DNA of 64,000 bases, from positions 248,001 to 312,000 of the forward strand of contig NZ_FTOM01000002.1 in the NCBI RefSeq assembly GCF_900156695.1. The letters run 5' to 3'. The translations under genes and the position numbers were made by a program. Below the pieces are notes generated by a model that made no database searches, was not told the DNA's origin, and worked only from the letters and a program-made list of their open reading frames with translations. Numbering within the stretch: the stretch's first letter is position 1; each line of letters opens with the position of its first letter. Positions 1 to 64,000 of this stretch are shown here, one piece after another. This DNA is from Phaeovulum vinaykumarii. GTDB taxonomy: Bacteria > Pseudomonadota > Alphaproteobacteria > Rhodobacterales > Rhodobacteraceae.

Positions 1-1
1 G

Positions 2-3757
<3,756 letters not shown>

Positions 3758-3806
3758 GGGCGGCCCCCGCCCCCATTCGGCCATCCCCTGAGATTAAGGA
3801 CGCAAG

Positions 3807-8051
<4,245 letters not shown>

Positions 8052-8078
8052 TCGCCGCGCCTCAGGCATGAAAACTGC

Positions 8079-8117
8079 GGGACCGCGCCGGCCATCGGCG
8101 CGGTCCCTTTCGTTTTG
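8079..8117 (+). terminator. Intrinsic terminator of rpoBC
   Basis: A perfect 12-bp inverted repeat (8079-8090 with 8096-8107, GGGACCGCGCCG arm) has a 5-base loop and is followed by TTTCGTTTT. It ends the rpoB-rpoC transcript before the two membrane-protein genes that separate it from rpsL. Confidence 0.9.
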
Positions 8118-8264
8118 CGGCCCGGTTTTACGGTCACGTCTCATCGCCCGGCTTGACAGGCCCGCGTCCCGGATCAAGCGTGCCGGGGGCCCGGCAACGG
8201 GTGGTAAATGGGCAAGGGGCAGGGCCATGAACCGACGCAGCTTGACCGGCGCGCGGGGCGCGCA

Positions 8265-9149
8265 ATGAACAGGCCGGCCAATCTGTTGGGGGCCAATCTG
8301 CGCGGCGCTGCCCTGATGAGCGCCGCAATGGCGGCCTTCATCTGCAACGACGCGCTGATGAAGCAGATCACCCAGAGCCTGCCCCTGCCGCAGGCGATGG
8401 TGCTGCGCGGGCTGGTCGCGCTGGCGGGGCTGTTGCTGGTCGCGGCCTGGCGCCGGCCCTGGGCGGGGCTGCGGCTGCGCGGGCGGGATCTGCATCTGCT
8501 GGGCTGGCGGTCGCTGGCCGAGATCGGCTCGACCCTGACCTATCTGACCGCGCTGGCGCATATGCCGTTGGCCAATCTGGTGGCGATCTTGCAGGCGCTG
8601 CCGCTGGCCGTGGCGCTGACGGCCGCGCTGGTCCTGTCCGAACCTCTGGGCCGGCGGCACCTGCTGGTCATCCTGGTGGGCTTTGCCGGTGTCCTGCTGA
8701 TCGTGCGGCCGGGTCCGCAGGGCTATGACCTCTGGGCGCTTCTCGGGGTGGCGACGGTCGGGCTGGTGGTGCTGCGCGACCTGAGCACGCGGGCGATGTC
8801 GGCGGCGGTGCCCTCGCTTGTCGTGGCGATCGCCGCGGCGGCGGTGGTGACGCTGGCGGGGGCGCTGCTCAGCCTGGGAACGGGGTGGGTGCGGCCCGCG
8901 CCGGTCACGCTTGTCCAGATCGCGGGGGCGGGGGCGCTGCTGGTCGTGGGCTATCTCAGCATCGTCGCGGCCATGCGCGCAGGCGAGGTCGCGCGCATCG
9001 CCCCCTATCGCTATACCGCCCTGGTCTGGGGGCTGGGGCTGGGCTGGTTCGTCTTCGGCGAATGGCCCGAGCCGCTGGCCTGGGCGGGGGCTGCGCTGAT
9101 CGTCGGCGCGGGGCTTTACGGCTATCGCCTCTCGGGGCGGCCGGCCTAG
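8265..9149 (+). CDS. EamA/DMT-family membrane transporter
   Basis: A 294-residue integral membrane protein with the two-fold repeated, roughly ten-helix layout of the drug/metabolite transporter superfamily (EamA domains near residues 10-135 and 150-285). Recognisable pieces are the N-terminal NDALMK after the first helix and the EPLGRRHLL turn closing the first repeat. I chose the ATG at 8265; an upstream in-frame ATG at 8208 would add a charged, non-conserved 19-residue leader. The substrate cannot be read from the sequence. It sits with the PAP2 gene between rpoC and rpsL, where many bacteria have nothing. A second, more distant DMT gene lies at 30005-30952. Confidence 0.85.
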   Translation: MNRPANLLGANLRGAALMSAAMAAFICNDALMKQITQSLPLPQAMVLRGLVALAGLLLVAAWRRPWAGLRLRGRDLHLLGWRSLAEIGSTLTYLTALAHMPLANLVAILQALPLAVALTAALVLSEPLGRRHLLVILVGFAGVLLIVRPGPQGYDLWALLGVATVGLVVLRDLSTRAMSAAVPSLVVAIAAAAVVTLAGALLSLGTGWVRPAPVTLVQIAGAGALLVVGYLSIVAAMRAGEVARIAPYRYTALVWGLGLGWFVFGEWPEPLAWAGAALIVGAGLYGYRLSGRPA

Positions 9150-9228
9150 GGTCGCGGATTGCCCCGCCGCCGGGGCTCGGTTATCACGGGGCTGCCTTGC
9201 ATGCGGCGGGGACGACGAGGACGGCGCG

Positions 9229-9996
9229 ATGACGGACGACAGCACGCAGGCCGACGGCCGGCACCGCATGGCGGGACGCCGGGGCGCGCTGACATGGGCG
9301 GTGGGTCTTGCGGCGCTGACGGCGGGGCTCTTGTGGGTCTTTGCCCGCTGGCCGGAGCTGGATCTGGCGGCGACGGCGGCCTTCTTCACCCCCGGTCAGG
9401 GCTTTGCCTGGGCGCGTGTCCCGCAGCTGGTCGAGATGCGCCAGGATATCTGGGATATCGCGCTGGTGCCGCTGGCGGTGGCGCTGGTCGCGGGTCTGGC
9501 GGGGCTGGTCCTGCGCCGGGGCCGGGTGATGGGGGTGGCCACGCGGCTGTGGGGCTTTGTCGTGCTGCTCTATCTGCTGGGGCCGGGCCTTCTGGTCAAC
9601 GCGCTGCTCAAGGCGCATTGGGGGCGCGCGCGTCCCGAGACGGTGGCTGAATTCGGCGGCTCGGCGCGGTTCACCCCGCCGCATTTGCCCGCGGATCAAT
9701 GCCTGTCGAACTGTTCCTTCGTCTCGGGCGAGGCGGCGGCGGTGGCGGCGCTGGCGATCTCGGTGCATCTGGTTCTGCGCGACGCGCTGCCGGACGAACG
9801 CGCGGTGCGCCGCATCATCGACCTGTGCCTGGCGTTCCTGGTCGTGGCGGGCGCGGGGCTGCGGGTGGCCTTCGGGCGCCACTTCCTGTCCGACGTGACC
9901 CTGGCCGCCGTCCTGACCGCGCTGGTCGCGGCGATCCTGTGGGCGATCTTGCGGCCTGCGGGGCAGGGCGGCCACGGCGGGGCGCGCAGGCGCTGA
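9229..9996 (+). CDS. PAP2-superfamily membrane phosphatase
   Basis: A 255-residue polytopic membrane protein with the three phosphatase motifs of the PAP2 family. Motif 1 is K128-x6-R135-P136 (KAHWGRARP). Motif 2 reads VSGE at 165-168, where most members have PSGH. Motif 3 is R212-x5-H218-x3-D222 (GRHFLSD), whose histidine is the expected phospho-acceptor. Helices near 21-40, 75-97, 105-127, 170-185, 198-212 and 222-243 frame a periplasmic active site. Likely substrates are lipid phosphates such as undecaprenyl pyrophosphate, phosphatidate or lipid A phosphate, but the sequence does not say which. The glutamate in place of the motif-2 histidine is notable. Confidence 0.85.
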   Translation: MTDDSTQADGRHRMAGRRGALTWAVGLAALTAGLLWVFARWPELDLAATAAFFTPGQGFAWARVPQLVEMRQDIWDIALVPLAVALVAGLAGLVLRRGRVMGVATRLWGFVVLLYLLGPGLLVNALLKAHWGRARPETVAEFGGSARFTPPHLPADQCLSNCSFVSGEAAAVAALAISVHLVLRDALPDERAVRRIIDLCLAFLVVAGAGLRVAFGRHFLSDVTLAAVLTALVAAILWAILRPAGQGGHGGARRR

Positions 9997-10012
9997 CAAC
10001 CGGGCTCGTCTG

Positions 10013-10041
10013 TTGACAAGCTGTCCGACTCCCCCTATAGC
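10013..10041 (+). promoter_or_regulatory. Sigma70-type promoter candidate for the str operon
   Basis: A perfect TTGACA -35 box (10013-10018) is followed after 17 bases by TATAGC (10036-10041). It lies about 220 bases before the rpsL start, implying a long leader for rpsL-rpsG-fusA-tuf. Confidence 0.75.
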
Positions 10042-10211
10042 CCGCCTACCTGACGGGCGAGCCATGCCTGCCGGGGGCCAAACATGTTCCTGTGGTCAAG
10101 ATCCGGGCCGCCGCCCCGATCCTCTGGAATTCCACCGCGTCGTCCCGAAGCAAGGGGGCGAATGCGGTTTAGGCGTTTGCGGACGCGCAGGCGCCGTGAC
10201 GAAAACTCGTG

Positions 10212-10225
10212 CGCCCCCGGGGGCG
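10212..10225 (+). promoter_or_regulatory. GC palindrome in rpsL leader
   Basis: The perfect 14-base palindrome CGCCCCCGGGGGCG lies 35 bases upstream of the rpsL start within the presumed leader. It could form a hairpin or act as a protein site. Function is inferred only from position. Confidence 0.35.
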
Positions 10226-10260
10226 TGAAACAGAACGGTTGAGAACGGGAAAGCACCGGA

Positions 10261-10632
10261 ATGCCGACGATTCAACAGCTGATCCGCAAACCGCGGGATC
10301 CGAAAGTCAAACGGTCCAAGTCGCAGCACTTGGAATCCTGCCCGCAAAAGCGCGGCGTCTGCACGCGCGTCTACACCACGACGCCGAAGAAGCCGAACTC
10401 CGCTATGCGGAAAGTTGCCAAGGTTCGCCTGACCAACGGTTATGAAGTGATCAGCTACATCCCCGGCGAAAAACACAACCTGCAAGAACACTCGGTCGTG
10501 CTGATCCGCGGCGGCCGCGTCAAGGACCTTCCCGGCGTTCGTTACCACATCCTGCGCGGCGTGCTCGACACCCAGGGCGTCAAGGATCGTCGTCAGCGCC
10601 GCTCGAAATACGGCGCCAAGCGTCCGAAGTAA
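10261..10632 (+). CDS. rpsL: 30S ribosomal protein S12
   Basis: S12 of 123 residues, part of the decoding centre of the small subunit. The diagnostic KKPNSAMRK loop and the [10 protein letters not shown] loop are both intact. Lys43 and Lys88, the usual streptomycin-resistance positions, are wild type, and Asp89 is the residue that RimO methylthiolates in other bacteria. It is the first gene of the str operon, 12 bases ahead of rpsG, behind a strong promoter candidate and a roughly 220-base leader. Confidence 0.98.
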
Positions 10633-11115
<483 letters not shown>

Positions 11116-11127
11116 GAGGAACAGATC

Positions 11128-13251
<2,124 letters not shown>

Positions 13252-13298
13252 GGGCAGGGCGACAGCCCTCCCCTCACCCCACGGAACAGGAGGCCATC

Positions 13299-14474
13299 AT
13301 GGCAAAGGCAAAGTTTGAACGGACGAAACCGCACGTCAACATCGGCACGATCGGCCACGTTGACCACGGGAAGACGACGCTGACGGCTGCGATCACGAAA
13401 TACTTCGGCGAGTTCAAGGCCTACGACCAGATCGACGGCGCGCCGGAAGAGAAGGCGCGCGGGATCACGATCTCGACGGCGCACGTTGAATACGAGACGG
13501 AGAGCCGTCACTACGCGCACGTGGACTGCCCCGGCCACGCCGACTACGTGAAGAACATGATCACGGGTGCGGCGCAGATGGACGGCGCGATCCTGGTTGT
13601 GAACGCGGCCGACGGCCCGATGCCGCAGACGCGCGAACACATCCTGCTGGGCCGTCAGGTCGGCATTCCGTTCATGGTGGTTTACCTGAACAAGGTTGAC
13701 CAGGTGGATGACGAGGAACTGCTGGAGCTGGTCGAGATGGAAGTGCGCGAGCTTCTGTCGTCCTACGACTACCCCGGCGACGACATCCCGATCATCAAGG
13801 GGTCGGCTCTGGCCGCTCTGGAAGGCCGCGACGAGGAAATCGGCGAGAAGTCGATCCGCGCGCTGCTGGAAGCCTGCGACAGCTACATCCCGACGCCGGA
13901 ACGTGCGGTTGACCAGCCGTTCCTGATGCCGATCGAGGACGTGTTCTCGATCTCGGGCCGCGGCACGGTGGTGACCGGGCGTGTGGAACGCGGTGTGATC
14001 AACGTCGGCGACGAGATCGAGATCGTGGGGATCCGCGACACCAAGAAGACGGTGTGCACGGGCGTCGAGATGTTCCGCAAGCTGCTGGATCGCGGTGAGG
14101 CGGGCGACAACATCGGCGCGCTGCTGCGCGGCGTGGACCGTGACGGCGTGGAGCGCGGCCAGGTGCTGTGCAAGCCCGGCTCGGTGAAACCGCACACCAA
14201 GTTCGAGGCCGAGGCCTACATCCTGACCAAGGAAGAAGGTGGCCGTCACACGCCGTTCTTCGCCAACTACCGCCCGCAGTTCTACTTCCGCACGACCGAC
14301 GTGACGGGCACGGTGAAACTGCCGGAAGGCACGGAAATGGTGATGCCGGGTGACAACCTGAAGTTCGAGGTCGAACTGATCGCCCCGATCGCCATGGAAG
14401 AGAAACTGCGCTTCGCCATCCGCGAAGGCGGCCGCACCGTCGGCGCCGGCGTCGTCTCGAAAATCATCGAGTAA
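13299..14474 (+). CDS. tuf: Elongation factor Tu
   Basis: EF-Tu of 391 residues, carrying aminoacyl-tRNA to the ribosome. GTP-binding elements are GHVDHGKT (19-26), DCPGH (from 76) and NKVD (131-134). Domains 2 and 3 follow with the [13 protein letters not shown] strand and the C-terminal [10 protein letters not shown] strong GGAGG ribosome site precedes the ATG. Codon choice is extremely uniform, as expected for a very highly expressed gene. Proteobacteria often have two copies; only this one is in the window. A hairpin with a seven-T run follows. Confidence 0.98.
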
Positions 14475-14528
14475 CGTCCGTTTCTGGCTGAATTCCGGTT
14501 CCGCGCCTCGGCGCGGGGCCGGCCCCCT

Positions 14529-14558
14529 CGGGGCCCTCGGGCCCCGCTCCGTTTTTTT
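14529..14558 (+). terminator. Intrinsic terminator after tuf
   Basis: A GC-only stem (14529-14534 with 14541-14546, extendable inward) is followed by CTCC and a run of seven T (14552-14558). Further GC-rich inverted repeats lie just upstream. It separates the str operon from rpsJ. Confidence 0.8.
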
Positions 14559-14592
14559 CGGTTCGAAGCAGGTCGGGCATGAGGTCCGGTCT

Positions 14593-14621
14593 GCCTCTCA
14601 ACCGCAGCCCCCGCGAGAGGC
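14593..14621 (+). promoter_or_regulatory. Hairpin abutting the rpsJ ribosome site
   Basis: GCCTCTC (14593-14599) pairs with GAGAGGC (14615-14621) directly before the AAGGA ribosome site and the rpsJ ATG at 14629. It may influence translation initiation of the S10 operon. In E. coli L4 acts on the S10 leader, but homology to that leader cannot be claimed. Confidence 0.35.
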
Positions 14622-14628
14622 AAGGACT

Positions 14629-14937
14629 ATGCAAGGTCAGAACATTCGCATCCGGCTGAAGGCCTTCGATTACCGCGTGCTGGACGCCAGCACGCAGGAA
14701 ATCGTGAACACGGCCAAGCGCACGGGTGCTCAGGTCCGCGGGCCCATCCCGCTGCCCAACAAGATCGAGAAATTCACCGTTCTCCGCGGTCCGCACATCG
14801 ACAAGAAGTCGCGCGACCAATGGGAGATCCGGACGCACAAGCGTCTTCTGGACATCGTCGACCCGACCCCGCAGACGGTCGACGCGCTGATGAAGCTTGA
14901 CCTCGCCGCCGGCGTGGATGTCGAGATCAAGGTCTGA
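14629..14937 (+). CDS. rpsJ: 30S ribosomal protein S10
   Basis: S10 of 102 residues, a 30S head protein that also takes part in Nus-factor antitermination. The [13 protein letters not shown] start, the GPIPLPNK loop and the conserved [13 protein letters not shown] segment are present. It opens the S10 gene set about 70 bases after the tuf terminator and is followed 13 bases later by rplC. Confidence 0.98.
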
Positions 14938-14950
14938 GGAGGGCACTGGG

Positions 14951-15667
14951 ATGCTGCGTTCTGGTGTTATCGCCAAGAAGCTGGGCATGACCCGGCTGTT
15001 CATGGAAGACGGCCGCCAGGTTCCGGTGACCGTCCTGTCGCTTGACGGCTGCCAGGTGGTCGCTCAGCGCACGGTCGAGAAAGACGGCTACACCGCCGTT
15101 CAGCTCGGCGCGGGTGCGGCCAAGGCCAAGCGGACCACTGCCGCGCTGCGCGGTCACTTCGCCAAGGCGAATGTGGCCCCCAAGCGCAAGCTGGTGGAAT
15201 TCCGCGTCAGCCCGGAAAACCTGATCGACGTGGGGGCCGAGATCTCGGCCGATCACTACGCCGAGGGTCAGTTCGTCGACATCGCCGGCACCTCGATCGG
15301 TAAGGGCTTTGCCGGTGCGATGAAGCGCCATAACTTCGGTGGTCTGCGCGCCTCGCACGGCGTGTCGATCAGCCACCGTTCGCATGGTTCGACCGGCCAG
15401 TGCCAGGACCCCGGCAAGGTGTTCAAGGGCAAGAAGATGGCCGGCCACATGGGCGCTGCTCGTGTGACCACGCAGAACATTCAGGTCGTGAAGACCGACG
15501 CCGACCGCGGCCTGATCATGGTCAAGGGCTCGGTGCCGGGCTCGAAGGGCGGCTGGGTGACGATCAAGGACGCGGTCAAGAAACCGCTGCCCGAGAACGT
15601 CCCGACGCCGGCCGCGATCCGTTCGGACGCCGCTGCCGAAGCTCCGGCCGAAGGGGGTGAGGAATGA
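14951..15667 (+). CDS. rplC: 50S ribosomal protein L3
   Basis: L3 of 238 residues, an early 50S assembly protein near the peptidyl-transferase centre. The start at 14951 ([14 protein letters not shown]) follows a GAGGAGG ribosome site; longer in-frame starts would run into rpsJ. Diagnostic features are the [20 protein letters not shown] loop with its methylatable glutamine and the KMAGHMG motif. An Ala/Glu-rich tail of about 20 residues is typical of alphaproteobacterial L3. The stop overlaps the rplD start as ATGA, so the two genes are translationally coupled. Confidence 0.97.
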
Positions 15668-16284
15668 AACTTGATGTGATCAAGCTCGACGCGGGCAAGG
15701 CCGGCGAAATCGAGCTGGCGGACGAAATCTTCGGTCTCGCGCCGCGTGCCGACATCCTGCACCGCGTGGTGCGCTGGCAGCGCGCCAAGGCGCAAGCCGG
15801 CACCCATTCGGTTCTGGGCAAGTCCGACGTGTCCTATTCGACGAAGAAGATCTATCGTCAGAAGGGCACCGGGGGCGCGCGTCACGGCTCGAAGAAGGCG
15901 CCGATCTTCCGCCACGGCGGCACCTACAAGGGCCCGACCCCGCGCAGCCATGCGCATGATCTGCCCAAGAAGTTCCGCGCTCTGGGTCTCAAGCACGCGC
16001 TGTCGGCCAAGGCCGGCGCGGGCGAGCTGGTGATCCTCGAGGCGGCGACGATGGCCGAAGCCAAGACCGCGCAACTGGCGAAAGCCGCGCGCGAGCTGGG
16101 CTGGAAGCGCGTGCTGATCATCGACGGCGCCGAGATCGACGAGAACTTCGCCCGTGCGGCGCAGAACCTCGACGGCATCGACGTGCTGCCCTCGATCGGC
16201 GCCAACGTCTATGACATCCTCAAGCGTGACACGCTGGTGCTCACGAAGGCGGGTGTCGAAGCTCTGGAGGCTCGCCTGAAATGA
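15664..16284 (+). CDS. rplD: 50S ribosomal protein L4
   Basis: L4 of 206 residues, lining the peptide exit tunnel. The extended loop with [20 protein letters not shown] is clear. In E. coli L4 also represses its operon. It overlaps rplC by 4 bases at the start and rplW by 4 bases at the end (ATGA junctions), so rplC, rplD and rplW form a tightly coupled trio. Confidence 0.98.
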
Positions 16285-16577
16285 GCACGAAGCCCGAACA
16301 CTACGACGTGATCGTCAAGCCGGTCATCACCGAAAAGGCCACCATGGCCAGCGAAGCCGGTGCGGTGGTCTTCCAGGTGGCGCGCGACGCCACCAAGCCC
16401 GCCATCAAGGAAGCGGTCGAGGCGCTGTTCAATGTCAAGGTCAAGGCGGTCAACACCGTCCTGACCAAGGGCAAGACCAAGCGCTTCCGCGGCCGCCCCG
16501 GCGTGCGCTCGGACGTCAAGAAAGCCTATGTCACGCTCGAGGATGGAAACACTATCGACGTGACCACGGGCCTCTGA
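16281..16577 (+). CDS. rplW: 50S ribosomal protein L23
   Basis: L23 of 98 residues, at the tunnel exit and the docking point for trigger factor and SRP. The KPVITEKAT start and the [17 protein letters not shown] segment are family hallmarks. It overlaps rplD by 4 bases. A perfect 10-bp terminator-like hairpin follows 17 bases after its stop, and the gap to rplB (172 bases) is unusually long for this gene set. Confidence 0.98.
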
Positions 16578-16594
16578 TAGAAGGCACCGACTCA

Positions 16595-16628
16595 GCGGCC
16601 CCGGAGTTCCGGGGCCGCGGTTCATTTT
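16595..16628 (+). terminator. Terminator/attenuator-like hairpin between rplW and rplB
   Basis: A perfect 10-bp stem (GCGGCCCCGG, 16595-16604, with 16609-16618) has an AGTT loop and is followed by GGTTCATTTT. The T run is interrupted, so partial termination or attenuation inside the S10 operon is more likely than a full stop. Confidence 0.65.
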
Positions 16629-16631
16629 GAT

Positions 16632-16670
16632 GCGGCCCGCCCGTATCGGCCATGTGCCGGGGCGGGCCGC
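16632..16670 (+). promoter_or_regulatory. Large stem-loop in rplB leader
   Basis: GCGGCCCGCCC (16632-16642) pairs with 16660-16670 over 11 bases. A short inner stem CGGC/GCCG forms within the loop. A third small hairpin follows near 16684-16701. Together with the preceding terminator-like hairpin they give rplB a structured leader of about 155 bases. Confidence 0.45.
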
Positions 16671-16749
16671 GTCAATACCCACACCGGGGGTTGCCCCTCG
16701 GTTCACGACGAAACGGACCTCTGGTCCAAGGCAACGGAAGACAGAAAGC

Positions 16750-17586
16750 ATGGCACTCAAGTCGTATAAGCCGACGACGCCGGGCCAGCGTGGGCTGGTT
16801 CTGATCGACCGTTCGGAGCTTTGGAAAGGTCGCCCGGTCAAGACCCTCACGGAGGGTCTGACCAAGTCGGGCGGCCGGAACAACACCGGACGTATCACGA
16901 TGCGCCGCATGGGCGGGGGCGCCAAGCGCCTCTACCGCGTGGTGGATTTCAAGCGCAACAAGTTCGACATGGCGGCGGTCGTCGAGCGGATCGAATATGA
17001 CCCGAACCGCACCGCCTTCATCGCGCTGATCAAATATGACGACGGCGAGCTGGCCTATATCCTGGCCCCGCAGCGTCTGGCCGTGGGCGACAAGGTCGTC
17101 TCGGGCGCCAAGGTCGACGTCAAGCCGGGCAACGCGATGCCGTTCTCGGGCATGCCGATCGGCACGATCGTGCACAACGTCGAGCTGAAGCCCGGCAAGG
17201 GTGGCCAGCTGGCGCGCGCCGCGGGCACCTATGCCCAATTCGTCGGCCGCGACGGTGGCTATGCCCAGATCCGCCTGTCGTCGGGCGAGCTGCGCATGGT
17301 TCGTCAGGAATGCATGGCGACGGTGGGCGCGGTGTCGAACGCCGACCATTCGAACCAGGACCTCGGGAAAGCAGGCCGCAACCGTCACCTCGGCATCCGT
17401 CCGAGCGTCCGCGGTGTCGCCATGAACCCGATCGACCACCCGCACGGCGGTGGTGAAGGCCGCACCTCGGGCGGTCGGCATCCGGTCACCCCGTGGGGCA
17501 AGGGCACCAAGGGCAACCGCACCCGTAAGAACAAGGCGACGGACAAGTATATCGTTCGTTCGCGTCACGCGAAGAAGGGGCGCTGA
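16750..17586 (+). CDS. rplB: 50S ribosomal protein L2
   Basis: L2 of 278 residues, essential for subunit joining and peptidyl-transferase function. The start is the ATG at 16750 ([15 protein letters not shown]); an upstream frame extension to 16627 would cross the leader hairpins and has no L2 similarity. The C-terminal [13 protein letters not shown] motif contains the conserved histidine near the catalytic centre. A structured 172-base gap precedes it, and only 3 bases separate it from rpsS. Confidence 0.98.
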
Positions 17587-17589
17587 TCC

Positions 17590-17868
17590 ATGGCACGTTC
17601 TGTTTGGAAAGGTCCTTTCGTCGACGCTTATCTGCTGAAGAAGGCAGAGAAGGCGCGCGCTTCGGGCAAGGGCGAAGTGATCAAGATCTGGTCGCGCCGC
17701 TCCACCATCCTGCCGCAATTCGTGGGTCTGACCTTCGGCGTCTACAATGGCCACAAGCATATCCCGGTGAACGTCACCGAGGAGATGATCGGCCAGAAGT
17801 TCGGCGAATACTCGCCCACGCGGACCTACTACGGCCACGCCGCCGACAAGAAAGCCAAGAGGAAGTAA
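17590..17868 (+). CDS. rpsS: 30S ribosomal protein S19
   Basis: S19 of 92 residues, in the 30S head beside S13. It begins [12 protein letters not shown] and contains [19 protein letters not shown] and the [15 protein letters not shown] tail region, all typical. It sits 3 bases after rplB and 3 bases before rplV. Confidence 0.98.
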
Positions 17869-17871
17869 GCC

Positions 17872-18252
17872 ATGGGTAAGGAAAAGAATCCGCGCCGCGT
17901 GGCGGACAACGAGGCGATGGCCAAGTCCAAGATGCTGCGCGTCTCGCCGCAGAAGCTGAACCTTGTCGCCGGTCTGATCCGCGGCAAGCGTGTGGACCGC
18001 GCCCTTGCGGACCTGACGTTCTCGAAGAAACGCATCGCCGACGACGTGAAGAAATGCCTTCAGTCGGCCATCGCCAACGCCGAGAACAACCACGGCCTTG
18101 ACGTCGACAACCTGGTGGTTGCCGAAGCCTGGGTTGGCAAGAACCTCGTGATGAAGCGCGGCCGTCCGCGGGCGCGTGGCCGTTTCGGCCGCATCATGAA
18201 GCCGTTTGCTGAAATCACCATCAAGGTGCGTCAAGTCGAGGAGCGTGCGTAA
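17872..18252 (+). CDS. rplV: 50S ribosomal protein L22
   Basis: L22 of 126 residues, which shapes the exit tunnel. The [15 protein letters not shown] helix and the tunnel hairpin [13 protein letters not shown] are present. The hairpin tip is intact, with no macrolide-type deletion. An extension of about 15 residues precedes the conserved core, as in related alphaproteobacteria. Its stop shares a base with the rpsC start (TAATG). Confidence 0.97.
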
Positions 18253-18962
18253 TGGGTCAGAAGGTCAACCCGATCGGCATGCGTCTCCAGGTCAACCGCA
18301 CCTGGGACAGCCGCTGGTTCGCCGAAAGCAAGGACTACGGGAACCTGCTTCTCGAAGACCTGCGGATGCGCGAATTCATCCACAAGGAAGCCAAGCAGGC
18401 CGGCGTCAGCCGCGTGATCATCGAGCGCCCGCACAAGAAGTGCCGCGTCACGATCCACGCCGCCCGTCCCGGCGTGATCATCGGCAAGAAGGGCGCCGAC
18501 ATCGAGGTGCTGCGCAAGAAGCTGGCCAACATGACCAGCTCGGAGCTGCACCTCAACATCGTCGAGGTTCGCAAGCCGGAAGTCGACGCCCAGCTGGTGG
18601 CGGAATCGATCGCCCAGCAGCTTGAGCGCCGCGTCTCGTTCCGTCGCGCCATGAAGCGCGCGGTTCAGAACGCGATGCGCATGGGCGCGCTCGGGATCCG
18701 GGTGAACGTGTCGGGCCGCCTGGGCGGCGCCGAGATCGCGCGCACCGAGTGGTACCGTGAAGGCCGCGTGCCGCTGCACACGCTTCGTGCCGACATCGAC
18801 TATGCGCTGTCGGAAGCCTCGACCCCCTATGGGATCATCGGGGTGAAGGTCTGGATCTTCAAGGGCGAGATCATGGAGCACGATCCGCAGGCGCGTGACC
18901 GCCGTGCGGCTGCGGCCCAGGACGGCCCGGCGCCCCGCGGCCCGCGCCGCGACGCCCGCTGA
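18252..18962 (+). CDS. rpsC: 30S ribosomal protein S3
   Basis: S3 of 236 residues, at the mRNA entry tunnel with helicase activity. It opens [11 protein letters not shown] and carries the KH-type [17 protein letters not shown] motif and the [20 protein letters not shown] segment. The C-terminal tail is rich in Arg and Ala. It is coupled to rplV by a TAATG overlap and followed 13 bases later by rplP. Confidence 0.98.
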
Positions 18963-18975
18963 GGAGAACTGAAAG

Positions 18976-19389
18976 ATGCTGCAACCTAAACGGACGAAGT
19001 TCCGCAAACAGCACAAGGGCCGTATCCACGGCGAAGCCAAGGGCGGGTTCAACCTGAACTTCGGTTCCTTCGGCCTCAAGGCGACCCAGCCCGAGCGGAT
19101 CACCGCGCGGCAGATCGAGGCGGCCCGCCGCGCGATCACCCGCCACATGAAACGTCAGGGCCGCGTCTGGATCCGCGTCTTCCCGGACACCCCGGTGTCC
19201 TCGAAGCCGACCGAGGTTCGGATGGGTAAAGGCAAGGGCTCGGTGGATTACTGGGCCGCCAAGATCAAGCCGGGCCGCGTCATGTTCGAGATCGACGGCG
19301 TGGCCGAGCCGATCGCGCGTGAAGCCCTGCGCCTGGGCGCCAACAAGCTTCCGGTGGCCTGCCGGATCGTGGCGCGCGAAGACTGGTGA
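18976..19389 (+). CDS. rplP: 50S ribosomal protein L16
   Basis: L16 of 137 residues, which helps position tRNA at the A site. The [16 protein letters not shown] start, the [16 protein letters not shown] segment and the [14 protein letters not shown] loop identify it. Unlike the usual arrangement, rpmC does not follow immediately: a clear intrinsic terminator and a 240-base gap come first, so rplP probably ends one transcript. Confidence 0.98.
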
Positions 19390-19410
19390 TCCCGGTCTGA
19401 GAGAGATGAA

Positions 19411-19436
19411 CCCCCGCCCGTCCGGCGGGGGTTTTT
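19411..19436 (+). terminator. Intrinsic terminator between rplP and rpmC
   Basis: CCCCCGCC (19411-19418) pairs with GGCGGGGG (19424-19431) around a 5-base loop, followed by TTTTT. This textbook terminator lies inside what is usually one continuous S10-spc transcript. Confidence 0.85.
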
Positions 19437-19499
19437 CGTTGGCCGAACCGGGCCCCGCGGGGCTGCGGCGCGGCACGCGAGATAAGGGGAAAGCGGCGC

Positions 19500-19528
19500 T
19501 TGCAATACTGCGGGGAATCGCGTATCGA
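19500..19528 (+). promoter_or_regulatory. Promoter candidate for rpmC and the spc genes
   Basis: TTGCAA (19500-19505), a 17-base spacer and TATCGA (19523-19528) lie about 100 bases upstream of rpmC and just after the rplP terminator. No convincing gene occupies the 240-base gap. Confidence 0.5.
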
Positions 19529-19629
19529 GCGCCGTCTACGCCGTATCCACCAGACACGGAGTCACCCAAGCCCCGCACAAGAGGGGGGCTCATGGGGCTT
19601 CCTGGTGTTTCGAAAAGGAAAGAATAGGC

Positions 19630-19830
19630 ATGAAAGCCGAAGATCTGCGTTCCAAGACGCCGGACGAGCTGCGCGACACGCTCGTCGCGCTCAAGAAGGA
19701 AGCGTTCAACCTGCGCTTCCGTCAAGCGACCAACCAACTCGAGAACACGGCCCGCATGCGCGCCGTGCGTCGTGATGTTGCCCGCGTTCAGACCGTTCTG
19801 AACCAAAAAGCCGCCGAAGCGGCCAACTGA
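19630..19830 (+). CDS. rpmC: 50S ribosomal protein L29
   Basis: L29 of 66 residues, a two-helix protein near the tunnel exit next to L23. The pattern [13 protein letters not shown], then [23 protein letters not shown], matches the family. It appears to begin a new transcript and is followed 13 bases later by rpsQ. Confidence 0.97.
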
Positions 19831-19843
19831 GAGGAGCGCCCAG

Positions 19844-20083
19844 ATGCCCAGACGTATTCTGCAAGGGGTCGTGACCTCGGACAAGAACGACCAGACCGTC
19901 ACCGTGCTGGTCGAACGCCGCTTCACGCATCCGGTTCTGAAGAAGACGGTGCGTAAGTCGAAGAAATACCGCGCCCATGACGCGGAAAACCAGTTCAAGA
20001 CCGGGGACACCGTTCGCATCGTCGAATGTGCGCCGATCTCGAAGACGAAACGCTGGACGGTGGTCACTGACGCCACGGCGTGA
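19844..20083 (+). CDS. rpsQ: 30S ribosomal protein S17
   Basis: S17 of 79 residues, an OB-fold primary binder of 16S r[23 protein letters not shown] and the [18 protein letters not shown] segment are characteristic. It lies between rpmC and rplN; a stable hairpin without a T run occupies the 70-base gap after it. Confidence 0.97.
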
Positions 20084-20111
20084 GTTCATCGTTCAAGCCT
20101 GAACGAAACCC

Positions 20112-20135
20112 TGGGGCCCGGAGGCCGGGTCCCCA
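20112..20135 (+). promoter_or_regulatory. Stable hairpin between rpsQ and rplN
   Basis: TGGGGCCCGG pairs with CCGGG-T-CCCCA with a single bulged T and a 3-base loop. No T run follows, so a processing or translational role for the rplN message is more likely than termination. Confidence 0.45.
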
Positions 20136-20153
20136 AAGGTCGGGAGAAACCAT

Positions 20154-20522
20154 ATGATCCAGATGCAGACCAATCTGGATGTCGCTGACAACTCCGGCGC
20201 CCGCCGGGTTCAGTGCATCAAGGTCCTGGGTGGTTCGCACCGTCGCTATGCGTCGGTGGGCGACATCATTGTCGTGTCCGTCAAGGAAGCCATCCCGCGC
20301 GGCCGCGTGAAGAAAGGTGACGTCCGCAAGGCCGTCGTCGTGCGCACCGCCAAGGAAGTCCGTCGTGAAGACGGCACCGCCATCCGTTTTGACCGCAACG
20401 CCGCCGTCATCCTGAACAACCAGGGCGAACCGGTCGGCACCCGTATCTTCGGGCCGGTCGTGCGCGAGCTGCGTGCCAAGAACTTCATGAAGATCATCTC
20501 GCTTGCTCCGGAGGTGCTGTAA
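20154..20522 (+). CDS. rplN: 50S ribosomal protein L14
   Basis: L14 of 122 residues, at the subunit interface and the binding site of the silencing factor Rsf[20 protein letters not shown] and [21 protein letters not shown] are signature segments. A GGGAGAAACC ribosome site precedes the ATG. The stop overlaps the rplX start as TAATG. Confidence 0.98.
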
Positions 20523-20827
20523 TGGCTGCCAAGCTCCGCAAGGGTGACCGCGTGGTCGTGCTCGCTGGCAAGGACAAGGGCAAGCAGGGCGAGATTACCG
20601 CCGTCATGCCCAAGGCCGGCAAGGCGATCGTCGATGGCGTGAACGTCGCCATCCGTCACACCCGCCAGTCGCAGATGAGCCAGGGCGGCCGCATCGCCAA
20701 GCCGATGCCGATCGACCTGTCGAACCTGGCGCTGCTCGATGCCAACGGCAAGGCGACCCGCGTCGGCTTCCGCTTCGAGGATGGCGCCAAGGTGCGCTTT
20801 GCCAAGACCACCGGGGAGGCGATCTGA
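20522..20827 (+). CDS. rplX: 50S ribosomal protein L24
   Basis: L24 of 101 residues, an assembly initiator that binds the 5' region of 23S rRNA. The KOW motif is visible as [22 protein letters not shown]. The [20 protein letters not shown] segment is typical. It overlaps rplN (TAATG) and rplE (TGATG) by one base at each end, so the three genes are translationally coupled. Confidence 0.98.
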
Positions 20828-21387
20828 TGCTCGACCAAGCCACCTATACCCCTCGTCTCAAGGCGCTCTATGCGGAGACCATCCGCGCCGCGCTGAAGGA
20901 AGAGTTCGGCTACAAGAACGACATGCAGATCCCGCGTCTGGACAAGATCGTCCTGAACATGGGTGTCGGTGAAGCCGTCAAGGACACCAAGAAGGTCAAG
21001 CAGGCCGCCGAGGAGCTGTCGCTCATCGCCGGTCAGAAGGCTGTCATCACCAAGGCGAAGAAATCGGTTGCCGGTTTCCGCGTCCGTGAGGAAATGCCGC
21101 TGGGCTGCAAGGTGACCCTGCGCGCCGAACGCATGTATGAATTCCTCGATCGCCTGATCACCATCGCGCTGCCGCGTGTGCGTGACTTCCGCGGCGTCAA
21201 GGGGTCGTCGTTCGACGGCCGCGGCAACTACGCGATGGGCCTGAAGGAACATATCGTGTTCCCCGAGATCGACTTCGACAAGGTCGACGAGGTTCTCGGC
21301 ATGGACATCATCATCTGCACCACCGCTGCCACCGATGCGGAAGCGAAGGCGCTGTTGAAGCATTTCAACATGCCGTTCAACAGCTGA
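20827..21387 (+). CDS. rplE: 50S ribosomal protein L5
   Basis: L5 of 186 residues, which binds 5S rRNA and contacts S13 across the subunit bridge. [31 protein letters not shown] and [21 protein letters not shown] are conserved blocks. It is coupled to rplX by a TGATG overlap, and rpsN follows after 19 bases with its own ribosome site. Confidence 0.98.
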
Positions 21388-21406
21388 TCGCGGGGAGAGA
21401 TACATA

Positions 21407-21712
21407 ATGGCCAAGAAATCCATGGTTGCGCGCGAAGCCAAGCGCGCCAAGCTGGTGAAGCGCTACGCTGCCAAACGTGCCGAGCTGAAAGCGATCATCG
21501 AAGACCAGGAGCGCCCGATGGAAGAGCGCTTCAAGGCGTCGCTGAAGCTGGCCGAGCTTCCCCGCAACTCGTCGTCCACCCGGCTGCACAACCGCTGCCA
21601 GCTGACGGGGCGTCCGCATGCGTATTATCGCAAGCTCAAACTCTCGCGGATCATGCTGCGCGACCTGGCCTCGAACGGCCAGATCCCCGGCATGGTCAAG
21701 TCGAGCTGGTAA
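21407..21712 (+). CDS. rpsN: 30S ribosomal protein S14
   Basis: S14 of 101 residues, the long zinc-independent form: it lacks the paired CxxC motifs of the short form. The C-terminal [27 protein letters not shown] block is diagnostic. It lies between rplE and rpsH in the usual spc order. Confidence 0.98.
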
Positions 21713-21724
21713 GGAGAACGAGAG

Positions 21725-22123
21725 ATGTCGATGAACGATCCTCTCGGCGATATGCTGACCCGCATCCGCAACGCGCAAATGCGCGGCAAGTCCACCGTCC
21801 GCACGCCGGCTTCCAAGCTGCGCGCCTGGGTTCTGGACGTGCTTGCGACCGAAGGCTACATCCGCGGCTACGAGGCGACCACCTCGGCTGACGGCATGCC
21901 GGAGATCGAGATTTCGCTGAAGTATTTCGAGGGCACCCCGGTGATCCGCGAACTCAAGCGCGTCTCGAAGCCCGGCCGCCGCGTCTATGCGTCGGTCAAG
22001 GAAATCCCCCAGGTCCGCAACGGTCTGGGCGTTTCGATCGTGTCCACGCCGAAAGGCGTCATGTCGGACGCGGCGGCGCGCTCTGCCAACGTTGGCGGCG
22101 AAGTGCTCTGCACCGTGTTCTGA
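21725..22123 (+). CDS. rpsH: 30S ribosomal protein S8
   Basis: S8 of 132 residues, a central-domain assembly protein. In E. coli it is also the translational repressor of the spc operon, acting at rpl[16 protein letters not shown] and the C-terminal [20 protein letters not shown] are family signatures. The ATG at 21725 follows an AAGGAG site; an ATG two codons later is possible. No S8 target site was recognised near rplE here. Confidence 0.97.
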
Positions 22124-22133
22124 GGAGGGAAGA

Positions 22134-22667
22134 ATGTCTCGTATTGGGAAAAAGCCGGTCGAGCTGCCCTCGGGGGTCACGGCGTCCGTGTCGGGCCAGA
22201 CCATCGAGGTCAAGGGCCCGAAAGGCACCCGCAGCTTCACCGCGACCGACGACGTGACCATCACGATCGACGGTTCGTCCGTCACCGTCACGCCGCGCGG
22301 CACCTCGAAACGTGCCCGCCAGCAATGGGGCATGGCGCGGTCGATGGTGGCCAACCTGGTGACCGGCGTCACCACCGGCTTCAAGAAGGAACTCGAGATC
22401 CAGGGCGTGGGTTACCGCGCCCAGATGCAGGGCAACGTCCTGAAACTGTCGCTGGGCTATAGCCACGAAGTGAACTTCGAGGTGCCCGCCGGCGTGACGG
22501 TGACCGCGCCCAAGCAGACCGAGATCGTGGTGGAAGGCATCGACCAGCAGGTCGTGGGCCAGGTCGCCGCGAACATCCGCGAGTGGCGTGCGCCCGAGCC
22601 CTACAAGGGCAAAGGCATCCGCTACAGGGGCGAGTTCATCTTCCGCAAGGAAGGCAAGAAGAAGTAA
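22134..22667 (+). CDS. rplF: 50S ribosomal protein L6
   Basis: L6 of 177 residues, near the factor-binding centre of the 50S. The start at 22134 ([14 protein letters not shown]) follows GAGGAGG and overlaps no other gene; upstream in-frame codons lie within rpsH. The C-terminal [23 protein letters not shown] is the L6 signature. Confidence 0.98.
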
Positions 22668-22678
22668 GGGTGGCGACA

Positions 22679-23038
22679 ATGGCGAACACGAAAAGAGATC
22701 TGTTCCTGAAGCGCCGCCTGCGCGTTCGGAACAAGCTGCGTGCGATGTCGAACGGGCGCCTGCGCCTGTCGGTTCATCGCTCGTCCAAGAACATCAGCGT
22801 CCAGCTGATCGACGACGTGAAAGGCGTGACCGTTGCGGCCGCCTCCACGCTCGAAAAGGATCTGGGCGTCGTTGGCAAGAACAACGTCGAAGCGGCGGCG
22901 AAAGTCGGCGCGGCGATTGCCGAGCGGGCGCGCAATGCCGGTGTCGAGGAATGCTACTTCGACCGCGGTGGCTTCCTGTTCCACGGCAAGATCAAGGCCC
23001 TGGCCGACGCGGCCCGCGAAGGCGGCCTGAAATTCTGA
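22679..23038 (+). CDS. rplR: 50S ribosomal protein L18
   Basis: L18 of 119 residues, which binds 5S rRNA together with L5 and L25. [18 protein letters not shown] and the C-terminal [21 protein letters not shown] are diagnostic. The start ATG at 22679 is 11 bases after rplF. A pair of mutually exclusive hairpins occupies the 113-base gap before rpsE. Confidence 0.97.
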
Positions 23039-23044
23039 TGAGGT

Positions 23045-23078
23045 GGGGGACGTCCGCGTCCCCCCGATGATCCGGGGG
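23045..23078 (+). promoter_or_regulatory. Two mutually exclusive hairpins between rplR and rpsE
   Basis: Stem 1 pairs GGGGGACG (23045-23052) with CGTCCCCC (23057-23064) around a TCCG loop. Stem 2 pairs CCCCCG (23061-23066) with CGGGGG (23073-23078). The arms overlap, so only one can form at a time. Neither is followed by a T run. Confidence 0.4.
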
Positions 23079-23151
23079 CGTGCCGATCCGGCGCGCCCAC
23101 CTGGATTGGCCCAACGGCGTGCTACCACGCCATTCACGAAAGGTTTGCCTT

Positions 23152-23712
23152 ATGGCAGAACGTGATAACCGCCGGGACCGTCGCTCCGAGCGCGAGGAAA
23201 CCCCGGAATTCGCCGATCGTCTGGTTGCGATCAACCGTGTGTCGAAAACCGTGAAGGGTGGTAAACGCTTCGGCTTCGCCGCTCTCGTGGTCGTCGGCGA
23301 CCAGCGTGGCCGTGTCGGCTTTGGCAAGGGCAAGGCCAAGGAAGTGCCCGAGGCGATCCGCAAGGCGACCGAGCAGGCGAAGCGCAACATGATCCGCGTG
23401 CCGCTGCGCGACGGGCGCACGCTGCACCACGACATCGAAGGGCGTCACGGCGCCGGCAAGGTCGTGATGCGCTCGGCCCCGGCCGGGACCGGGATCATCG
23501 CCGGTGGTCCGATGCGCGCCGTGTTCGAGATGCTGGGCGTCCAGGACGTGGTCGCCAAGTCGATCGGCAGCCAGAACCCCTACAACATGATCCGCGCCAC
23601 GCTCGACGCGCTGAAACAGGAAGCCAGCCCCCGCATGGTCGCGCAGCGTCGCGGCAAGAAGGTGGCCGACATCCTGAAGAAGCCCGAAGCCGAAGCCGCG
23701 GCCGAAGCGTAA
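23152..23712 (+). CDS. rpsE: 30S ribosomal protein S5
   Basis: S5 of 186 residues, at the mRNA entry channel and important for accuracy. The start at 23152 ([11 protein letters not shown]) follows AAAGG; upstream in-frame residues are not conserved. The double-stranded-RNA-binding segment [21 protein letters not shown] and the [20 protein letters not shown] block are clear. A 12-base gap leads to rpmD. Confidence 0.98.
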
Positions 23713-23724
23713 GGAGCATCTGAC

Positions 23725-23913
23725 ATGGGCAAGACCATCGTTGTGAAGCAAATCGGCTCGCCGATCCGCCGCCCCGACATCCAGCGCCGCACCCTGATCG
23801 GGCTGGGCCTGAACAAGCTGAACCGCACCCGCGAGCTTGAGGATACCCCCTCGGTCCGCGGCATGGTCGCCAAGATCCCGCACCTCGTCGAGATCATCGA
23901 AGAGCGCGGCTGA
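23725..23913 (+). CDS. rpmD: 50S ribosomal protein L30
   Basis: L30 of 62 residues. The pattern [15 protein letters not shown], then [34 protein letters not shown], is typical of the bacterial form. AAGGAG precedes its ATG. A strong intrinsic terminator follows 25 bases after the stop, and the usual next gene rplO is displaced by an RraB-family gene. Confidence 0.98.
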
Positions 23914-23938
23914 TCCAGTTCGGCACGAGATTGGAAGA

Positions 23939-23965
23939 CGCCCCGGTATTCTCCGGGGCGTTTTT
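23939..23965 (+). terminator. Intrinsic terminator after rpmD
   Basis: CGCCCCGG (23939-23946) pairs with CCGGGGCG (23953-23960) around a 6-base loop, followed by TTTTT. It divides the spc gene set before rraB and rplO. Confidence 0.85.
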
Positions 23966-23999
23966 CGTTGACGATGACGCCAAGCGGAGAGGACATCCG

Positions 24000-24332
24000 A
24001 TGGAACTTGCGCAGCAAAAGGCCGAGACCGCGCAGATCCTGCGCGAGATCGCGGCGATGCAGGATCTGCCCGCGCGCGCGGTGATCGCCTTCCAGTTCGT
24101 GGCCGAGGATCCCGCCGCCGACTGGGATGCCCTTACCGCCGCCGCCGAGGCGCAGGGCTATCAGGTGGCCTGGTTCGAGGGCGGTGATGACGACGGGGAC
24201 GCCTGCCTCGAGATCACCACGCCCGAGATCGCGTTCGGCTTCGAGACGCTCTGGGCCGAGGAGGAGAAGCTGACCCTTCTGGGCGCCATTCACGGCTTTG
24301 CCGCCGATGGCTGGGGCTTCATGGGGGCGTGA
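24000..24332 (+). CDS. RraB-family regulator of RNase E
   Basis: A 110-residue acidic cytoplasmic protein resembling RraB (regulator of ribonuclease activity B). It has an N-terminal helix with a conserved Gln/Glu-Thr pattern (QQKAETAQIL), an aromatic strand (VIAFQFVAED), a GYQVAWFE strand and the C-terminal DGWGF motif. In E. coli RraB binds RNase E and inhibits it; the function here is inferred from family membership. The start at 24000 avoids an upstream in-frame extension through the terminator. It sits between rpmD and rplO, 34 bases beyond a terminator T run, so it may depend on read-through. Confidence 0.8.
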   Translation: MELAQQKAETAQILREIAAMQDLPARAVIAFQFVAEDPAADWDALTAAAEAQGYQVAWFEGGDDDGDACLEITTPEIAFGFETLWAEEEKLTLLGAIHGFAADGWGFMGA

Positions 24333-24356
24333 TCCTGCGCGCGGCTGCGCTTTCGC

Positions 24357-24386
24357 TTGACCGCGCCGCGCCAAGCCCGCTATACG
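24357..24386 (+). promoter_or_regulatory. Promoter candidate for rplO-secY-adk
   Basis: TTGACC (24357-24362), an 18-base spacer and TATACG (24381-24386) lie about 95 bases before rplO. It fits a separate transcript starting after the rpmD terminator. Confidence 0.6.
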
Positions 24387-24480
24387 CCGCCGGTGGCCCT
24401 TGGGGTCACGGAATCAACAAGAAAAGCCGTGGTCGTCCCTCTGTCGCTTGTGGGGGCGTATCCGGCCAAGGAGAAGCGAC

Positions 24481-24960
24481 ATGAAACTTCATGAACTGCG
24501 CGACAACGAAGGCGCGGCCCGCAAGAAGAAGCGCGTTGCGCGCGGTCCCGGCTCGGGCAAGGGCAAGACCGCCGGCCGCGGGATCAAGGGCCAGAAATCG
24601 CGTTCGGGTGTGGCGCTGAACGGTTACGAAGGCGGCCAGATGCCGCTCTATCGGCGCCTGCCGAAGCGCGGCTTCACCAAGCCGAACCGGCTGGAATTCG
24701 CCGTGGTGAACCTGGGCCTGATCCAGAAATTCGTCGATGCCGGCAAGCTGGACGCCACCTCCGAGATCACCGAGGATGCGCTGATCGAAGCCGGCGTCAC
24801 CCGCCGCAAGCGCGACGGCATCCGCGTTCTGGCCAAGGGCGAGATCACCGCGAAGGTGAACCTGGTCGTGACGGGTGCCTCGGCCACGGCCATCGAGGCC
24901 GTCGAAAAGGCCGGTGGCTCGCTCAAAGTCGCGGAGAAGGCCGTCGAGGCCGCCGAATAA
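24481..24960 (+). CDS. rplO: 50S ribosomal protein L15
   Basis: L15 of 159 residues, a late 50S assembly protein. The Gly-rich [22 protein letters not shown] segment and [16 protein letters not shown] are diagnostic. The start at 24481 ([12 protein letters not shown]) follows AAGGAG. It is separated from secY by a 222-base gap holding a strong hairpin. Confidence 0.98.
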
Positions 24961-25008
24961 CGGTTGTGGGCGGCCCCTCGGGCGCTTAAACAATCCGTGG
25001 ATTTCCAG

Positions 25009-25038
25009 CGCCGCCGACCGGAATCCGGTTCGGCGGCG
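25009..25038 (+). promoter_or_regulatory. Hairpin in the rplO-secY gap
   Basis: CGCCGCCGA-CCGG pairs with CCGG-TTCGGCGGCG across a 3-base loop with one bulged base. Only two T follow, so it is a weak terminator at best. Nothing else in the 222-base gap looks like a gene. Confidence 0.45.
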
Positions 25039-25182
25039 TTGACGTGACCGTGGCCCCGGCAGGGGGCGGCACGGGACGGGGCGCGACCGGCGCCCGCCAA
25101 GATTCGCACAGGCCGGGGGCAGCCGCCCGCCGGCCTCGGGACCAGCGCGCGGGCCAGTCCGGGCGCAAACGAGAGGGTCGAG

Positions 25183-26544
25183 ATGGCTTCTGCTGCGGAA
25201 CAAATGGCCGCGAACTTCAGCTGGGGAACGCTGGGGCGGGCGAAGGACCTGCGTGCGCGCATCTTCTTCACCATCGGGCTGCTGATCGTCTACCGGATCG
25301 GCACCTATATCCCCGTGCCCGGCATCGACGGCGCGGCGCTTCAGAAATTCATGGCCGATGCGGGCGCGGGCCTGGGCGGCATCCTGTCCATGTTCACCGG
25401 CGGCGCGCTGGGGCGGATGGGTGTCTTCGCGCTGGGGATCATGCCCTATATCTCGGCCTCGATCATCGTGCAGCTTCTGGCGTCGATGGTGCCGGCGCTC
25501 GCGCAGCTCAAGAAGGAAGGCGAGATCGGCCGCAAGAAGATGAACCAGTACACCCGCTACGGCACGGTGGCGCTGGCGCTCTTCCAGGCCTACGGCCTTT
25601 CGGTCAGCCTCGAGGCCGGGGATCTGGCGCACGAGCCGGGCATGTTCTTCCGTGCGGGCGTGGTCATCACGCTGGTCGGCGGCACCATGTTCCTGATGTG
25701 GCTGGGCGAACAGATCACCGCCCGCGGCATCGGCAACGGCATCTCGCTCATCATCTATGTCGGCATCGTCGCCGAGATCCCGGCCGCGCTGGCGCAGTTC
25801 TTCACCCAAGGGCGCACGGGCGCGATCTCGCCGGCCGTCACCTTCGGCGTGATGGCGATGGTGGTCGCGGTGATCGGCTTCGTGGTGTTCATGGAACGCG
25901 CGCTGCGCAAGATCCACATCCAGTATCCGCGCCGGCAGGTGGGGATGAAGGTCTATGACGGCGGCTCCTCGCACCTGCCGATCAAGGTCAACCCGGCCGG
26001 CGTCATCCCGGCGATCTTCGCCTCGTCGCTGCTGCTGCTGCCGACCACGATCTCGACCTTCTCGGGCTCGGACACCGGGCCGGTGATGTCCACGATCCTG
26101 GCCTATTTCGGCCCCGGCCAGCCGCTCTATCTGGCGTTCTTCGCCGCGATGATCGTGTTCTTCGCCTATTTCTACACCGCCAACGTGTCGTTCAAATCCG
26201 ATGACGTGGCCGAGAACCTGAAGAACCAGGGCGGGTTCATCCCCGGTATCCGGCCCGGCCGGAAGACCGAGGAATACCTCGATTACGTCGTGTCGCGCGT
26301 GCTGGTCGTGGGCTCGGGCTATCTGGCCGCGGTCTGTCTGCTGCCCGAGGTTCTGCGCAGCCAGCTGTCGGTGCCGTTCTATTTCGGCGGCACCTCGGTG
26401 CTGATCGTGGTGTCGGTGGCGATGGACACGATCAACCAGCTCCAGTCGCATCTTCTGGCCCATCAATACGAAGGGCTGATCGAACGTTCGCAACTGCGCG
26501 GCAAGCGCAAGCCGGGGTCCAAGCGCCCCGCCACGCGGCGCTGA
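25183..26544 (+). CDS. secY: Protein translocase subunit SecY
   Basis: Channel subunit of the Sec translocon in the inner membrane, 453 residues with ten transmembrane helices. The plug/TM2 region [23 protein letters not shown], the cytoplasmic loop [12 protein letters not shown] and the [24 protein letters not shown] segment are conserved. The C-terminal tail is basic, as expected for the ribosome-facing end. It is followed 22 bases later by adk, as in many bacteria. The start follows a GAGAGGGTCGAG sequence. Confidence 0.98.
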
Positions 26545-26566
26545 GCCGCCAACGGGGAGGGGGCAG

Positions 26567-27226
26567 ATGCCCAACATCATTCTTCTGGGTCCGCCCGGCG
26601 CGGGCAAGGGCACGCAGGCCCGTCGTCTGGTCGAGGAACGTGGCATGGTGCAGCTGTCCACCGGCGACATGCTGCGCGCGGCCATGGCCTCGGGGTCGGA
26701 AATGGGCAAGCGCGTCTCGGACGTGATGGCCCGCGGCGAGCTGGTCACCGACGAGATCGTCATCGGCCTGATCGAGGAACAGATGACCGGCGCCGAGGCC
26801 GGCACCGGCTTCATCTTCGACGGCTTCCCGCGCACGCTGGCGCAGGCCGATGCCCTGGGGGCGCTTCTCGAGCGTCTGGGCATGGGCCTTGATGCCGTGG
26901 TCGAGATGCGGGTGGATGACGCGGCGCTGGTGGCGCGCATCACCGGGCGCTTCACCTGCGGCAATTGCGGCGAGGTCTATCACGACGTCACCCGCCCGAC
27001 CAAGGTGCCGGGCACCTGCGATGTCTGCGGCGCGACCGACATGAAGCGCCGGTCCGACGACAACGCGGACAGCCTGCGTCAGCGGCTGATGGAATACTAC
27101 AAGAAGACCGCGCCGCTGATCGGCTACTATTACGCGCTGGGGCAGCTCAAGCGTGTGGACGGCCTGGCCGAGATCGACGAGGTGGCGCGCGCCATCGCCG
27201 AGATCCTCGACGCGCCGGCCGCCTGA
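26567..27226 (+). CDS. adk: Adenylate kinase, zinc-lid type
   Basis: Catalyses ATP + AMP to 2 ADP. It has 219 residues with the P-loop GPPGAGKGT at 8-16 and the AMP-site [10 protein letters not shown]. The lid carries C131, C134, C151 and C154, so it should bind zinc; many Gram-negative enzymes lack these cysteines. It follows secY and ends the transcript before a hairpin and a new promoter candidate for rpsM. Confidence 0.97.
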
Positions 27227-27235
27227 ACGGAGCTT

Positions 27236-27259
27236 CGGGCGGCAGCTTCACGCCGCCCG
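27236..27259 (+). terminator. Hairpin after adk
   Basis: CGGGCGGC (27236-27243) pairs with GCCGCCCG (27252-27259) around an 8-base loop. The following sequence has only a TCTTT, so it is a weak terminator candidate. Confidence 0.5.
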
Positions 27260-27283
27260 TGCGGGTCTTTGCGCCGCGACCTC

Positions 27284-27312
27284 TTGACGTATGTCAGGCA
27301 AGCCTTTAAGGC
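27284..27312 (+). promoter_or_regulatory. Promoter candidate for rpsM-rpsK
   Basis: TTGACG (27284-27289), a 17-base spacer and TAAGGC (27307-27312) lie about 140 bases upstream of the rpsM start, after the adk hairpin. Confidence 0.6.
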
Positions 27313-27453
27313 ACGGCGTCTCTTCGGGGAATCGTTTCGGAGCACGGGGTTTCCCACCCGCCGGAACATGAAAGGGCCGGGCCGTTCGGGTCCGGTCGTC
27401 TGTTGTGAAAAAAGGTTCTGGGGTTACGGAACCGCAACGAAAAGGAAAAACGC

Positions 27454-27822
27454 GTGGCACGTATTGCTGGCGTCAACATCCCGACGGGGAAACGCGTCCC
27501 CATCGCCCTGACCTACATCCACGGAATCGGCCATCATTTCGCCGAGCAGATCTGCGAATCGGTCGGCATCGACCGCACCCGTCGCGTGAACGAACTGTCG
27601 GACGCCGAAGTTCTGGCCATCCGTGAATTCATCGACGCGAACTTCACCGTCGAAGGCGACCTGCGCCGTGAAGTGCAGATGAACATCAAGCGCCTGATGG
27701 ACCTGGGTTCGTATCGTGGCCTGCGCCACCGCCGCAACCTGCCGGTTCGCGGTCAGCGCACCCACACCAACGCCCGCACCCGCAAGGGCCCGGCGAAACC
27801 GATCGCCGGCAAGAAGAAGTAA
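27454..27822 (+). CDS. rpsM: 30S ribosomal protein S13
   Basis: S13 of 122 residues, forming subunit bridges with L5 and contacting the P-site tRNA. It starts with GTG ([13 protein letters not shown]), the only ribosomal-protein gene here without ATG. The C-terminal [22 protein letters not shown] block is diagnostic. It heads the alpha gene set and is followed by rpsK after 12 bases. Confidence 0.98.
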
Positions 27823-27834
27823 GGGGAGGCGGAC

Positions 27835-28224
27835 ATGGCTCGTGACAAGACGCGCGTCAAGCGCAAGGAACGCAAGAACATCGCCTCGGGTGTGGCGCAT
27901 GTGAACTCGTCGTTCAACAACACCAAGATCCTGATCTCGGACGTGCAAGGCAACGCGATTGCCTGGTCGTCGGCCGGCACGATGGGCTTCAAGGGCTCGC
28001 GCAAGTCGACCCCCTATGCCGCCCAGATGGCCGCCGAGGATGCCGGCCGCAAGGCTCAGGAACACGGCGTGAAAACGCTGGAAGTCGAAGTCCAGGGCCC
28101 CGGTTCGGGCCGCGAATCGGCGCTGCGTGCGCTGGCCGCCGTGGGCTTCAACATCACCTCGATCCGCGACGTGACCCCGATCGCGCATAACGGCTGCCGT
28201 CCGCCGAAGCGCCGCCGGGTCTGA
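27835..28224 (+). CDS. rpsK: 30S ribosomal protein S11
   Basis: S11 of 129 residues, on the 30S platform. The segments [34 protein letters not shown] and [18 protein letters not shown] are family signatures. Unlike the common rpsM-rpsK-rpsD-rpoA order, rpsD is absent; rpoA follows after a strong terminator-like hairpin. S4 must be encoded elsewhere, as in other alphaproteobacteria. Confidence 0.98.
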
Positions 28225-28238
28225 CCCTGCCGATTTTC

Positions 28239-28275
28239 GGGGCGGGCCGTCTTGCGGGCGGCCCGGCCCCTTTTT
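28239..28275 (+). terminator. Terminator-like hairpin between rpsK and rpoA
   Basis: GGGGC-GGGCCG (28239-28249, one bulge) pairs with CGGCCCGGCCCC (28259-28270), followed directly by TTTTT. It would reduce or stop read-through into rpoA. I found no good promoter between it and rpoA. Confidence 0.75.
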
Positions 28276-28342
28276 CCGCATTTGAACCTCGGGCGTCTGC
28301 GATCTCGGACATGGACCGCAGACAGGAATGGAGGCAGAGCGC

Positions 28343-29359
28343 ATGATCCACAAGAATTGGGCCGAGTTGATCAAGCCCACGCAACTTGACGTGAAACCCG
28401 GCTCGGACCCGGCGCGCCAGGCGCAAGTCGTGGCCGAACCGCTGGAGCGGGGCTTTGGTCTGACGCTGGGCAACGCGCTGCGGCGCGTGCTCCTGTCGTC
28501 GCTTCAGGGCGCGGCCATCACCAGCGTGCAGATCGACAACGTCCTGCACGAATTCTCGTCCGTCTCGGGGGTGCGCGAGGATGTCACCGACATCGTCCTG
28601 AACCTCAAGGGCGTGGCGCTCAAGATGGACGTCGAGGGGCCCAAGCGCCTGTCGATCTCGGCCAAGGGGCCGGGCGTCGTGACCGCCGGCGACATTTCGG
28701 AAAGCGCGGGCATCGAGGTTCTGAACAAGGATCACGTGATCTGCCACCTCGACGACGGCGCCTCGCTGTTCATGGAGCTGACCGTGAACACCGGCAAGGG
28801 CTATGTCGCGGCCGACAAGAACCGCCCCGAGGATGCGCCGATCGGCCTGATCCCGATCGACGCCATCTATTCGCCCGTCAAGAAGGTCAGCTACGAGGTC
28901 CAGCCCACCCGCGAGGGCCAGGTTCTGGACTATGACAAGCTGACCATGAAGATCGAGACCGACGGCTCGATCACCCCCGAGGACGCCGTGGCCTTTGCCG
29001 CGCGCATCCTTCAGGACCAGCTGTCGATCTTCGTCAACTTCGAGGAACCCGAATCGGCCTCGAAGCAGGACGCCGACGACGGGCTCGAGTTCAACCCGCT
29101 GCTTCTCAAGAAGGTGGACGAGCTGGAGCTTTCGGTGCGTTCGGCCAACTGCCTCAAGAACGACAACATCGTCTATATCGGCGACCTCATCCAGAAGACC
29201 GAAGCCGAGATGCTGCGCACCCCGAACTTCGGCCGCAAGTCGCTCAACGAGATCAAGGAAGTGCTCTCGGGCATGGGCCTGCACCTCGGGATGGAAGTCG
29301 AGGACTGGCCGCCGGAGAACATCGAAGACCTGGCCAAGCGCTTCGAAGACCAGTTCTGA
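28343..29359 (+). CDS. rpoA: RNA polymerase alpha subunit
   Basis: Alpha subunit of 338 residues. The N-terminal domain carries the dimerisation segment [21 protein letters not shown]. The C-terminal domain has [15 protein letters not shown] and the [12 protein letters not shown] helix-hairpin-helix used for UP-element and activator contact. I start it at 28343 (MIHKNWAEL), which has GGAGG eight bases upstream; an ATG five codons earlier overlaps that site. A long acidic C-terminal end is normal for the group. rplQ follows after 137 bases. Confidence 0.97.
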
Positions 29360-29496
29360 TCGCCTTTCGGGGGCGCGCAGCCCGTGCCCCCGCCAATGCC
29401 CGGACCTGCCGGGGAAATCTTGGGCATCCGCCCCAACTGAGCGGTCGACACGCATCGGCCGCCTGACAAAGCAAAACGCAGATATGGAGAGAAAAG

Positions 29497-29916
29497 ATGC
29501 GTCACGCCCGCGGCTACCGCCGTCTCAACCGCACCCACGAACACCGCAAGGCGATGTTCGCCAACATGGCCGGCTCGCTGATCGAGCACGAGCAGATCAA
29601 GACCACTCTGCCCAAGGCCAAGGAACTGCGCCCGATCGTGGAAAAGCTGATCACGCTGGCCAAGCGTGGCGACCTGCATGCGCGCCGTCAGGCGGCCGCG
29701 CAGCTCAAGCAGGACAAGCACGTTGCCAAGCTGTTCGAGGTTCTGGGCCCGCGCTTCAAGGACCGTCAGGGCGGCTATATCCGCGTCCTGAAGGCCGGCT
29801 TCCGCTATGGTGACATGGCGCCGATGGCGATCATCGAATTCGTCGAGCGCGACCTGGACGCCAAGGGTGCCGCCGACAAGGCCCGCGAGGCCGAGATCGA
29901 GGCCGCCGAGGAATAA
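29497..29916 (+). CDS. rplQ: 50S ribosomal protein L17
   Basis: L17 of 139 residues at the tunnel exit. [20 protein letters not shown] and the [16 protein letters not shown] segment identify it. The tail after residue 120 is charged (Ala/Glu/Lys) and variable. It is the last gene of the ribosomal cluster, ending at a perfect-stem terminator. Confidence 0.98.
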
Positions 29917-29953
29917 GACCCTCGCGCGCGCGCGTGCACGGCACGACAATCCG

Positions 29954-29984
29954 CCCCCGGAGCCGCCAAGCTCCGGGGGTATTT
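29954..29984 (+). terminator. Terminator ending the ribosomal cluster
   Basis: CCCCCGGAGC (29954-29963) pairs with GCTCCGGGGG (29970-29979), followed by TATTT. It closes the alpha gene set and also lies just beyond the 3' end of the convergent DMT gene. Confidence 0.8.
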
Positions 29985-30004
29985 CGTTGTGCCGCGGGGG
30001 ACGT

Positions 30005-30952
30005 TCAGGCGGGGTGACCCTTGCGCAGGTCCAGAAGCGTCAGCCCGTAGATGCACACCAGCGCGACCGCGAAGCTGCCGATCTGATAGGGCGCGATCAC
30101 ATCACCCAGCACCAGCGCGGCCAGCACCATGGTGAAGGCGGGCCAGGGCATGGTGATCGACGAGGCCACCGACACGTCGACATGGCGCAGCGCGTGGAAC
30201 CACACCAGAAGCTCGAGGTAATAGCAAAGCCCCATCAGGAAGCCGAAGGCCTGGAATTCGGGCCGGCTCAGCGCCTGCCAGAGGGCCTGGGGGTCGATGA
30301 GCGCCGCCACGCCCCCCAGTGCCACCGCCGATATCGCCACGCGAAACAGCGTCACCTGTGCGGGCGTGATCGGGCTGCGGCCCAGCTCTTCCTTGATGAT
30401 CACATGCGCGATGCTCCACAGGAAGGGCACCGCCAGCGCCAGCAGGAACCACACCGACACGCCCTCCAGCCGCCCCGTCCCCCCGGTGCCCAGGTAATAC
30501 ATCGTGGCCAGCAGCACCCCGGTCAGCGCCAGCTCGGCCCGCGTCTTGCGCCGGCCCAGGAACAGGCTTTCCCACAGGATCGCAAAGAGCGGATAGGATT
30601 CGATGGCGATGGCCGCGGTGGTGGCGCCGGCCTTCTCGACGCTGAGGACATAGAGATAGGTCGCCAGCCCGAACATGAGCCCCGTCGCCACCGTCACCGC
30701 GCCCATGCGGCGGCGTTCGGGCGCGGGCAGGGTGGGGGAGAAGATCCCGCGCGTGCCCCGGTGCCATTCGGCCAGCACCAGCGGCAGCGCCAGCACCGTC
30801 TGCCAGATCGACAGCAGCGCGGCAAAGCTCAGCGCATCGAACCCCGCGGGGCGGCTGTTCGATATGATCGGCATCACCGAAAGGATGCCCAGACAGACCA
30901 GAGACAGGATCACGCCCTGGCGTTTGTGCGGTGGCGGTGGTGAAAGCGACAT
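30005..30952 (-). CDS. EamA/DMT-family membrane transporter
   Basis: A 315-residue integral membrane protein with two EamA repeats (roughly residues 13-150 and 165-305) and about ten helices. The AATTAAIAIESYPLFAILWE-like loop between repeats and the C-terminal basic KGHPA end fit the superfamily. I start it at 30952; longer in-frame starts run into the terminator of the neighbouring DUF2892 gene. The substrate is unknown. It is convergent with rplQ. Confidence 0.85.
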   Translation of the reverse strand: MSLSPPPPHKRQGVILSLVCLGILSVMPIISNSRPAGFDALSFAALLSIWQTVLALPLVLAEWHRGTRGIFSPTLPAPERRRMGAVTVATGLMFGLATYLYVLSVEKAGATTAAIAIESYPLFAILWESLFLGRRKTRAELALTGVLLATMYYLGTGGTGRLEGVSVWFLLALAVPFLWSIAHVIIKEELGRSPITPAQVTLFRVAISAVALGGVAALIDPQALWQALSRPEFQAFGFLMGLCYYLELLVWFHALRHVDVSVASSITMPWPAFTMVLAALVLGDVIAPYQIGSFAVALVCIYGLTLLDLRKGHPA

Positions 30953-30997
30953 TGCGGCCCCCGGCGTGATGGCCGCCGCGCGCGCCGCGGGGCCCAT

Positions 30998-31025
30998 AAA
31001 AAAGCGCGCCCCCGAAGGGACGCGC
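30998..31025 (-). terminator. Terminator of the DUF2892 gene
   Basis: On the minus strand GCGCGTCCC pairs with GGGGCGCGC (one G-T pair) around a TTCG tetraloop and is followed by six T (30998-31003 as A on the plus strand). Confidence 0.8.
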
Positions 31026-31050
31026 GATCCTGAAAAGGATGGGATCGGGC

Positions 31051-31269
31051 TTACTGCTTCGGGCAGGTGTTGATGCCGAGGAACTTGTAGAGCCCGCAAT
31101 AGCCGACAAGACCGGTCGCCAGCGGGATGATGCCCAGGAAGTAGAGCCAGACATATTTCGCGTCATTGTCGATGATCGCGCCGAACAGCAGGGCGAGGCC
31201 GATCACGATGCGCAGCGTCTTGTCCAGACCGCCCACGTTCTTTTCGATCTTGAAGTCTTTGAAGTCCAT
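31051..31269 (-). CDS. Small DUF2892 (YgaP-like) membrane protein
   Basis: A 72-residue protein that matches the DUF2892 pattern: KNVGGLDKTLRIVIGLALL at the N-terminal end and GLVGYCGLYKFLGINTCP at the C-terminus. Two transmembrane helices (about 19-34 and 42-58) lie between. The family is often fused or adjacent to rhodanese-type proteins, but none is near here. A GAGGGGG ribosome site precedes the ATG, the upstream region is A/T-rich, and its own terminator follows, so it looks monocistronic. Function unknown. Confidence 0.85.
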   Translation of the reverse strand: MDFKDFKIEKNVGGLDKTLRIVIGLALLFGAIIDNDAKYVWLYFLGIIPLATGLVGYCGLYKFLGINTCPKQ

Positions 31270-31363
31270 GTCATCCCCCTCGGGTGATATTCGATGGAGA
31301 GAATATATATGTTTTTTGCTCGCCTTCCATGATCCAACCCAAAGTCGGGGGGTGCTGGGTCAT

Positions 31364-32236
31364 TCAGTCGCGCCCCTTTGCCCGAAGACGCGGCAACATC
31401 GCGGAAAAGTCGCGCCCGCGGCCGTCTTCTTCCTCGACGAAACGGGCATAGAGCGTGGCCGCCAGCGTGCCCATCGCGGTGTCGGTGTCGGTGGAGCGGG
31501 CCGCCTCCAGCGCCAGACGCAGATCCTTGAGCATCAGTTCGGCCGCGAAACCGGGGGTATAGTCGTTGTCGGCAGGGCTTTGCGCGCCGACGCCCGGCAC
31601 CGGGGTATAGGCGCTCATCGTCCAGGAATTGCCCGACGAGGTCGAGGCCACGTCATAGAGCTTGTCGGCCGCCAGCCCCAGCCGCTCGGCCAGGGCGAAG
31701 GCCTCGCAGGTCACGATCATGGTCGCGCCCAGGATCATGTTGTTGCAGGTCTTGGCGGCCTGGCCCGCGCCCGAGTCGCCGCAATGCACCGCCTTGCGGC
31801 CCATGATGTCGAAGAGCGGCAGCACCTTGGAATAGGCGGCCTCGGCGCCGCCGACCATGAAGGTCAGCGTGCCGGCGCTGGCGCCGCCGGTGCCGCCCGA
31901 AACCGGCGCATCCAGCGCCATCAGCCCGGCGGCCTCGGCCTCGGCGGCCACGGCGCGGGTGTTTTCCACATCGGCGGTCGAGCAATCGCACAGCACCGCG
32001 CCCGCGGACATGGCGGGGATGATCTCGGCGGCGACGGCGCGCAGGATCTGGCCGTTCGGCAGCATGGTGATGACCACCTCGGCCTCGCGCGCAGCTTCGG
32101 CGGCCGAAGCGGCGCGCACCACGCCCTCGGGCATGGGGGCGGCCAGGTCAAAGCCGGTGACGGAATGGCCCGCCGCGACCAGATTGGCGGCCATCGGCCC
32201 GCCCATGTTGCCCAGTCCGATGAATCCGATCTTCAT
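31364..32236 (-). CDS. mmsB: 3-hydroxyisobutyrate dehydrogenase
   Basis: NAD-dependent oxidation of 3-hydroxyisobutyrate to methylmalonate semialdehyde in valine breakdown. It has 290 residues with the Rossmann motif GFIGLGNMG at 4-12, the substrate loop DAPVSGGTGGA and the catalytic-lysine segment GAGQAAKTCNN. The start at 32236 is 4 bases after the hydrolase stop. It is the last gene of the minus-strand mmsA-acad-hibch-mmsB operon, whose four enzymes take isobutyryl-CoA to propionyl-CoA. Confidence 0.95.
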   Translation of the reverse strand: MKIGFIGLGNMGGPMAANLVAAGHSVTGFDLAAPMPEGVVRAASAAEAAREAEVVITMLPNGQILRAVAAEIIPAMSAGAVLCDCSTADVENTRAVAAEAEAAGLMALDAPVSGGTGGASAGTLTFMVGGAEAAYSKVLPLFDIMGRKAVHCGDSGAGQAAKTCNNMILGATMIVTCEAFALAERLGLAADKLYDVASTSSGNSWTMSAYTPVPGVGAQSPADNDYTPGFAAELMLKDLRLALEAARSTDTDTAMGTLAATLYARFVEEEDGRGRDFSAMLPRLRAKGRD

Positions 32237-32240
32237 GGTG

Positions 32241-33275
32241 TCACTCCTCCTCCCAGATGGCCGCTTCGGGGGGCAGGGGGGCCAGCATCTCCTCCAGAAG
32301 GCCCGGGTCCAGCGCCTCGATATCGGCGAATTTCCATTTCGGATTGCGATCCTTGTCGATGATCTGCGCGCGCACCCCTTCAAGGAAGTCGCCCTTCTCG
32401 CAGGCCCGCCAGGTGAAGCGGAATTCCTGCGTCAGCGCGGCGCGGATATCGGGGGCGGCGCGGGCGCTGCGCACGAGGTGCAGCGTTGCGGCCATCGACA
32501 GGGCCGAATTGCGCCCGATCGCCTTGAGCGCACCCTGGGCCAGATCGCTGCCCGTGGCCTGAAGGCGCGCGATGATCCCGGCAAGATCGGGCGCCGAGAA
32601 GGCCGCGTCGATCTCGGCCGCGGCGGCGGCCATCGGCGATGCGGGCGCGGGGCGTTCGGGCAGGCGGGCGGGGTCGCCCGTCTCGACCAGCGCGGCAATG
32701 GCGGCGGGCCATTCGGCCTCGGGCAGGTAATGGCGCGCAAAGCCCGCGTGGATCGCGTCGCCCGGCCCCATGCGCGCGCCGGTGATGCCCAGATATTCGC
32801 CCAGGCGCCCCGGTGCGCGGCCCAGGATCCAGGTGCCGCCCACGTCGGGGATCAGGCCGATCCCGCTTTCGGGCATGGCCACGATGCTGGTGTCGCCCAC
32901 GACCGGATGTGAAGCATGCCCGCCCACGCCGACACCGCCGCCCATGATGAAGCCCTGCATGAAGGCGACGATGGGTTTGGGATATTCGGCGATCTTGGCG
33001 TTCATGCGGTATTCGTCGCGCCAGAAGTCGCGGCCCACCGCGAAATCGCCCGCGATGCCCGCGTGATAGACCGCGGCGATGTCACCGCCGGCGCAGAAGG
33101 CGCGCGGGCCCTGCGCGTCGATCACGACCAGCGCCACCTGCGGGTCGTCGCGCCAGGCGTCAAGCGCGTCTTCGAGCGCCAGCGCCATCGCATGCGACAG
33201 CGCGTTGAGCGCGGTCTCGCGGGTGAAGGTGATGCGGCCGGCGCGGCCGTCCTTGCGGATATGCAGATCCTCCAT
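32241..33275 (-). CDS. 3-hydroxyisobutyryl-CoA hydrolase
   Basis: Crotonase-fold hydrolase releasing 3-hydroxyisobutyrate from its CoA ester. It has 344 residues, the usual length of the HIBCH group. The oxyanion loops FCAGGDI and FIMGGGVG are visible, and MPESGIGLIPDVGG carries the Glu and Asp expected for the hydrolase rather than the hydratase. It is coupled to the upstream dehydrogenase by a TGATG overlap and sits 4 bases before mmsB. Confidence 0.92.
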   Translation of the reverse strand: MEDLHIRKDGRAGRITFTRETALNALSHAMALALEDALDAWRDDPQVALVVIDAQGPRAFCAGGDIAAVYHAGIAGDFAVGRDFWRDEYRMNAKIAEYPKPIVAFMQGFIMGGGVGVGGHASHPVVGDTSIVAMPESGIGLIPDVGGTWILGRAPGRLGEYLGITGARMGPGDAIHAGFARHYLPEAEWPAAIAALVETGDPARLPERPAPASPMAAAAAEIDAAFSAPDLAGIIARLQATGSDLAQGALKAIGRNSALSMAATLHLVRSARAAPDIRAALTQEFRFTWRACEKGDFLEGVRAQIIDKDRNPKWKFADIEALDPGLLEEMLAPLPPEAAIWEEE

Positions 33276-34420
33276 CAGCCGCGCTCCGCCAGAAGGGTGC
33301 GGGCCACGATCATCCGCATGATCTCGTTGGTGCCCTCAAGGATCTGGTGCACGCGCAGATCCCGCACCAGCTTCTCGATGCCGTAATCGGCCAGATAGCC
33401 ATAGCCGCCGTGCAGTTGCAGGCAGCCGTTGGCCACGTCGAAGGCGGCATCGGTCACGTTGAGCTTGGCCATGGCGCAGAACTTGGTGGCGTCGGGCGCG
33501 CCCTGGTCCAGCTTCCATGCCGCCTGACGCAGGAAGATGCGCGCGGCTTGCAGGCGGGTTTCCATCTCGGCCAGGCGGAATTGCAGCGCCTGGAACTGAT
33601 CGAGGCTGCGGCCGAAGGCCTTGCGCTCGCCCATGTAGGCCAGCGTGGCATCGAGCGCCGCCTGGGCGCCGCCCAAAGCGCTGGCCGCGATGTTGAGCCG
33701 CCCGCCGTCCAGCCCCGCCATCGCATAGGCAAAGCCGCGGCCTTCCTCGCCCAGCAGGTTCTCCGCCGGCACCCGGCAATCGTCGAATTGCACCTGGCGC
33801 GTGGGCTGGGCGCGCCAGCCCATCTTGTCTTCCAGCCCGCCGAAGGACAGCCCCGCCGCCCCGTCTTCCACGATCAGCGTCGAGATGCCCTTCGGCCCGT
33901 CCGCGCCGGTGCGCGCCATGACGACATAGACATCCGAATAGCCGCCCCCCGAGATGAAGGCCTTGGTGCCGTTCAGGACGTAGTCATCGCCCTGGCGTTC
34001 GGCGCGGGTGCGCAGCGCCGCCGCATCCGAACCCGATCCCGGCTCGGTCAGGCAATAGGAAAACACCTTTTCCATCGTGCACAGCGCCGGCAGCCAGCGC
34101 GCGCGGGTCTCGGGGCTGCCGAACTTGTCGATCATGCCGCCGCACATGTTGTGGATCGACAGGAACGAGCCCACCGCCGGACAGGACATTGCCAGCGCCT
34201 CGAAGACCAGCGTCGCATCCAGCCGCGACAGCCCCGAGCCGCCGAAGTCCTCGGAGACATAGATCCCGCCCAGGCCCAGCTCGGCCACGCGCGGCCACAG
34301 ATCCTTCGGGATGTCGCCCGCCTCTTCCCAGGCGCGGGCATGCGGCGCGATATGTTCCTGCCCGAAGGCATGGGCCATGTCGAAGATGGCCTGTTGTTCC
34401 TCGCTCAGTGCGAAATCCAT
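33275..34420 (-). CDS. Acyl-CoA dehydrogenase, isobutyryl-CoA type
   Basis: FAD enzyme of 381 residues, expected from context to oxidise isobutyryl-CoA to methacrylyl-CoA. The CLTEPGSGSDAAAL flavin-site motif, the GRAFG-like KAFGRSLDQFQ loop and the C-terminal LEGTNEIMRMI with the candidate catalytic base are present. It lies between mmsA and the 3-hydroxyisobutyryl-CoA hydrolase, which supports the isobutyryl substrate. A short/branched-chain substrate remains possible. A candidate enoyl-CoA hydratase for the next step is not in the cluster. Confidence 0.9.
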   Translation of the reverse strand: MDFALSEEQQAIFDMAHAFGQEHIAPHARAWEEAGDIPKDLWPRVAELGLGGIYVSEDFGGSGLSRLDATLVFEALAMSCPAVGSFLSIHNMCGGMIDKFGSPETRARWLPALCTMEKVFSYCLTEPGSGSDAAALRTRAERQGDDYVLNGTKAFISGGGYSDVYVVMARTGADGPKGISTLIVEDGAAGLSFGGLEDKMGWRAQPTRQVQFDDCRVPAENLLGEEGRGFAYAMAGLDGGRLNIAASALGGAQAALDATLAYMGERKAFGRSLDQFQALQFRLAEMETRLQAARIFLRQAAWKLDQGAPDATKFCAMAKLNVTDAAFDVANGCLQLHGGYGYLADYGIEKLVRDLRVHQILEGTNEIMRMIVARTLLAERG

Positions 34421-34445
34421 CTGTCCCTCCCCCTGAAAGCGGATG

Positions 34446-34506
34446 GCCGGGGGACGGGGCCCCCCGGCGATGGTCCCGGCCCGCGCATCCTCCGTGCGGG
34501 GCCGGG
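34446..34506 (-). promoter_or_regulatory. Paired inverted repeats between mmsA and the acyl-CoA dehydrogenase
   Basis: Two GC-rich inverted repeats fill the 96-base gap: 34446-34453 with 34461-34468, and 34475-34481 with 34500-34506 (extendable). Neither is followed by a T run in the minus direction, so they may be RNA processing or attenuation elements. Confidence 0.4.
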
Positions 34507-34516
34507 CGATCTGCGG

Positions 34517-36016
34517 TCAGTCCATCGGCTTGAAGTTGAAGGCCGAGCCTTCCTTGATGCCCGACGGCCAGCGCGAGGTGACCGTCTTGGTCCGGGTGTA
34601 GAAGCGGAAGGCATCGGGGCCGTGCTGGTTCAGGTCGCCGAAGCCCGATTTCTTCCAGCCGCCGAAGGTGTGATAGGCCAGCGGCACCGGGATCGGCACG
34701 TTGATCCCCACCATCCCGATGTTGATCCGGTGCGCGAAATCGCGCGCGGTGTCGCCGTCGCGGGTGAAGATCGCGGTGCCGTTGCCGTATTCGTGGTCCA
34801 TGGCGTAGGACAGCGCCTCCTCGTAGCTGTCGGCGCGCATGCACGACAGCACCGGGCCGAAGATCTCCTGCTTGTAGATCTCCATGTCGCGGGTCACGTT
34901 GTCAAACAGCGTCGGGCCCACGAAGAAGCCGTTCTCATAGCCCTGAAGCTGGAAGTTGCGCCCGTCCATGACCAGCGTGGCGCCCTGTTCGACCCCCGAG
35001 GTGATGAGACCCTTGACGCGCTCGAGCGCGGCACCCGTCACCAGCGGGCCGTAATCGACATCGTTGCCGGCGGTCCAGGGGCCGACCTTCAGCTTCTCGA
35101 TGCGCGGCACCAGCTTCTCGATCAGCGCATCGGCCGTGGCCTTGCCCACCGGCACCGCGACCGAGATCGCCATGCAGCGTTCGCCCGCCGCGCCATAGCC
35201 CGCACCCACCAGCGCGTCGGCCGCCTGGTCGAGGTCGGCATCGGGCATGATGATCATGTGGTTCTTGGCGCCGCCGAAGCATTGCACGCGCTTGCCGTTG
35301 GCGCAGCCGCGGCTGTAGATGTATTCCGCGATCGGGGTCGAGCCGACGAAGCCCACCGCCTGGATGGTCGGGTTGTCAAGGATGGCGTCGACCGATTCCT
35401 TGTCGCCGTTGATGACCTGAAGCACGCCGTCGGGCAGCCCCGCTTCCTGGAGCAGCGCCGCCAGCATCAGCGGCACCGACGGGTCGCGTTCGCTGGGTTT
35501 CAGGATGAAGGCGTTACCGGCCGACAGCGCCGGGCCCATCTTCCACAGCGGGATCATGGCGGGGAAGTTGAACGGCGTGATGCCCGCGGCCACGCCCAGC
35601 GGCTGGCGCAGCGAATACATGTCGATGCCGGGGCCGGCGGCATCGGTGAATTCGCCCTTCAGCAGATGCGGGGCGCCGATGCAGAACTCGATCACCTCAA
35701 GCCCGCGCTGCACGTCGCCCTTGGCATCGGGGAAGGTCTTGCCGTGTTCGGCCGACAGCGCCTCGGCCAGCTTGTCCATGTCGCGGTTGATGAGCCGCAC
35801 GAATTCCATCATCACCCGCGCGCGCCGCTGCGGGTTGGTCGCGCCCCAGGCGATCTGGGCGCGGGCGGCATCGGCCACCGCGGCGTCCATCTCGGCGGTC
35901 GAGGCCAGCGCCACGCGCGCCTGCACCTCGCCCGTGGCGGGGTTGAAGACATCGGCAAAGCGGCCCGACGTGCCCGCCACCAGCTTGCCGTTGATCCAAT
36001 GTCCGATCTCTTTCAT
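34517..36016 (-). CDS. mmsA: Methylmalonate-semialdehyde dehydrogenase (CoA-acylating)
   Basis: Converts methylmalonate semialdehyde to propionyl-CoA with CoA and NAD. It has 499 residues of the aldehyde-dehydrogenase fold. The ITPFNFPAMIPLWK segment, the FVGSTPIAEYIY cofactor loop and the nucleophile C281 in GERCMAIS are typical of the MmsA branch. I start it at 36016 (MKEIGHWINGK); an in-frame ATG 32 codons earlier lies inside the regulator's control region. It is the first gene of the valine catabolic operon, divergent from a LysR gene. Confidence 0.96.
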   Translation of the reverse strand: MKEIGHWINGKLVAGTSGRFADVFNPATGEVQARVALASTAEMDAAVADAARAQIAWGATNPQRRARVMMEFVRLINRDMDKLAEALSAEHGKTFPDAKGDVQRGLEVIEFCIGAPHLLKGEFTDAAGPGIDMYSLRQPLGVAAGITPFNFPAMIPLWKMGPALSAGNAFILKPSERDPSVPLMLAALLQEAGLPDGVLQVINGDKESVDAILDNPTIQAVGFVGSTPIAEYIYSRGCANGKRVQCFGGAKNHMIIMPDADLDQAADALVGAGYGAAGERCMAISVAVPVGKATADALIEKLVPRIEKLKVGPWTAGNDVDYGPLVTGAALERVKGLITSGVEQGATLVMDGRNFQLQGYENGFFVGPTLFDNVTRDMEIYKQEIFGPVLSCMRADSYEEALSYAMDHEYGNGTAIFTRDGDTARDFAHRINIGMVGINVPIPVPLAYHTFGGWKKSGFGDLNQHGPDAFRFYTRTKTVTSRWPSGIKEGSAFNFKPMD

Positions 36017-36072
36017 GGGTGTCCTCCCTGTGGTCCGCTTTCCACGGTCGGGCGCAGGATAGGCTTGCAGAA

Positions 36073-36119
36073 TTGCGCCGCAAACAGGAAGATTGGCAAA
36101 GGTATGCTGCATTTTTGCA
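36073..36119. promoter_or_regulatory. Candidate operator between mmsA and the LysR gene
   Basis: The 125-base divergent gap holds two palindromes: TTGCGCCGCAA (36073-36083) and TGCA-TTTT-TGCA (36108-36119). Their position between a LysR gene and the operon it faces suggests binding sites. This is inference. Confidence 0.45.
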
Positions 36120-36141
36120 AAGGGGGCCCGAGGGCGCGCGC

Positions 36142-37068
36142 ATGCAGGACTGGGACGATCTGAAGGTGTTTCTGGCGGTGGCGCGGGCGGAAACGCTGTC
36201 GGGTGCGGGGCGGCGGCTGCGCTGCGATGCGGCCACCGTGGGGCGGCGCATCGCCCGGCTGGAACAGGCGTTGGGGGCGGAATTGTTCCTGCGCTCGGTC
36301 CAGGGCTATGCGCTGACCGATGCCGGCGCGCGGCTCCTGCCGCATGCCGAGGCCGCCGAGGGCGCGATGCAGGCCGCGACCGAGGATCTGGGCGGGGCCG
36401 CGGGCGAATTGTCGGGCCAGCTGCGCATCGGTGCGCCCGACGGCTGCGCCAATTTCCTGCTGCCGCAGGTCTGCGCCCGGCTCTCGGATGCCCATCCCGG
36501 TCTCGAGATCCAGATCGTGGCGCTGCCGCGGGTCTTCAACCTCTCCAAGCGCGAGGCCGATATGGCCATCGGGGTCTCGCCGCCTGCGGCGGGGCGGCTG
36601 GTGGTGCAGCGGCTGGCGGACTACCACCTGCATCTGGCGGGGCATGCCGATTACCTGGCGCGCCACCCTCCGATCCGCGGGCTGGCGGATCTGCGCGGGC
36701 ACCGGATGATCGGCTATATCCCCGACATGATCTTCGACAAGGAACTGGATTACCTGGCCGAGACCGGGGCCGAGACGGTGGGGCTGGGCTCGAATTCGGT
36801 GCCGGTGCAGTTAATGGCGGTGCGGGCGGGGGCGGGGCTGGCGATCGTGCATGATTTCGCGCTGCCCTTCGCGCCGGGGGTGCGCCGGGTGCTGACCGAC
36901 CGGCTGTCGCTCAAGCGCAGCTTCTGGCTGATCCGCCACGCCGATGACCGCCGCTCGGACCGGCTGACGCGGCTGGCCGAGGCCCTGGCGCAGGGCGTGC
37001 GCCGCGAGGTGGCGCGCCTCGAGGCCGAGGTTCTCGCCGGCGAACACACCGCCTCTCCCGCGCCCTGA
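36142..37068 (+). CDS. LysR-family transcriptional regulator
   Basis: A 308-residue regulator with an N-terminal winged helix-turn-helix (about residues 1-60; SGAGRRLRCDAATVGRRIARLE is the recognition region) and a substrate-binding domain from about residue 88. The ATG at 36142 gives the standard LysR N-terminus; a longer in-frame start at 36019 would overlap the operator region. It is divergent from mmsA and therefore the likely regulator of the valine/isobutyrate operon; the inducer is not known. Confidence 0.9.
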   Translation: MQDWDDLKVFLAVARAETLSGAGRRLRCDAATVGRRIARLEQALGAELFLRSVQGYALTDAGARLLPHAEAAEGAMQAATEDLGGAAGELSGQLRIGAPDGCANFLLPQVCARLSDAHPGLEIQIVALPRVFNLSKREADMAIGVSPPAAGRLVVQRLADYHLHLAGHADYLARHPPIRGLADLRGHRMIGYIPDMIFDKELDYLAETGAETVGLGSNSVPVQLMAVRAGAGLAIVHDFALPFAPGVRRVLTDRLSLKRSFWLIRHADDRRSDRLTRLAEALAQGVRREVARLEAEVLAGEHTASPAP

Positions 37069-37139
37069 CCCCGCGCCCTGACCCCGCAGGCGTGCCCGTG
37101 GGGCCGGGCCGGGGCGGCGCCGTCCGCCCGCCGCGCCCC

Positions 37140-37170
37140 GCCCCCTCGATGGGGGCGGGCGCGGCTCTCT
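37140..37170 (+). repeat. Palindromic repeat, family 2, copy 1
   Basis: The core GCCCCC-TCGAT-GGGGGC (37140-37156) followed by a GCGCGGCTC segment matches two further copies near 51093 and 53349 (minus). It lies between the LysR and MFS genes. Confidence 0.6.
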
Positions 37171-37265
37171 CGCCCCGGCAGGGCCGCAGAAAACGCGCGG
37201 CAGCCTTGCGCAAGCTGCATGACGTGCCCCGTTGCGCGGGGGCGGGCTTTCGCCTAGGCAAGCGC

Positions 37266-38495
37266 ATGACCCGCACGCTTTCCCTTGATCAGGCGCAAGG
37301 CCTGCCCGCGTGGCGTCGCCCGGCGATGCTGCTTTTCGTCATGGCGGCGGCCCAGCCCATCGCCTTTGCCACCTGGTCGGCGCTTCTCAACAATTTCGTC
37401 ATCGAGGCCGCCCAGTTCACCGGCCGCGAGATCGGCTGGCTGCATTCCGTCCGCGAGATCCCCGGCTTTCTCGCCATCGGCGTGATCGTGGTGCTGTGGG
37501 TCATGCGCGAACAGACGCTGGCGCTCCTGTCTCTGGCGCTCCTCGGCGCGGCCACGGCGGTCACGGCCCTGTTTCCCAGCTTCGGCGGGCTTCTGGTCAC
37601 CACGCTCCTCGCCTCGATCGGCTTTCACTATTTCGAGACGGTGAACCAGTCGCTCCAGCTGCAATGGACCCCCAAGGAGCGCGCCCCCGAGACGCTCGGG
37701 CGGATCGTCGCCATCGGCTCGGGCGCCTCGCTTCTGGCCTATGGCCTGCTGGTGCTGACCTGGACCACCTTCGATCTCAGCTATGGCCTGGTCTACGGGA
37801 TCGCCGGCGGCACCACGCTGATCATCGCCGTTCTGGCCGCGCTTCTCTGGCCGCGCTTCGAGTCCCCCACCGCGCAAAGCCGCCGTTTCGTGCTGCGCCG
37901 GCGCTACTGGCTTTATTACGTGCTGCAATTCCTCTCGGGCGCGCGGCGCCAGATCTTCGTCGTCTTCGCCGCCTTCATGATGGTCGAACGCTTCGGTCTG
38001 GGGGTCGAGACGATCACCGCGCTCTTCATGATCAACTTTGCCGCCAACATGCTGGTGGCGCCCTGGCTGGGCCGGGCCGTGGCGCGCTGGGGCGAGCGGC
38101 GGGCGCTTGCGGTCGAATATGTCGGGCTGATCGCGGTCTTCGCGGCCTATGGCGGGCTTTATCTCTTCGGCTGGGGCGTGGTGTTGGCCGGCTTTCTCTA
38201 TGTCGTCGACCACATGCTCTTTGCGCTGGCCTTCGCGCTCAAGACCTATTTCCAGAAGATCGCCGATCCGGCCGATATCGCGCCCACCTCGGCGGTGGCC
38301 TTCACCATCAACCATATTGCGGCGGTGTTCCTGCCGGCGGCGCTGGGCTATCTGTGGCTGGTCTCGCCGGCGGCGGTCTTTGCTTTCGCGGCCGGGCTGG
38401 CGGGGATGTCGCTGCTGATGGCGCTTTTGATCCCGCGCGACCCCGCGCCGGGCTATGAGACGATCCTGTCGCGCCCGCGCCCCCAGCTCGCCTGA
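37266..38495 (+). CDS. MFS-family transporter
   Basis: A 409-residue membrane protein with about twelve helices. A basic loop near residues 200-218 ([15 protein letters not shown]) joins the two halves. The loop [13 protein letters not shown] and the [18 protein letters not shown] segment are unlike the classic sugar or drug signatures, so the substrate is unknown. I start it at 37266 ([12 protein letters not shown]); longer in-frame starts lack conservation. It is followed by msrA after 76 bases and may share its transcript. Confidence 0.85.
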
Positions 38496-38571
38496 CCCAG
38501 CGCGCCTGACCCGGCTGGACAGACCGGCCGCGGCGCCTATCTCTCGGGCAGATGCACGAGGAGGTGCCGCC

Positions 38572-39207
38572 ATGTTCGGTCTGCGCAAGATGTCCACCCT
38601 GCCCACGCCCCAGGATGCCCTGCCGGGGCGCGAAACGCCCATGCCCCTGCCGCATCCGCATGTCGTCTTCGGCCGCCCGCTCGATGCGCCGGTGCCCGAG
38701 GGGCTGGCCCAGGCCACCTTCGGGATGGGCTGTTTCTGGGGTGTCGAACGTCTGTTCTGGACGCAGCCGGGCGTGTGGCTGACGGCGGCGGGCTATGCCG
38801 GGGGCGCGACCCCCAACCCCACCTACCGCGAGGTCTGCTCGGGCCGGACCGGCCATGCCGAGGTGGTGCGGCTGGTCCATGACCCGGCGGTGATCGGCTA
38901 TGACCGGCTGCTGCGGCTGTTCTGGGAGGGGCACGACCCCACCCAGGGCATGCGCCAGGGCAACGATACGGGCACGCAATATCGGTCGGTCATCCACACC
39001 CACGACGCGGCCCAGGCCGAGGCGGCCGCCGCCAGCGCCGCGGCCTATGGTGCGCGTCTGGCCGCGGCGGGGTTGGGGCCGGTCACGACCGAGATCCGTC
39101 CGGCGCCGCCCTTCTATTTCGCCGAGGACGAGCACCAGCAATATCTGGCCAAGCATCCGGGTGGCTATTGCGGGTTGCGCGGCACCGGGGTGGCCTGCGC
39201 GTCGTGA
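38572..39207 (+). CDS. msrA: Peptide methionine-S-sulfoxide reductase
   Basis: Repairs S-methionine sulfoxide in proteins. It has 211 residues with the catalytic C54 in [10 protein letters not shown] and likely resolving cysteines at C200 and C209 near the C-terminus. The conserved [23 protein letters not shown] block is intact. The start at 38572 follows GAGGTGCCGCC. No terminator follows closely; the next 277 bases carry only the terminator of the opposing small gene. Confidence 0.96.
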
Positions 39208-39343
39208 TCCCGCGCGCGGGGGGCCTCAGGGCAGGCACGGCCTTGCGTCGCGGCCCGCGCCGGGCACGGGGGACGCGCGGGGCCGCCATGGGCGCGCGAA
39301 AAGGCGCGGTCTGGGCCGTCTGGGGGCAAAAAGGGAAGAAGGC

Positions 39344-39369
39344 AAAAAAACAGGGGCCTTGCGGCCCCC
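39344..39369 (-). terminator. Terminator of the 44-residue gene
   Basis: On the minus strand GGGGCC-GCAA-GGCCCC is followed by TG and seven T (39344-39350 as A on the plus strand). It lies about 115 bases beyond the stop of the small minus-strand gene. The rest of 39208-39484 holds nothing recognisable. Confidence 0.8.
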
Positions 39370-39484
39370 GCGTGTCTCCGGTGAAGGAAGACGCGTGCTG
39401 AAGACTGGCGTCTTTGCGCCATGCTCCCGAAGGCTTGGCAGGGGCCGGTCTGGCGGCGCCCAGTGTGGCCTTCAGGTGGGGCCT

Positions 39485-39619
39485 TCAGTTGATGCGGCGC
39501 TCTACCGGACGGCCGGCATAGAGGCGATTGTCCACGCGCACGATGACCCGGCCATCGTCTTCGCGTTTTTCGAAGATACCCTGGATCGAGATCGAGCCGA
39601 CAACAACAGTCTGAAGCAT
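39485..39619 (-). CDS. Very small conserved-looking protein, 44 residues
   Basis: ATG at 39619 and TGA at 39485-39487 enclose 44 codons. The protein begins MLQTVVVGSISIQGIF, continues with a charged turn (EKREDDGR) and a second strand pair (VIVRVDNRLYAGRPVERR). The alternating pattern predicts a small beta-structure. GGAGG lies seven bases before the ATG, an A/T-rich promoter-like region lies upstream and a good terminator downstream. I recall similar short proteins in Rhodobacterales but cannot verify that. No function is proposed. Confidence 0.7.
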   Translation of the reverse strand: MLQTVVVGSISIQGIFEKREDDGRVIVRVDNRLYAGRPVERRIN

Positions 39620-39650
39620 CACGGTTCCTCCACGAGATGGTCAGACAGGG

Positions 39651-39678
39651 GTAATAGTCAAACCTTAACAAATCGCAA
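39651..39678 (-). promoter_or_regulatory. Promoter candidate for the 44-residue gene
   Basis: On the minus strand TTGCGA (39673-39678) and TATTAC (39651-39656) are separated by 16 bases within an A/T-rich stretch about 35 bases upstream of the small gene's ATG. Confidence 0.5.
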
Positions 39679-39809
39679 ATGAAACTGTCGCATTGATGCC
39701 ATCTTTTGGACAATGAGGCGAAGATGTCGCGCGCAAATCGGGCATTTTCTGCACGCGCAAAGGGATCAGGCGGCTTTTCCTTGACAGGATGCTGCGCGGC
39801 AGCGCGATT

Positions 39810-40547
39810 TCAGCCGGCCAGAAGCGGGTCTTCGGCCACCCGCACCAGCCGCGTCAGATCCGACAGCCGCTCGCGTTGGCGACCGTCGGCGTCAAAGTTC
39901 TCGGGTGCGAGCCAGGCCTCGAACGCCGCCGCGATCCCCGGCCAATCGGCATCGGTGGCGGCAAACCAGGCGGTGTCGCGGTTGCGCCCCTTGACCACGG
40001 CGGCCTGCCGGAAAGTGCCCTCATAGCTCAGCCCCAGCCGCGCCGCCGCCCGCCGCGACGGCAGGTTCAGCGCATCGCATTTCCATTCGAACCGCCGATA
40101 GCCCGCCCCGAAGGCCCAGCCCATCGCCAGCGCCATCGCCTCGGTGGCGGCCCGCGAACGTTGCAGCGCCGGCGACAATGCGATGTGGCCCAGCTCGATC
40201 ACGCCATGCGCGGGCGTGATGCGCAGGAAGGACAGCACCCCTTGCGCGGCCTCGGCCGTGGCCAGGTCGCGGATCGCGTAGAAGCAGGGATCGGGCAGCG
40301 CGGCCATCTCGCGCAGCCAGCGCAGATAGCCCGCCTCGGACCCGAAAGGACCATAGGGAAGATAGTCCCAGATCCTGTCGTCGGCCGAAAAGGCCCGGAA
40401 CAGCGCATCGCCATGGCGGTCGGCGTCCAGCCGTTCCAGCCGCGCATGGCGCCCCTCGAGAACCGCCGGACCGGGCGGGGGCGGGGGCGTGAACCCCGGC
40501 ACCGGCGCCCCGAAACGGGTTTCGACGCCTGCTGTCCTGTCGCCCAT
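39810..40547 (-). CDS. GNAT-family N-acetyltransferase (RimJ/RimL-like)
   Basis: A 245-residue protein with the acetyl-CoA fold of the RimJ/RimL-type branch. LEGRHARLERLDADRHGDALFRAF forms the entry, FGAGYRRFEWKCDALNLPSRRAA is the region around the conserved Asn/Ser-Arg, and RLGLSYEGTFRQA closes the domain. I start it at 40547, after a GAAGGGGG ribosome site. The acceptor is unknown; relatives acetylate small molecules or protein N-termini. It is transcribed alone. Confidence 0.88.
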   Translation of the reverse strand: MGDRTAGVETRFGAPVPGFTPPPPPGPAVLEGRHARLERLDADRHGDALFRAFSADDRIWDYLPYGPFGSEAGYLRWLREMAALPDPCFYAIRDLATAEAAQGVLSFLRITPAHGVIELGHIALSPALQRSRAATEAMALAMGWAFGAGYRRFEWKCDALNLPSRRAAARLGLSYEGTFRQAAVVKGRNRDTAWFAATDADWPGIAAAFEAWLAPENFDADGRQRERLSDLTRLVRVAEDPLLAG

Positions 40548-40724
40548 GGCCGCCCCCTTCCGCATGTTCACCCAAGGCCGCAGGCTAGCGCGCCGCGGGG
40601 CGGTTGGAAATGCCCCCGAAGCGACCCGCGCCTTTCCCATTTTCGCCCCATTCCCCCGCCAGCGTCAGAGCCCGGAAGGCCCGCTGCCACGGGCCGAGGG
40701 ACGCGACCTGAAGGGAGAGAGTGA

Positions 40725-40859
40725 ATGAAAGACAGTTTCCTGCGGATCGCTGCGGCCGAATGGGTGCCGCAAGCCGCGCATCCGGTCCTGTTCGGCCTGG
40801 GCGGCCTCAGCCTGGGCGTGTCGATCGTGGCGACCGTCTCGCGCGTTCTCGCCGGCTGA
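40725..40859 (+). CDS. Possible 44-residue single-helix membrane protein
   Basis: ATG at 40725, TGA at 40857-40859. A short amphipathic start (MKDSFLRIAAAEW) leads to one hydrophobic helix (HPVLFGLGGLSLGVSIVATV) and a short basic end. GGGAGAGAG lies just upstream, third positions are strongly G/C like the neighbours, and a hairpin follows at 40910. No similarity is recognised. It could be a chance open frame. Confidence 0.4.
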   Translation: MKDSFLRIAAAEWVPQAAHPVLFGLGGLSLGVSIVATVSRVLAG

Positions 40860-40909
40860 GCCGCGCGCCCGTCCTCGCGGCCAGAGCCGTGCGCCCGTCG
40901 CTGTCCCCG

Positions 40910-40938
40910 AAGGCCCCGCCCCGCGCGGGGCCTTTCGT
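40910..40938 (+). terminator. Terminator candidate after the small membrane ORF
   Basis: GGCCCCG (40912-40918) pairs with CGGGGCC (40926-40932) around a 7-base loop, followed by TTTCG. The T run is short, so confidence is moderate. Confidence 0.55.
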
Positions 40939-40989
40939 CGTTCCGGCCCTTCCTTGCCCGCAACGTCCCCCTGCTGCGGTTGCGCCCAC

Positions 40990-41018
40990 TTGCCCGCCTC
41001 CCGGTGCGCTCCTATAAG
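40990..41018 (+). promoter_or_regulatory. Promoter candidate for ileS
   Basis: TTGCCC (40990-40995), a 17-base spacer and TATAAG (41013-41018) lie about 140 bases before the ileS start. The leader also contains the perfect palindrome CTGACGCGTCAG (41072-41083). Apart from the terminator at 40910 these are the only elements seen in the 301 bases from 40860 to 41160. Confidence 0.6.
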
Positions 41019-41160
41019 GCGGTCATGACCCGGCTCTGTCTCCCCGTTTCCCGAATTACCGGCCCGGCGCTCTGACGCGTCAGGGTTGCCGGGATGCCCC
41101 TTGCCGAGCCGCGGGCGCGCGTCGCGCCCCCTCCTTGCCCTTTCCGCTGCGAGAAACCCG

Positions 41161-44046
41161 ATGTGCGCCGATACGCCCGACTATCGTGAGACCGTCTTCC
41201 TGCCCGAAACCGACTTTCCCATGCGTGCCGCGCTGCCGGCGCGCGAACCCGAATGGCTGGCCCGCTGGGAGCGCATCGGCATCTACGACCGCCTGCGCGA
41301 GAAGGAGGGCCGCCCCGATTTCGTGCTGCATGACGGCCCGCCCTATGCCAACGGGCATCTGCATATCGGCCACGCGCTGAACAAGACGATCAAGGACATC
41401 ATCGTGCGCAGCCACCAGATGCTGGGGCACGACAGCCGCTACGTGCCCGGCTGGGACTGTCACGGCCTGCCGATCGAATGGAAGATCGAGGAGCAATACC
41501 GCGCCGCCGGCAAGGACAAGGATCAGGTTCCCGTCATCGACTTCCGCCAGGAATGCCGCCGCTTCGCCGAGGGCTGGGTCGACATCCAGCGCGCGGAATT
41601 CAAGCGTCTGGGCGTCTATGGTAATTGGGAAGACCCCTATCTGACCATGGATTTCCACGCCGAGTCGGTGATCGCGGCGGAATTCATGAAGCTGTTGATG
41701 AACGGCGCGCTCTATCAGGGCTCGAAACCCGTGATGTGGTCGCCGGTCGAGAAGACCGCGCTGGCCGAGGCCGAGGTCGAATATCATGATCACACCAGCC
41801 ACACGATCTGGGTGCGCTTCCGCCCGGTCGCGGGGCTTGAGGACGCCTCGGTGGTGATCTGGACCACGACGCCCTGGACCATCCCGCAGAACCGCGCCGT
41901 CGCCTATGGCCCGGACATCGCCTATGGCCTCTATCGCGTCGACACCGCGGCCGAGAATTCCAGCGCGCAGCCGGGCGAGACGCTGATCCTGGCCGATACC
42001 CTGGCGCAAAGCGTGATGACCGCGGCGCGGGTCGAGGGCTTTACCCGCCTGCGCGACGTGGCCACCGCCGAATTCGAGGGCGTGATCCTGCGCCATCCCT
42101 ATGCCGGGGTCGAAGGGGGCAACGGCGAATGGGATTACGACGTGCCCATGCTGCCGGGCGAGCATGTGACCGATGACGCCGGCACGGGCTTTGTCCATAC
42201 CGCGCCCAGCCACGGTGACGACGACTATCAGCTGGGCCTGAAATTCGGCCTGCCGATGACCTATAACGTCATGGAAGACGGCGCCTATCGGGCCGACCTG
42301 CCGCTCTTTGCCGGTCAGCAGATCATCACCCCCGAGGGCAAGGAAGGCCCGGCCAATGTCTCGAACATCAAGCAGCTGGCCTATGCCGGCGCGCTTCTGG
42401 CCAAGGGCAAGCTCAAGCATTCCTACCCGCATTCCTGGCGCTCCAAGGCGCCGGTGATCTTCCGCAACACGCCGCAATGGTTCGCAGCCATCGACCACCG
42501 TCTCGAGGACGGCCAGGGCGATCTGGGCGACACCATCCGCACCCGCGCGTTGAAATCCATCGAGGAGCTGGTCAGCTTCACCCCCGCCACGGGCAAGAAC
42601 CGCCTGCATTCGATGATCGCGGCGCGTCCCGATTGGGTGCTGTCGCGCCAGCGCGCCTGGGGTGTGCCGCTGACCTGCTTCACCAAAAAGGGCGCCAAGC
42701 CGACCGACCCCGATTACCTTCTGCGCAACGCCGAGGTGAACGCCCGCATCATCAAAGCCTTCGAGGAAAAGGGCGCCGATGTCTGGTACGAGGCCGACTT
42801 CAAGGCCCGCGTTCTGGACGGGCTGGCCGATCCCGACCAGTATGAACAGGTCTTTGACGTGCTCGACGTGTGGTTCGACAGCGGCTCGACCCATGCCTTC
42901 GTGCTGCGCGACCGCGCCGACGGCACCCCCGACGGCATCGCCGATGTCTATCTCGAGGGCACCGACCAGCACCGCGGCTGGTTCCATTCCTCGCTTCTCC
43001 AGGCCTGCGGCACCAAGGGGCGTGCGCCCTACCGCAACGTGGTCACCCACGGCTTCACGCTCGACGAGAAGGGCATGAAGATGTCCAAATCCGTCGGCAA
43101 CACCGTGGCCCCCCAGGAGGTGATCGCCGAATATGGCGCCGATATCCTGCGGCTCTGGGTGGCGCAGTCCGACTATACCGCCGACCAGCGCATCGGACCC
43201 AAGATCCTGAAGGGCACCGCCGACAGCTACCGCCGGCTGCGCAACACGCTGCGCTTCATGCTGGGCGCGCTCAAGGACTTCTCCGAAGACGAACGCGTCG
43301 CCCCCGCAGAGATGCCCGAGCTGGAACGCTGGGTGCTGCACCGTCTGGCCGAGCTCGACGCCGAGGTGGAAGCCCGCTACCGTGCCTTCGACTTCCAGGG
43401 CGTGTTCCAGGCGCTGTTCAACTTCTGCACGGTGGACCTCTCGGCCTTCTACTTCGACATCCGCAAGGACGCGCTCTATTGCGACGCGCCCGACGCCCTG
43501 CGCCGCCGCGCCGCGCGCACGGTGCTGGACCTGCTGTTCTACCGGCTGACGACCTGGCTTGCGCCGATCCTCGTCTTCACCATGGAAGACGTCTGGCTGG
43601 CGCGCTTCCCCTCGGAAACGGGCTCGGTCCACCTCCAGGACTTCCCCAAGACCCCGGCCGATTGGCGCAACCCGGAACTGGCGGCGAAATGGGACGGCAT
43701 CCGCCGCGCCCGCCGCGTGGTCACCGCAGCCCTCGAGCTGCGCCGCACCGCCAAGGAGATCGGCGCCAGCCTCGAGGCCGCGCCCGTCGTCCATGTCGAG
43801 GACAGCGTGCTTCTCGGCGCGCTCCAGGCGGCGGATTTCGCGGATCTGTGCATCACCTCGGATCTGTCGCTCAGCGCCGATCCCGCCCCGGCCGAGGCCT
43901 TCCGCCTCCCCGAGGTGCCGGGCATCGGCGTGGTCTTCGAACGCGCCTCGGGCGAGAAATGCGCCCGCTGCTGGAAGATCCTGCCCGATGTCGGCAGCCA
44001 TGCCCATCCAGGAACCTGCAAGCGCTGTAACGACGTGCTGGGCTGA
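41161..44046 (+). CDS. ileS: Isoleucyl-tRNA synthetase
   Basis: Charges tRNA-Ile; 961 residues. The class I signatures are HIGH (68-71) in PYANGHLHIGHALNK and KMSKS (640-644). The editing domain lies between them. A C-terminal zinc finger uses C934, C937, C953 and C956, and the overall type resembles the E. coli enzyme, which is mupirocin sensitive. I start it at 41161 (MCADTPDYRETVFLPE); an earlier in-frame ATG adds a non-conserved 25 residues. It has its own promoter candidate and a terminator. Confidence 0.97.
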   Translation: MCADTPDYRETVFLPETDFPMRAALPAREPEWLARWERIGIYDRLREKEGRPDFVLHDGPPYANGHLHIGHALNKTIKDIIVRSHQMLGHDSRYVPGWDCHGLPIEWKIEEQYRAAGKDKDQVPVIDFRQECRRFAEGWVDIQRAEFKRLGVYGNWEDPYLTMDFHAESVIAAEFMKLLMNGALYQGSKPVMWSPVEKTALAEAEVEYHDHTSHTIWVRFRPVAGLEDASVVIWTTTPWTIPQNRAVAYGPDIAYGLYRVDTAAENSSAQPGETLILADTLAQSVMTAARVEGFTRLRDVATAEFEGVILRHPYAGVEGGNGEWDYDVPMLPGEHVTDDAGTGFVHTAPSHGDDDYQLGLKFGLPMTYNVMEDGAYRADLPLFAGQQIITPEGKEGPANVSNIKQLAYAGALLAKGKLKHSYPHSWRSKAPVIFRNTPQWFAAIDHRLEDGQGDLGDTIRTRALKSIEELVSFTPATGKNRLHSMIAARPDWVLSRQRAWGVPLTCFTKKGAKPTDPDYLLRNAEVNARIIKAFEEKGADVWYEADFKARVLDGLADPDQYEQVFDVLDVWFDSGSTHAFVLRDRADGTPDGIADVYLEGTDQHRGWFHSSLLQACGTKGRAPYRNVVTHGFTLDEKGMKMSKSVGNTVAPQEVIAEYGADILRLWVAQSDYTADQRIGPKILKGTADSYRRLRNTLRFMLGALKDFSEDERVAPAEMPELERWVLHRLAELDAEVEARYRAFDFQGVFQALFNFCTVDLSAFYFDIRKDALYCDAPDALRRRAARTVLDLLFYRLTTWLAPILVFTMEDVWLARFPSETGSVHLQDFPKTPADWRNPELAAKWDGIRRARRVVTAALELRRTAKEIGASLEAAPVVHVEDSVLLGALQAADFADLCITSDLSLSADPAPAEAFRLPEVPGIGVVFERASGEKCARCWKILPDVGSHAHPGTCKRCNDVLG

Positions 44047-44092
44047 CACGATCAACGCAGGTGCGGGCGGGCAACGCCGGGCCGTGCAACGC

Positions 44093-44128
44093 AAGGGCGG
44101 GCCTCAGGTGCCCGCCCTTTTCCTTTTT
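44093..44128 (+). terminator. Terminator of ileS
   Basis: AAGGGCGGG (44093-44101) pairs with CCCGCCCTT (44111-44119) around a 9-base loop, followed by TTCCTTTTT. The T run touches the start of the 62-bp repeat copy A. Confidence 0.85.
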
Positions 44129-44188
44129 CGAGCTGGCTGAAATATCCCGGGGGTGAAGCCCGAAGGGCGAGGGGGCAGCGCCCCCTTC
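44127..44188 (+). repeat. 62-bp interspersed repeat, copy A
   Basis: This 62-bp element begins TTCGAGCTGG and ends GCGCCCCCTTC. It contains two small hairpins (GCCC-GAA-GGGC and GGGGGC-AGC-GCCCCC). It matches the reverse complement of copy B at 45124-45185 at 59 of 62 positions. The two copies flank pcs in opposite orientation. Confidence 0.85.
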
Positions 44189-44299
44189 TGCGCATGACGC
44201 GCGCATCCCTTATCCGGTGGGGTGGCTGGCGCAAGTCAGGCGTTCAGATCCGCCGGATGCGGGGCTCATCCACGCGCCGCGCTCAGGTGCGCGCGGCTG

Positions 44300-44327
44300 C
44301 GGTCCTGCTCAGGCGGTCCTGCTCAGG
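44300..44327 (+). repeat. 14-bp tandem duplication at the pcs 3' end
   Basis: CGGTCCTGCTCAGG occurs twice head to tail (44300-44313 and 44314-44327). The second copy includes the pcs stop codon, so it looks like a recent local duplication just beyond the coding end. Confidence 0.7.
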
Positions 44328-45033
44328 CCTGCGCGCCGGCCCCGCCGCGTGGCTGGATCAGCTGCTGGGCCACCCCGGCGCCCAGCAGATAGACCGAGGT
44401 CGCCGCCAGACCCCAATGCGCCCAACTCTCGGGGTGGAAATCGACCCAGGCCGCCCAGCCGGCAAATCCGGTCCAGGCCAGCGCCACGGGCAGTGACACC
44501 GCCCGCCAGCGCGCCGTGCGCACGGGGTGGATGAATTTCAGATTGGTGAACATCGCCGCGGTCAGCGCCAGGATGATCGCCAGCATCACCCAGAAATTGG
44601 GATGCAGCGCAAAGAGCACCAGCACCACCATGTTCCAGCAGGCCGGGAAGCCGGCAAAGGAGCAATCCTGCGTCTTCATCCGCGTGTCCGAGAAATAGAT
44701 CACGCTGCCATAGACGATGAGGATGATGGCGATCCATCCGGTCCAGCCCGGAAGCAAGCCTGACTTGAACAGCGCATAGGCCGGGATGAAGACATAGGTC
44801 AGGTAATCGATGATGAGATCCATCAACACGCCGTCATAGGTGGGCCAGTTGCGCGTGACCTCGTAGCGCCGCGCCAGCGGGCCGTCGATCCCGTCGACGA
44901 CCAGCGCCACCACCAGCCACAGGAACATCAGGCTCCATTCCTCCTGGACTGCGGCGAGCATCGCCAGCATCGACAGCACGGCGCCGGTGGCGGTCAGCAG
45001 GTGCACAAACAGGGCTTTGAGACGGATATCCAT
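44323..45033 (-). CDS. pcs: Phosphatidylcholine synthase
   Basis: Condenses choline with CDP-diacylglycerol to make phosphatidylcholine in the inner membrane. It has 236 residues and about seven to eight helices. The CDP-alcohol phosphotransferase motif is complete: D47-x2-D50-G51-x2-A54-R55, then G68-x3-D72-x3-D76. The YEVTRNWPTYDG spacing is typical of the alphaproteobacterial Pcs branch rather than PgsA or PssA. I start it at 45033. It is bracketed by inverted 62-bp repeats and convergent with ileS. Confidence 0.92.
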   Translation of the reverse strand: MDIRLKALFVHLLTATGAVLSMLAMLAAVQEEWSLMFLWLVVALVVDGIDGPLARRYEVTRNWPTYDGVLMDLIIDYLTYVFIPAYALFKSGLLPGWTGWIAIILIVYGSVIYFSDTRMKTQDCSFAGFPACWNMVVLVLFALHPNFWVMLAIILALTAAMFTNLKFIHPVRTARWRAVSLPVALAWTGFAGWAAWVDFHPESWAHWGLAATSVYLLGAGVAQQLIQPRGGAGAQA

Positions 45034-45123
45034 CCTGCTTCCATGCCGGATTCGCCGCGCCGGTGCAATGGTGGCGGCGGGGCAGAAGGCCGCGGGCGGG
45101 CCGGGCGGAGGATGGGAAGGCAG

Positions 45124-45185
45124 GAAGGGGGCGCTGCCCCCTCGCCCTTCGGGCTTCACCCCCGGGATATTTGGACCAGCTCGAA
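45124..45185 (-). repeat. 62-bp interspersed repeat, copy B
   Basis: Inverted copy of the element at 44127-44188 with three differences, lying about 90 bases upstream of the pcs start. Between it and the EF-hand gene (45186-45348) is a long inverted repeat and otherwise no visible gene. Confidence 0.85.
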
Positions 45186-45273
45186 GGGGCGCAGGAATGG
45201 CGCGGAGGCCGGTTCGGGCGGGGGCGTGCAGAGGCCGGGAGGGCGGCCGGTGCCGCGGTGCGGGGCATGGAAG

Positions 45274-45316
45274 GCCCCCGGCGCGTCACGAGGGATCAGG
45301 ATCCCGCGCCGGGGGC
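45274..45316. terminator. Long inverted repeat downstream of the EF-hand gene
   Basis: GCCCCCGGCGCG (45274-45285) pairs with CGCGCCGGGGGC (45305-45316) over 12 bases. An inner GGGATC/GATCCC stem lies in the loop. There is no T run in either direction. It may terminate or protect the EF-hand transcript. Confidence 0.45.
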
Positions 45317-45348
45317 GGGGGCGCAGGGGCGGGCCCCTGCGCCTGCGC

Positions 45349-45972
45349 TCAGGAGATTTCGGACAGCAGGCCCAGGAATTGCCTGGCCAGGTCGCTATCG
45401 AGGGAAACGGTTTCCGATCCCTCCGAGGCATTGATCGCCTCGAACAGCGATTCATACAGCGACGAAGCCGTCGTTTCGCTGTCGCTCTCCTCGCCGGGGG
45501 ACGGACCCGGAGGCGGGCCCATTCCCCCCGGAGGCGGACCGTCGGGCCGTTCCGCCCCGTCCGTCCCTTCGGCCGAGGCCGACCGTCCCGCGCTTTCGGC
45601 GGCGTCGATCTCGGTTTCGCTCAGCAGCCCGTCGCCATCGGTGTCGAGGCTGTCGAACTGCCCCGACAGCAATTCGGCAACCGGGCTGGCCTCGATTTCT
45701 TCGGCCGACAGCAGACCATCGCCATCGGCGTCATCGTTGCTGCTCAGCGCCTCGAAGAGCGACGCAGCCGCGGCCCCGCCGGTGTTCGAGCCCCCCATGC
45801 CCCCCATGCCCCCCATGCCGCCTTCGGGCGGCGGCGGGGGCGGCGGCGGGCGTTGCGCTTCGGTTTCTTCGGAGGAGAGGCCCTGCGCGGTGGAAGAGGT
45901 GTTCGCAGAGCTTGCGCCGGTCTGCGACCAGGCGGAAACGCCCGTCATGCCGGCAAGAGAGGAGACGTTCAT
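45349..45972 (-). CDS. EF-hand calcium-binding protein
   Basis: A 207-residue acidic, low-complexity protein with two canonical EF-hand loops: D81-x-D83-x-D85-G-x2-S89-x2-E92 and D110-x-D112-G-D114-G-x2-S118-x2-E121. Before them are a run of eight prolines and four GGM-type repeats; a Pro/Gly-rich linker and a short helical C-terminus follow. The N-terminus (MNVSSLAGMTGVSAWSQ) is not a clear Sec signal peptide, so location is uncertain. Related short Ser/Thr-starting EF-hand proteins occur widely in Proteobacteria. It is a single gene; its role is unknown. Confidence 0.8.
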   Translation of the reverse strand: MNVSSLAGMTGVSAWSQTGASSANTSSTAQGLSSEETEAQRPPPPPPPPEGGMGGMGGMGGSNTGGAAAASLFEALSSNDDADGDGLLSAEEIEASPVAELLSGQFDSLDTDGDGLLSETEIDAAESAGRSASAEGTDGAERPDGPPPGGMGPPPGPSPGEESDSETTASSLYESLFEAINASEGSETVSLDSDLARQFLGLLSEIS

Positions 45973-46155
45973 GGCTTGTCCTTTCTGGATTGGAACGTGC
46001 CCTCAGCCTGCGTTCGAGGGTTGAACGAACCCTTGCGCGTGCCCATGGCTGACCCATGGTCAACCACCCGAAATTCAATACATTTTTTGCGGTCTGGCGG
46101 GTGACGCAGGGGCAGCTGCGGGGGGCCGTTACGGCAGGCGTCGGCTGCCCTTGCG

Positions 46156-47121
46156 TCAGCCTTTCGCCGGTAGCTGGGCGCGGGGATGGGCCGATTCGTA
46201 GACCTGCATCAGCCGCGTCGTATCCACCGCCGTATAGCCCTGGGTCGTGGACAGCGAGGCATGCCCCAGCAATTCCTGGATCGCGCGCAGATCGCCCCCC
46301 GAGGCCAGCAGATGCGTAGCAAAGGAATGGCGCAGCGCATGCGGCGTGGCCGAGGCCGGCAGCCCGAGGCCCGCGCGCGCCTGTTCCATCACCCGCGCGA
46401 TCTGGCGCGGATTGAGCGGCCCGCCGCGCGCGCCGCGAAAGAGCGCGCCGTCGGCCGGCAGGTCCATCGGGCAGAGCGCGAGGTAGCGATCCACCGCCGC
46501 CCGCGCCGCCGGCAGCACCGGCACCAGCCGTTCCTTGCCGCCCTTGCCGAGGATGCGCAGCGCCGATCCCAGCGGCGCCTGGTTGCGGCGCAGCCCCAGC
46601 GCCTCGGAGATCCGCAGCCCGCAGCCATAGAGCAGCACCACCACCGCCGTATCGCGCGCTGCGATCCAGGGCGTGTCCGAAAGCGCGCCGGCTTGCGCGA
46701 TCACCTCGCGCGCGGCCTCGGGCGACAGCGGCCGGGGTAGGCCGCGCCGGTGCCGTGGGGCACGGGCCGACAGGACATGGGTGGGATCGAACCCCTCGCG
46801 GTCGGCCAGCCAGCGGATGAAGCTCTTGACCGCGGAGAGCCGGCGCGCCATCGACCGCGGCGACAGGCCGCGGCCGTGTTCGGCGGCCAGGAAGGCGCGC
46901 ATGTCGGCAGGGCTCAGCGCCGCCAGCCGCGCCATGCCCACGGGCTCGGCGTGATATTGCGTGAGAAAGCCCAGAAAGGCCGCCACATCCGCGCGATAGG
47001 CCGTGATCGTATGCCCCGAGGCACCGTCGAGCGCGCGCGTCTCGTCACACCAGCGCGCCAGCGCATCGGCGGCGGCGGGCGAGAACGCCCCGCCGCCCTT
47101 GGGCGCGTTCAGTCCAGCCAC
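46156..47121 (-). CDS. xerC: Tyrosine recombinase XerC
   Basis: Resolves chromosome dimers at dif together with XerD. It has 321 residues with an N-terminal SAM-like core-binding domain (about 15-110) and the catalytic set R170, K193, H261-x2-R264, H287 and Y296. It overlaps the end of the DUF484 gene by 13 bases, a pairing common in Proteobacteria, and no att-like repeats surround it. This supports the housekeeping XerC role rather than a phage integrase. Confidence 0.93.
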   Translation of the reverse strand: MAGLNAPKGGGAFSPAAADALARWCDETRALDGASGHTITAYRADVAAFLGFLTQYHAEPVGMARLAALSPADMRAFLAAEHGRGLSPRSMARRLSAVKSFIRWLADREGFDPTHVLSARAPRHRRGLPRPLSPEAAREVIAQAGALSDTPWIAARDTAVVVLLYGCGLRISEALGLRRNQAPLGSALRILGKGGKERLVPVLPAARAAVDRYLALCPMDLPADGALFRGARGGPLNPRQIARVMEQARAGLGLPASATPHALRHSFATHLLASGGDLRAIQELLGHASLSTTQGYTAVDTTRLMQVYESAHPRAQLPAKG

Positions 47122-47837
47122 CGGCGCATGGCGCGTTCGAACACGCCCGCGAAGAAGGCCAGCAGGTCCGTCCCCTGCGAGGGCTTGAACTGATGCGGAT
47201 CTTCCGAGCCCATCACCAGCATCCCCGGCAGCCGTCCGGGACCGAGGTCCAGCCGCATCAGCGCCTCGGAGCGGATCCAGTCCACGCGCTCGCCATGCAG
47301 CGCCTCGGCCTGCGGCAGCGCCTGGCGCAGCACCACGTCCCGCGCCGGGCCGCGCCCGCCACCCATGTATTCGTGCACGAAACCCGGTTCGGCCACGCAG
47401 AGCACATCGCCCAGCCGGGTCAGCGCGGGGTCGTCCTCGGATTGCAGGGTTTCAAGCACCAGCCGCATCGAATCGACGCGCAGGATCTCGGCGACACCGG
47501 TGGTCAGGTTCTTCAGGAAGCCTTCGAAATCAGCGGGTTCCAGCATTTCCAGCACGGCGCGGTGGATCTGGTTGGTGCCCGACAGGTTCTCGTAGGCGGC
47601 CGCGATCACCGAGCGATGCGTGTCCTCGAGCCGTTCGAGCCGCGCCTCCAGCCGCTCCATGGCGACGCCGCGCAGATCGACGATATTCGTGCCCATCGCG
47701 CGTTCGTTCGCCGCCACGAGGGCCTTCATCAGGTCGCTGTCGGAGAGAATCACTTCCGGGTCGGCGATGATGCGGTCGCGCATCTCGCCCGCCAATGCGG
47801 TTTCTGCCATGCTCTTGCCTCTGACGTCTTCGGTCAT
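47109..47837 (-). CDS. DUF484 family protein
   Basis: A 242-residue cytoplasmic protein with a helical N-terminal part (about 30-90) and a GAF-like C-terminal domain containing the GMLVMGSEDPHQFKPSQGTDLLAFFAGVFE segment typical of DUF484. I chose the ATG at 47837; ATGs at 47855 and 47810 are also possible. It is translationally coupled to xerC by a 13-base overlap, the usual neighbour of this family. Function unknown. Confidence 0.85.
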   Translation of the reverse strand: MTEDVRGKSMAETALAGEMRDRIIADPEVILSDSDLMKALVAANERAMGTNIVDLRGVAMERLEARLERLEDTHRSVIAAAYENLSGTNQIHRAVLEMLEPADFEGFLKNLTTGVAEILRVDSMRLVLETLQSEDDPALTRLGDVLCVAEPGFVHEYMGGGRGPARDVVLRQALPQAEALHGERVDWIRSEALMRLDLGPGRLPGMLVMGSEDPHQFKPSQGTDLLAFFAGVFERAMRRWLD

Positions 47838-47871
47838 TTTCCGAACCTCTAGCATGGTCGCGCACGGAAAT

Positions 47872-47892
47872 CGCCCCCCTTCGCGGGGGGCG
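47872..47892 (-). terminator. Hairpin between fsa and the DUF484 gene
   Basis: CGCCCCCC/GGGGGGCG-type stem with a 5-base loop. In the minus direction it is followed by ATTTC, a weak T run. It could separate the fsa transcript from DUF484-xerC. Confidence 0.5.
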
Positions 47893-47963
47893 GGCATGTC
47901 GGGGCGCTGGCGTTGCCCGCAGGCCGCAGACGGGTGGGGGCGGTGCGCCTCGCCGGCCCCCGC

Positions 47964-48617
47964 TCAGTCCAGCGACTGGCCGGTGGCCTTCCAGTCGGCC
48001 ATGAACTGTGCCAGACCCTTGTCGGTCAGCGGATGGGCCACCATGTCGCGGATGACCTTGGGCGGCGCGGTCACCACGTCGGCGCCGATCCGGGCGGCCT
48101 CGGTCACATGGTTGACCGAGCGCACCGAGGCGGCAAGGATCTGGGTCTTGAAGTCGTAATTGTCATAGATCTCGCGGATGTCCTGGATCAGCGCCATGCC
48201 GTCGAGATTGATGTCGTCAAGCCGCCCGATGAAGGGCGACACGAAGGTGGCCCCCGCCTTGGCCGCCAGGATGGCCTGCGCGGCCGAGAAGCAGAGCGTG
48301 ACATTGACCATGTGCCCTTCGCCCGACAGCACGCGGCAGGCCGTCAGCCCCGCCCAGGTCAGCGGCACCTTGACCGCGATGTTGGGGGCCAGGCCCGCCA
48401 GCTTGCGGCCCTGCGCGATCATGCCTTCGGGATCGAGGGCCACGACCTCGGCCGAGACCGGCCCCTCGACGATCGAGCAGATCTCGCGCGTGACCTCGAG
48501 AATGTCGCGTCCGGCCTTGGCGATCAGCGACGGGTTGGTGGTGACGCCATCCACCATGCCCAGCGCGGCCAGGTCGCGGATGGCATCGGTGTCGGCGGTA
48601 TCGACGAAGAATTTCAT
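47964..48617 (-). CDS. fsa: Transaldolase / fructose-6-phosphate aldolase family
   Basis: A short (217-residue) member of the transaldolase family, TIM-barrel, with the Schiff-base lysine K83 in NIAVKVPLT and the opening [16 protein letters not shown]. Its length matches the FSA/TalC group rather than the longer TalB enzymes. Whether it acts as transaldolase or aldolase cannot be told from sequence. The start at 48617 is clear. It is divergent from priA across a 183-base gap and upstream of DUF484-xerC on the same strand. Confidence 0.92.
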
Positions 48618-48800
48618 GCTCAGCCCTTCCGGAAGCTGCGGATGCGCCCGCCCCCGTGGCGCGGCGTCTTGTCGCCCGATTAGCGCAAAGCGGCGCCGGA
48701 TTGAACCCGAAAGGGGCCGTGCGGCGGGGCTGTCGCGCCCTTGTGTGCGCGGCTTCGTGTATGGCTGCGTGCGCGACGCGGGCGTGGGGGGGCGCGCAGG

Positions 48801-51005
48801 ATGAGCTATCCTGCCGCGCCCGCGCCGGACTTTGCCCCCGGCGCGCCCGTCGCCGTGCTGACCGCCGAGCCGATCGGGCATGTTCTCGACTACCGCGCGC
48901 CCGAGACCGGCTGCGGGCCGGGCGATCTGCTGGTCGTGCCGCTCGGTCCGCGCAAGGTGCTGGGGGTCGTCTGGGGGCCGGGCACGGGGCAGGTGGCGCC
49001 CGATCGGCTGCGCGCGGCGCTGGCGCGGCTGGACCTGCCGCCCCTGCGCGCCGAATTGCGCGCCTTTCTGGAACGCGCGGCCGAGTACACGCTGACGCCG
49101 CTGCCGATGATGCTGCGGCTGGCCACGCGCGCGCCGGGCCTGATCGAGGGGCCGGGCGCGCGGCGTGTCCTGCGTCCGGGTGGGGTGACGCCTGTGCGCA
49201 TGACGCCGGCGCGGGCGCGCGTGCTGGACGTGCTGGACGAACACGGCGGCGCGGGGCTTCATCCGGGCGAGCTGGCGCGGCTGGCCGGCGTCTCGCCCGG
49301 TGTCCTCAAGGGGCTGGTCGATCAGGGCGCGCTGATCGAGGCCGAAGCCCCGCGCGATCTGCCCTATCCGCGTCTTGATCCGGCGCTTTCGGGCAAGGAT
49401 CTGGCCCCCGATCAGGCCGCGGCGGCGGCCGATCTCTGCGCGCGGATCGGTTCGGGCTTCGGGGCGACGCTCTTGAAGGGGGTGACGGGGTCGGGCAAGA
49501 CCGAGGTCTATCTCGAGGCGGTCGCCCGCTGTCTGGCGCGCGGGCAACAGGCGCTGGTTCTCCTGCCCGAGATCGCGCTTTCGGCCGAGTTCCTGGCGCG
49601 GGTCGAGGCCCGCTTCGGCGCGCGTCCCGGCGAATGGCATTCCGGCGTGCCCCAGGGCGAGCGGCGCCGGCTGTGGAAGATGGCCGCGCTGGGCGAGGTG
49701 GGGCTGGTCGTCGGTGCGCGCTCGGCGCTGTTCCTGCCCTTCCGCGACCTGGGCCTGATCGTCGTCGACGAGGAACACGACGGCTCCTACAAGCAGGACG
49801 AGGGCGTGATCTACAACGCCCGCGACATGGCGGTGCTGCGGGCCTCGCTGGCCGGGGCGCAGGTGGTGCTGGCCTCGGCGACGCCCAGCCTCGAGACCTG
49901 GGTGAATGCGCAGGCGGGCAAGTATCACCGGCTGGATCTGGCGGCGCGTTTCGGGGCGTCCGAGCTGCCGCAGATGGGGGTCATCGACCTGCGTGCGCAG
50001 AAGATGGAGCCGGGGCGCTGGATCTCGCCCCGGCTGGCCGCCGAGGTCGATCAGCGTCTGGCCGCGGGCGAACAGGCGATGCTGTTTCTCAACCGCCGCG
50101 GCTATGCGCCGGTGACGATCTGCCGGGCCTGCGGGCATCAGATCGGCTGCGATCATTGCGACGCGCGGATGGTCGAGCACCGGTTCCTGAACCGTCTCGT
50201 CTGCCATCAATGCGGCGAGACGAAGCCCATCCCCACCACCTGTCCTTCCTGCGGGGTCGAGGGGCGGCTGGCCCCGGTCGGCCCCGGCGTCGAGCGTCTG
50301 GCCGAGGAGGTCGCCGCGCGGTTCCCCGCGGCGCGTCTGTCCGTGCTGTCCTCGGATCTCTTCGGCTCGGCCCGCGCCCTGAAGGAGGCCATCGGCGCCA
50401 TCGCCGAGGGCGGCGCCGATATCGTCATCGGCACGCAGATCGTGGCCAAGGGGCACAATTTCCCGAAGCTGACGCTGGTGGGGGTGATCGACGCCGATCT
50501 GGGGCTTCAGGGCTCGGATCTGCGCGCGGCCGAACGCACCTTCCAGCTGATGCGCCAGGTCGCGGGCCGGGCCGGGCGGGCCGAGCGTCCGGGCCAGGCC
50601 TTGATGCAGACCTGCCAGCCCGAGCATCCGGTGATCCGCGCCATCCTCGGCAATGACGACGAGGGCTTCTGGGCTGCCGAGGCCGAGGCCCGCCGCGCCG
50701 CCGGCATGCCCCCCTTCGGGCGGCTGGCGGGGATCATCCTGTCGGGCCCCGCGCCCGAGCCGCTCTTCGATCTGGGCGCGGATCTGGCGCGCCGCGACGG
50801 GCCCTTGCGCGCGGTGGGCGCGCAGGTCTTCGGACCCGCGCCCGCGCCCATCGCCCGGCTTCGCGGCCGGCATCGGGTCAGGATGCTGGTCAAGGCGCCG
50901 CGCGGGGCGGCGCTGCAACCGGCGCTGCGGGCGTGGCTGGCGCAGGCGCGCCTGCCCGGCGCGATCCGGCTCGCCGTGGACATCGACCCGCAGAGCTTCC
51001 TGTGA
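48801..51005 (+). CDS. priA: Primosomal protein N' (replication restart helicase)
   Basis: DEXH helicase that reloads the replisome at stalled forks. It has 734 residues. Walker A is GSGKT (230-234) and Walker B is DEEH (323-326). Eight zinc-binding cysteines are all present (C441, C444, C450, C453, C468, C471, C481, C484). The N-terminal 3'-DNA-binding domain is shorter than in E. coli but recognisable. I start it at 48801 ([14 protein letters not shown]); an ATG 20 codons earlier gives an Arg-rich, non-conserved leader. Confidence 0.96.
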
Positions 51006-51068
51006 CCGCGCCCCGCGTCTGACCGAGATCCGTGATCCATGAGCCGTGTCCGGGAGGCTGGGGTGCGG

Positions 51069-51127
51069 GGCCGCAAGGCCCCGGCCGCGCGCGCCCCCTC
51101 GATGGGGGCAAGCGCGGCTCCTCCCGC
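51069..51127 (+). repeat. Palindromic repeat, family 2, copy 2
   Basis: The core GCCCCC-TCGAT-GGGGGC (51093-51109) has flanks GGCCCCGGC upstream and GCGGCTCCTCCC downstream. It matches the minus-strand copy at 53324-53376 over about 50 bp. The element runs straight into the CTCCCG tract. Confidence 0.7.
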
Positions 51128-51186
51128 TCCCGCTCCCGCTCCCGCTCCCGCTCCCGCTCCCGCTCCCGCTCCCGCTCCCGCTCCCG
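51121..51186 (+). repeat. Hexanucleotide microsatellite (CTCCCG)11
   Basis: Eleven perfect tandem copies of CTCCCG, 66 bp, lie in the priA-fadH gap and end 84 bases before the fadH start. The tract appears to grow from the CTCCTCCCG end of the adjacent palindromic repeat. Unit number may vary by strand slippage. Confidence 0.95.
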
Positions 51187-51270
51187 CGGCTGGGGCTGGG
51201 CGTGACGCAGCGTCGCCGGTGACAGCCGCGGGCGGGCTTGCGCATTCTCGCCCTCGGAGGAGAGAACCCG

Positions 51271-53283
51271 ATGACACCCTATCCGCTGCTGCTGAGCCCG
51301 CTCGACCTTGGCCCCTTCCGCGTGGAGAACCGCGTGATGATGGGCTCGATGCATACCGGCCTCGAGGAAACCGGCGACTTCGACCGCGTCGCGGCCTTCT
51401 ACGCGGCCCGCGCCCGCGGCGGGGCGGGGCTGATGGTCACCGGCGGCATGGCGCCCAACCGCGAGGGGGGCGTCTTTCCCGGCGCGGCCGGGCTCTTCAC
51501 GGCGGCCGATATCGCCAACCACCAGCGCGTGACCCGCGCCGTGCGCGGCGAGGGCGGGCGGCTTTTGATGCAGATCCTGCATGCCGGGCGCTATGCCTAT
51601 GGCCCCGATTGCGTGGGGCCCTCGCCGCTGCGCGCGCCGATCTCGCCCTTTGCACCGCGCGAACTCGACGGGCCGGGGATCGACAAGCAGATCCGCGACA
51701 TGGCCACCGCCGCCGCCCGCGCCCAGGAGGCCGGCTATGACGGGGTCGAGGTCATGGCCTCGGAGGGCTATCTTCTCAACCAGTTCTTCTCGGCGCGCAC
51801 CAATCACCGCCAGGACGACTGGGGCGGGACGCTGGAAAACCGCATCCGCCTTGCACGCGAGGTCGTGGCCGCCGTGCGCGCCGCCACCGGGCCCGATTTC
51901 CTGATCATGGCGCGGGTGTCGCTGATAGACCTCGTGCCCGAGGGCGCGCTCTGGGACGAGGTGGTCACGCTGGCCCGCGCGCTGGTCGCGGCCGGGGCGC
52001 AGGTGCTCAACACCGGCATCGGCTGGCACGAGGCGCGCATTCCCACCATCGCCGGCATGGTGCCGCGGGGGCTGTTTGCGCCGCTGACGGGGCGTCTGCG
52101 CGCCGCGGTCGAGGTGCCGGTGGTGGCCTCGAACCGCATCAACACTGCGCCGGTGGCCGAGGCGATCCTGGCCGCGGGGCAGGCGGATCTGATCTCGATG
52201 GCGCGCCCGCTTCTGGCCGAGCCCGAATTCGTGGCCAAGCTGCGCCAGGGGCGCGAGGCCGAGATCGCGCCCTGCATCGCCTGCAACCAGGCGTGTCTGG
52301 ACCATACCTTCTCGGGGCGGATCGCCTCGTGTCTGGTCAATCCCGCCGCCGCCCATGAAGACGAGCTGCGCCCCGAACCGGCCGCCCATCCCAAGCGCAT
52401 TGCCGTGGTGGGGGCGGGGCCTGCGGGGGCGATGGCGGCGATCACGGCGGCCGGGCGGGGCCATGCGGTCACGCTGTTCGAGCGCACGGACCGGGTGGGC
52501 GGGCTTCTCAACCTGGCGCGCGCCGTGCCCGGCAAGGAGGAATTCGGCCCGCTTCTGGATTGGCTGTCGCATATGCTGGCGGTCACGGGGGTCGATCTGC
52601 GGCTGGGCGTTCAGGCCGGGGCCGCGGATCTGGCGGGATTTGATACGGTGATCGTGGCCACCGGCACCGCGCCGCGCCGGCCCGACATCCCCGCCGATCC
52701 CGGCGCGGTGCCGGTTCTCGATTATGCGCAGGTGCTTGCGGGCGCGCCGGTCGGGGGAACGGTGGCGATCCTGGGGGCGGGCGGCGTGGGGTTCGACGTG
52801 GCCGAATACCTGAGCCACCCCGAAGGCCCGGTGACGCCCGAGGTCTTCTGCGCCGAATGGGGGGTGGGCGATCCGGCCGAGACGCCGGGCGGGCTGGCGC
52901 CGGCCCGCCCGCGCCCCAGTCCGCGGGCGATCACCCTGATGCAGCGCAAGCCCGAGAAGCCCGGCCGGGGTTTGGGCAAGACGACGGGCTGGATCCATCG
53001 CGCCACGCTGGCGGCGCGGGGGGTGAAGATGCTGGGCGGGTGCAGCTATCGCAGGATCACGGCCCAAGGGGTCGAGATCGAGCGCGACGGGACGGTCGAG
53101 ACGGTGCCGGCCGAGACCGTGGTGATCTGCGCCGGTCAGGAGCCGGTGGGCCTTGCGCTGCCCGAGGCTCTGGCGCCGCCCGAGGGTGGCGCGGTGCATG
53201 TGGTGGGGGGCGCGCGCGATGCGAGCGCGCTTGATGCCAAGCGCGCCATCGACGAGGCGGTGCGGCTGGCGCTGACCCTCTAG
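51271..53283 (+). CDS. fadH: 2,4-dienoyl-CoA reductase (NADPH), FadH type
   Basis: Flavo-iron-sulfur enzyme of beta-oxidation of unsaturated fatty acids, 670 residues. The N-terminal FMN barrel shows [26 protein letters not shown] and [13 protein letters not shown], closely matching FadH. The 4Fe-4S cluster uses C335, C338, C342 and C354. The FAD/NADPH part begins with the GAGPAGAM motif near 381. GGAGGAGAG precedes the ATG at 51271. It lies between two inverted copies of palindromic repeat family 2. Confidence 0.93.
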
Positions 53284-53323
53284 GCCGGGTCTGGCCAGGT
53301 TGCCTTGGGCTTGGGAGGGAGGA

Positions 53324-53376
53324 GCCGGGCTTGCCCCCATCGAGGGGGCGCGCCCTGCCGGGGCCCTTTGGGCCCC
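53324..53376 (-). repeat. Palindromic repeat, family 2, copy 3
   Basis: Minus-strand copy of the element seen at 51069-51127, with core 53333-53349. It sits about 40 bases after the fadH stop. The two copies therefore flank fadH head to head. Confidence 0.7.
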
Positions 53377-53381
53377 GCGCG

Positions 53382-53431
53382 CACGGATGGCACGCGCGCA
53401 CGGATGGCACAAGGATGGCACACGGATGGCA
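53382..53431 (+). repeat. Short direct repeats CACGGATGGCA
   Basis: Four near-identical 11-mers begin at 53382, 53399, 53410 (one change) and 53421; the last three are end to end. They lie in the gap between fadH and the next minus-strand gene. Confidence 0.7.
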
Positions 53432-53515
53432 ACGGCGCGCGGGGGGCCAGCCGGTGGGCGCGCGCGGTGTCGGATAAGGGCGATGCGTTCAGTCGGCGAG
53501 ATCTGGGCGGCGCGT

Positions 53516-53887
53516 TCAGTCGGAGGAGGCTTTGACGGTTTCGGCGCAATGGCGGCGGAAGGCGGCCTTGAGGAGGTCAAGCTCGGCCCGCAGGAGCGCA
53601 ATCTCGGCGCGCAGATCCTCGTCCAGCGCCTGCCCGGCCAGGATGGCGACATCGCCCAGAACCGCATCGCCCGCGCGCAGAACCAGCGTCTGCACGCCAT
53701 CGCCCAGCACCTCGGGCGGGATCGGCTGGCGCAGTTGCCAGCGGCCGTCTTCCGTCGCGGTGATCTCGAGCCCCGGCAGCACGCGTTCGAGATGCACCAC
53801 CTCGAGCTGCGGCGGCTGGCTGCCCTCGGCTGTCACCACACCTTCCCAGACCCCGGCGCGAATGCGCGACATTTCCAGGCTGGCCAT
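53516..53887 (-). CDS. Uncharacterised protein with C-terminal helix
   Basis: A 123-residue protein with no signal peptide or membrane segment. The N-terminal two thirds look like beta strands (EGVVTA, LEVVHLE, GLEITATEDGRWQL). From about residue 88 a long amphipathic helix (DEDLRAEIALLRAELDLLKAAF) suggests coiled-coil pairing. It lies 13 bases downstream of the next gene on the same strand and is probably co-transcribed with it. I do not recognise a characterised relative. Confidence 0.7.
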   Translation of the reverse strand: MASLEMSRIRAGVWEGVVTAEGSQPPQLEVVHLERVLPGLEITATEDGRWQLRQPIPPEVLGDGVQTLVLRAGDAVLGDVAILAGQALDEDLRAEIALLRAELDLLKAAFRRHCAETVKASSD

Positions 53888-53900
53888 GTCCTGCCCCCTT

Positions 53901-54686
53901 TCAGAGTTCGGCGCGCGGGTGCCGCGACAGCATCATGTCGCGCAAGGTCACCCGGTTCATCTGCGGCCCCTCGAAGATCAGGTCGATCCAGGCCTTCTCG
54001 AGCCGCTTCTCGTTCATCTTGGAATAGGCCAGGTCGAATTCGACGCAGGCCTCGTGAACGCCGGCCTTGCCATCCAGCGGCAGCTCGCGCACCAGCTGGT
54101 CGGTGTTGGGGCCGTGGCGGATGTTCAGCCGGGCGAAGATCTCGAGCGGGCGTTCCAGATCCAGCCGCATGTCGAGGCGCAGCACATGGTTGCGGCGCAG
54201 CCCGCGCGCGGCCTGTTCGGGCAGATCCAGCACCACCGACAGGAACGACCCGTCGAAGCGGAACACATCCATGCGCAGCCCATAGCCCGCCTGATCCCCG
54301 GCCTCGTGGTTGCGCAGCTGGCGCAGGGTCAGTTCGCTCTCGCGGCAGTCGTGGAAGACGGTGGCTTCGCGGCCGATCATGGCGCGGTTCCCGGCCCCGG
54401 CGATGCCGGGCGGGCTGACCGGGCCGGACCACAATTCGGGCCGCCAGCTCCAGTCGGTGCCCAGTGGCAGCTTCGTGCTGTGCGCCCCGGCAAAGGGCCG
54501 GTTCAGCCGCCCCTCGGCCAGGTGCAGGAACCGGTCGAGCGCGAGGCGCAGGCCGGCGGCCTCGTCGCGCAGGGGCCGCAGAAGCGACAGCGGCATCCGC
54601 TGCGCTTCCTGCGCGGCGCGGGCCCAGCGGCGCTGCGCGCGATCCTGCGCGAGACGATCGAGAAACGAGGGGGGACGGCTCTTCAT
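53901..54686 (-). CDS. Uncharacterised protein, possibly DUF6478
   Basis: A 261-residue soluble protein. A helical N-terminus (about 1-60, Arg-rich) is followed by a beta-rich body with HDCRESELTLRQLRNHE, RFDGSFLSVVLDLP and a C-terminal DLAYSKMNEKRLEKAWIDLIFEGP region. From memory this resembles the Rhodobacterales family DUF6478, which I cannot confirm. It is upstream of the 123-residue gene and 82 bases downstream of the lipoprotein gene, all on the minus strand. No function can be assigned. Confidence 0.75.
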   Translation of the reverse strand: MKSRPPSFLDRLAQDRAQRRWARAAQEAQRMPLSLLRPLRDEAAGLRLALDRFLHLAEGRLNRPFAGAHSTKLPLGTDWSWRPELWSGPVSPPGIAGAGNRAMIGREATVFHDCRESELTLRQLRNHEAGDQAGYGLRMDVFRFDGSFLSVVLDLPEQAARGLRRNHVLRLDMRLDLERPLEIFARLNIRHGPNTDQLVRELPLDGKAGVHEACVEFDLAYSKMNEKRLEKAWIDLIFEGPQMNRVTLRDMMLSRHPRAEL

Positions 54687-54768
54687 CAGGCGGCTCTTGG
54701 CGTTCGGTTGGTCAAAGGCTTACGCGGAAACGATTTCGCATTGCAAACGCCAATCCCCGCGCAGCGGG

Positions 54769-55416
54769 TCATTGATCCGGCCCGCGCGGCGCATTGGCGT
54801 CTTCGACGGCGGCCGCGAAGGTGCGCGCCAGGGCGTCCATTGCCGTGGGGCTGAGCGGGCGGTCGGCCAGGCCCAGCACCGAAAGCGAGATGATTCGCCC
54901 GCCGATCGCGGTCAGCACGCGCACGCTGTGCGGCTGAAGCCGGCCGCCGGGGCCGGGGGCGGTGTCGTTCAGATGCAGGATGAACAGCGCGCCGTCGGTG
55001 TCGATGCCTTCGACCTTGACCGTCTCGGCGCGGCCCTTGCGCGACAGCGTGGCGCGCCCCTCGGGGCTGGAGAAGAAGCGGCGCAGCTGCGGGAAAGCGG
55101 TCTGGAACGGGCGCGCGCCCAGCTCCGAGGGCGTGACCGTCGCGCTGAGGATGGCGATGCGCCGGGGCGCGGGGGCCTCGGCCCGTCCGCTGAGCGCCGC
55201 GCACGAGCCCAGCAGGACAAAGCCCGCCGCGCCGTCCTTGCGGCTCTGGCTGCGGTCCACGCAATAGCCTGCGGGGCCGGCGATGACGGGGCCGTTCTCG
55301 CCCAGCTGCATCGTGCGCGGCGCCTCGCGCATCGGCGCGGCCAGGCATCCGGCCAGCGCCAGCGGTGCGATCAGCGCGGCCAGCGTCAGCGCGCGCCGGC
55401 GCGCGAGCGCCTGCAT
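54769..55416 (-). CDS. Putative lipoprotein of unknown function
   Basis: From the ATG at 55416 the 215-residue product begins MQALARRRALTLAALIAPLALAGC, split here as a basic n-region, a hydrophobic stretch and an LAGC lipobox. This predicts a lipoprotein. The mature part carries GYCVDRSQSRKDG and GSCAAL cysteines and a C-terminal ISLSVLGLADRPLS segment. An alternative GTG start at 55551 has a better ribosome site (GGGAAGG) and adds 45 residues with a second hydrophobic helix, so the true N-terminus is uncertain. It lies with two uncharacterised genes on the same strand. Confidence 0.65.
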   Translation of the reverse strand: MQALARRRALTLAALIAPLALAGCLAAPMREAPRTMQLGENGPVIAGPAGYCVDRSQSRKDGAAGFVLLGSCAALSGRAEAPAPRRIAILSATVTPSELGARPFQTAFPQLRRFFSSPEGRATLSRKGRAETVKVEGIDTDGALFILHLNDTAPGPGGRLQPHSVRVLTAIGGRIISLSVLGLADRPLSPTAMDALARTFAAAVEDANAPRGPDQ

Positions 55417-55816
55417 CGCGTCGCGCCAGATCGGCACGGCCCACAGGGTCCAGATGAACGCGGCCAGAATGAAGGTGGCCGAACTGCGCGGCGGCCACGC
55501 GCGCGGGGCCGCCGGCCTGTCTTGATGACTGTCATGGGGGATGTCGGTCACGGGCCTGTCCTTCCCAATGGCGAACCCGCGGCGGGGCGGATCGGCCGGC
55601 TGACATGTGCCGGGCGCAGGGTCGCGCCCTGCGGGGGCATTTCCGAAGGGATAGGGGGGCGGGCGTGCAGGGGCAAGTCCCGTGAGCAAGCCCGGTGAGC
55701 AAGCCCCGTGCCAGAGCGGCGCGGCGTCGCGCCGGATCTCGGGCAGAGGGGGGGGGCGGCCCCGCCCGCTTGCCGTCCGGGGGCTTGCGAAGGGGCCCCG
55801 CGTGACGGTGGCCGTG
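55417..55816. other. 400-bp region without a clear gene
   Basis: On the minus strand 55417-55551 is an open in-frame extension of the lipoprotein gene encoding a hydrophobic helix. The remainder holds a CGCAGGG/CCCTGCG hairpin near 55615-55633 and short repeats of CCC(G)GTGAGCAAG near 55679-55705. No convincing coding region or promoter was seen in 55552-55816. Confidence 0.5.
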
Positions 55817-56083
55817 TCAGAAATCCACGGCGATGCCGCGCCGCTCCCAGTCGCCATAGCGCACGGGCTCGGGGCCGTCGCGCCCGCCCAGTTCGACCGG
55901 CAGATCCGGCCCCCGGGCGGCGCGGCGGCGGGCCTCGGCCTCGGCCAGGGCGCGACGGGCGGCGGGCGGCAGGTCGGGGCGGTCGCCGGGGATCTGCGGA
56001 TCGGCGGGCGCGGTCTCGGCGGTTGGCTCTTCGGCGGAAGGCGTTTCAGGGGCGGGCGTTTCGGCTGCGGGCGTCTCGGTCAT
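55817..56083 (-). CDS. SdhA-flavinylation assembly factor (DUF1674/SDHAF4 type)
   Basis: An 88-residue protein whose C-terminus ends in the family signature GGRDGPEPVRYGDWERRGIAVDF (given here in part). An Ala/Pro/Glu-rich disordered N-terminus precedes it. Mitochondrial SDHAF4 binds flavinylated SdhA during succinate dehydrogenase assembly; the same role here is inferred. I start it at 56083 (MTETPAAETP). It is divergent from rsmB, the common neighbour in related genomes as I recall. Confidence 0.88.
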   Translation of the reverse strand: MTETPAAETPAPETPSAEEPTAETAPADPQIPGDRPDLPPAARRALAEAEARRRAARGPDLPVELGGRDGPEPVRYGDWERRGIAVDF

Positions 56084-56144
56084 CTGGGCGGCTCTTCGCT
56101 GGTTGGGTCGGCTTGTCCGGCCGGGCGCCATGCTATACGAGAGG

Positions 56145-56188
56145 CGGTCGGCCGGGCAACCGGCCCAAGCACGGTCGGCCGGGCAACC
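56145..56188 (+). repeat. 17-bp direct repeat upstream of rsmB
   Basis: CGGTCGGCCGGGCAACC occurs at 56145-56161 and 56172-56188, 27 bases apart, in the divergent gap between the SdhA assembly factor and rsmB. It could be a regulatory site or a local duplication. Confidence 0.6.
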
Positions 56189-56231
56189 TGTCCGGCAGCG
56201 CATGGGGCAGCTTTCGGGGGAGAGAACGACG

Positions 56232-57512
56232 ATGGCGCGCAAGGATCCGGTCCGGGCGGCGGCGCTCGGGCTTCTGGACGGCGTCTGGTCCGAGGGGCGC
56301 AGCCTGTCCGATCAGATCGAGACCGAGGCGCTGGCCGCGCTGGCCCCGCCCGATCGGGCGCGTGCCCAGCGGCTGGCCGTGCTGGCCCTGCGCGAGGCCG
56401 GGCGCATTGACCGCCTGCTGAAACCCCATCTGCGCAAGGCGCCGCCTTCGCGGGTGCAGGCGCTTTTGCGGCTGGCCGGGGCCGAGATGCTGGCCGGTGG
56501 CGGGGCCGCGCATGGCGTGGTGGATGCGGCCGTCGCGCTGGCTCCGGCGGCGCAGAAGGGGCTGGTCAACGCGCTGGCGCGCAAGCTTGCGGGGGCGGGC
56601 GATGCCCATGCCGCGCTGCCCGCGCCCGAACTGCCGGGCTGGCTGCGCGGGCGGCTGATGTCGGCGCATGGCAAGGCCGCCGTCCAGCGCATGGAGGCCG
56701 CGCATCTGAGGGGCGCGCCGCTCGATCTGACCCCGCGGAACGGGGATGCGGCGGCGCTGGCCGCGCGGCTGGCGGGGCAGGGGATCGCGGCCGAGGCGCT
56801 GCCGACGGGCTCGGTCCGGCTGGCGGTGGGGGGGCAGGTCAGCGACCTGCCGGGGTTCGACGCGGGCGATTGGTGGGTGCAGGACGCGGCCGCGGCGCTG
56901 CCGGCGCGGGCGCTGGGCGTGGGGCCGGGGCAGCGCGTGCTGGATCTGTGCGCCGCGCCGGGGGGCAAGACGCTGCAACTGGCCGCGACCGGGGCCGAGG
57001 TCACCGCGCTTGATATCTCGGAGGCGCGGCTGGCGCGGCTGCGGGCGAACCTCGCGCGCTGCGGGCTCGAGGCCCGGATCGTCGCGGGTGATGCGCTGGA
57101 CTGGACCCCCGAGGCCCCCTTCGACGCCATTCTTCTGGATGCGCCCTGTTCGGCCACCGGCACGATCCGCCGCCACCCCGACCTGCCGTATCTGCGCGAT
57201 CCCGCCCGCCTGCGCGAGATCTTCGCGCTTCAGGCGGCGCTGATCGACCGCGCGGCGGGCTGGCTGCGGCCGGGCGGGCGGATGGTGTTCTCGACCTGCT
57301 CGCTTCTGCCCGAGGAAGGCGAGGCCCAGGCCCGCGCCGCGCTGGAGCGCCACCCCGAACTGACCGCGCAGCCGATCGACCTGCCGGGCCTTGCGCCCGA
57401 ATGGCACGTCCCCGAAGGGCTGCGGCTGCGGCCCGATTTCTGGCCCGAAAGGGGCGGCATGGACGGCTTCTTCGTGGCGCTTTGGCAGCACGCGGGGCCC
57501 GCGCGCGTTTGA
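56232..57512 (+). CDS. rsmB: RsmB/NOP-family RNA (cytosine-5) methyltransferase
   Basis: Expected to methylate 16S rRNA C967. It has 426 residues: an N-terminal NusB-like helical domain (about 5-130) and a C-terminal SAM methyltransferase with DLCAAPGGKT from 238, DAPCSATG with C306, and FSTCS with the nucleophile C356. I start it at 56232 (MARKDPVRAAALG) after GGGGGAGAG. Membership is certain; the exact target cytosine is inferred. Confidence 0.92.
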   Translation: MARKDPVRAAALGLLDGVWSEGRSLSDQIETEALAALAPPDRARAQRLAVLALREAGRIDRLLKPHLRKAPPSRVQALLRLAGAEMLAGGGAAHGVVDAAVALAPAAQKGLVNALARKLAGAGDAHAALPAPELPGWLRGRLMSAHGKAAVQRMEAAHLRGAPLDLTPRNGDAAALAARLAGQGIAAEALPTGSVRLAVGGQVSDLPGFDAGDWWVQDAAAALPARALGVGPGQRVLDLCAAPGGKTLQLAATGAEVTALDISEARLARLRANLARCGLEARIVAGDALDWTPEAPFDAILLDAPCSATGTIRRHPDLPYLRDPARLREIFALQAALIDRAAGWLRPGGRMVFSTCSLLPEEGEAQARAALERHPELTAQPIDLPGLAPEWHVPEGLRLRPDFWPERGGMDGFFVALWQHAGPARV

Positions 57513-57680
57513 GGCGGTGACAGGGCGCGGGGCGCTGGCTATGGTCGCGCCGCGTGCGGCCAGGCCTTTCGTCCCCCGGTGTCGCCGCCCGTGCAGGGGC
57601 GCGCGCGGGGCGACAGGCATGGATACGACGGACACGACAGGCATGGGCACGACAGGCAGGACGGCGGCAGGCAGACGGGC

Positions 57681-59408
57681 ATGAGCGCAGGCGGGCAGGA
57701 TAGCATTTCCGGGCCGGGATTCGCGGATCGCTGGGCGGCACGCCGCGCGGCGCGGGCCCGTCCCGTGTCGGGGTTCGCCCTTCCGCCCGAGCCGCGCAGC
57801 TTTGGCCTTCAGGCCCGCGGGCGCCAGCTCGTGGCGGGGCATTTCCTCTTTGCCGGGTCGCTGGTCGAGGCGCCCGAGACCTCGATCTGGGATCTTCCCC
57901 TGCCCGATCCCGCCTTCGAGGCCGCCCTTCACGGTGCCGCCTGGCTCGATGATCTGGCCGCGCTGGGCGACGGGCCGGCGCGGGCGCGGGCGCAGGAATG
58001 GAGCCTGGACTGGGCGGCGCGTTTCGGGCGCGGCAAGGGGCCCGGCTGGACCCCCGAGCTGACCGGGCGGCGCCTGATTCGCATGGTCTCGCATGCCGGG
58101 ATGGTGCTGGCCGGGGCCGAGCGCGCCCGTGCCGATGCCTTCTTCGCCGCGCTGGGGGCGCAGACGCTGTTCCTGGTGCGGCGCTGGCGCACGGCCACGC
58201 CGGGGCTGGCGCGGTTCGAGGCGCTGACCGGGCTGGTCTGCGCGGCGCTGGCGCTGGCGGGGATGGAACGTCACGTCGGACCCGCCGCGCAGGATCTGGC
58301 CGAGGAATGCCGCCGCGCGGTCGACCGCGAGGGCGGCATCCCCACGCGCAATCCCGAGGATCTGCTCGAGGTCTTCACGCTGCTGGTGTGGACGGCCGAG
58401 GCGCTGGGCGCCGCGGGCCGGCGCGTCGAGCCCGCCCACCGCGCCGCGATCGAGCGCATCGCCCCCGCGCTGCGCGCGCTGCGCCATGCCGACGGCGGGC
58501 TGGCGCGGTTTCACGGCGGCGGGCGCGGGGTCGAGGGGCGGCTGGATCAGGCGCTGGCGGCCTCCGGGGTGCGGGCCAAGATGCATAAGGGCCTGGCCAT
58601 GGGCTTTGCCCGGCTGTCGGCGGGCCGCGCCAGCGTCATCATGGATTGCGCCGCCCCGCCCGCGGGGCCGGCCGCCCGCACCGCCCATGCCTCGACCCTG
58701 GCCTTCGAGATGACCTCGGGGCGGCGCCCGCTGATCGTCTCCTGCGGCTCGGGGCTGCATTTCGGGCGCGACTGGCACCGCGCCGGCCGCGCCACGCCCA
58801 GCCATTCGACGCTGTGCGTGGCGGGCTATTCGTCCTCGCGGCTGGGGCCTGCGGGCGCGCATGGCGACGAATTGTGCGACCGGCCGCACAGCGTCTGGTC
58901 CGAAAGCGCGACCGAGGACGCCGCCTTCTGCCTGCGGGCCGGGCATGACGGCTATGTGCCCACCCACGGGCTGACCCATCTGCGCGAGCTGCGCCTGTCG
59001 GTCGACGGCCGCCACCTGGCCGGCACCGACACGCTGGGCGCGATGAGCGGCCCCGACACCCGCCGCTTCGAGACCATCCTGGCCCGCTCGGGCTATATGG
59101 GTGTGGATTTCTCGCTGCATTTCCATATACATCCCGATATCGAGGCCTCGCTCGATCTGGGCGGCACGGCGGTTTCGCTGGCGCTTCGCAGCGGCGAGAT
59201 CTGGATCTTTCGCACCGATCCGGGCCAGCCCATCCGCCTGGCCCCGTCGGTCTATCTGGAAAAGGGGCGCCTGAAGCCCCGCCCCGCGCGTCAGATCGTC
59301 CTTGACGCGCATCTTGCCGAACCGGCGCGCGCGATAAGCTGGACCTTGACGAAGGCACACGATACGTCGCCCGCAGCCATTGCCGATGACCCCCTGCCAA
59401 GGATCTGA
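57681..59408 (+). CDS. Heparinase II/III family protein
   Basis: A 575-residue protein with an N-terminal alpha/alpha-barrel region ([26 protein letters not shown] to about 320) and a C-terminal beta-sandwich characteristic of heparinase II/III-like proteins. No clear signal peptide is seen. Despite the name, members in this context are probably not heparin lyases; a cell-envelope polysaccharide substrate is possible. I start it at 57681 ([10 protein letters not shown]). The region just upstream has degenerate GACAGGCATG repeats. Its stop is 4 bases before the GTG start of purH. Confidence 0.85.
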
Positions 59409-59412
59409 TCCC

Positions 59413-61008
59413 GTGAGTGACACCCAACGCACCGTCCCGCTGCGCCGCGCGCTGATTTCCGTTTCCGACAAGACCGGGCTGGTCGACTTTGCCCAGGCGC
59501 TGGCCGCGCGCGGGGTCGAACTGCTGTCGACGGGCGGCACCGCCAGGGCGCTGCGCGAGGCGGGGCTGAGCGTGCGTGACGTTTCCGAGGTGACGGGCTT
59601 CCCCGAGATGATGGACGGGCGCGTCAAGACGCTGCATCCCAAGGTGCACGGCGGCCTTCTGGCGCTGCGCGACAACGAGGAACATCTGGCCGCGATGGAA
59701 GGCCACGGGATCAGCCCGATCGACCTTCTGGTGGTGAACCTCTATCCCTTCGAGGCCACGGTGGCCAAGGGTGCCGCCTATGAGGAATGCATCGAGAACA
59801 TCGACATCGGCGGCCCGGCGATGATCCGTGCCGCGGCCAAGAACCACGGCTTCGTGGCGACGGTGGTCGATGTCGAGGATTACACCGCCGTTCTGGCCGA
59901 GCTGGACGCCAACGACGATTGCACCACGCTGGCCTTCCGCCAGAAGCTGGCACAGATCGCCTATGCGCGCACCGCTGCCTATGACGCGGCCGTCTCGAGC
60001 TGGATGGCGGGGGCCATCGGCGAACAGACCCCGCGTCGGCGCGCCTTCGCCGGCACCCTGGCCCAAAGCCTGCGCTACGGCGAGAACCCGCATCAATCGG
60101 CGACCTTCTATCTGGACGGCTCGAACCGCCCCGGCGTGGCCACTGCGCGCCAGCATCAGGGCAAGGAACTGAGCTACAACAACATCAACGACACGGATGC
60201 GGCCTTCGAGCTGGTGGCGGAATTCGGCACCGACGCCCCGGCCTGCGCCATCATCAAGCACGCCAACCCCTGCGGCGTGGCCACCGGCGCCACCCTGACC
60301 GAGGCCTATACCCGCGCCTTCGACTGCGACCGCACCTCGGCCTTCGGCGGCATCATCGCGCTGAACCAGACGCTGGACGGCGCCACCGCCGAGGAGATCT
60401 GCAAGATCTTCACCGAGGTGGTCATCGCCCCCGAAGCCACCGACGAGGCCCGCGCCGTCTTCGCCGCCAAGAAGAACCTGCGCCTGCTGACCACCGGCGC
60501 GCTGCCCGACCCGCGGGCCGCGATCACCACCTTCCGTCAGGTGGCCGGTGGCTTCCTGGTTCAGGGCAAGGACAATGGCGCCATCGGCCTTGATGACCTG
60601 AAGGTGGTGACCGAACGCGCGCCCTCGGAGCAGGAGCTGAACGATCTTCTCTTTGCCTGGAAGGTGGCCAAGCACGTCAAGTCGAACGCCATCATCTACG
60701 TCAAGGACGGCGCCACCGTGGGCGTGGGCGCAGGCCAGATGAGCCGCGTCGACAGCACCCGGATCGCGGCGCGCAAGGCCCAGGACATGGCCGAGGCGAT
60801 GGGCCTGCCCGCGCCGCTGACGCAAGGGTCCGTGGTGGCGTCGGACGCCTTCTTCCCCTTCGCCGACGGTCTCATCACCGCGGCCGAGGCCGGCGCCACG
60901 GCGCTGATCCAGCCCGGCGGGTCGATGCGCGATCAGGAGGTGATCGACGCGGCCAACGAACGCGGCCTGGCGATGGTGTTCACCGGCATGCGCCACTTCC
61001 GCCACTGA
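59413..61008 (+). CDS. purH: Bifunctional AICAR formyltransferase / IMP cyclohydrolase
   Basis: Performs the last two steps of purine synthesis. It has 531 residues. The N-terminal cyclohydrolase has [16 protein letters not shown] and HPKVHGGLL. The transformylase carries the catalytic K282-H283 in KHANPCG. The start is GTG at 59413 ([11 protein letters not shown]); an ATG 11 codons earlier lies inside the upstream gene. With only 4 bases between the genes, translation is likely coupled to the heparinase-like protein. Confidence 0.96.
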
Positions 61009-61039
61009 GGCGGGGTCCGGCAAGAGGGGGGGCGACACG

Positions 61040-61537
61040 ATGGCCATGAAGGCAGCGACGGTTCTTGCAAGCGTTGTCCTCACGCTTGATCAGGCGTCGA
61101 AATTCGTTGTCGTCCACCTGATGGAGCTGGACCGGCTGGGGGCCATCGACGTGGCCCCCCCGTGGCTCAACCTGCGCATGGCCTGGAACCGCGGCGTCAA
61201 TTTCGGCCTGTTTGCGGATGATGCCGAGATCATGCGCTGGGCGCTGGTGGCGCTGTCGCTGGCGATCTCGGCCGGGGTCTGGATCTGGGCGGCGCGCGCA
61301 GGCCAGGGGCGTGCGGCGCGGCTCTTTGCGGGGCTGCTGGTGGGCGGCGCGCTGGGCAATGTGCTCGACCGCATGGTCTATGGCGCGGTGGCCGATTTCC
61401 TGAACATGGGCTGGCCGGGCTTTGACAACCCCTGGTCGTTCAACGTGGCCGATGTGGCCATCTTCCTGGGCGCGGCAGGGCTGGTGCTGATGCCGGGCCG
61501 GCATGACCCCGCCCCCGGCCCGCGCCGCGGGCGATAA
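61040..61537 (+). CDS. lspA: Lipoprotein signal peptidase (signal peptidase II)
   Basis: Cleaves prolipoproteins at the lipobox cysteine. It has 165 residues with four transmembrane helices. Catalytic aspartates are D119 in VADF and D138 in FNVAD, and NVLDRMVYG and WNRGVNFG are the other conserved blocks. It lies 31 bases after purH and just upstream of a predicted lipoprotein gene. Confidence 0.95.
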   Translation: MAMKAATVLASVVLTLDQASKFVVVHLMELDRLGAIDVAPPWLNLRMAWNRGVNFGLFADDAEIMRWALVALSLAISAGVWIWAARAGQGRAARLFAGLLVGGALGNVLDRMVYGAVADFLNMGWPGFDNPWSFNVADVAIFLGAAGLVLMPGRHDPAPGPRRGR

Positions 61538-61606
61538 GCCGCCGATACCCCCGTGACGGGCGCGGTTCCTTGCGCTAAGACAGTCACGAAACGCAGAGGA
61601 CGGACG

Positions 61607-62161
61607 ATGGTCGCACCCTTTCGCACACTGGCAGTCGTGGCCGTTCTTGCGGCGGCGCTTGCGGGCTGCTCGAAGGCCGAGCCGAAGCTGATGCATGCGC
61701 GCGCCTCGGGCACGGGGCCGGATGAATTCGGCATCCTGCCGACCAAGCCGCTCCAGATGCCCGAGGATCTGACGGCCTTGCCCGAGCCCACGCCGGGCGG
61801 CACCTCGCTGGCCGATCCCACCCCCGAGGCCGATGCCGTGGCCGCGCTGGGCGGCAATCCGGCGGCGCTGACGCGGACGGGCATGTCCGGCGCCGATGCT
61901 GCGCTGGTGGCGCGCACCGGGCGCTTCGGGCGCGATGCGGGTATCCGCGACCGGCTGGCGGCCGAGGATCTGGAATTCCGCCGCGACAATGACGGCCGCC
62001 TGCTGGAACGGCTGATGTCGGTCAACGTCTATTTCCGCGCCTACGAACCCATGAGCCTCGATCAGGAGGCCGAGCTGGAGCGCTGGCGGCGCCTGGGCGT
62101 GCGCACCGTGGCCGCACCGCCCAGCGCGGGCGCGCAACAGGCCTTCAACGGCACCGAATGA
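61607..62161 (+). CDS. DUF3035 family lipoprotein
   Basis: A 184-residue predicted lipoprotein: basic-hydrophobic leader and lipobox LAGC (cysteine near residue 21). The mature part contains the DEFGILPTKPLQMPEDLTALPEP segment that marks DUF3035. The C-terminal half is charged and helical (RRDNDGRLLERLMSVNVYFRAYEPMSL). It sits between lspA and the M16 peptidases and may be cut by the adjacent LspA. Function unknown. Confidence 0.88.
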   Translation: MVAPFRTLAVVAVLAAALAGCSKAEPKLMHARASGTGPDEFGILPTKPLQMPEDLTALPEPTPGGTSLADPTPEADAVAALGGNPAALTRTGMSGADAALVARTGRFGRDAGIRDRLAAEDLEFRRDNDGRLLERLMSVNVYFRAYEPMSLDQEAELERWRRLGVRTVAAPPSAGAQQAFNGTE

Positions 62162-62166
62162 GGCAG

Positions 62167-62200
62167 GGCCGGACCGTTGTGTCCGGCCTTCGCATTTTCA
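62167..62200 (+). terminator. Terminator after the DUF3035 gene
   Basis: GGCCGGAC (62167-62174) pairs with GTCCGGCC (62181-62188) around a 6-base loop, followed by TTCGCATTTT. The rest of the gap to 62419 holds no gene. Confidence 0.7.
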
Positions 62201-62419
62201 TCCCCCCCCCGGCGTTCACCCCCTGGCGTTCACCTTGCCGCCCGCGCGATTTTCCGCCGCCCGCCTGCCCTGGTCGATCAACTGCGCGTTGGTTCCCCTT
62301 GTCGTCGGAATTCAGCCTCTTAGCTTTGCGGGCAGATCCGCGGATGCGCGCGCGCCCCGCCGCTGTTCCTGGCCCCGCCAGAGAGGATGCCCAAAAGGAT
62401 GCCCCCCGAGAGGATGCTC

Positions 62420-63895
62420 ATGCCCCATCGTCCGTTCCTGCGCCGCGCGGTGCCGGCGCTCTGTCTTGCCCTGACGCTTCCGGCGCTGGCACTGCCCGCC
62501 CTGAGTGCGCCCGCCGCCGCCGAGATGGCGCAGCCGGCCGGCCCCGCGGTCAGCGAATTCACCCTGCCCAACGGACTGCGCGCCGTGGTGATCGAGGATC
62601 ATCGCGCCCCGGTCGTGGTGCATATGGTCTGGTATCGAATCGGTGCCGCCGACGAGATGCCGGGCAAGTCGGGCGTCGCGCATTTTCTCGAACACCTGAT
62701 GTTCAAGGGCACCGACGACATGGCGCCGGGCGAGCTGTCGCGCGTGGTCGAGGCCAACGGCGGCTCGGACAATGCCTTTACCTCGTATGATTATACCGCC
62801 TATTTCCAACGCATCGCGGCCGATCGGCTGGGCCTTGTCATGAAGATGGAGGCCGACCGGATGCGCGATCTGCTGCTGTCGCCCGACGATTGGCAGACCG
62901 AGCGCGAGGTGATCCTCGAGGAGCGCAACCAGCGCACCGACAGCGACCCGGCCGCGCTCTTTTCCGAACAGCGGCGCGCGGCGCAATATCTCAACCATCC
63001 CTATGGCCGTCCGGTGATCGGCTGGCGCAGCGAGATGGAGCAGCTGACGCGCGCGGATGCGCTGGACTGGTATCGCCACCATTACGCGCCCGACAACGCG
63101 GTGCTGGTGGTGGCGGGCGATGTCACCCCCGCCGAGGTCGAGCGTCTGGCCCGCACCTATTACGGTCCGCTTGCGCCCGCAGGCGATGTGGCGCCGCGCG
63201 CCCGCCCGCAAGAGCCCGCGCAACTGGCCGAACGGCGGCTGGTGATGCGCGACGCGCGCGTCTCGCAGCCCTATCTGACGCGCAGCTATCTGGCGCCCGA
63301 ACGCGATCCGGGCGATCAGGCGCAGGCCGCGGCGCTGACCATCCTGGCCGAGCTTCTGGGCGGGAATTCCGCGACCTCGGTGCTGGGCCGGGCGCTGATG
63401 CATGAGAGCCCCGTCGCCATCTATGCCGGCGCGCGCTACGACGGGGTGTCGGTCGATGACACGACCTTCTCGCTTGTGGTGGTGCCCGCGCCCGGCGTGA
63501 CGATGCAGGACGCCGAGGACGCGCTGGATGCGACGCTGGCGAAATTCCTGGAGGACGGCCCCGACCCCGATGCCTTTGCGCGTATCCGCACCCGCGTGCG
63601 TGCCTCCGAGATCTATGCCGCCGATCATGTCGAGGGGCTGGCCCACCGCTACGGCGAGGCGCTGGCCACGGGGCTGAGCGTCGAGGACGTGAAGGGCTGG
63701 CCCGCCGCGCTGATGGCGGTGACGCCCGATCAGGTGATGGCCGCTGCGCGCGATGTCCTGGACCGCCGCCATGCGGTGACGGGCTGGCTGGAACGCGACA
63801 CCGGCAGCGCGGACGCCGCCGCCGTGCCCGAAGCCGCCCCCGAAGCCGATGCCGAAGCCGCTGCGCTCGATCGTCACGAGGAGGCGATGAAATGA
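62420..63895 (+). CDS. M16-family zinc peptidase, catalytically complete
   Basis: A 491-residue periplasmic peptidase with a Sec signal peptide (about residues 1-35, ALPALSAPAAA cleavage region). The inverted zinc motif HFLEH is at 88-92 and the distal glutamate is in the ILEE segment near 167. I start it at 62420, six bases after GAGAGG; an ATG at 62414 is also possible. Its stop overlaps the next M16 gene (ATGA). Such pairs usually form a heterodimer in which one subunit lacks the zinc motif. Confidence 0.92.
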   Translation: MPHRPFLRRAVPALCLALTLPALALPALSAPAAAEMAQPAGPAVSEFTLPNGLRAVVIEDHRAPVVVHMVWYRIGAADEMPGKSGVAHFLEHLMFKGTDDMAPGELSRVVEANGGSDNAFTSYDYTAYFQRIAADRLGLVMKMEADRMRDLLLSPDDWQTEREVILEERNQRTDSDPAALFSEQRRAAQYLNHPYGRPVIGWRSEMEQLTRADALDWYRHHYAPDNAVLVVAGDVTPAEVERLARTYYGPLAPAGDVAPRARPQEPAQLAERRLVMRDARVSQPYLTRSYLAPERDPGDQAQAAALTILAELLGGNSATSVLGRALMHESPVAIYAGARYDGVSVDDTTFSLVVVPAPGVTMQDAEDALDATLAKFLEDGPDPDAFARIRTRVRASEIYAADHVEGLAHRYGEALATGLSVEDVKGWPAALMAVTPDQVMAAARDVLDRRHAVTGWLERDTGSADAAAVPEAAPEADAEAAALDRHEEAMK

Positions 63896-64000
63896 TCCCC
63901 ACCTTCCGTCTGTCCCGTCTGGCTCTGGCGCTTGCGCTGACGCTTCTGGCCGCGCTGCCGGCGCGCGCCATCGATATCGAGGCCGTGACCTCGCCCGCGG
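63892..64000 (+). CDS. Second M16-family peptidase, 3'-truncated by window
   Basis: ATG at 63892 overlaps the preceding stop by 4 bases. The 36 visible codons encode a typical signal peptide (RLSRLALALALTLLAALPARA) followed by IDIEAVTSPA, the usual start of the mature partner M16 protein. Whether it has the HxxEH motif cannot be seen. Confidence 0.75.
   Translation, partial: MIPTFRLSRLALALALTLLAALPARAIDIEAVTSPA

Follow-up and report, generated by a model that had tools for sequence, protein, structure and literature searches.

A 44-codon gene of Phaeovulum vinaykumarii that very probably represents an undescribed family of small Rhodobacteraceae proteins

Of the published proteins we came across, the closest analogue in kind, likened here by its paper's description, is PSHCP, a hyper-conserved protein of 62 residues from Prochlorococcus and marine Synechococcus (PMC4215834). 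According to its available text, pull-downs recovered PSHCP together with ribosomal protein L2, with PsaD and with a protein resembling Ycf48 (PMC4215834). A search of the open-licence literature, peptide strings included, returned no publication on the 44-residue family presented here, and none that deals with PSHCP together with Tudor. The DNA analysed in this work, referred to as the window, is a stretch of 64,000 nt of P. vinaykumarii (NZ_FTOM01000002.1, positions 248,001 to 312,000). One of its frames, of 44 codons, is very probably a genuine protein-coding gene and the window's member of an undescribed protein family of about 40-45 residues. The family occurs in two thirds of the sampled Rhodobacteraceae genera, yet it has no meaningful Pfam match, and on plasmids it is nearly unannotated, going by an incomplete gene table.

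Table 1. Features at the locus, in window positions.
Feature	Position	Strand	Remarks
44-codon gene with TGA stop, family-wide small protein	39485..39619	minus	Translation MLQTVVVGSISIQGIFEKREDDGRVIVRVDNRLYAGRPVERRIN; profile, dN/dS, AlphaFold
GGAGG ribosome-binding site	39627..39631	minus	7 nt 5' of the ATG; from sequence
Promoter-like TTTGC-N6-TTAA, then CTA 7 nt on	39655..39679	minus	Putative function, from sequence
3' untranslated stretch of 113 nt, strongly folded	39372..39484	minus	No known RNA family
Intrinsic-terminator-like hairpin	39343..39371	minus	9 pairs (7 G-C, 2 G-T), loop of 4, then seven T
GNAT acetyltransferase-like ORF (presumed), upstream neighbour	39810..40640	minus	Gap of about 190 nt; ORF list
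MsrA-like ORF (presumed), convergent neighbour	38455..39207	plus	ORF list

Conservation of the frame and selection

The minus-strand frame proposed for this locus was correct in coordinates, length and reading frame, as translation confirmed (Table 1). With the single window sequence as query, matches were obtained in 21 of the 36 further same-family genomes searched (E up to 0.01, with relatives reaching E = 7.4e-9) and in 0 of 24 genomes from other families of the class. Profile A1, a 22-row alignment with the window protein among its contributors, matched 195 of 295 Rhodobacteraceae genomes, taken as one genome per genus with the own genome included; this count refers to the domain, and at least one genome (G306) has only the fused form described below at that threshold. 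The other 100 sampled genera gave no match with A1; even within the family, therefore, not every genus has the gene. An order-wide draw yielded matches in 103 of 149 genomes, every one listed under the same family. In a class-wide draw four of 240 matched: the own genome, two more from the same family, and one genome with a weak match. This weak match (G548, E = 0.004), located late within a frame of 476 residues, was regarded as chance. Of 219 pattern stretches in a scan of named genomes with A2, a closer subset, 211 were confirmed and 80 kept. Most of these are named Rhodobacteraceae or Rhodobacterales (Defluviimonas, Frigidibacter, Haematobacter, Sulfitobacter, Roseovarius and others); several MAGs labelled just Alphaproteobacteria or Proteobacteria and one Bauldia are also among them. 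Going by the names of the matching records, the family is largely confined to Rhodobacteraceae. Ten pattern stretches in viral contigs were inspected for phage relatives and none was confirmed.

Selection was studied in 149 distinct coding sequences from the fetched loci (profile E < 1e-8, length up to 260 nt), a set that takes in plasmid paralogues as well as L168, which is of the fused type but stands free. Over 22 close pairs, none reused, pS was 0.329 and pN 0.035, corresponding to a dN/dS of about 0.08, a figure that describes the family, since the window copy has diverged too far to be tested in pairs. Its nucleotide identity to the collected set is at most 61%, and its protein shares 36-51% identity with 21 aligned relatives. 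Over all pairs, differences per codon position amounted to 0.66 at the third, 0.35 at the first and 0.28 at the second. The original prediction of a real short protein-coding gene is thus supported by conservation of the frame and by purifying selection, both seen at the level of the family.

Residues T4, G15, G24 and G37 are invariant (149/149) and Q14 is present in 148 of the 149; the family signature, in family numbering, reads T4, QG at 14-15, G24 and G37-x-P39 within about 40-45 residues. T4, QG, the two glycines and the proline are all retained in the window protein (E = 9.2e-20 with A1, to which it contributes). A cysteine at position 10 (GSC-V-S-V-Q-G) is shared by 131 of 149 sequences and is absent in the window copy through a one-residue deletion, for which reason it was not counted as family-defining. 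Cysteine-based sensing of sulfur, redox state or metal was considered as a core function but seems unlikely, given that the residue is missing from the window copy and from the 13 domains of the fused type in alignment A3 (see below); such a function may have been lost in those copies. Net charge is above zero in 148 of 149 proteins, with a median of +3, and is +2 by hand count in the window copy.

Expression signals and the 3' region

The window's expression signals by themselves would not prove a gene. They had been described as complete, which is too strong a word, since only the ribosome-binding site is clear; there is no more than a hint of a promoter, and the terminator is 113 nt off. 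The GGAGG motif is present, 7 nt 5' of the ATG (Table 1). The frame is also opened by a GTG one codon 5' of the ATG, and the family alignment favours the ATG, with a start codon at that position in 149 of 149 sequences (142 ATG, 4 GTG, 3 TTG). In 136 of 149 homologues an SD-like motif lies within the last 20 nt 5' of the start, the commonest being GGGGA (96), and GGGGAG is found in 68 of 148 homologue upstream regions versus 5.9 expected from shuffles. No tRNA or tmRNA was detected in the window.

The A/T-rich stretch that had been put forward as a promoter candidate is present, but a promoter scan of 38400-40800 returned no sigma-70-type promoter. The motif TTTGC-N6-TTAA (39665-39679 in the window) recurs in 8 of 148 homologue upstream regions, the window included (0.36 expected), TTTG-N7-TTAA-N7-10-CTA in 6 of 148 (0.02 expected) and TTAAC-N6-9-CTA in 15 of 148 (0.66 expected); these patterns were picked post hoc from the sequences, and related sequences were counted separately, which inflates the counts. 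As a promoter element, the recurring TTTGC-N6-TTAA is only suggestive. Across the 112 gaps between mutT and a homologue, the sigma-70-like pattern was not enriched (4 versus 2.7 expected), and CtrA-like paired sites (TTAA-N7-TTAA) were found in two (0.7 expected). Two further deviations were recorded in this material: TTGAC is depleted in the 112 mutT gaps (3 versus 14.5 expected), and GTTAAC is enriched in the 112 intergenic gaps 5' of homologues (20 versus 3.2 expected).

A terminator-like hairpin with seven T does exist downstream, but it lies 113 nt past the stop and not immediately behind it. It is the sole minus-strand site of its kind in the surrounding 2.4 kb, where two terminator-like sites, one per strand, were found versus 1.7 expected from shuffles; the window hairpin taken alone is therefore weak evidence. 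Among homologues, a terminator-like hairpin lies within 150 nt 3' of the stop in 107 of 147 cases versus 11 of 147 after one shuffle each, at a median distance of 29 nt after the stop. Where infB converges, the terminator may serve both genes. The region 39340-39490, terminator included, is more stably folded than shuffles (z-score -3.73). No Rfam family exceeded its threshold at the gene, and LOOT RNA (RF03000) reached 18.4 bits (E = 0.75) at the window locus, under the gathering score of 46.4. In 20 loci no LOOT match was listed at E up to 1, which is a weak control because E-values scale with the amount of sequence searched and even the match of the window is missing there. At L015, a COG3860 RNA motif over its gathering score was found at 2265-2318, close to one homologue.

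Genomic place, plasmid paralogues and fused forms

The usual order is mutT, the gene, a terminator and then infB in the opposite orientation. A context motif test, run on the 145 loci flanked by 600 nt or more on both sides (4 were dropped), found mutT upstream in 112, convergent infB downstream in 121, both in 100 and neither in 12. Among those last 12 are the window, five copies on Sulfitobacter plasmids, L168 and also L162, where a mutT-like gene is present with a variant motif. The neighbours of the window gene, one of which we take to be acetyltransferase-like (GNAT) and the other, from its GCFWG motif, MsrA-like, are both foreign to the family's usual context. In the own genome the usual mutT is located at C18:55106 and the gene at C18:287488, a distance of about 232 kb. 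An infB end motif is missing from the 2.1 kb downstream of this mutT, and a 3.5-kb stretch near it yielded no remnant of the gene in a sensitive profile search (best -1.7 bits). Since neither is left behind mutT, the window gene has most likely moved from that place, with its frame kept intact. In two other moved copies (L156 and L208) the upstream gene is presumably pnp, for polynucleotide phosphorylase. No functional tie to infB was drawn, because the gene is able to leave that place.

A consensus-like query matched 14 plasmid records, 11 from Sulfitobacter, two from Paracoccus and one from Thioclava. The claim that such genes are missed holds on the plasmids in so far as the PLSDB feature table, which is incomplete by its own statement, has no feature under 13 of the 14 homologues. 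Among the eight plasmid neighbourhoods that were opened, genes of the VanZ family lie near the paralogue in three, mannose-1-phosphate guanylyltransferase in four, cysN in two and YjbH/YjbF in one; two regions have none of these genes, and one region is the sulfate-binding fusion. Several plasmid paralogues are located near exopolysaccharide genes. Four copies from Sulfitobacter plasmids (L190, L191, L192, L194) have in common a C-terminal tail, ending in SSH(VV/EM)LAVS, that is absent from the 22 members of A1.

In some genomes, second and weaker profile matches fall within long frames. Fifteen of these fusion loci, from 15 genomes, were read; 14 are frames of 384-593 residues and one (L063) is cut short at 263. 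In each of the 15 a signal-peptide-like stretch comes after the domain, and sulfate-binding-protein sequence after that. The sulfate-binding part was identified by profile in L183 (TIGR00971 and PRK10752, E < 1e-119) and confirmed in the same manner in G026, G034, G070, G089 and, outside the 15, G021; for the remaining fusion loci its identity comes from shared sequence. On the Thioclava plasmid the annotated gene itself starts with the domain, preceded by an Rrf2 regulator and followed by cysT, cysW and cysA. Alignment A3, with 13 rows of the fused domain, matches A1 with a probability of 99.1%, and its model folds like the free form (pLDDT 93.7). No ATG occurs between the domain and the mature part in any of 14 fusion loci examined. 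L183 has no GTG or TTG there either, whereas the other 13 do, and a shorter start is possible in them. In five hand-picked fusion pairs the synonymous rate exceeded the nonsynonymous one (pS 0.13-0.65, pN 0.01-0.29).

Searching with A3, at least 16 of the 295 family genomes have, among the matches listed, one in a frame of 380 or more residues; 13 of these are among the loci read, the others being G296, G155 (a partial match) and G145. From the side of the sulfate-binding protein, 120 genomes gave 15 TIGR00971 loci over the cut-off, with the domain found by profile in five and absent in ten. One sulfate-binding protein (L234, G142:C363) carries before its signal-peptide-like stretch a long N-terminal segment that the domain profile does not match. 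L168 (G101:C5:33682-33804) is a free-standing, stop-terminated copy of the sulfate-binding-type domain, and in its genome the sulfate-binding protein match is partial and contains a stop. In the open-licence literature we found nothing on an N-terminal extension of the sulfate-binding protein in Rhodobacter. The architecture, in which a folded domain not expected to be exported is joined to an exported protein, is unusual, and sulfate uptake offers a concrete handle on the role of the domain.

Predicted fold, possible roles and related systems

The regular beta-like pattern noticed in the short protein is consistent with the AlphaFold model, computed with A1, which predicts a four-stranded all-beta mini-barrel (pLDDT 92.9, pTM 0.68). 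The best Foldseek matches in the PDB were BirA C-terminal domains and Caulobacter Hfq (E = 0.15-0.2, with 0.18 as the best value for Hfq, TM about 0.55). VIA listed a chain of an IscB complex (Z = 4.3), Tudor, BirA and integrase C-terminal domains (Z = 3.3-4.0) and an Lsm4 chain (3.3); by its own note such Z values possibly reflect just a common arrangement, and a fold missing from the VIA or Foldseek lists is no counter-evidence. A viral structure library gave as best match an unnamed 57-residue protein (E = 0.018, TM = 0.75). The modelled barrel may be called loosely SH3/Sm/Tudor-like, and because the structural matches are weak and generic, the fold is uninformative about a ligand. At the sequence level, Pfam and NCBIfam assigned the window protein to no family at E up to 1. 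For the 22 members of A1, the best Pfam match was E = 0.0041, in two (DUF5983_N), and PHROGs gave nothing better than E = 0.098, in one; among solved structures the best relative by sequence reached E = 0.036, with a best stretch of 12 residues.

We would picture the protein as soluble and cytoplasmic, working as a small, mildly basic SH3/Sm-like adaptor. Binding to RNA or to the ribosome is tentatively proposed as its most likely mechanism. In the sulfate-binding proteins, processing of the signal peptide would leave the domain at the cytoplasmic side, where it would act prior to or during export. A small, usually basic barrel that exists as a free cytoplasmic protein and also precedes a signal peptide fits an adaptor in contact with RNA, the ribosome or a membrane partner. 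Ranked next, and in our judgement unlikely, is a protein-protein adaptor at the inner membrane face, engaged in transport, export or envelope polysaccharide and not in RNA binding. The position of the domain before the signal peptide speaks for it, as does the presence of VanZ, mannose-1-phosphate guanylyltransferase, YjbH/YjbF or cysN within about 4 kb in five of the eight plasmid regions. The chromosomal copies, however, sit elsewhere, by mutT and infB, two of the opened plasmid regions lack such genes, and neighbourhood is no proof of function. In a more far-reaching view, each exported sulfate-binding molecule might leave behind, or first be controlled by, a small cytoplasmic regulatory domain, and the free and fused forms might recognise one common partner (the ribosome, RNA or the export machinery), linking sulfur uptake or envelope polysaccharide to translation; we regard this as speculative and rather improbable.

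The locus could also be mainly an RNA, with an incidental or auxiliary frame and the folded 3' stretch as a small regulatory RNA, comparable to dual-function RNAs; the stability of the 3' region over shuffles, measured with the terminator included, and the weak LOOT RNA match would agree with this, and a coding sRNA, Pos19, is reported for Rhodobacter. Conservation at the amino-acid level with a dN/dS of about 0.08 makes it very improbable; moreover, the LOOT match stays far under the gathering score and has no counterpart in the 20 loci of the weak control, and the terminator of the relatives, often only some 29 nt past the stop, leaves little room for a 3' RNA. Frames of this size are common in such a G+C-rich stretch, where 66 ORFs of at least 30 aa overlap 36000-43000, and the sigma-70 scan found no promoter, as would be expected of an open frame and signals that arose by chance; but matches in 195 of 295 genera, the selection on the codons and the presence of the same domain within an annotated protein refute a chance origin, whose probability we consider negligible.

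The window protein can be set beside three described systems. Some Rhodobacteraceae members of the sulfate ABC transporter substrate-binding protein family (TIGR00971, PRK10752) share a homologous N-terminal domain, whereas the window gene stops after the 44-residue domain, with no solute-binding part. The small beta-barrels (Sm/Hfq, SH3, Tudor, BirA C-terminal) resemble the model loosely (TM about 0.5-0.6, Z at most 4.3), but the window protein is shorter, with about 40 residues in four strands, is free of helices and has none of their Pfam matches. PSHCP, as its paper describes it in the available text, is likewise clade-restricted, very short and basic, with four predicted beta strands, a weak SH3-like similarity, purifying selection and neighbours that hint at translation, while it differs in an extra predicted helix, a length of 62 residues, a far stronger basic character (pI 11.3) and 100% conservation (PMC4215834).
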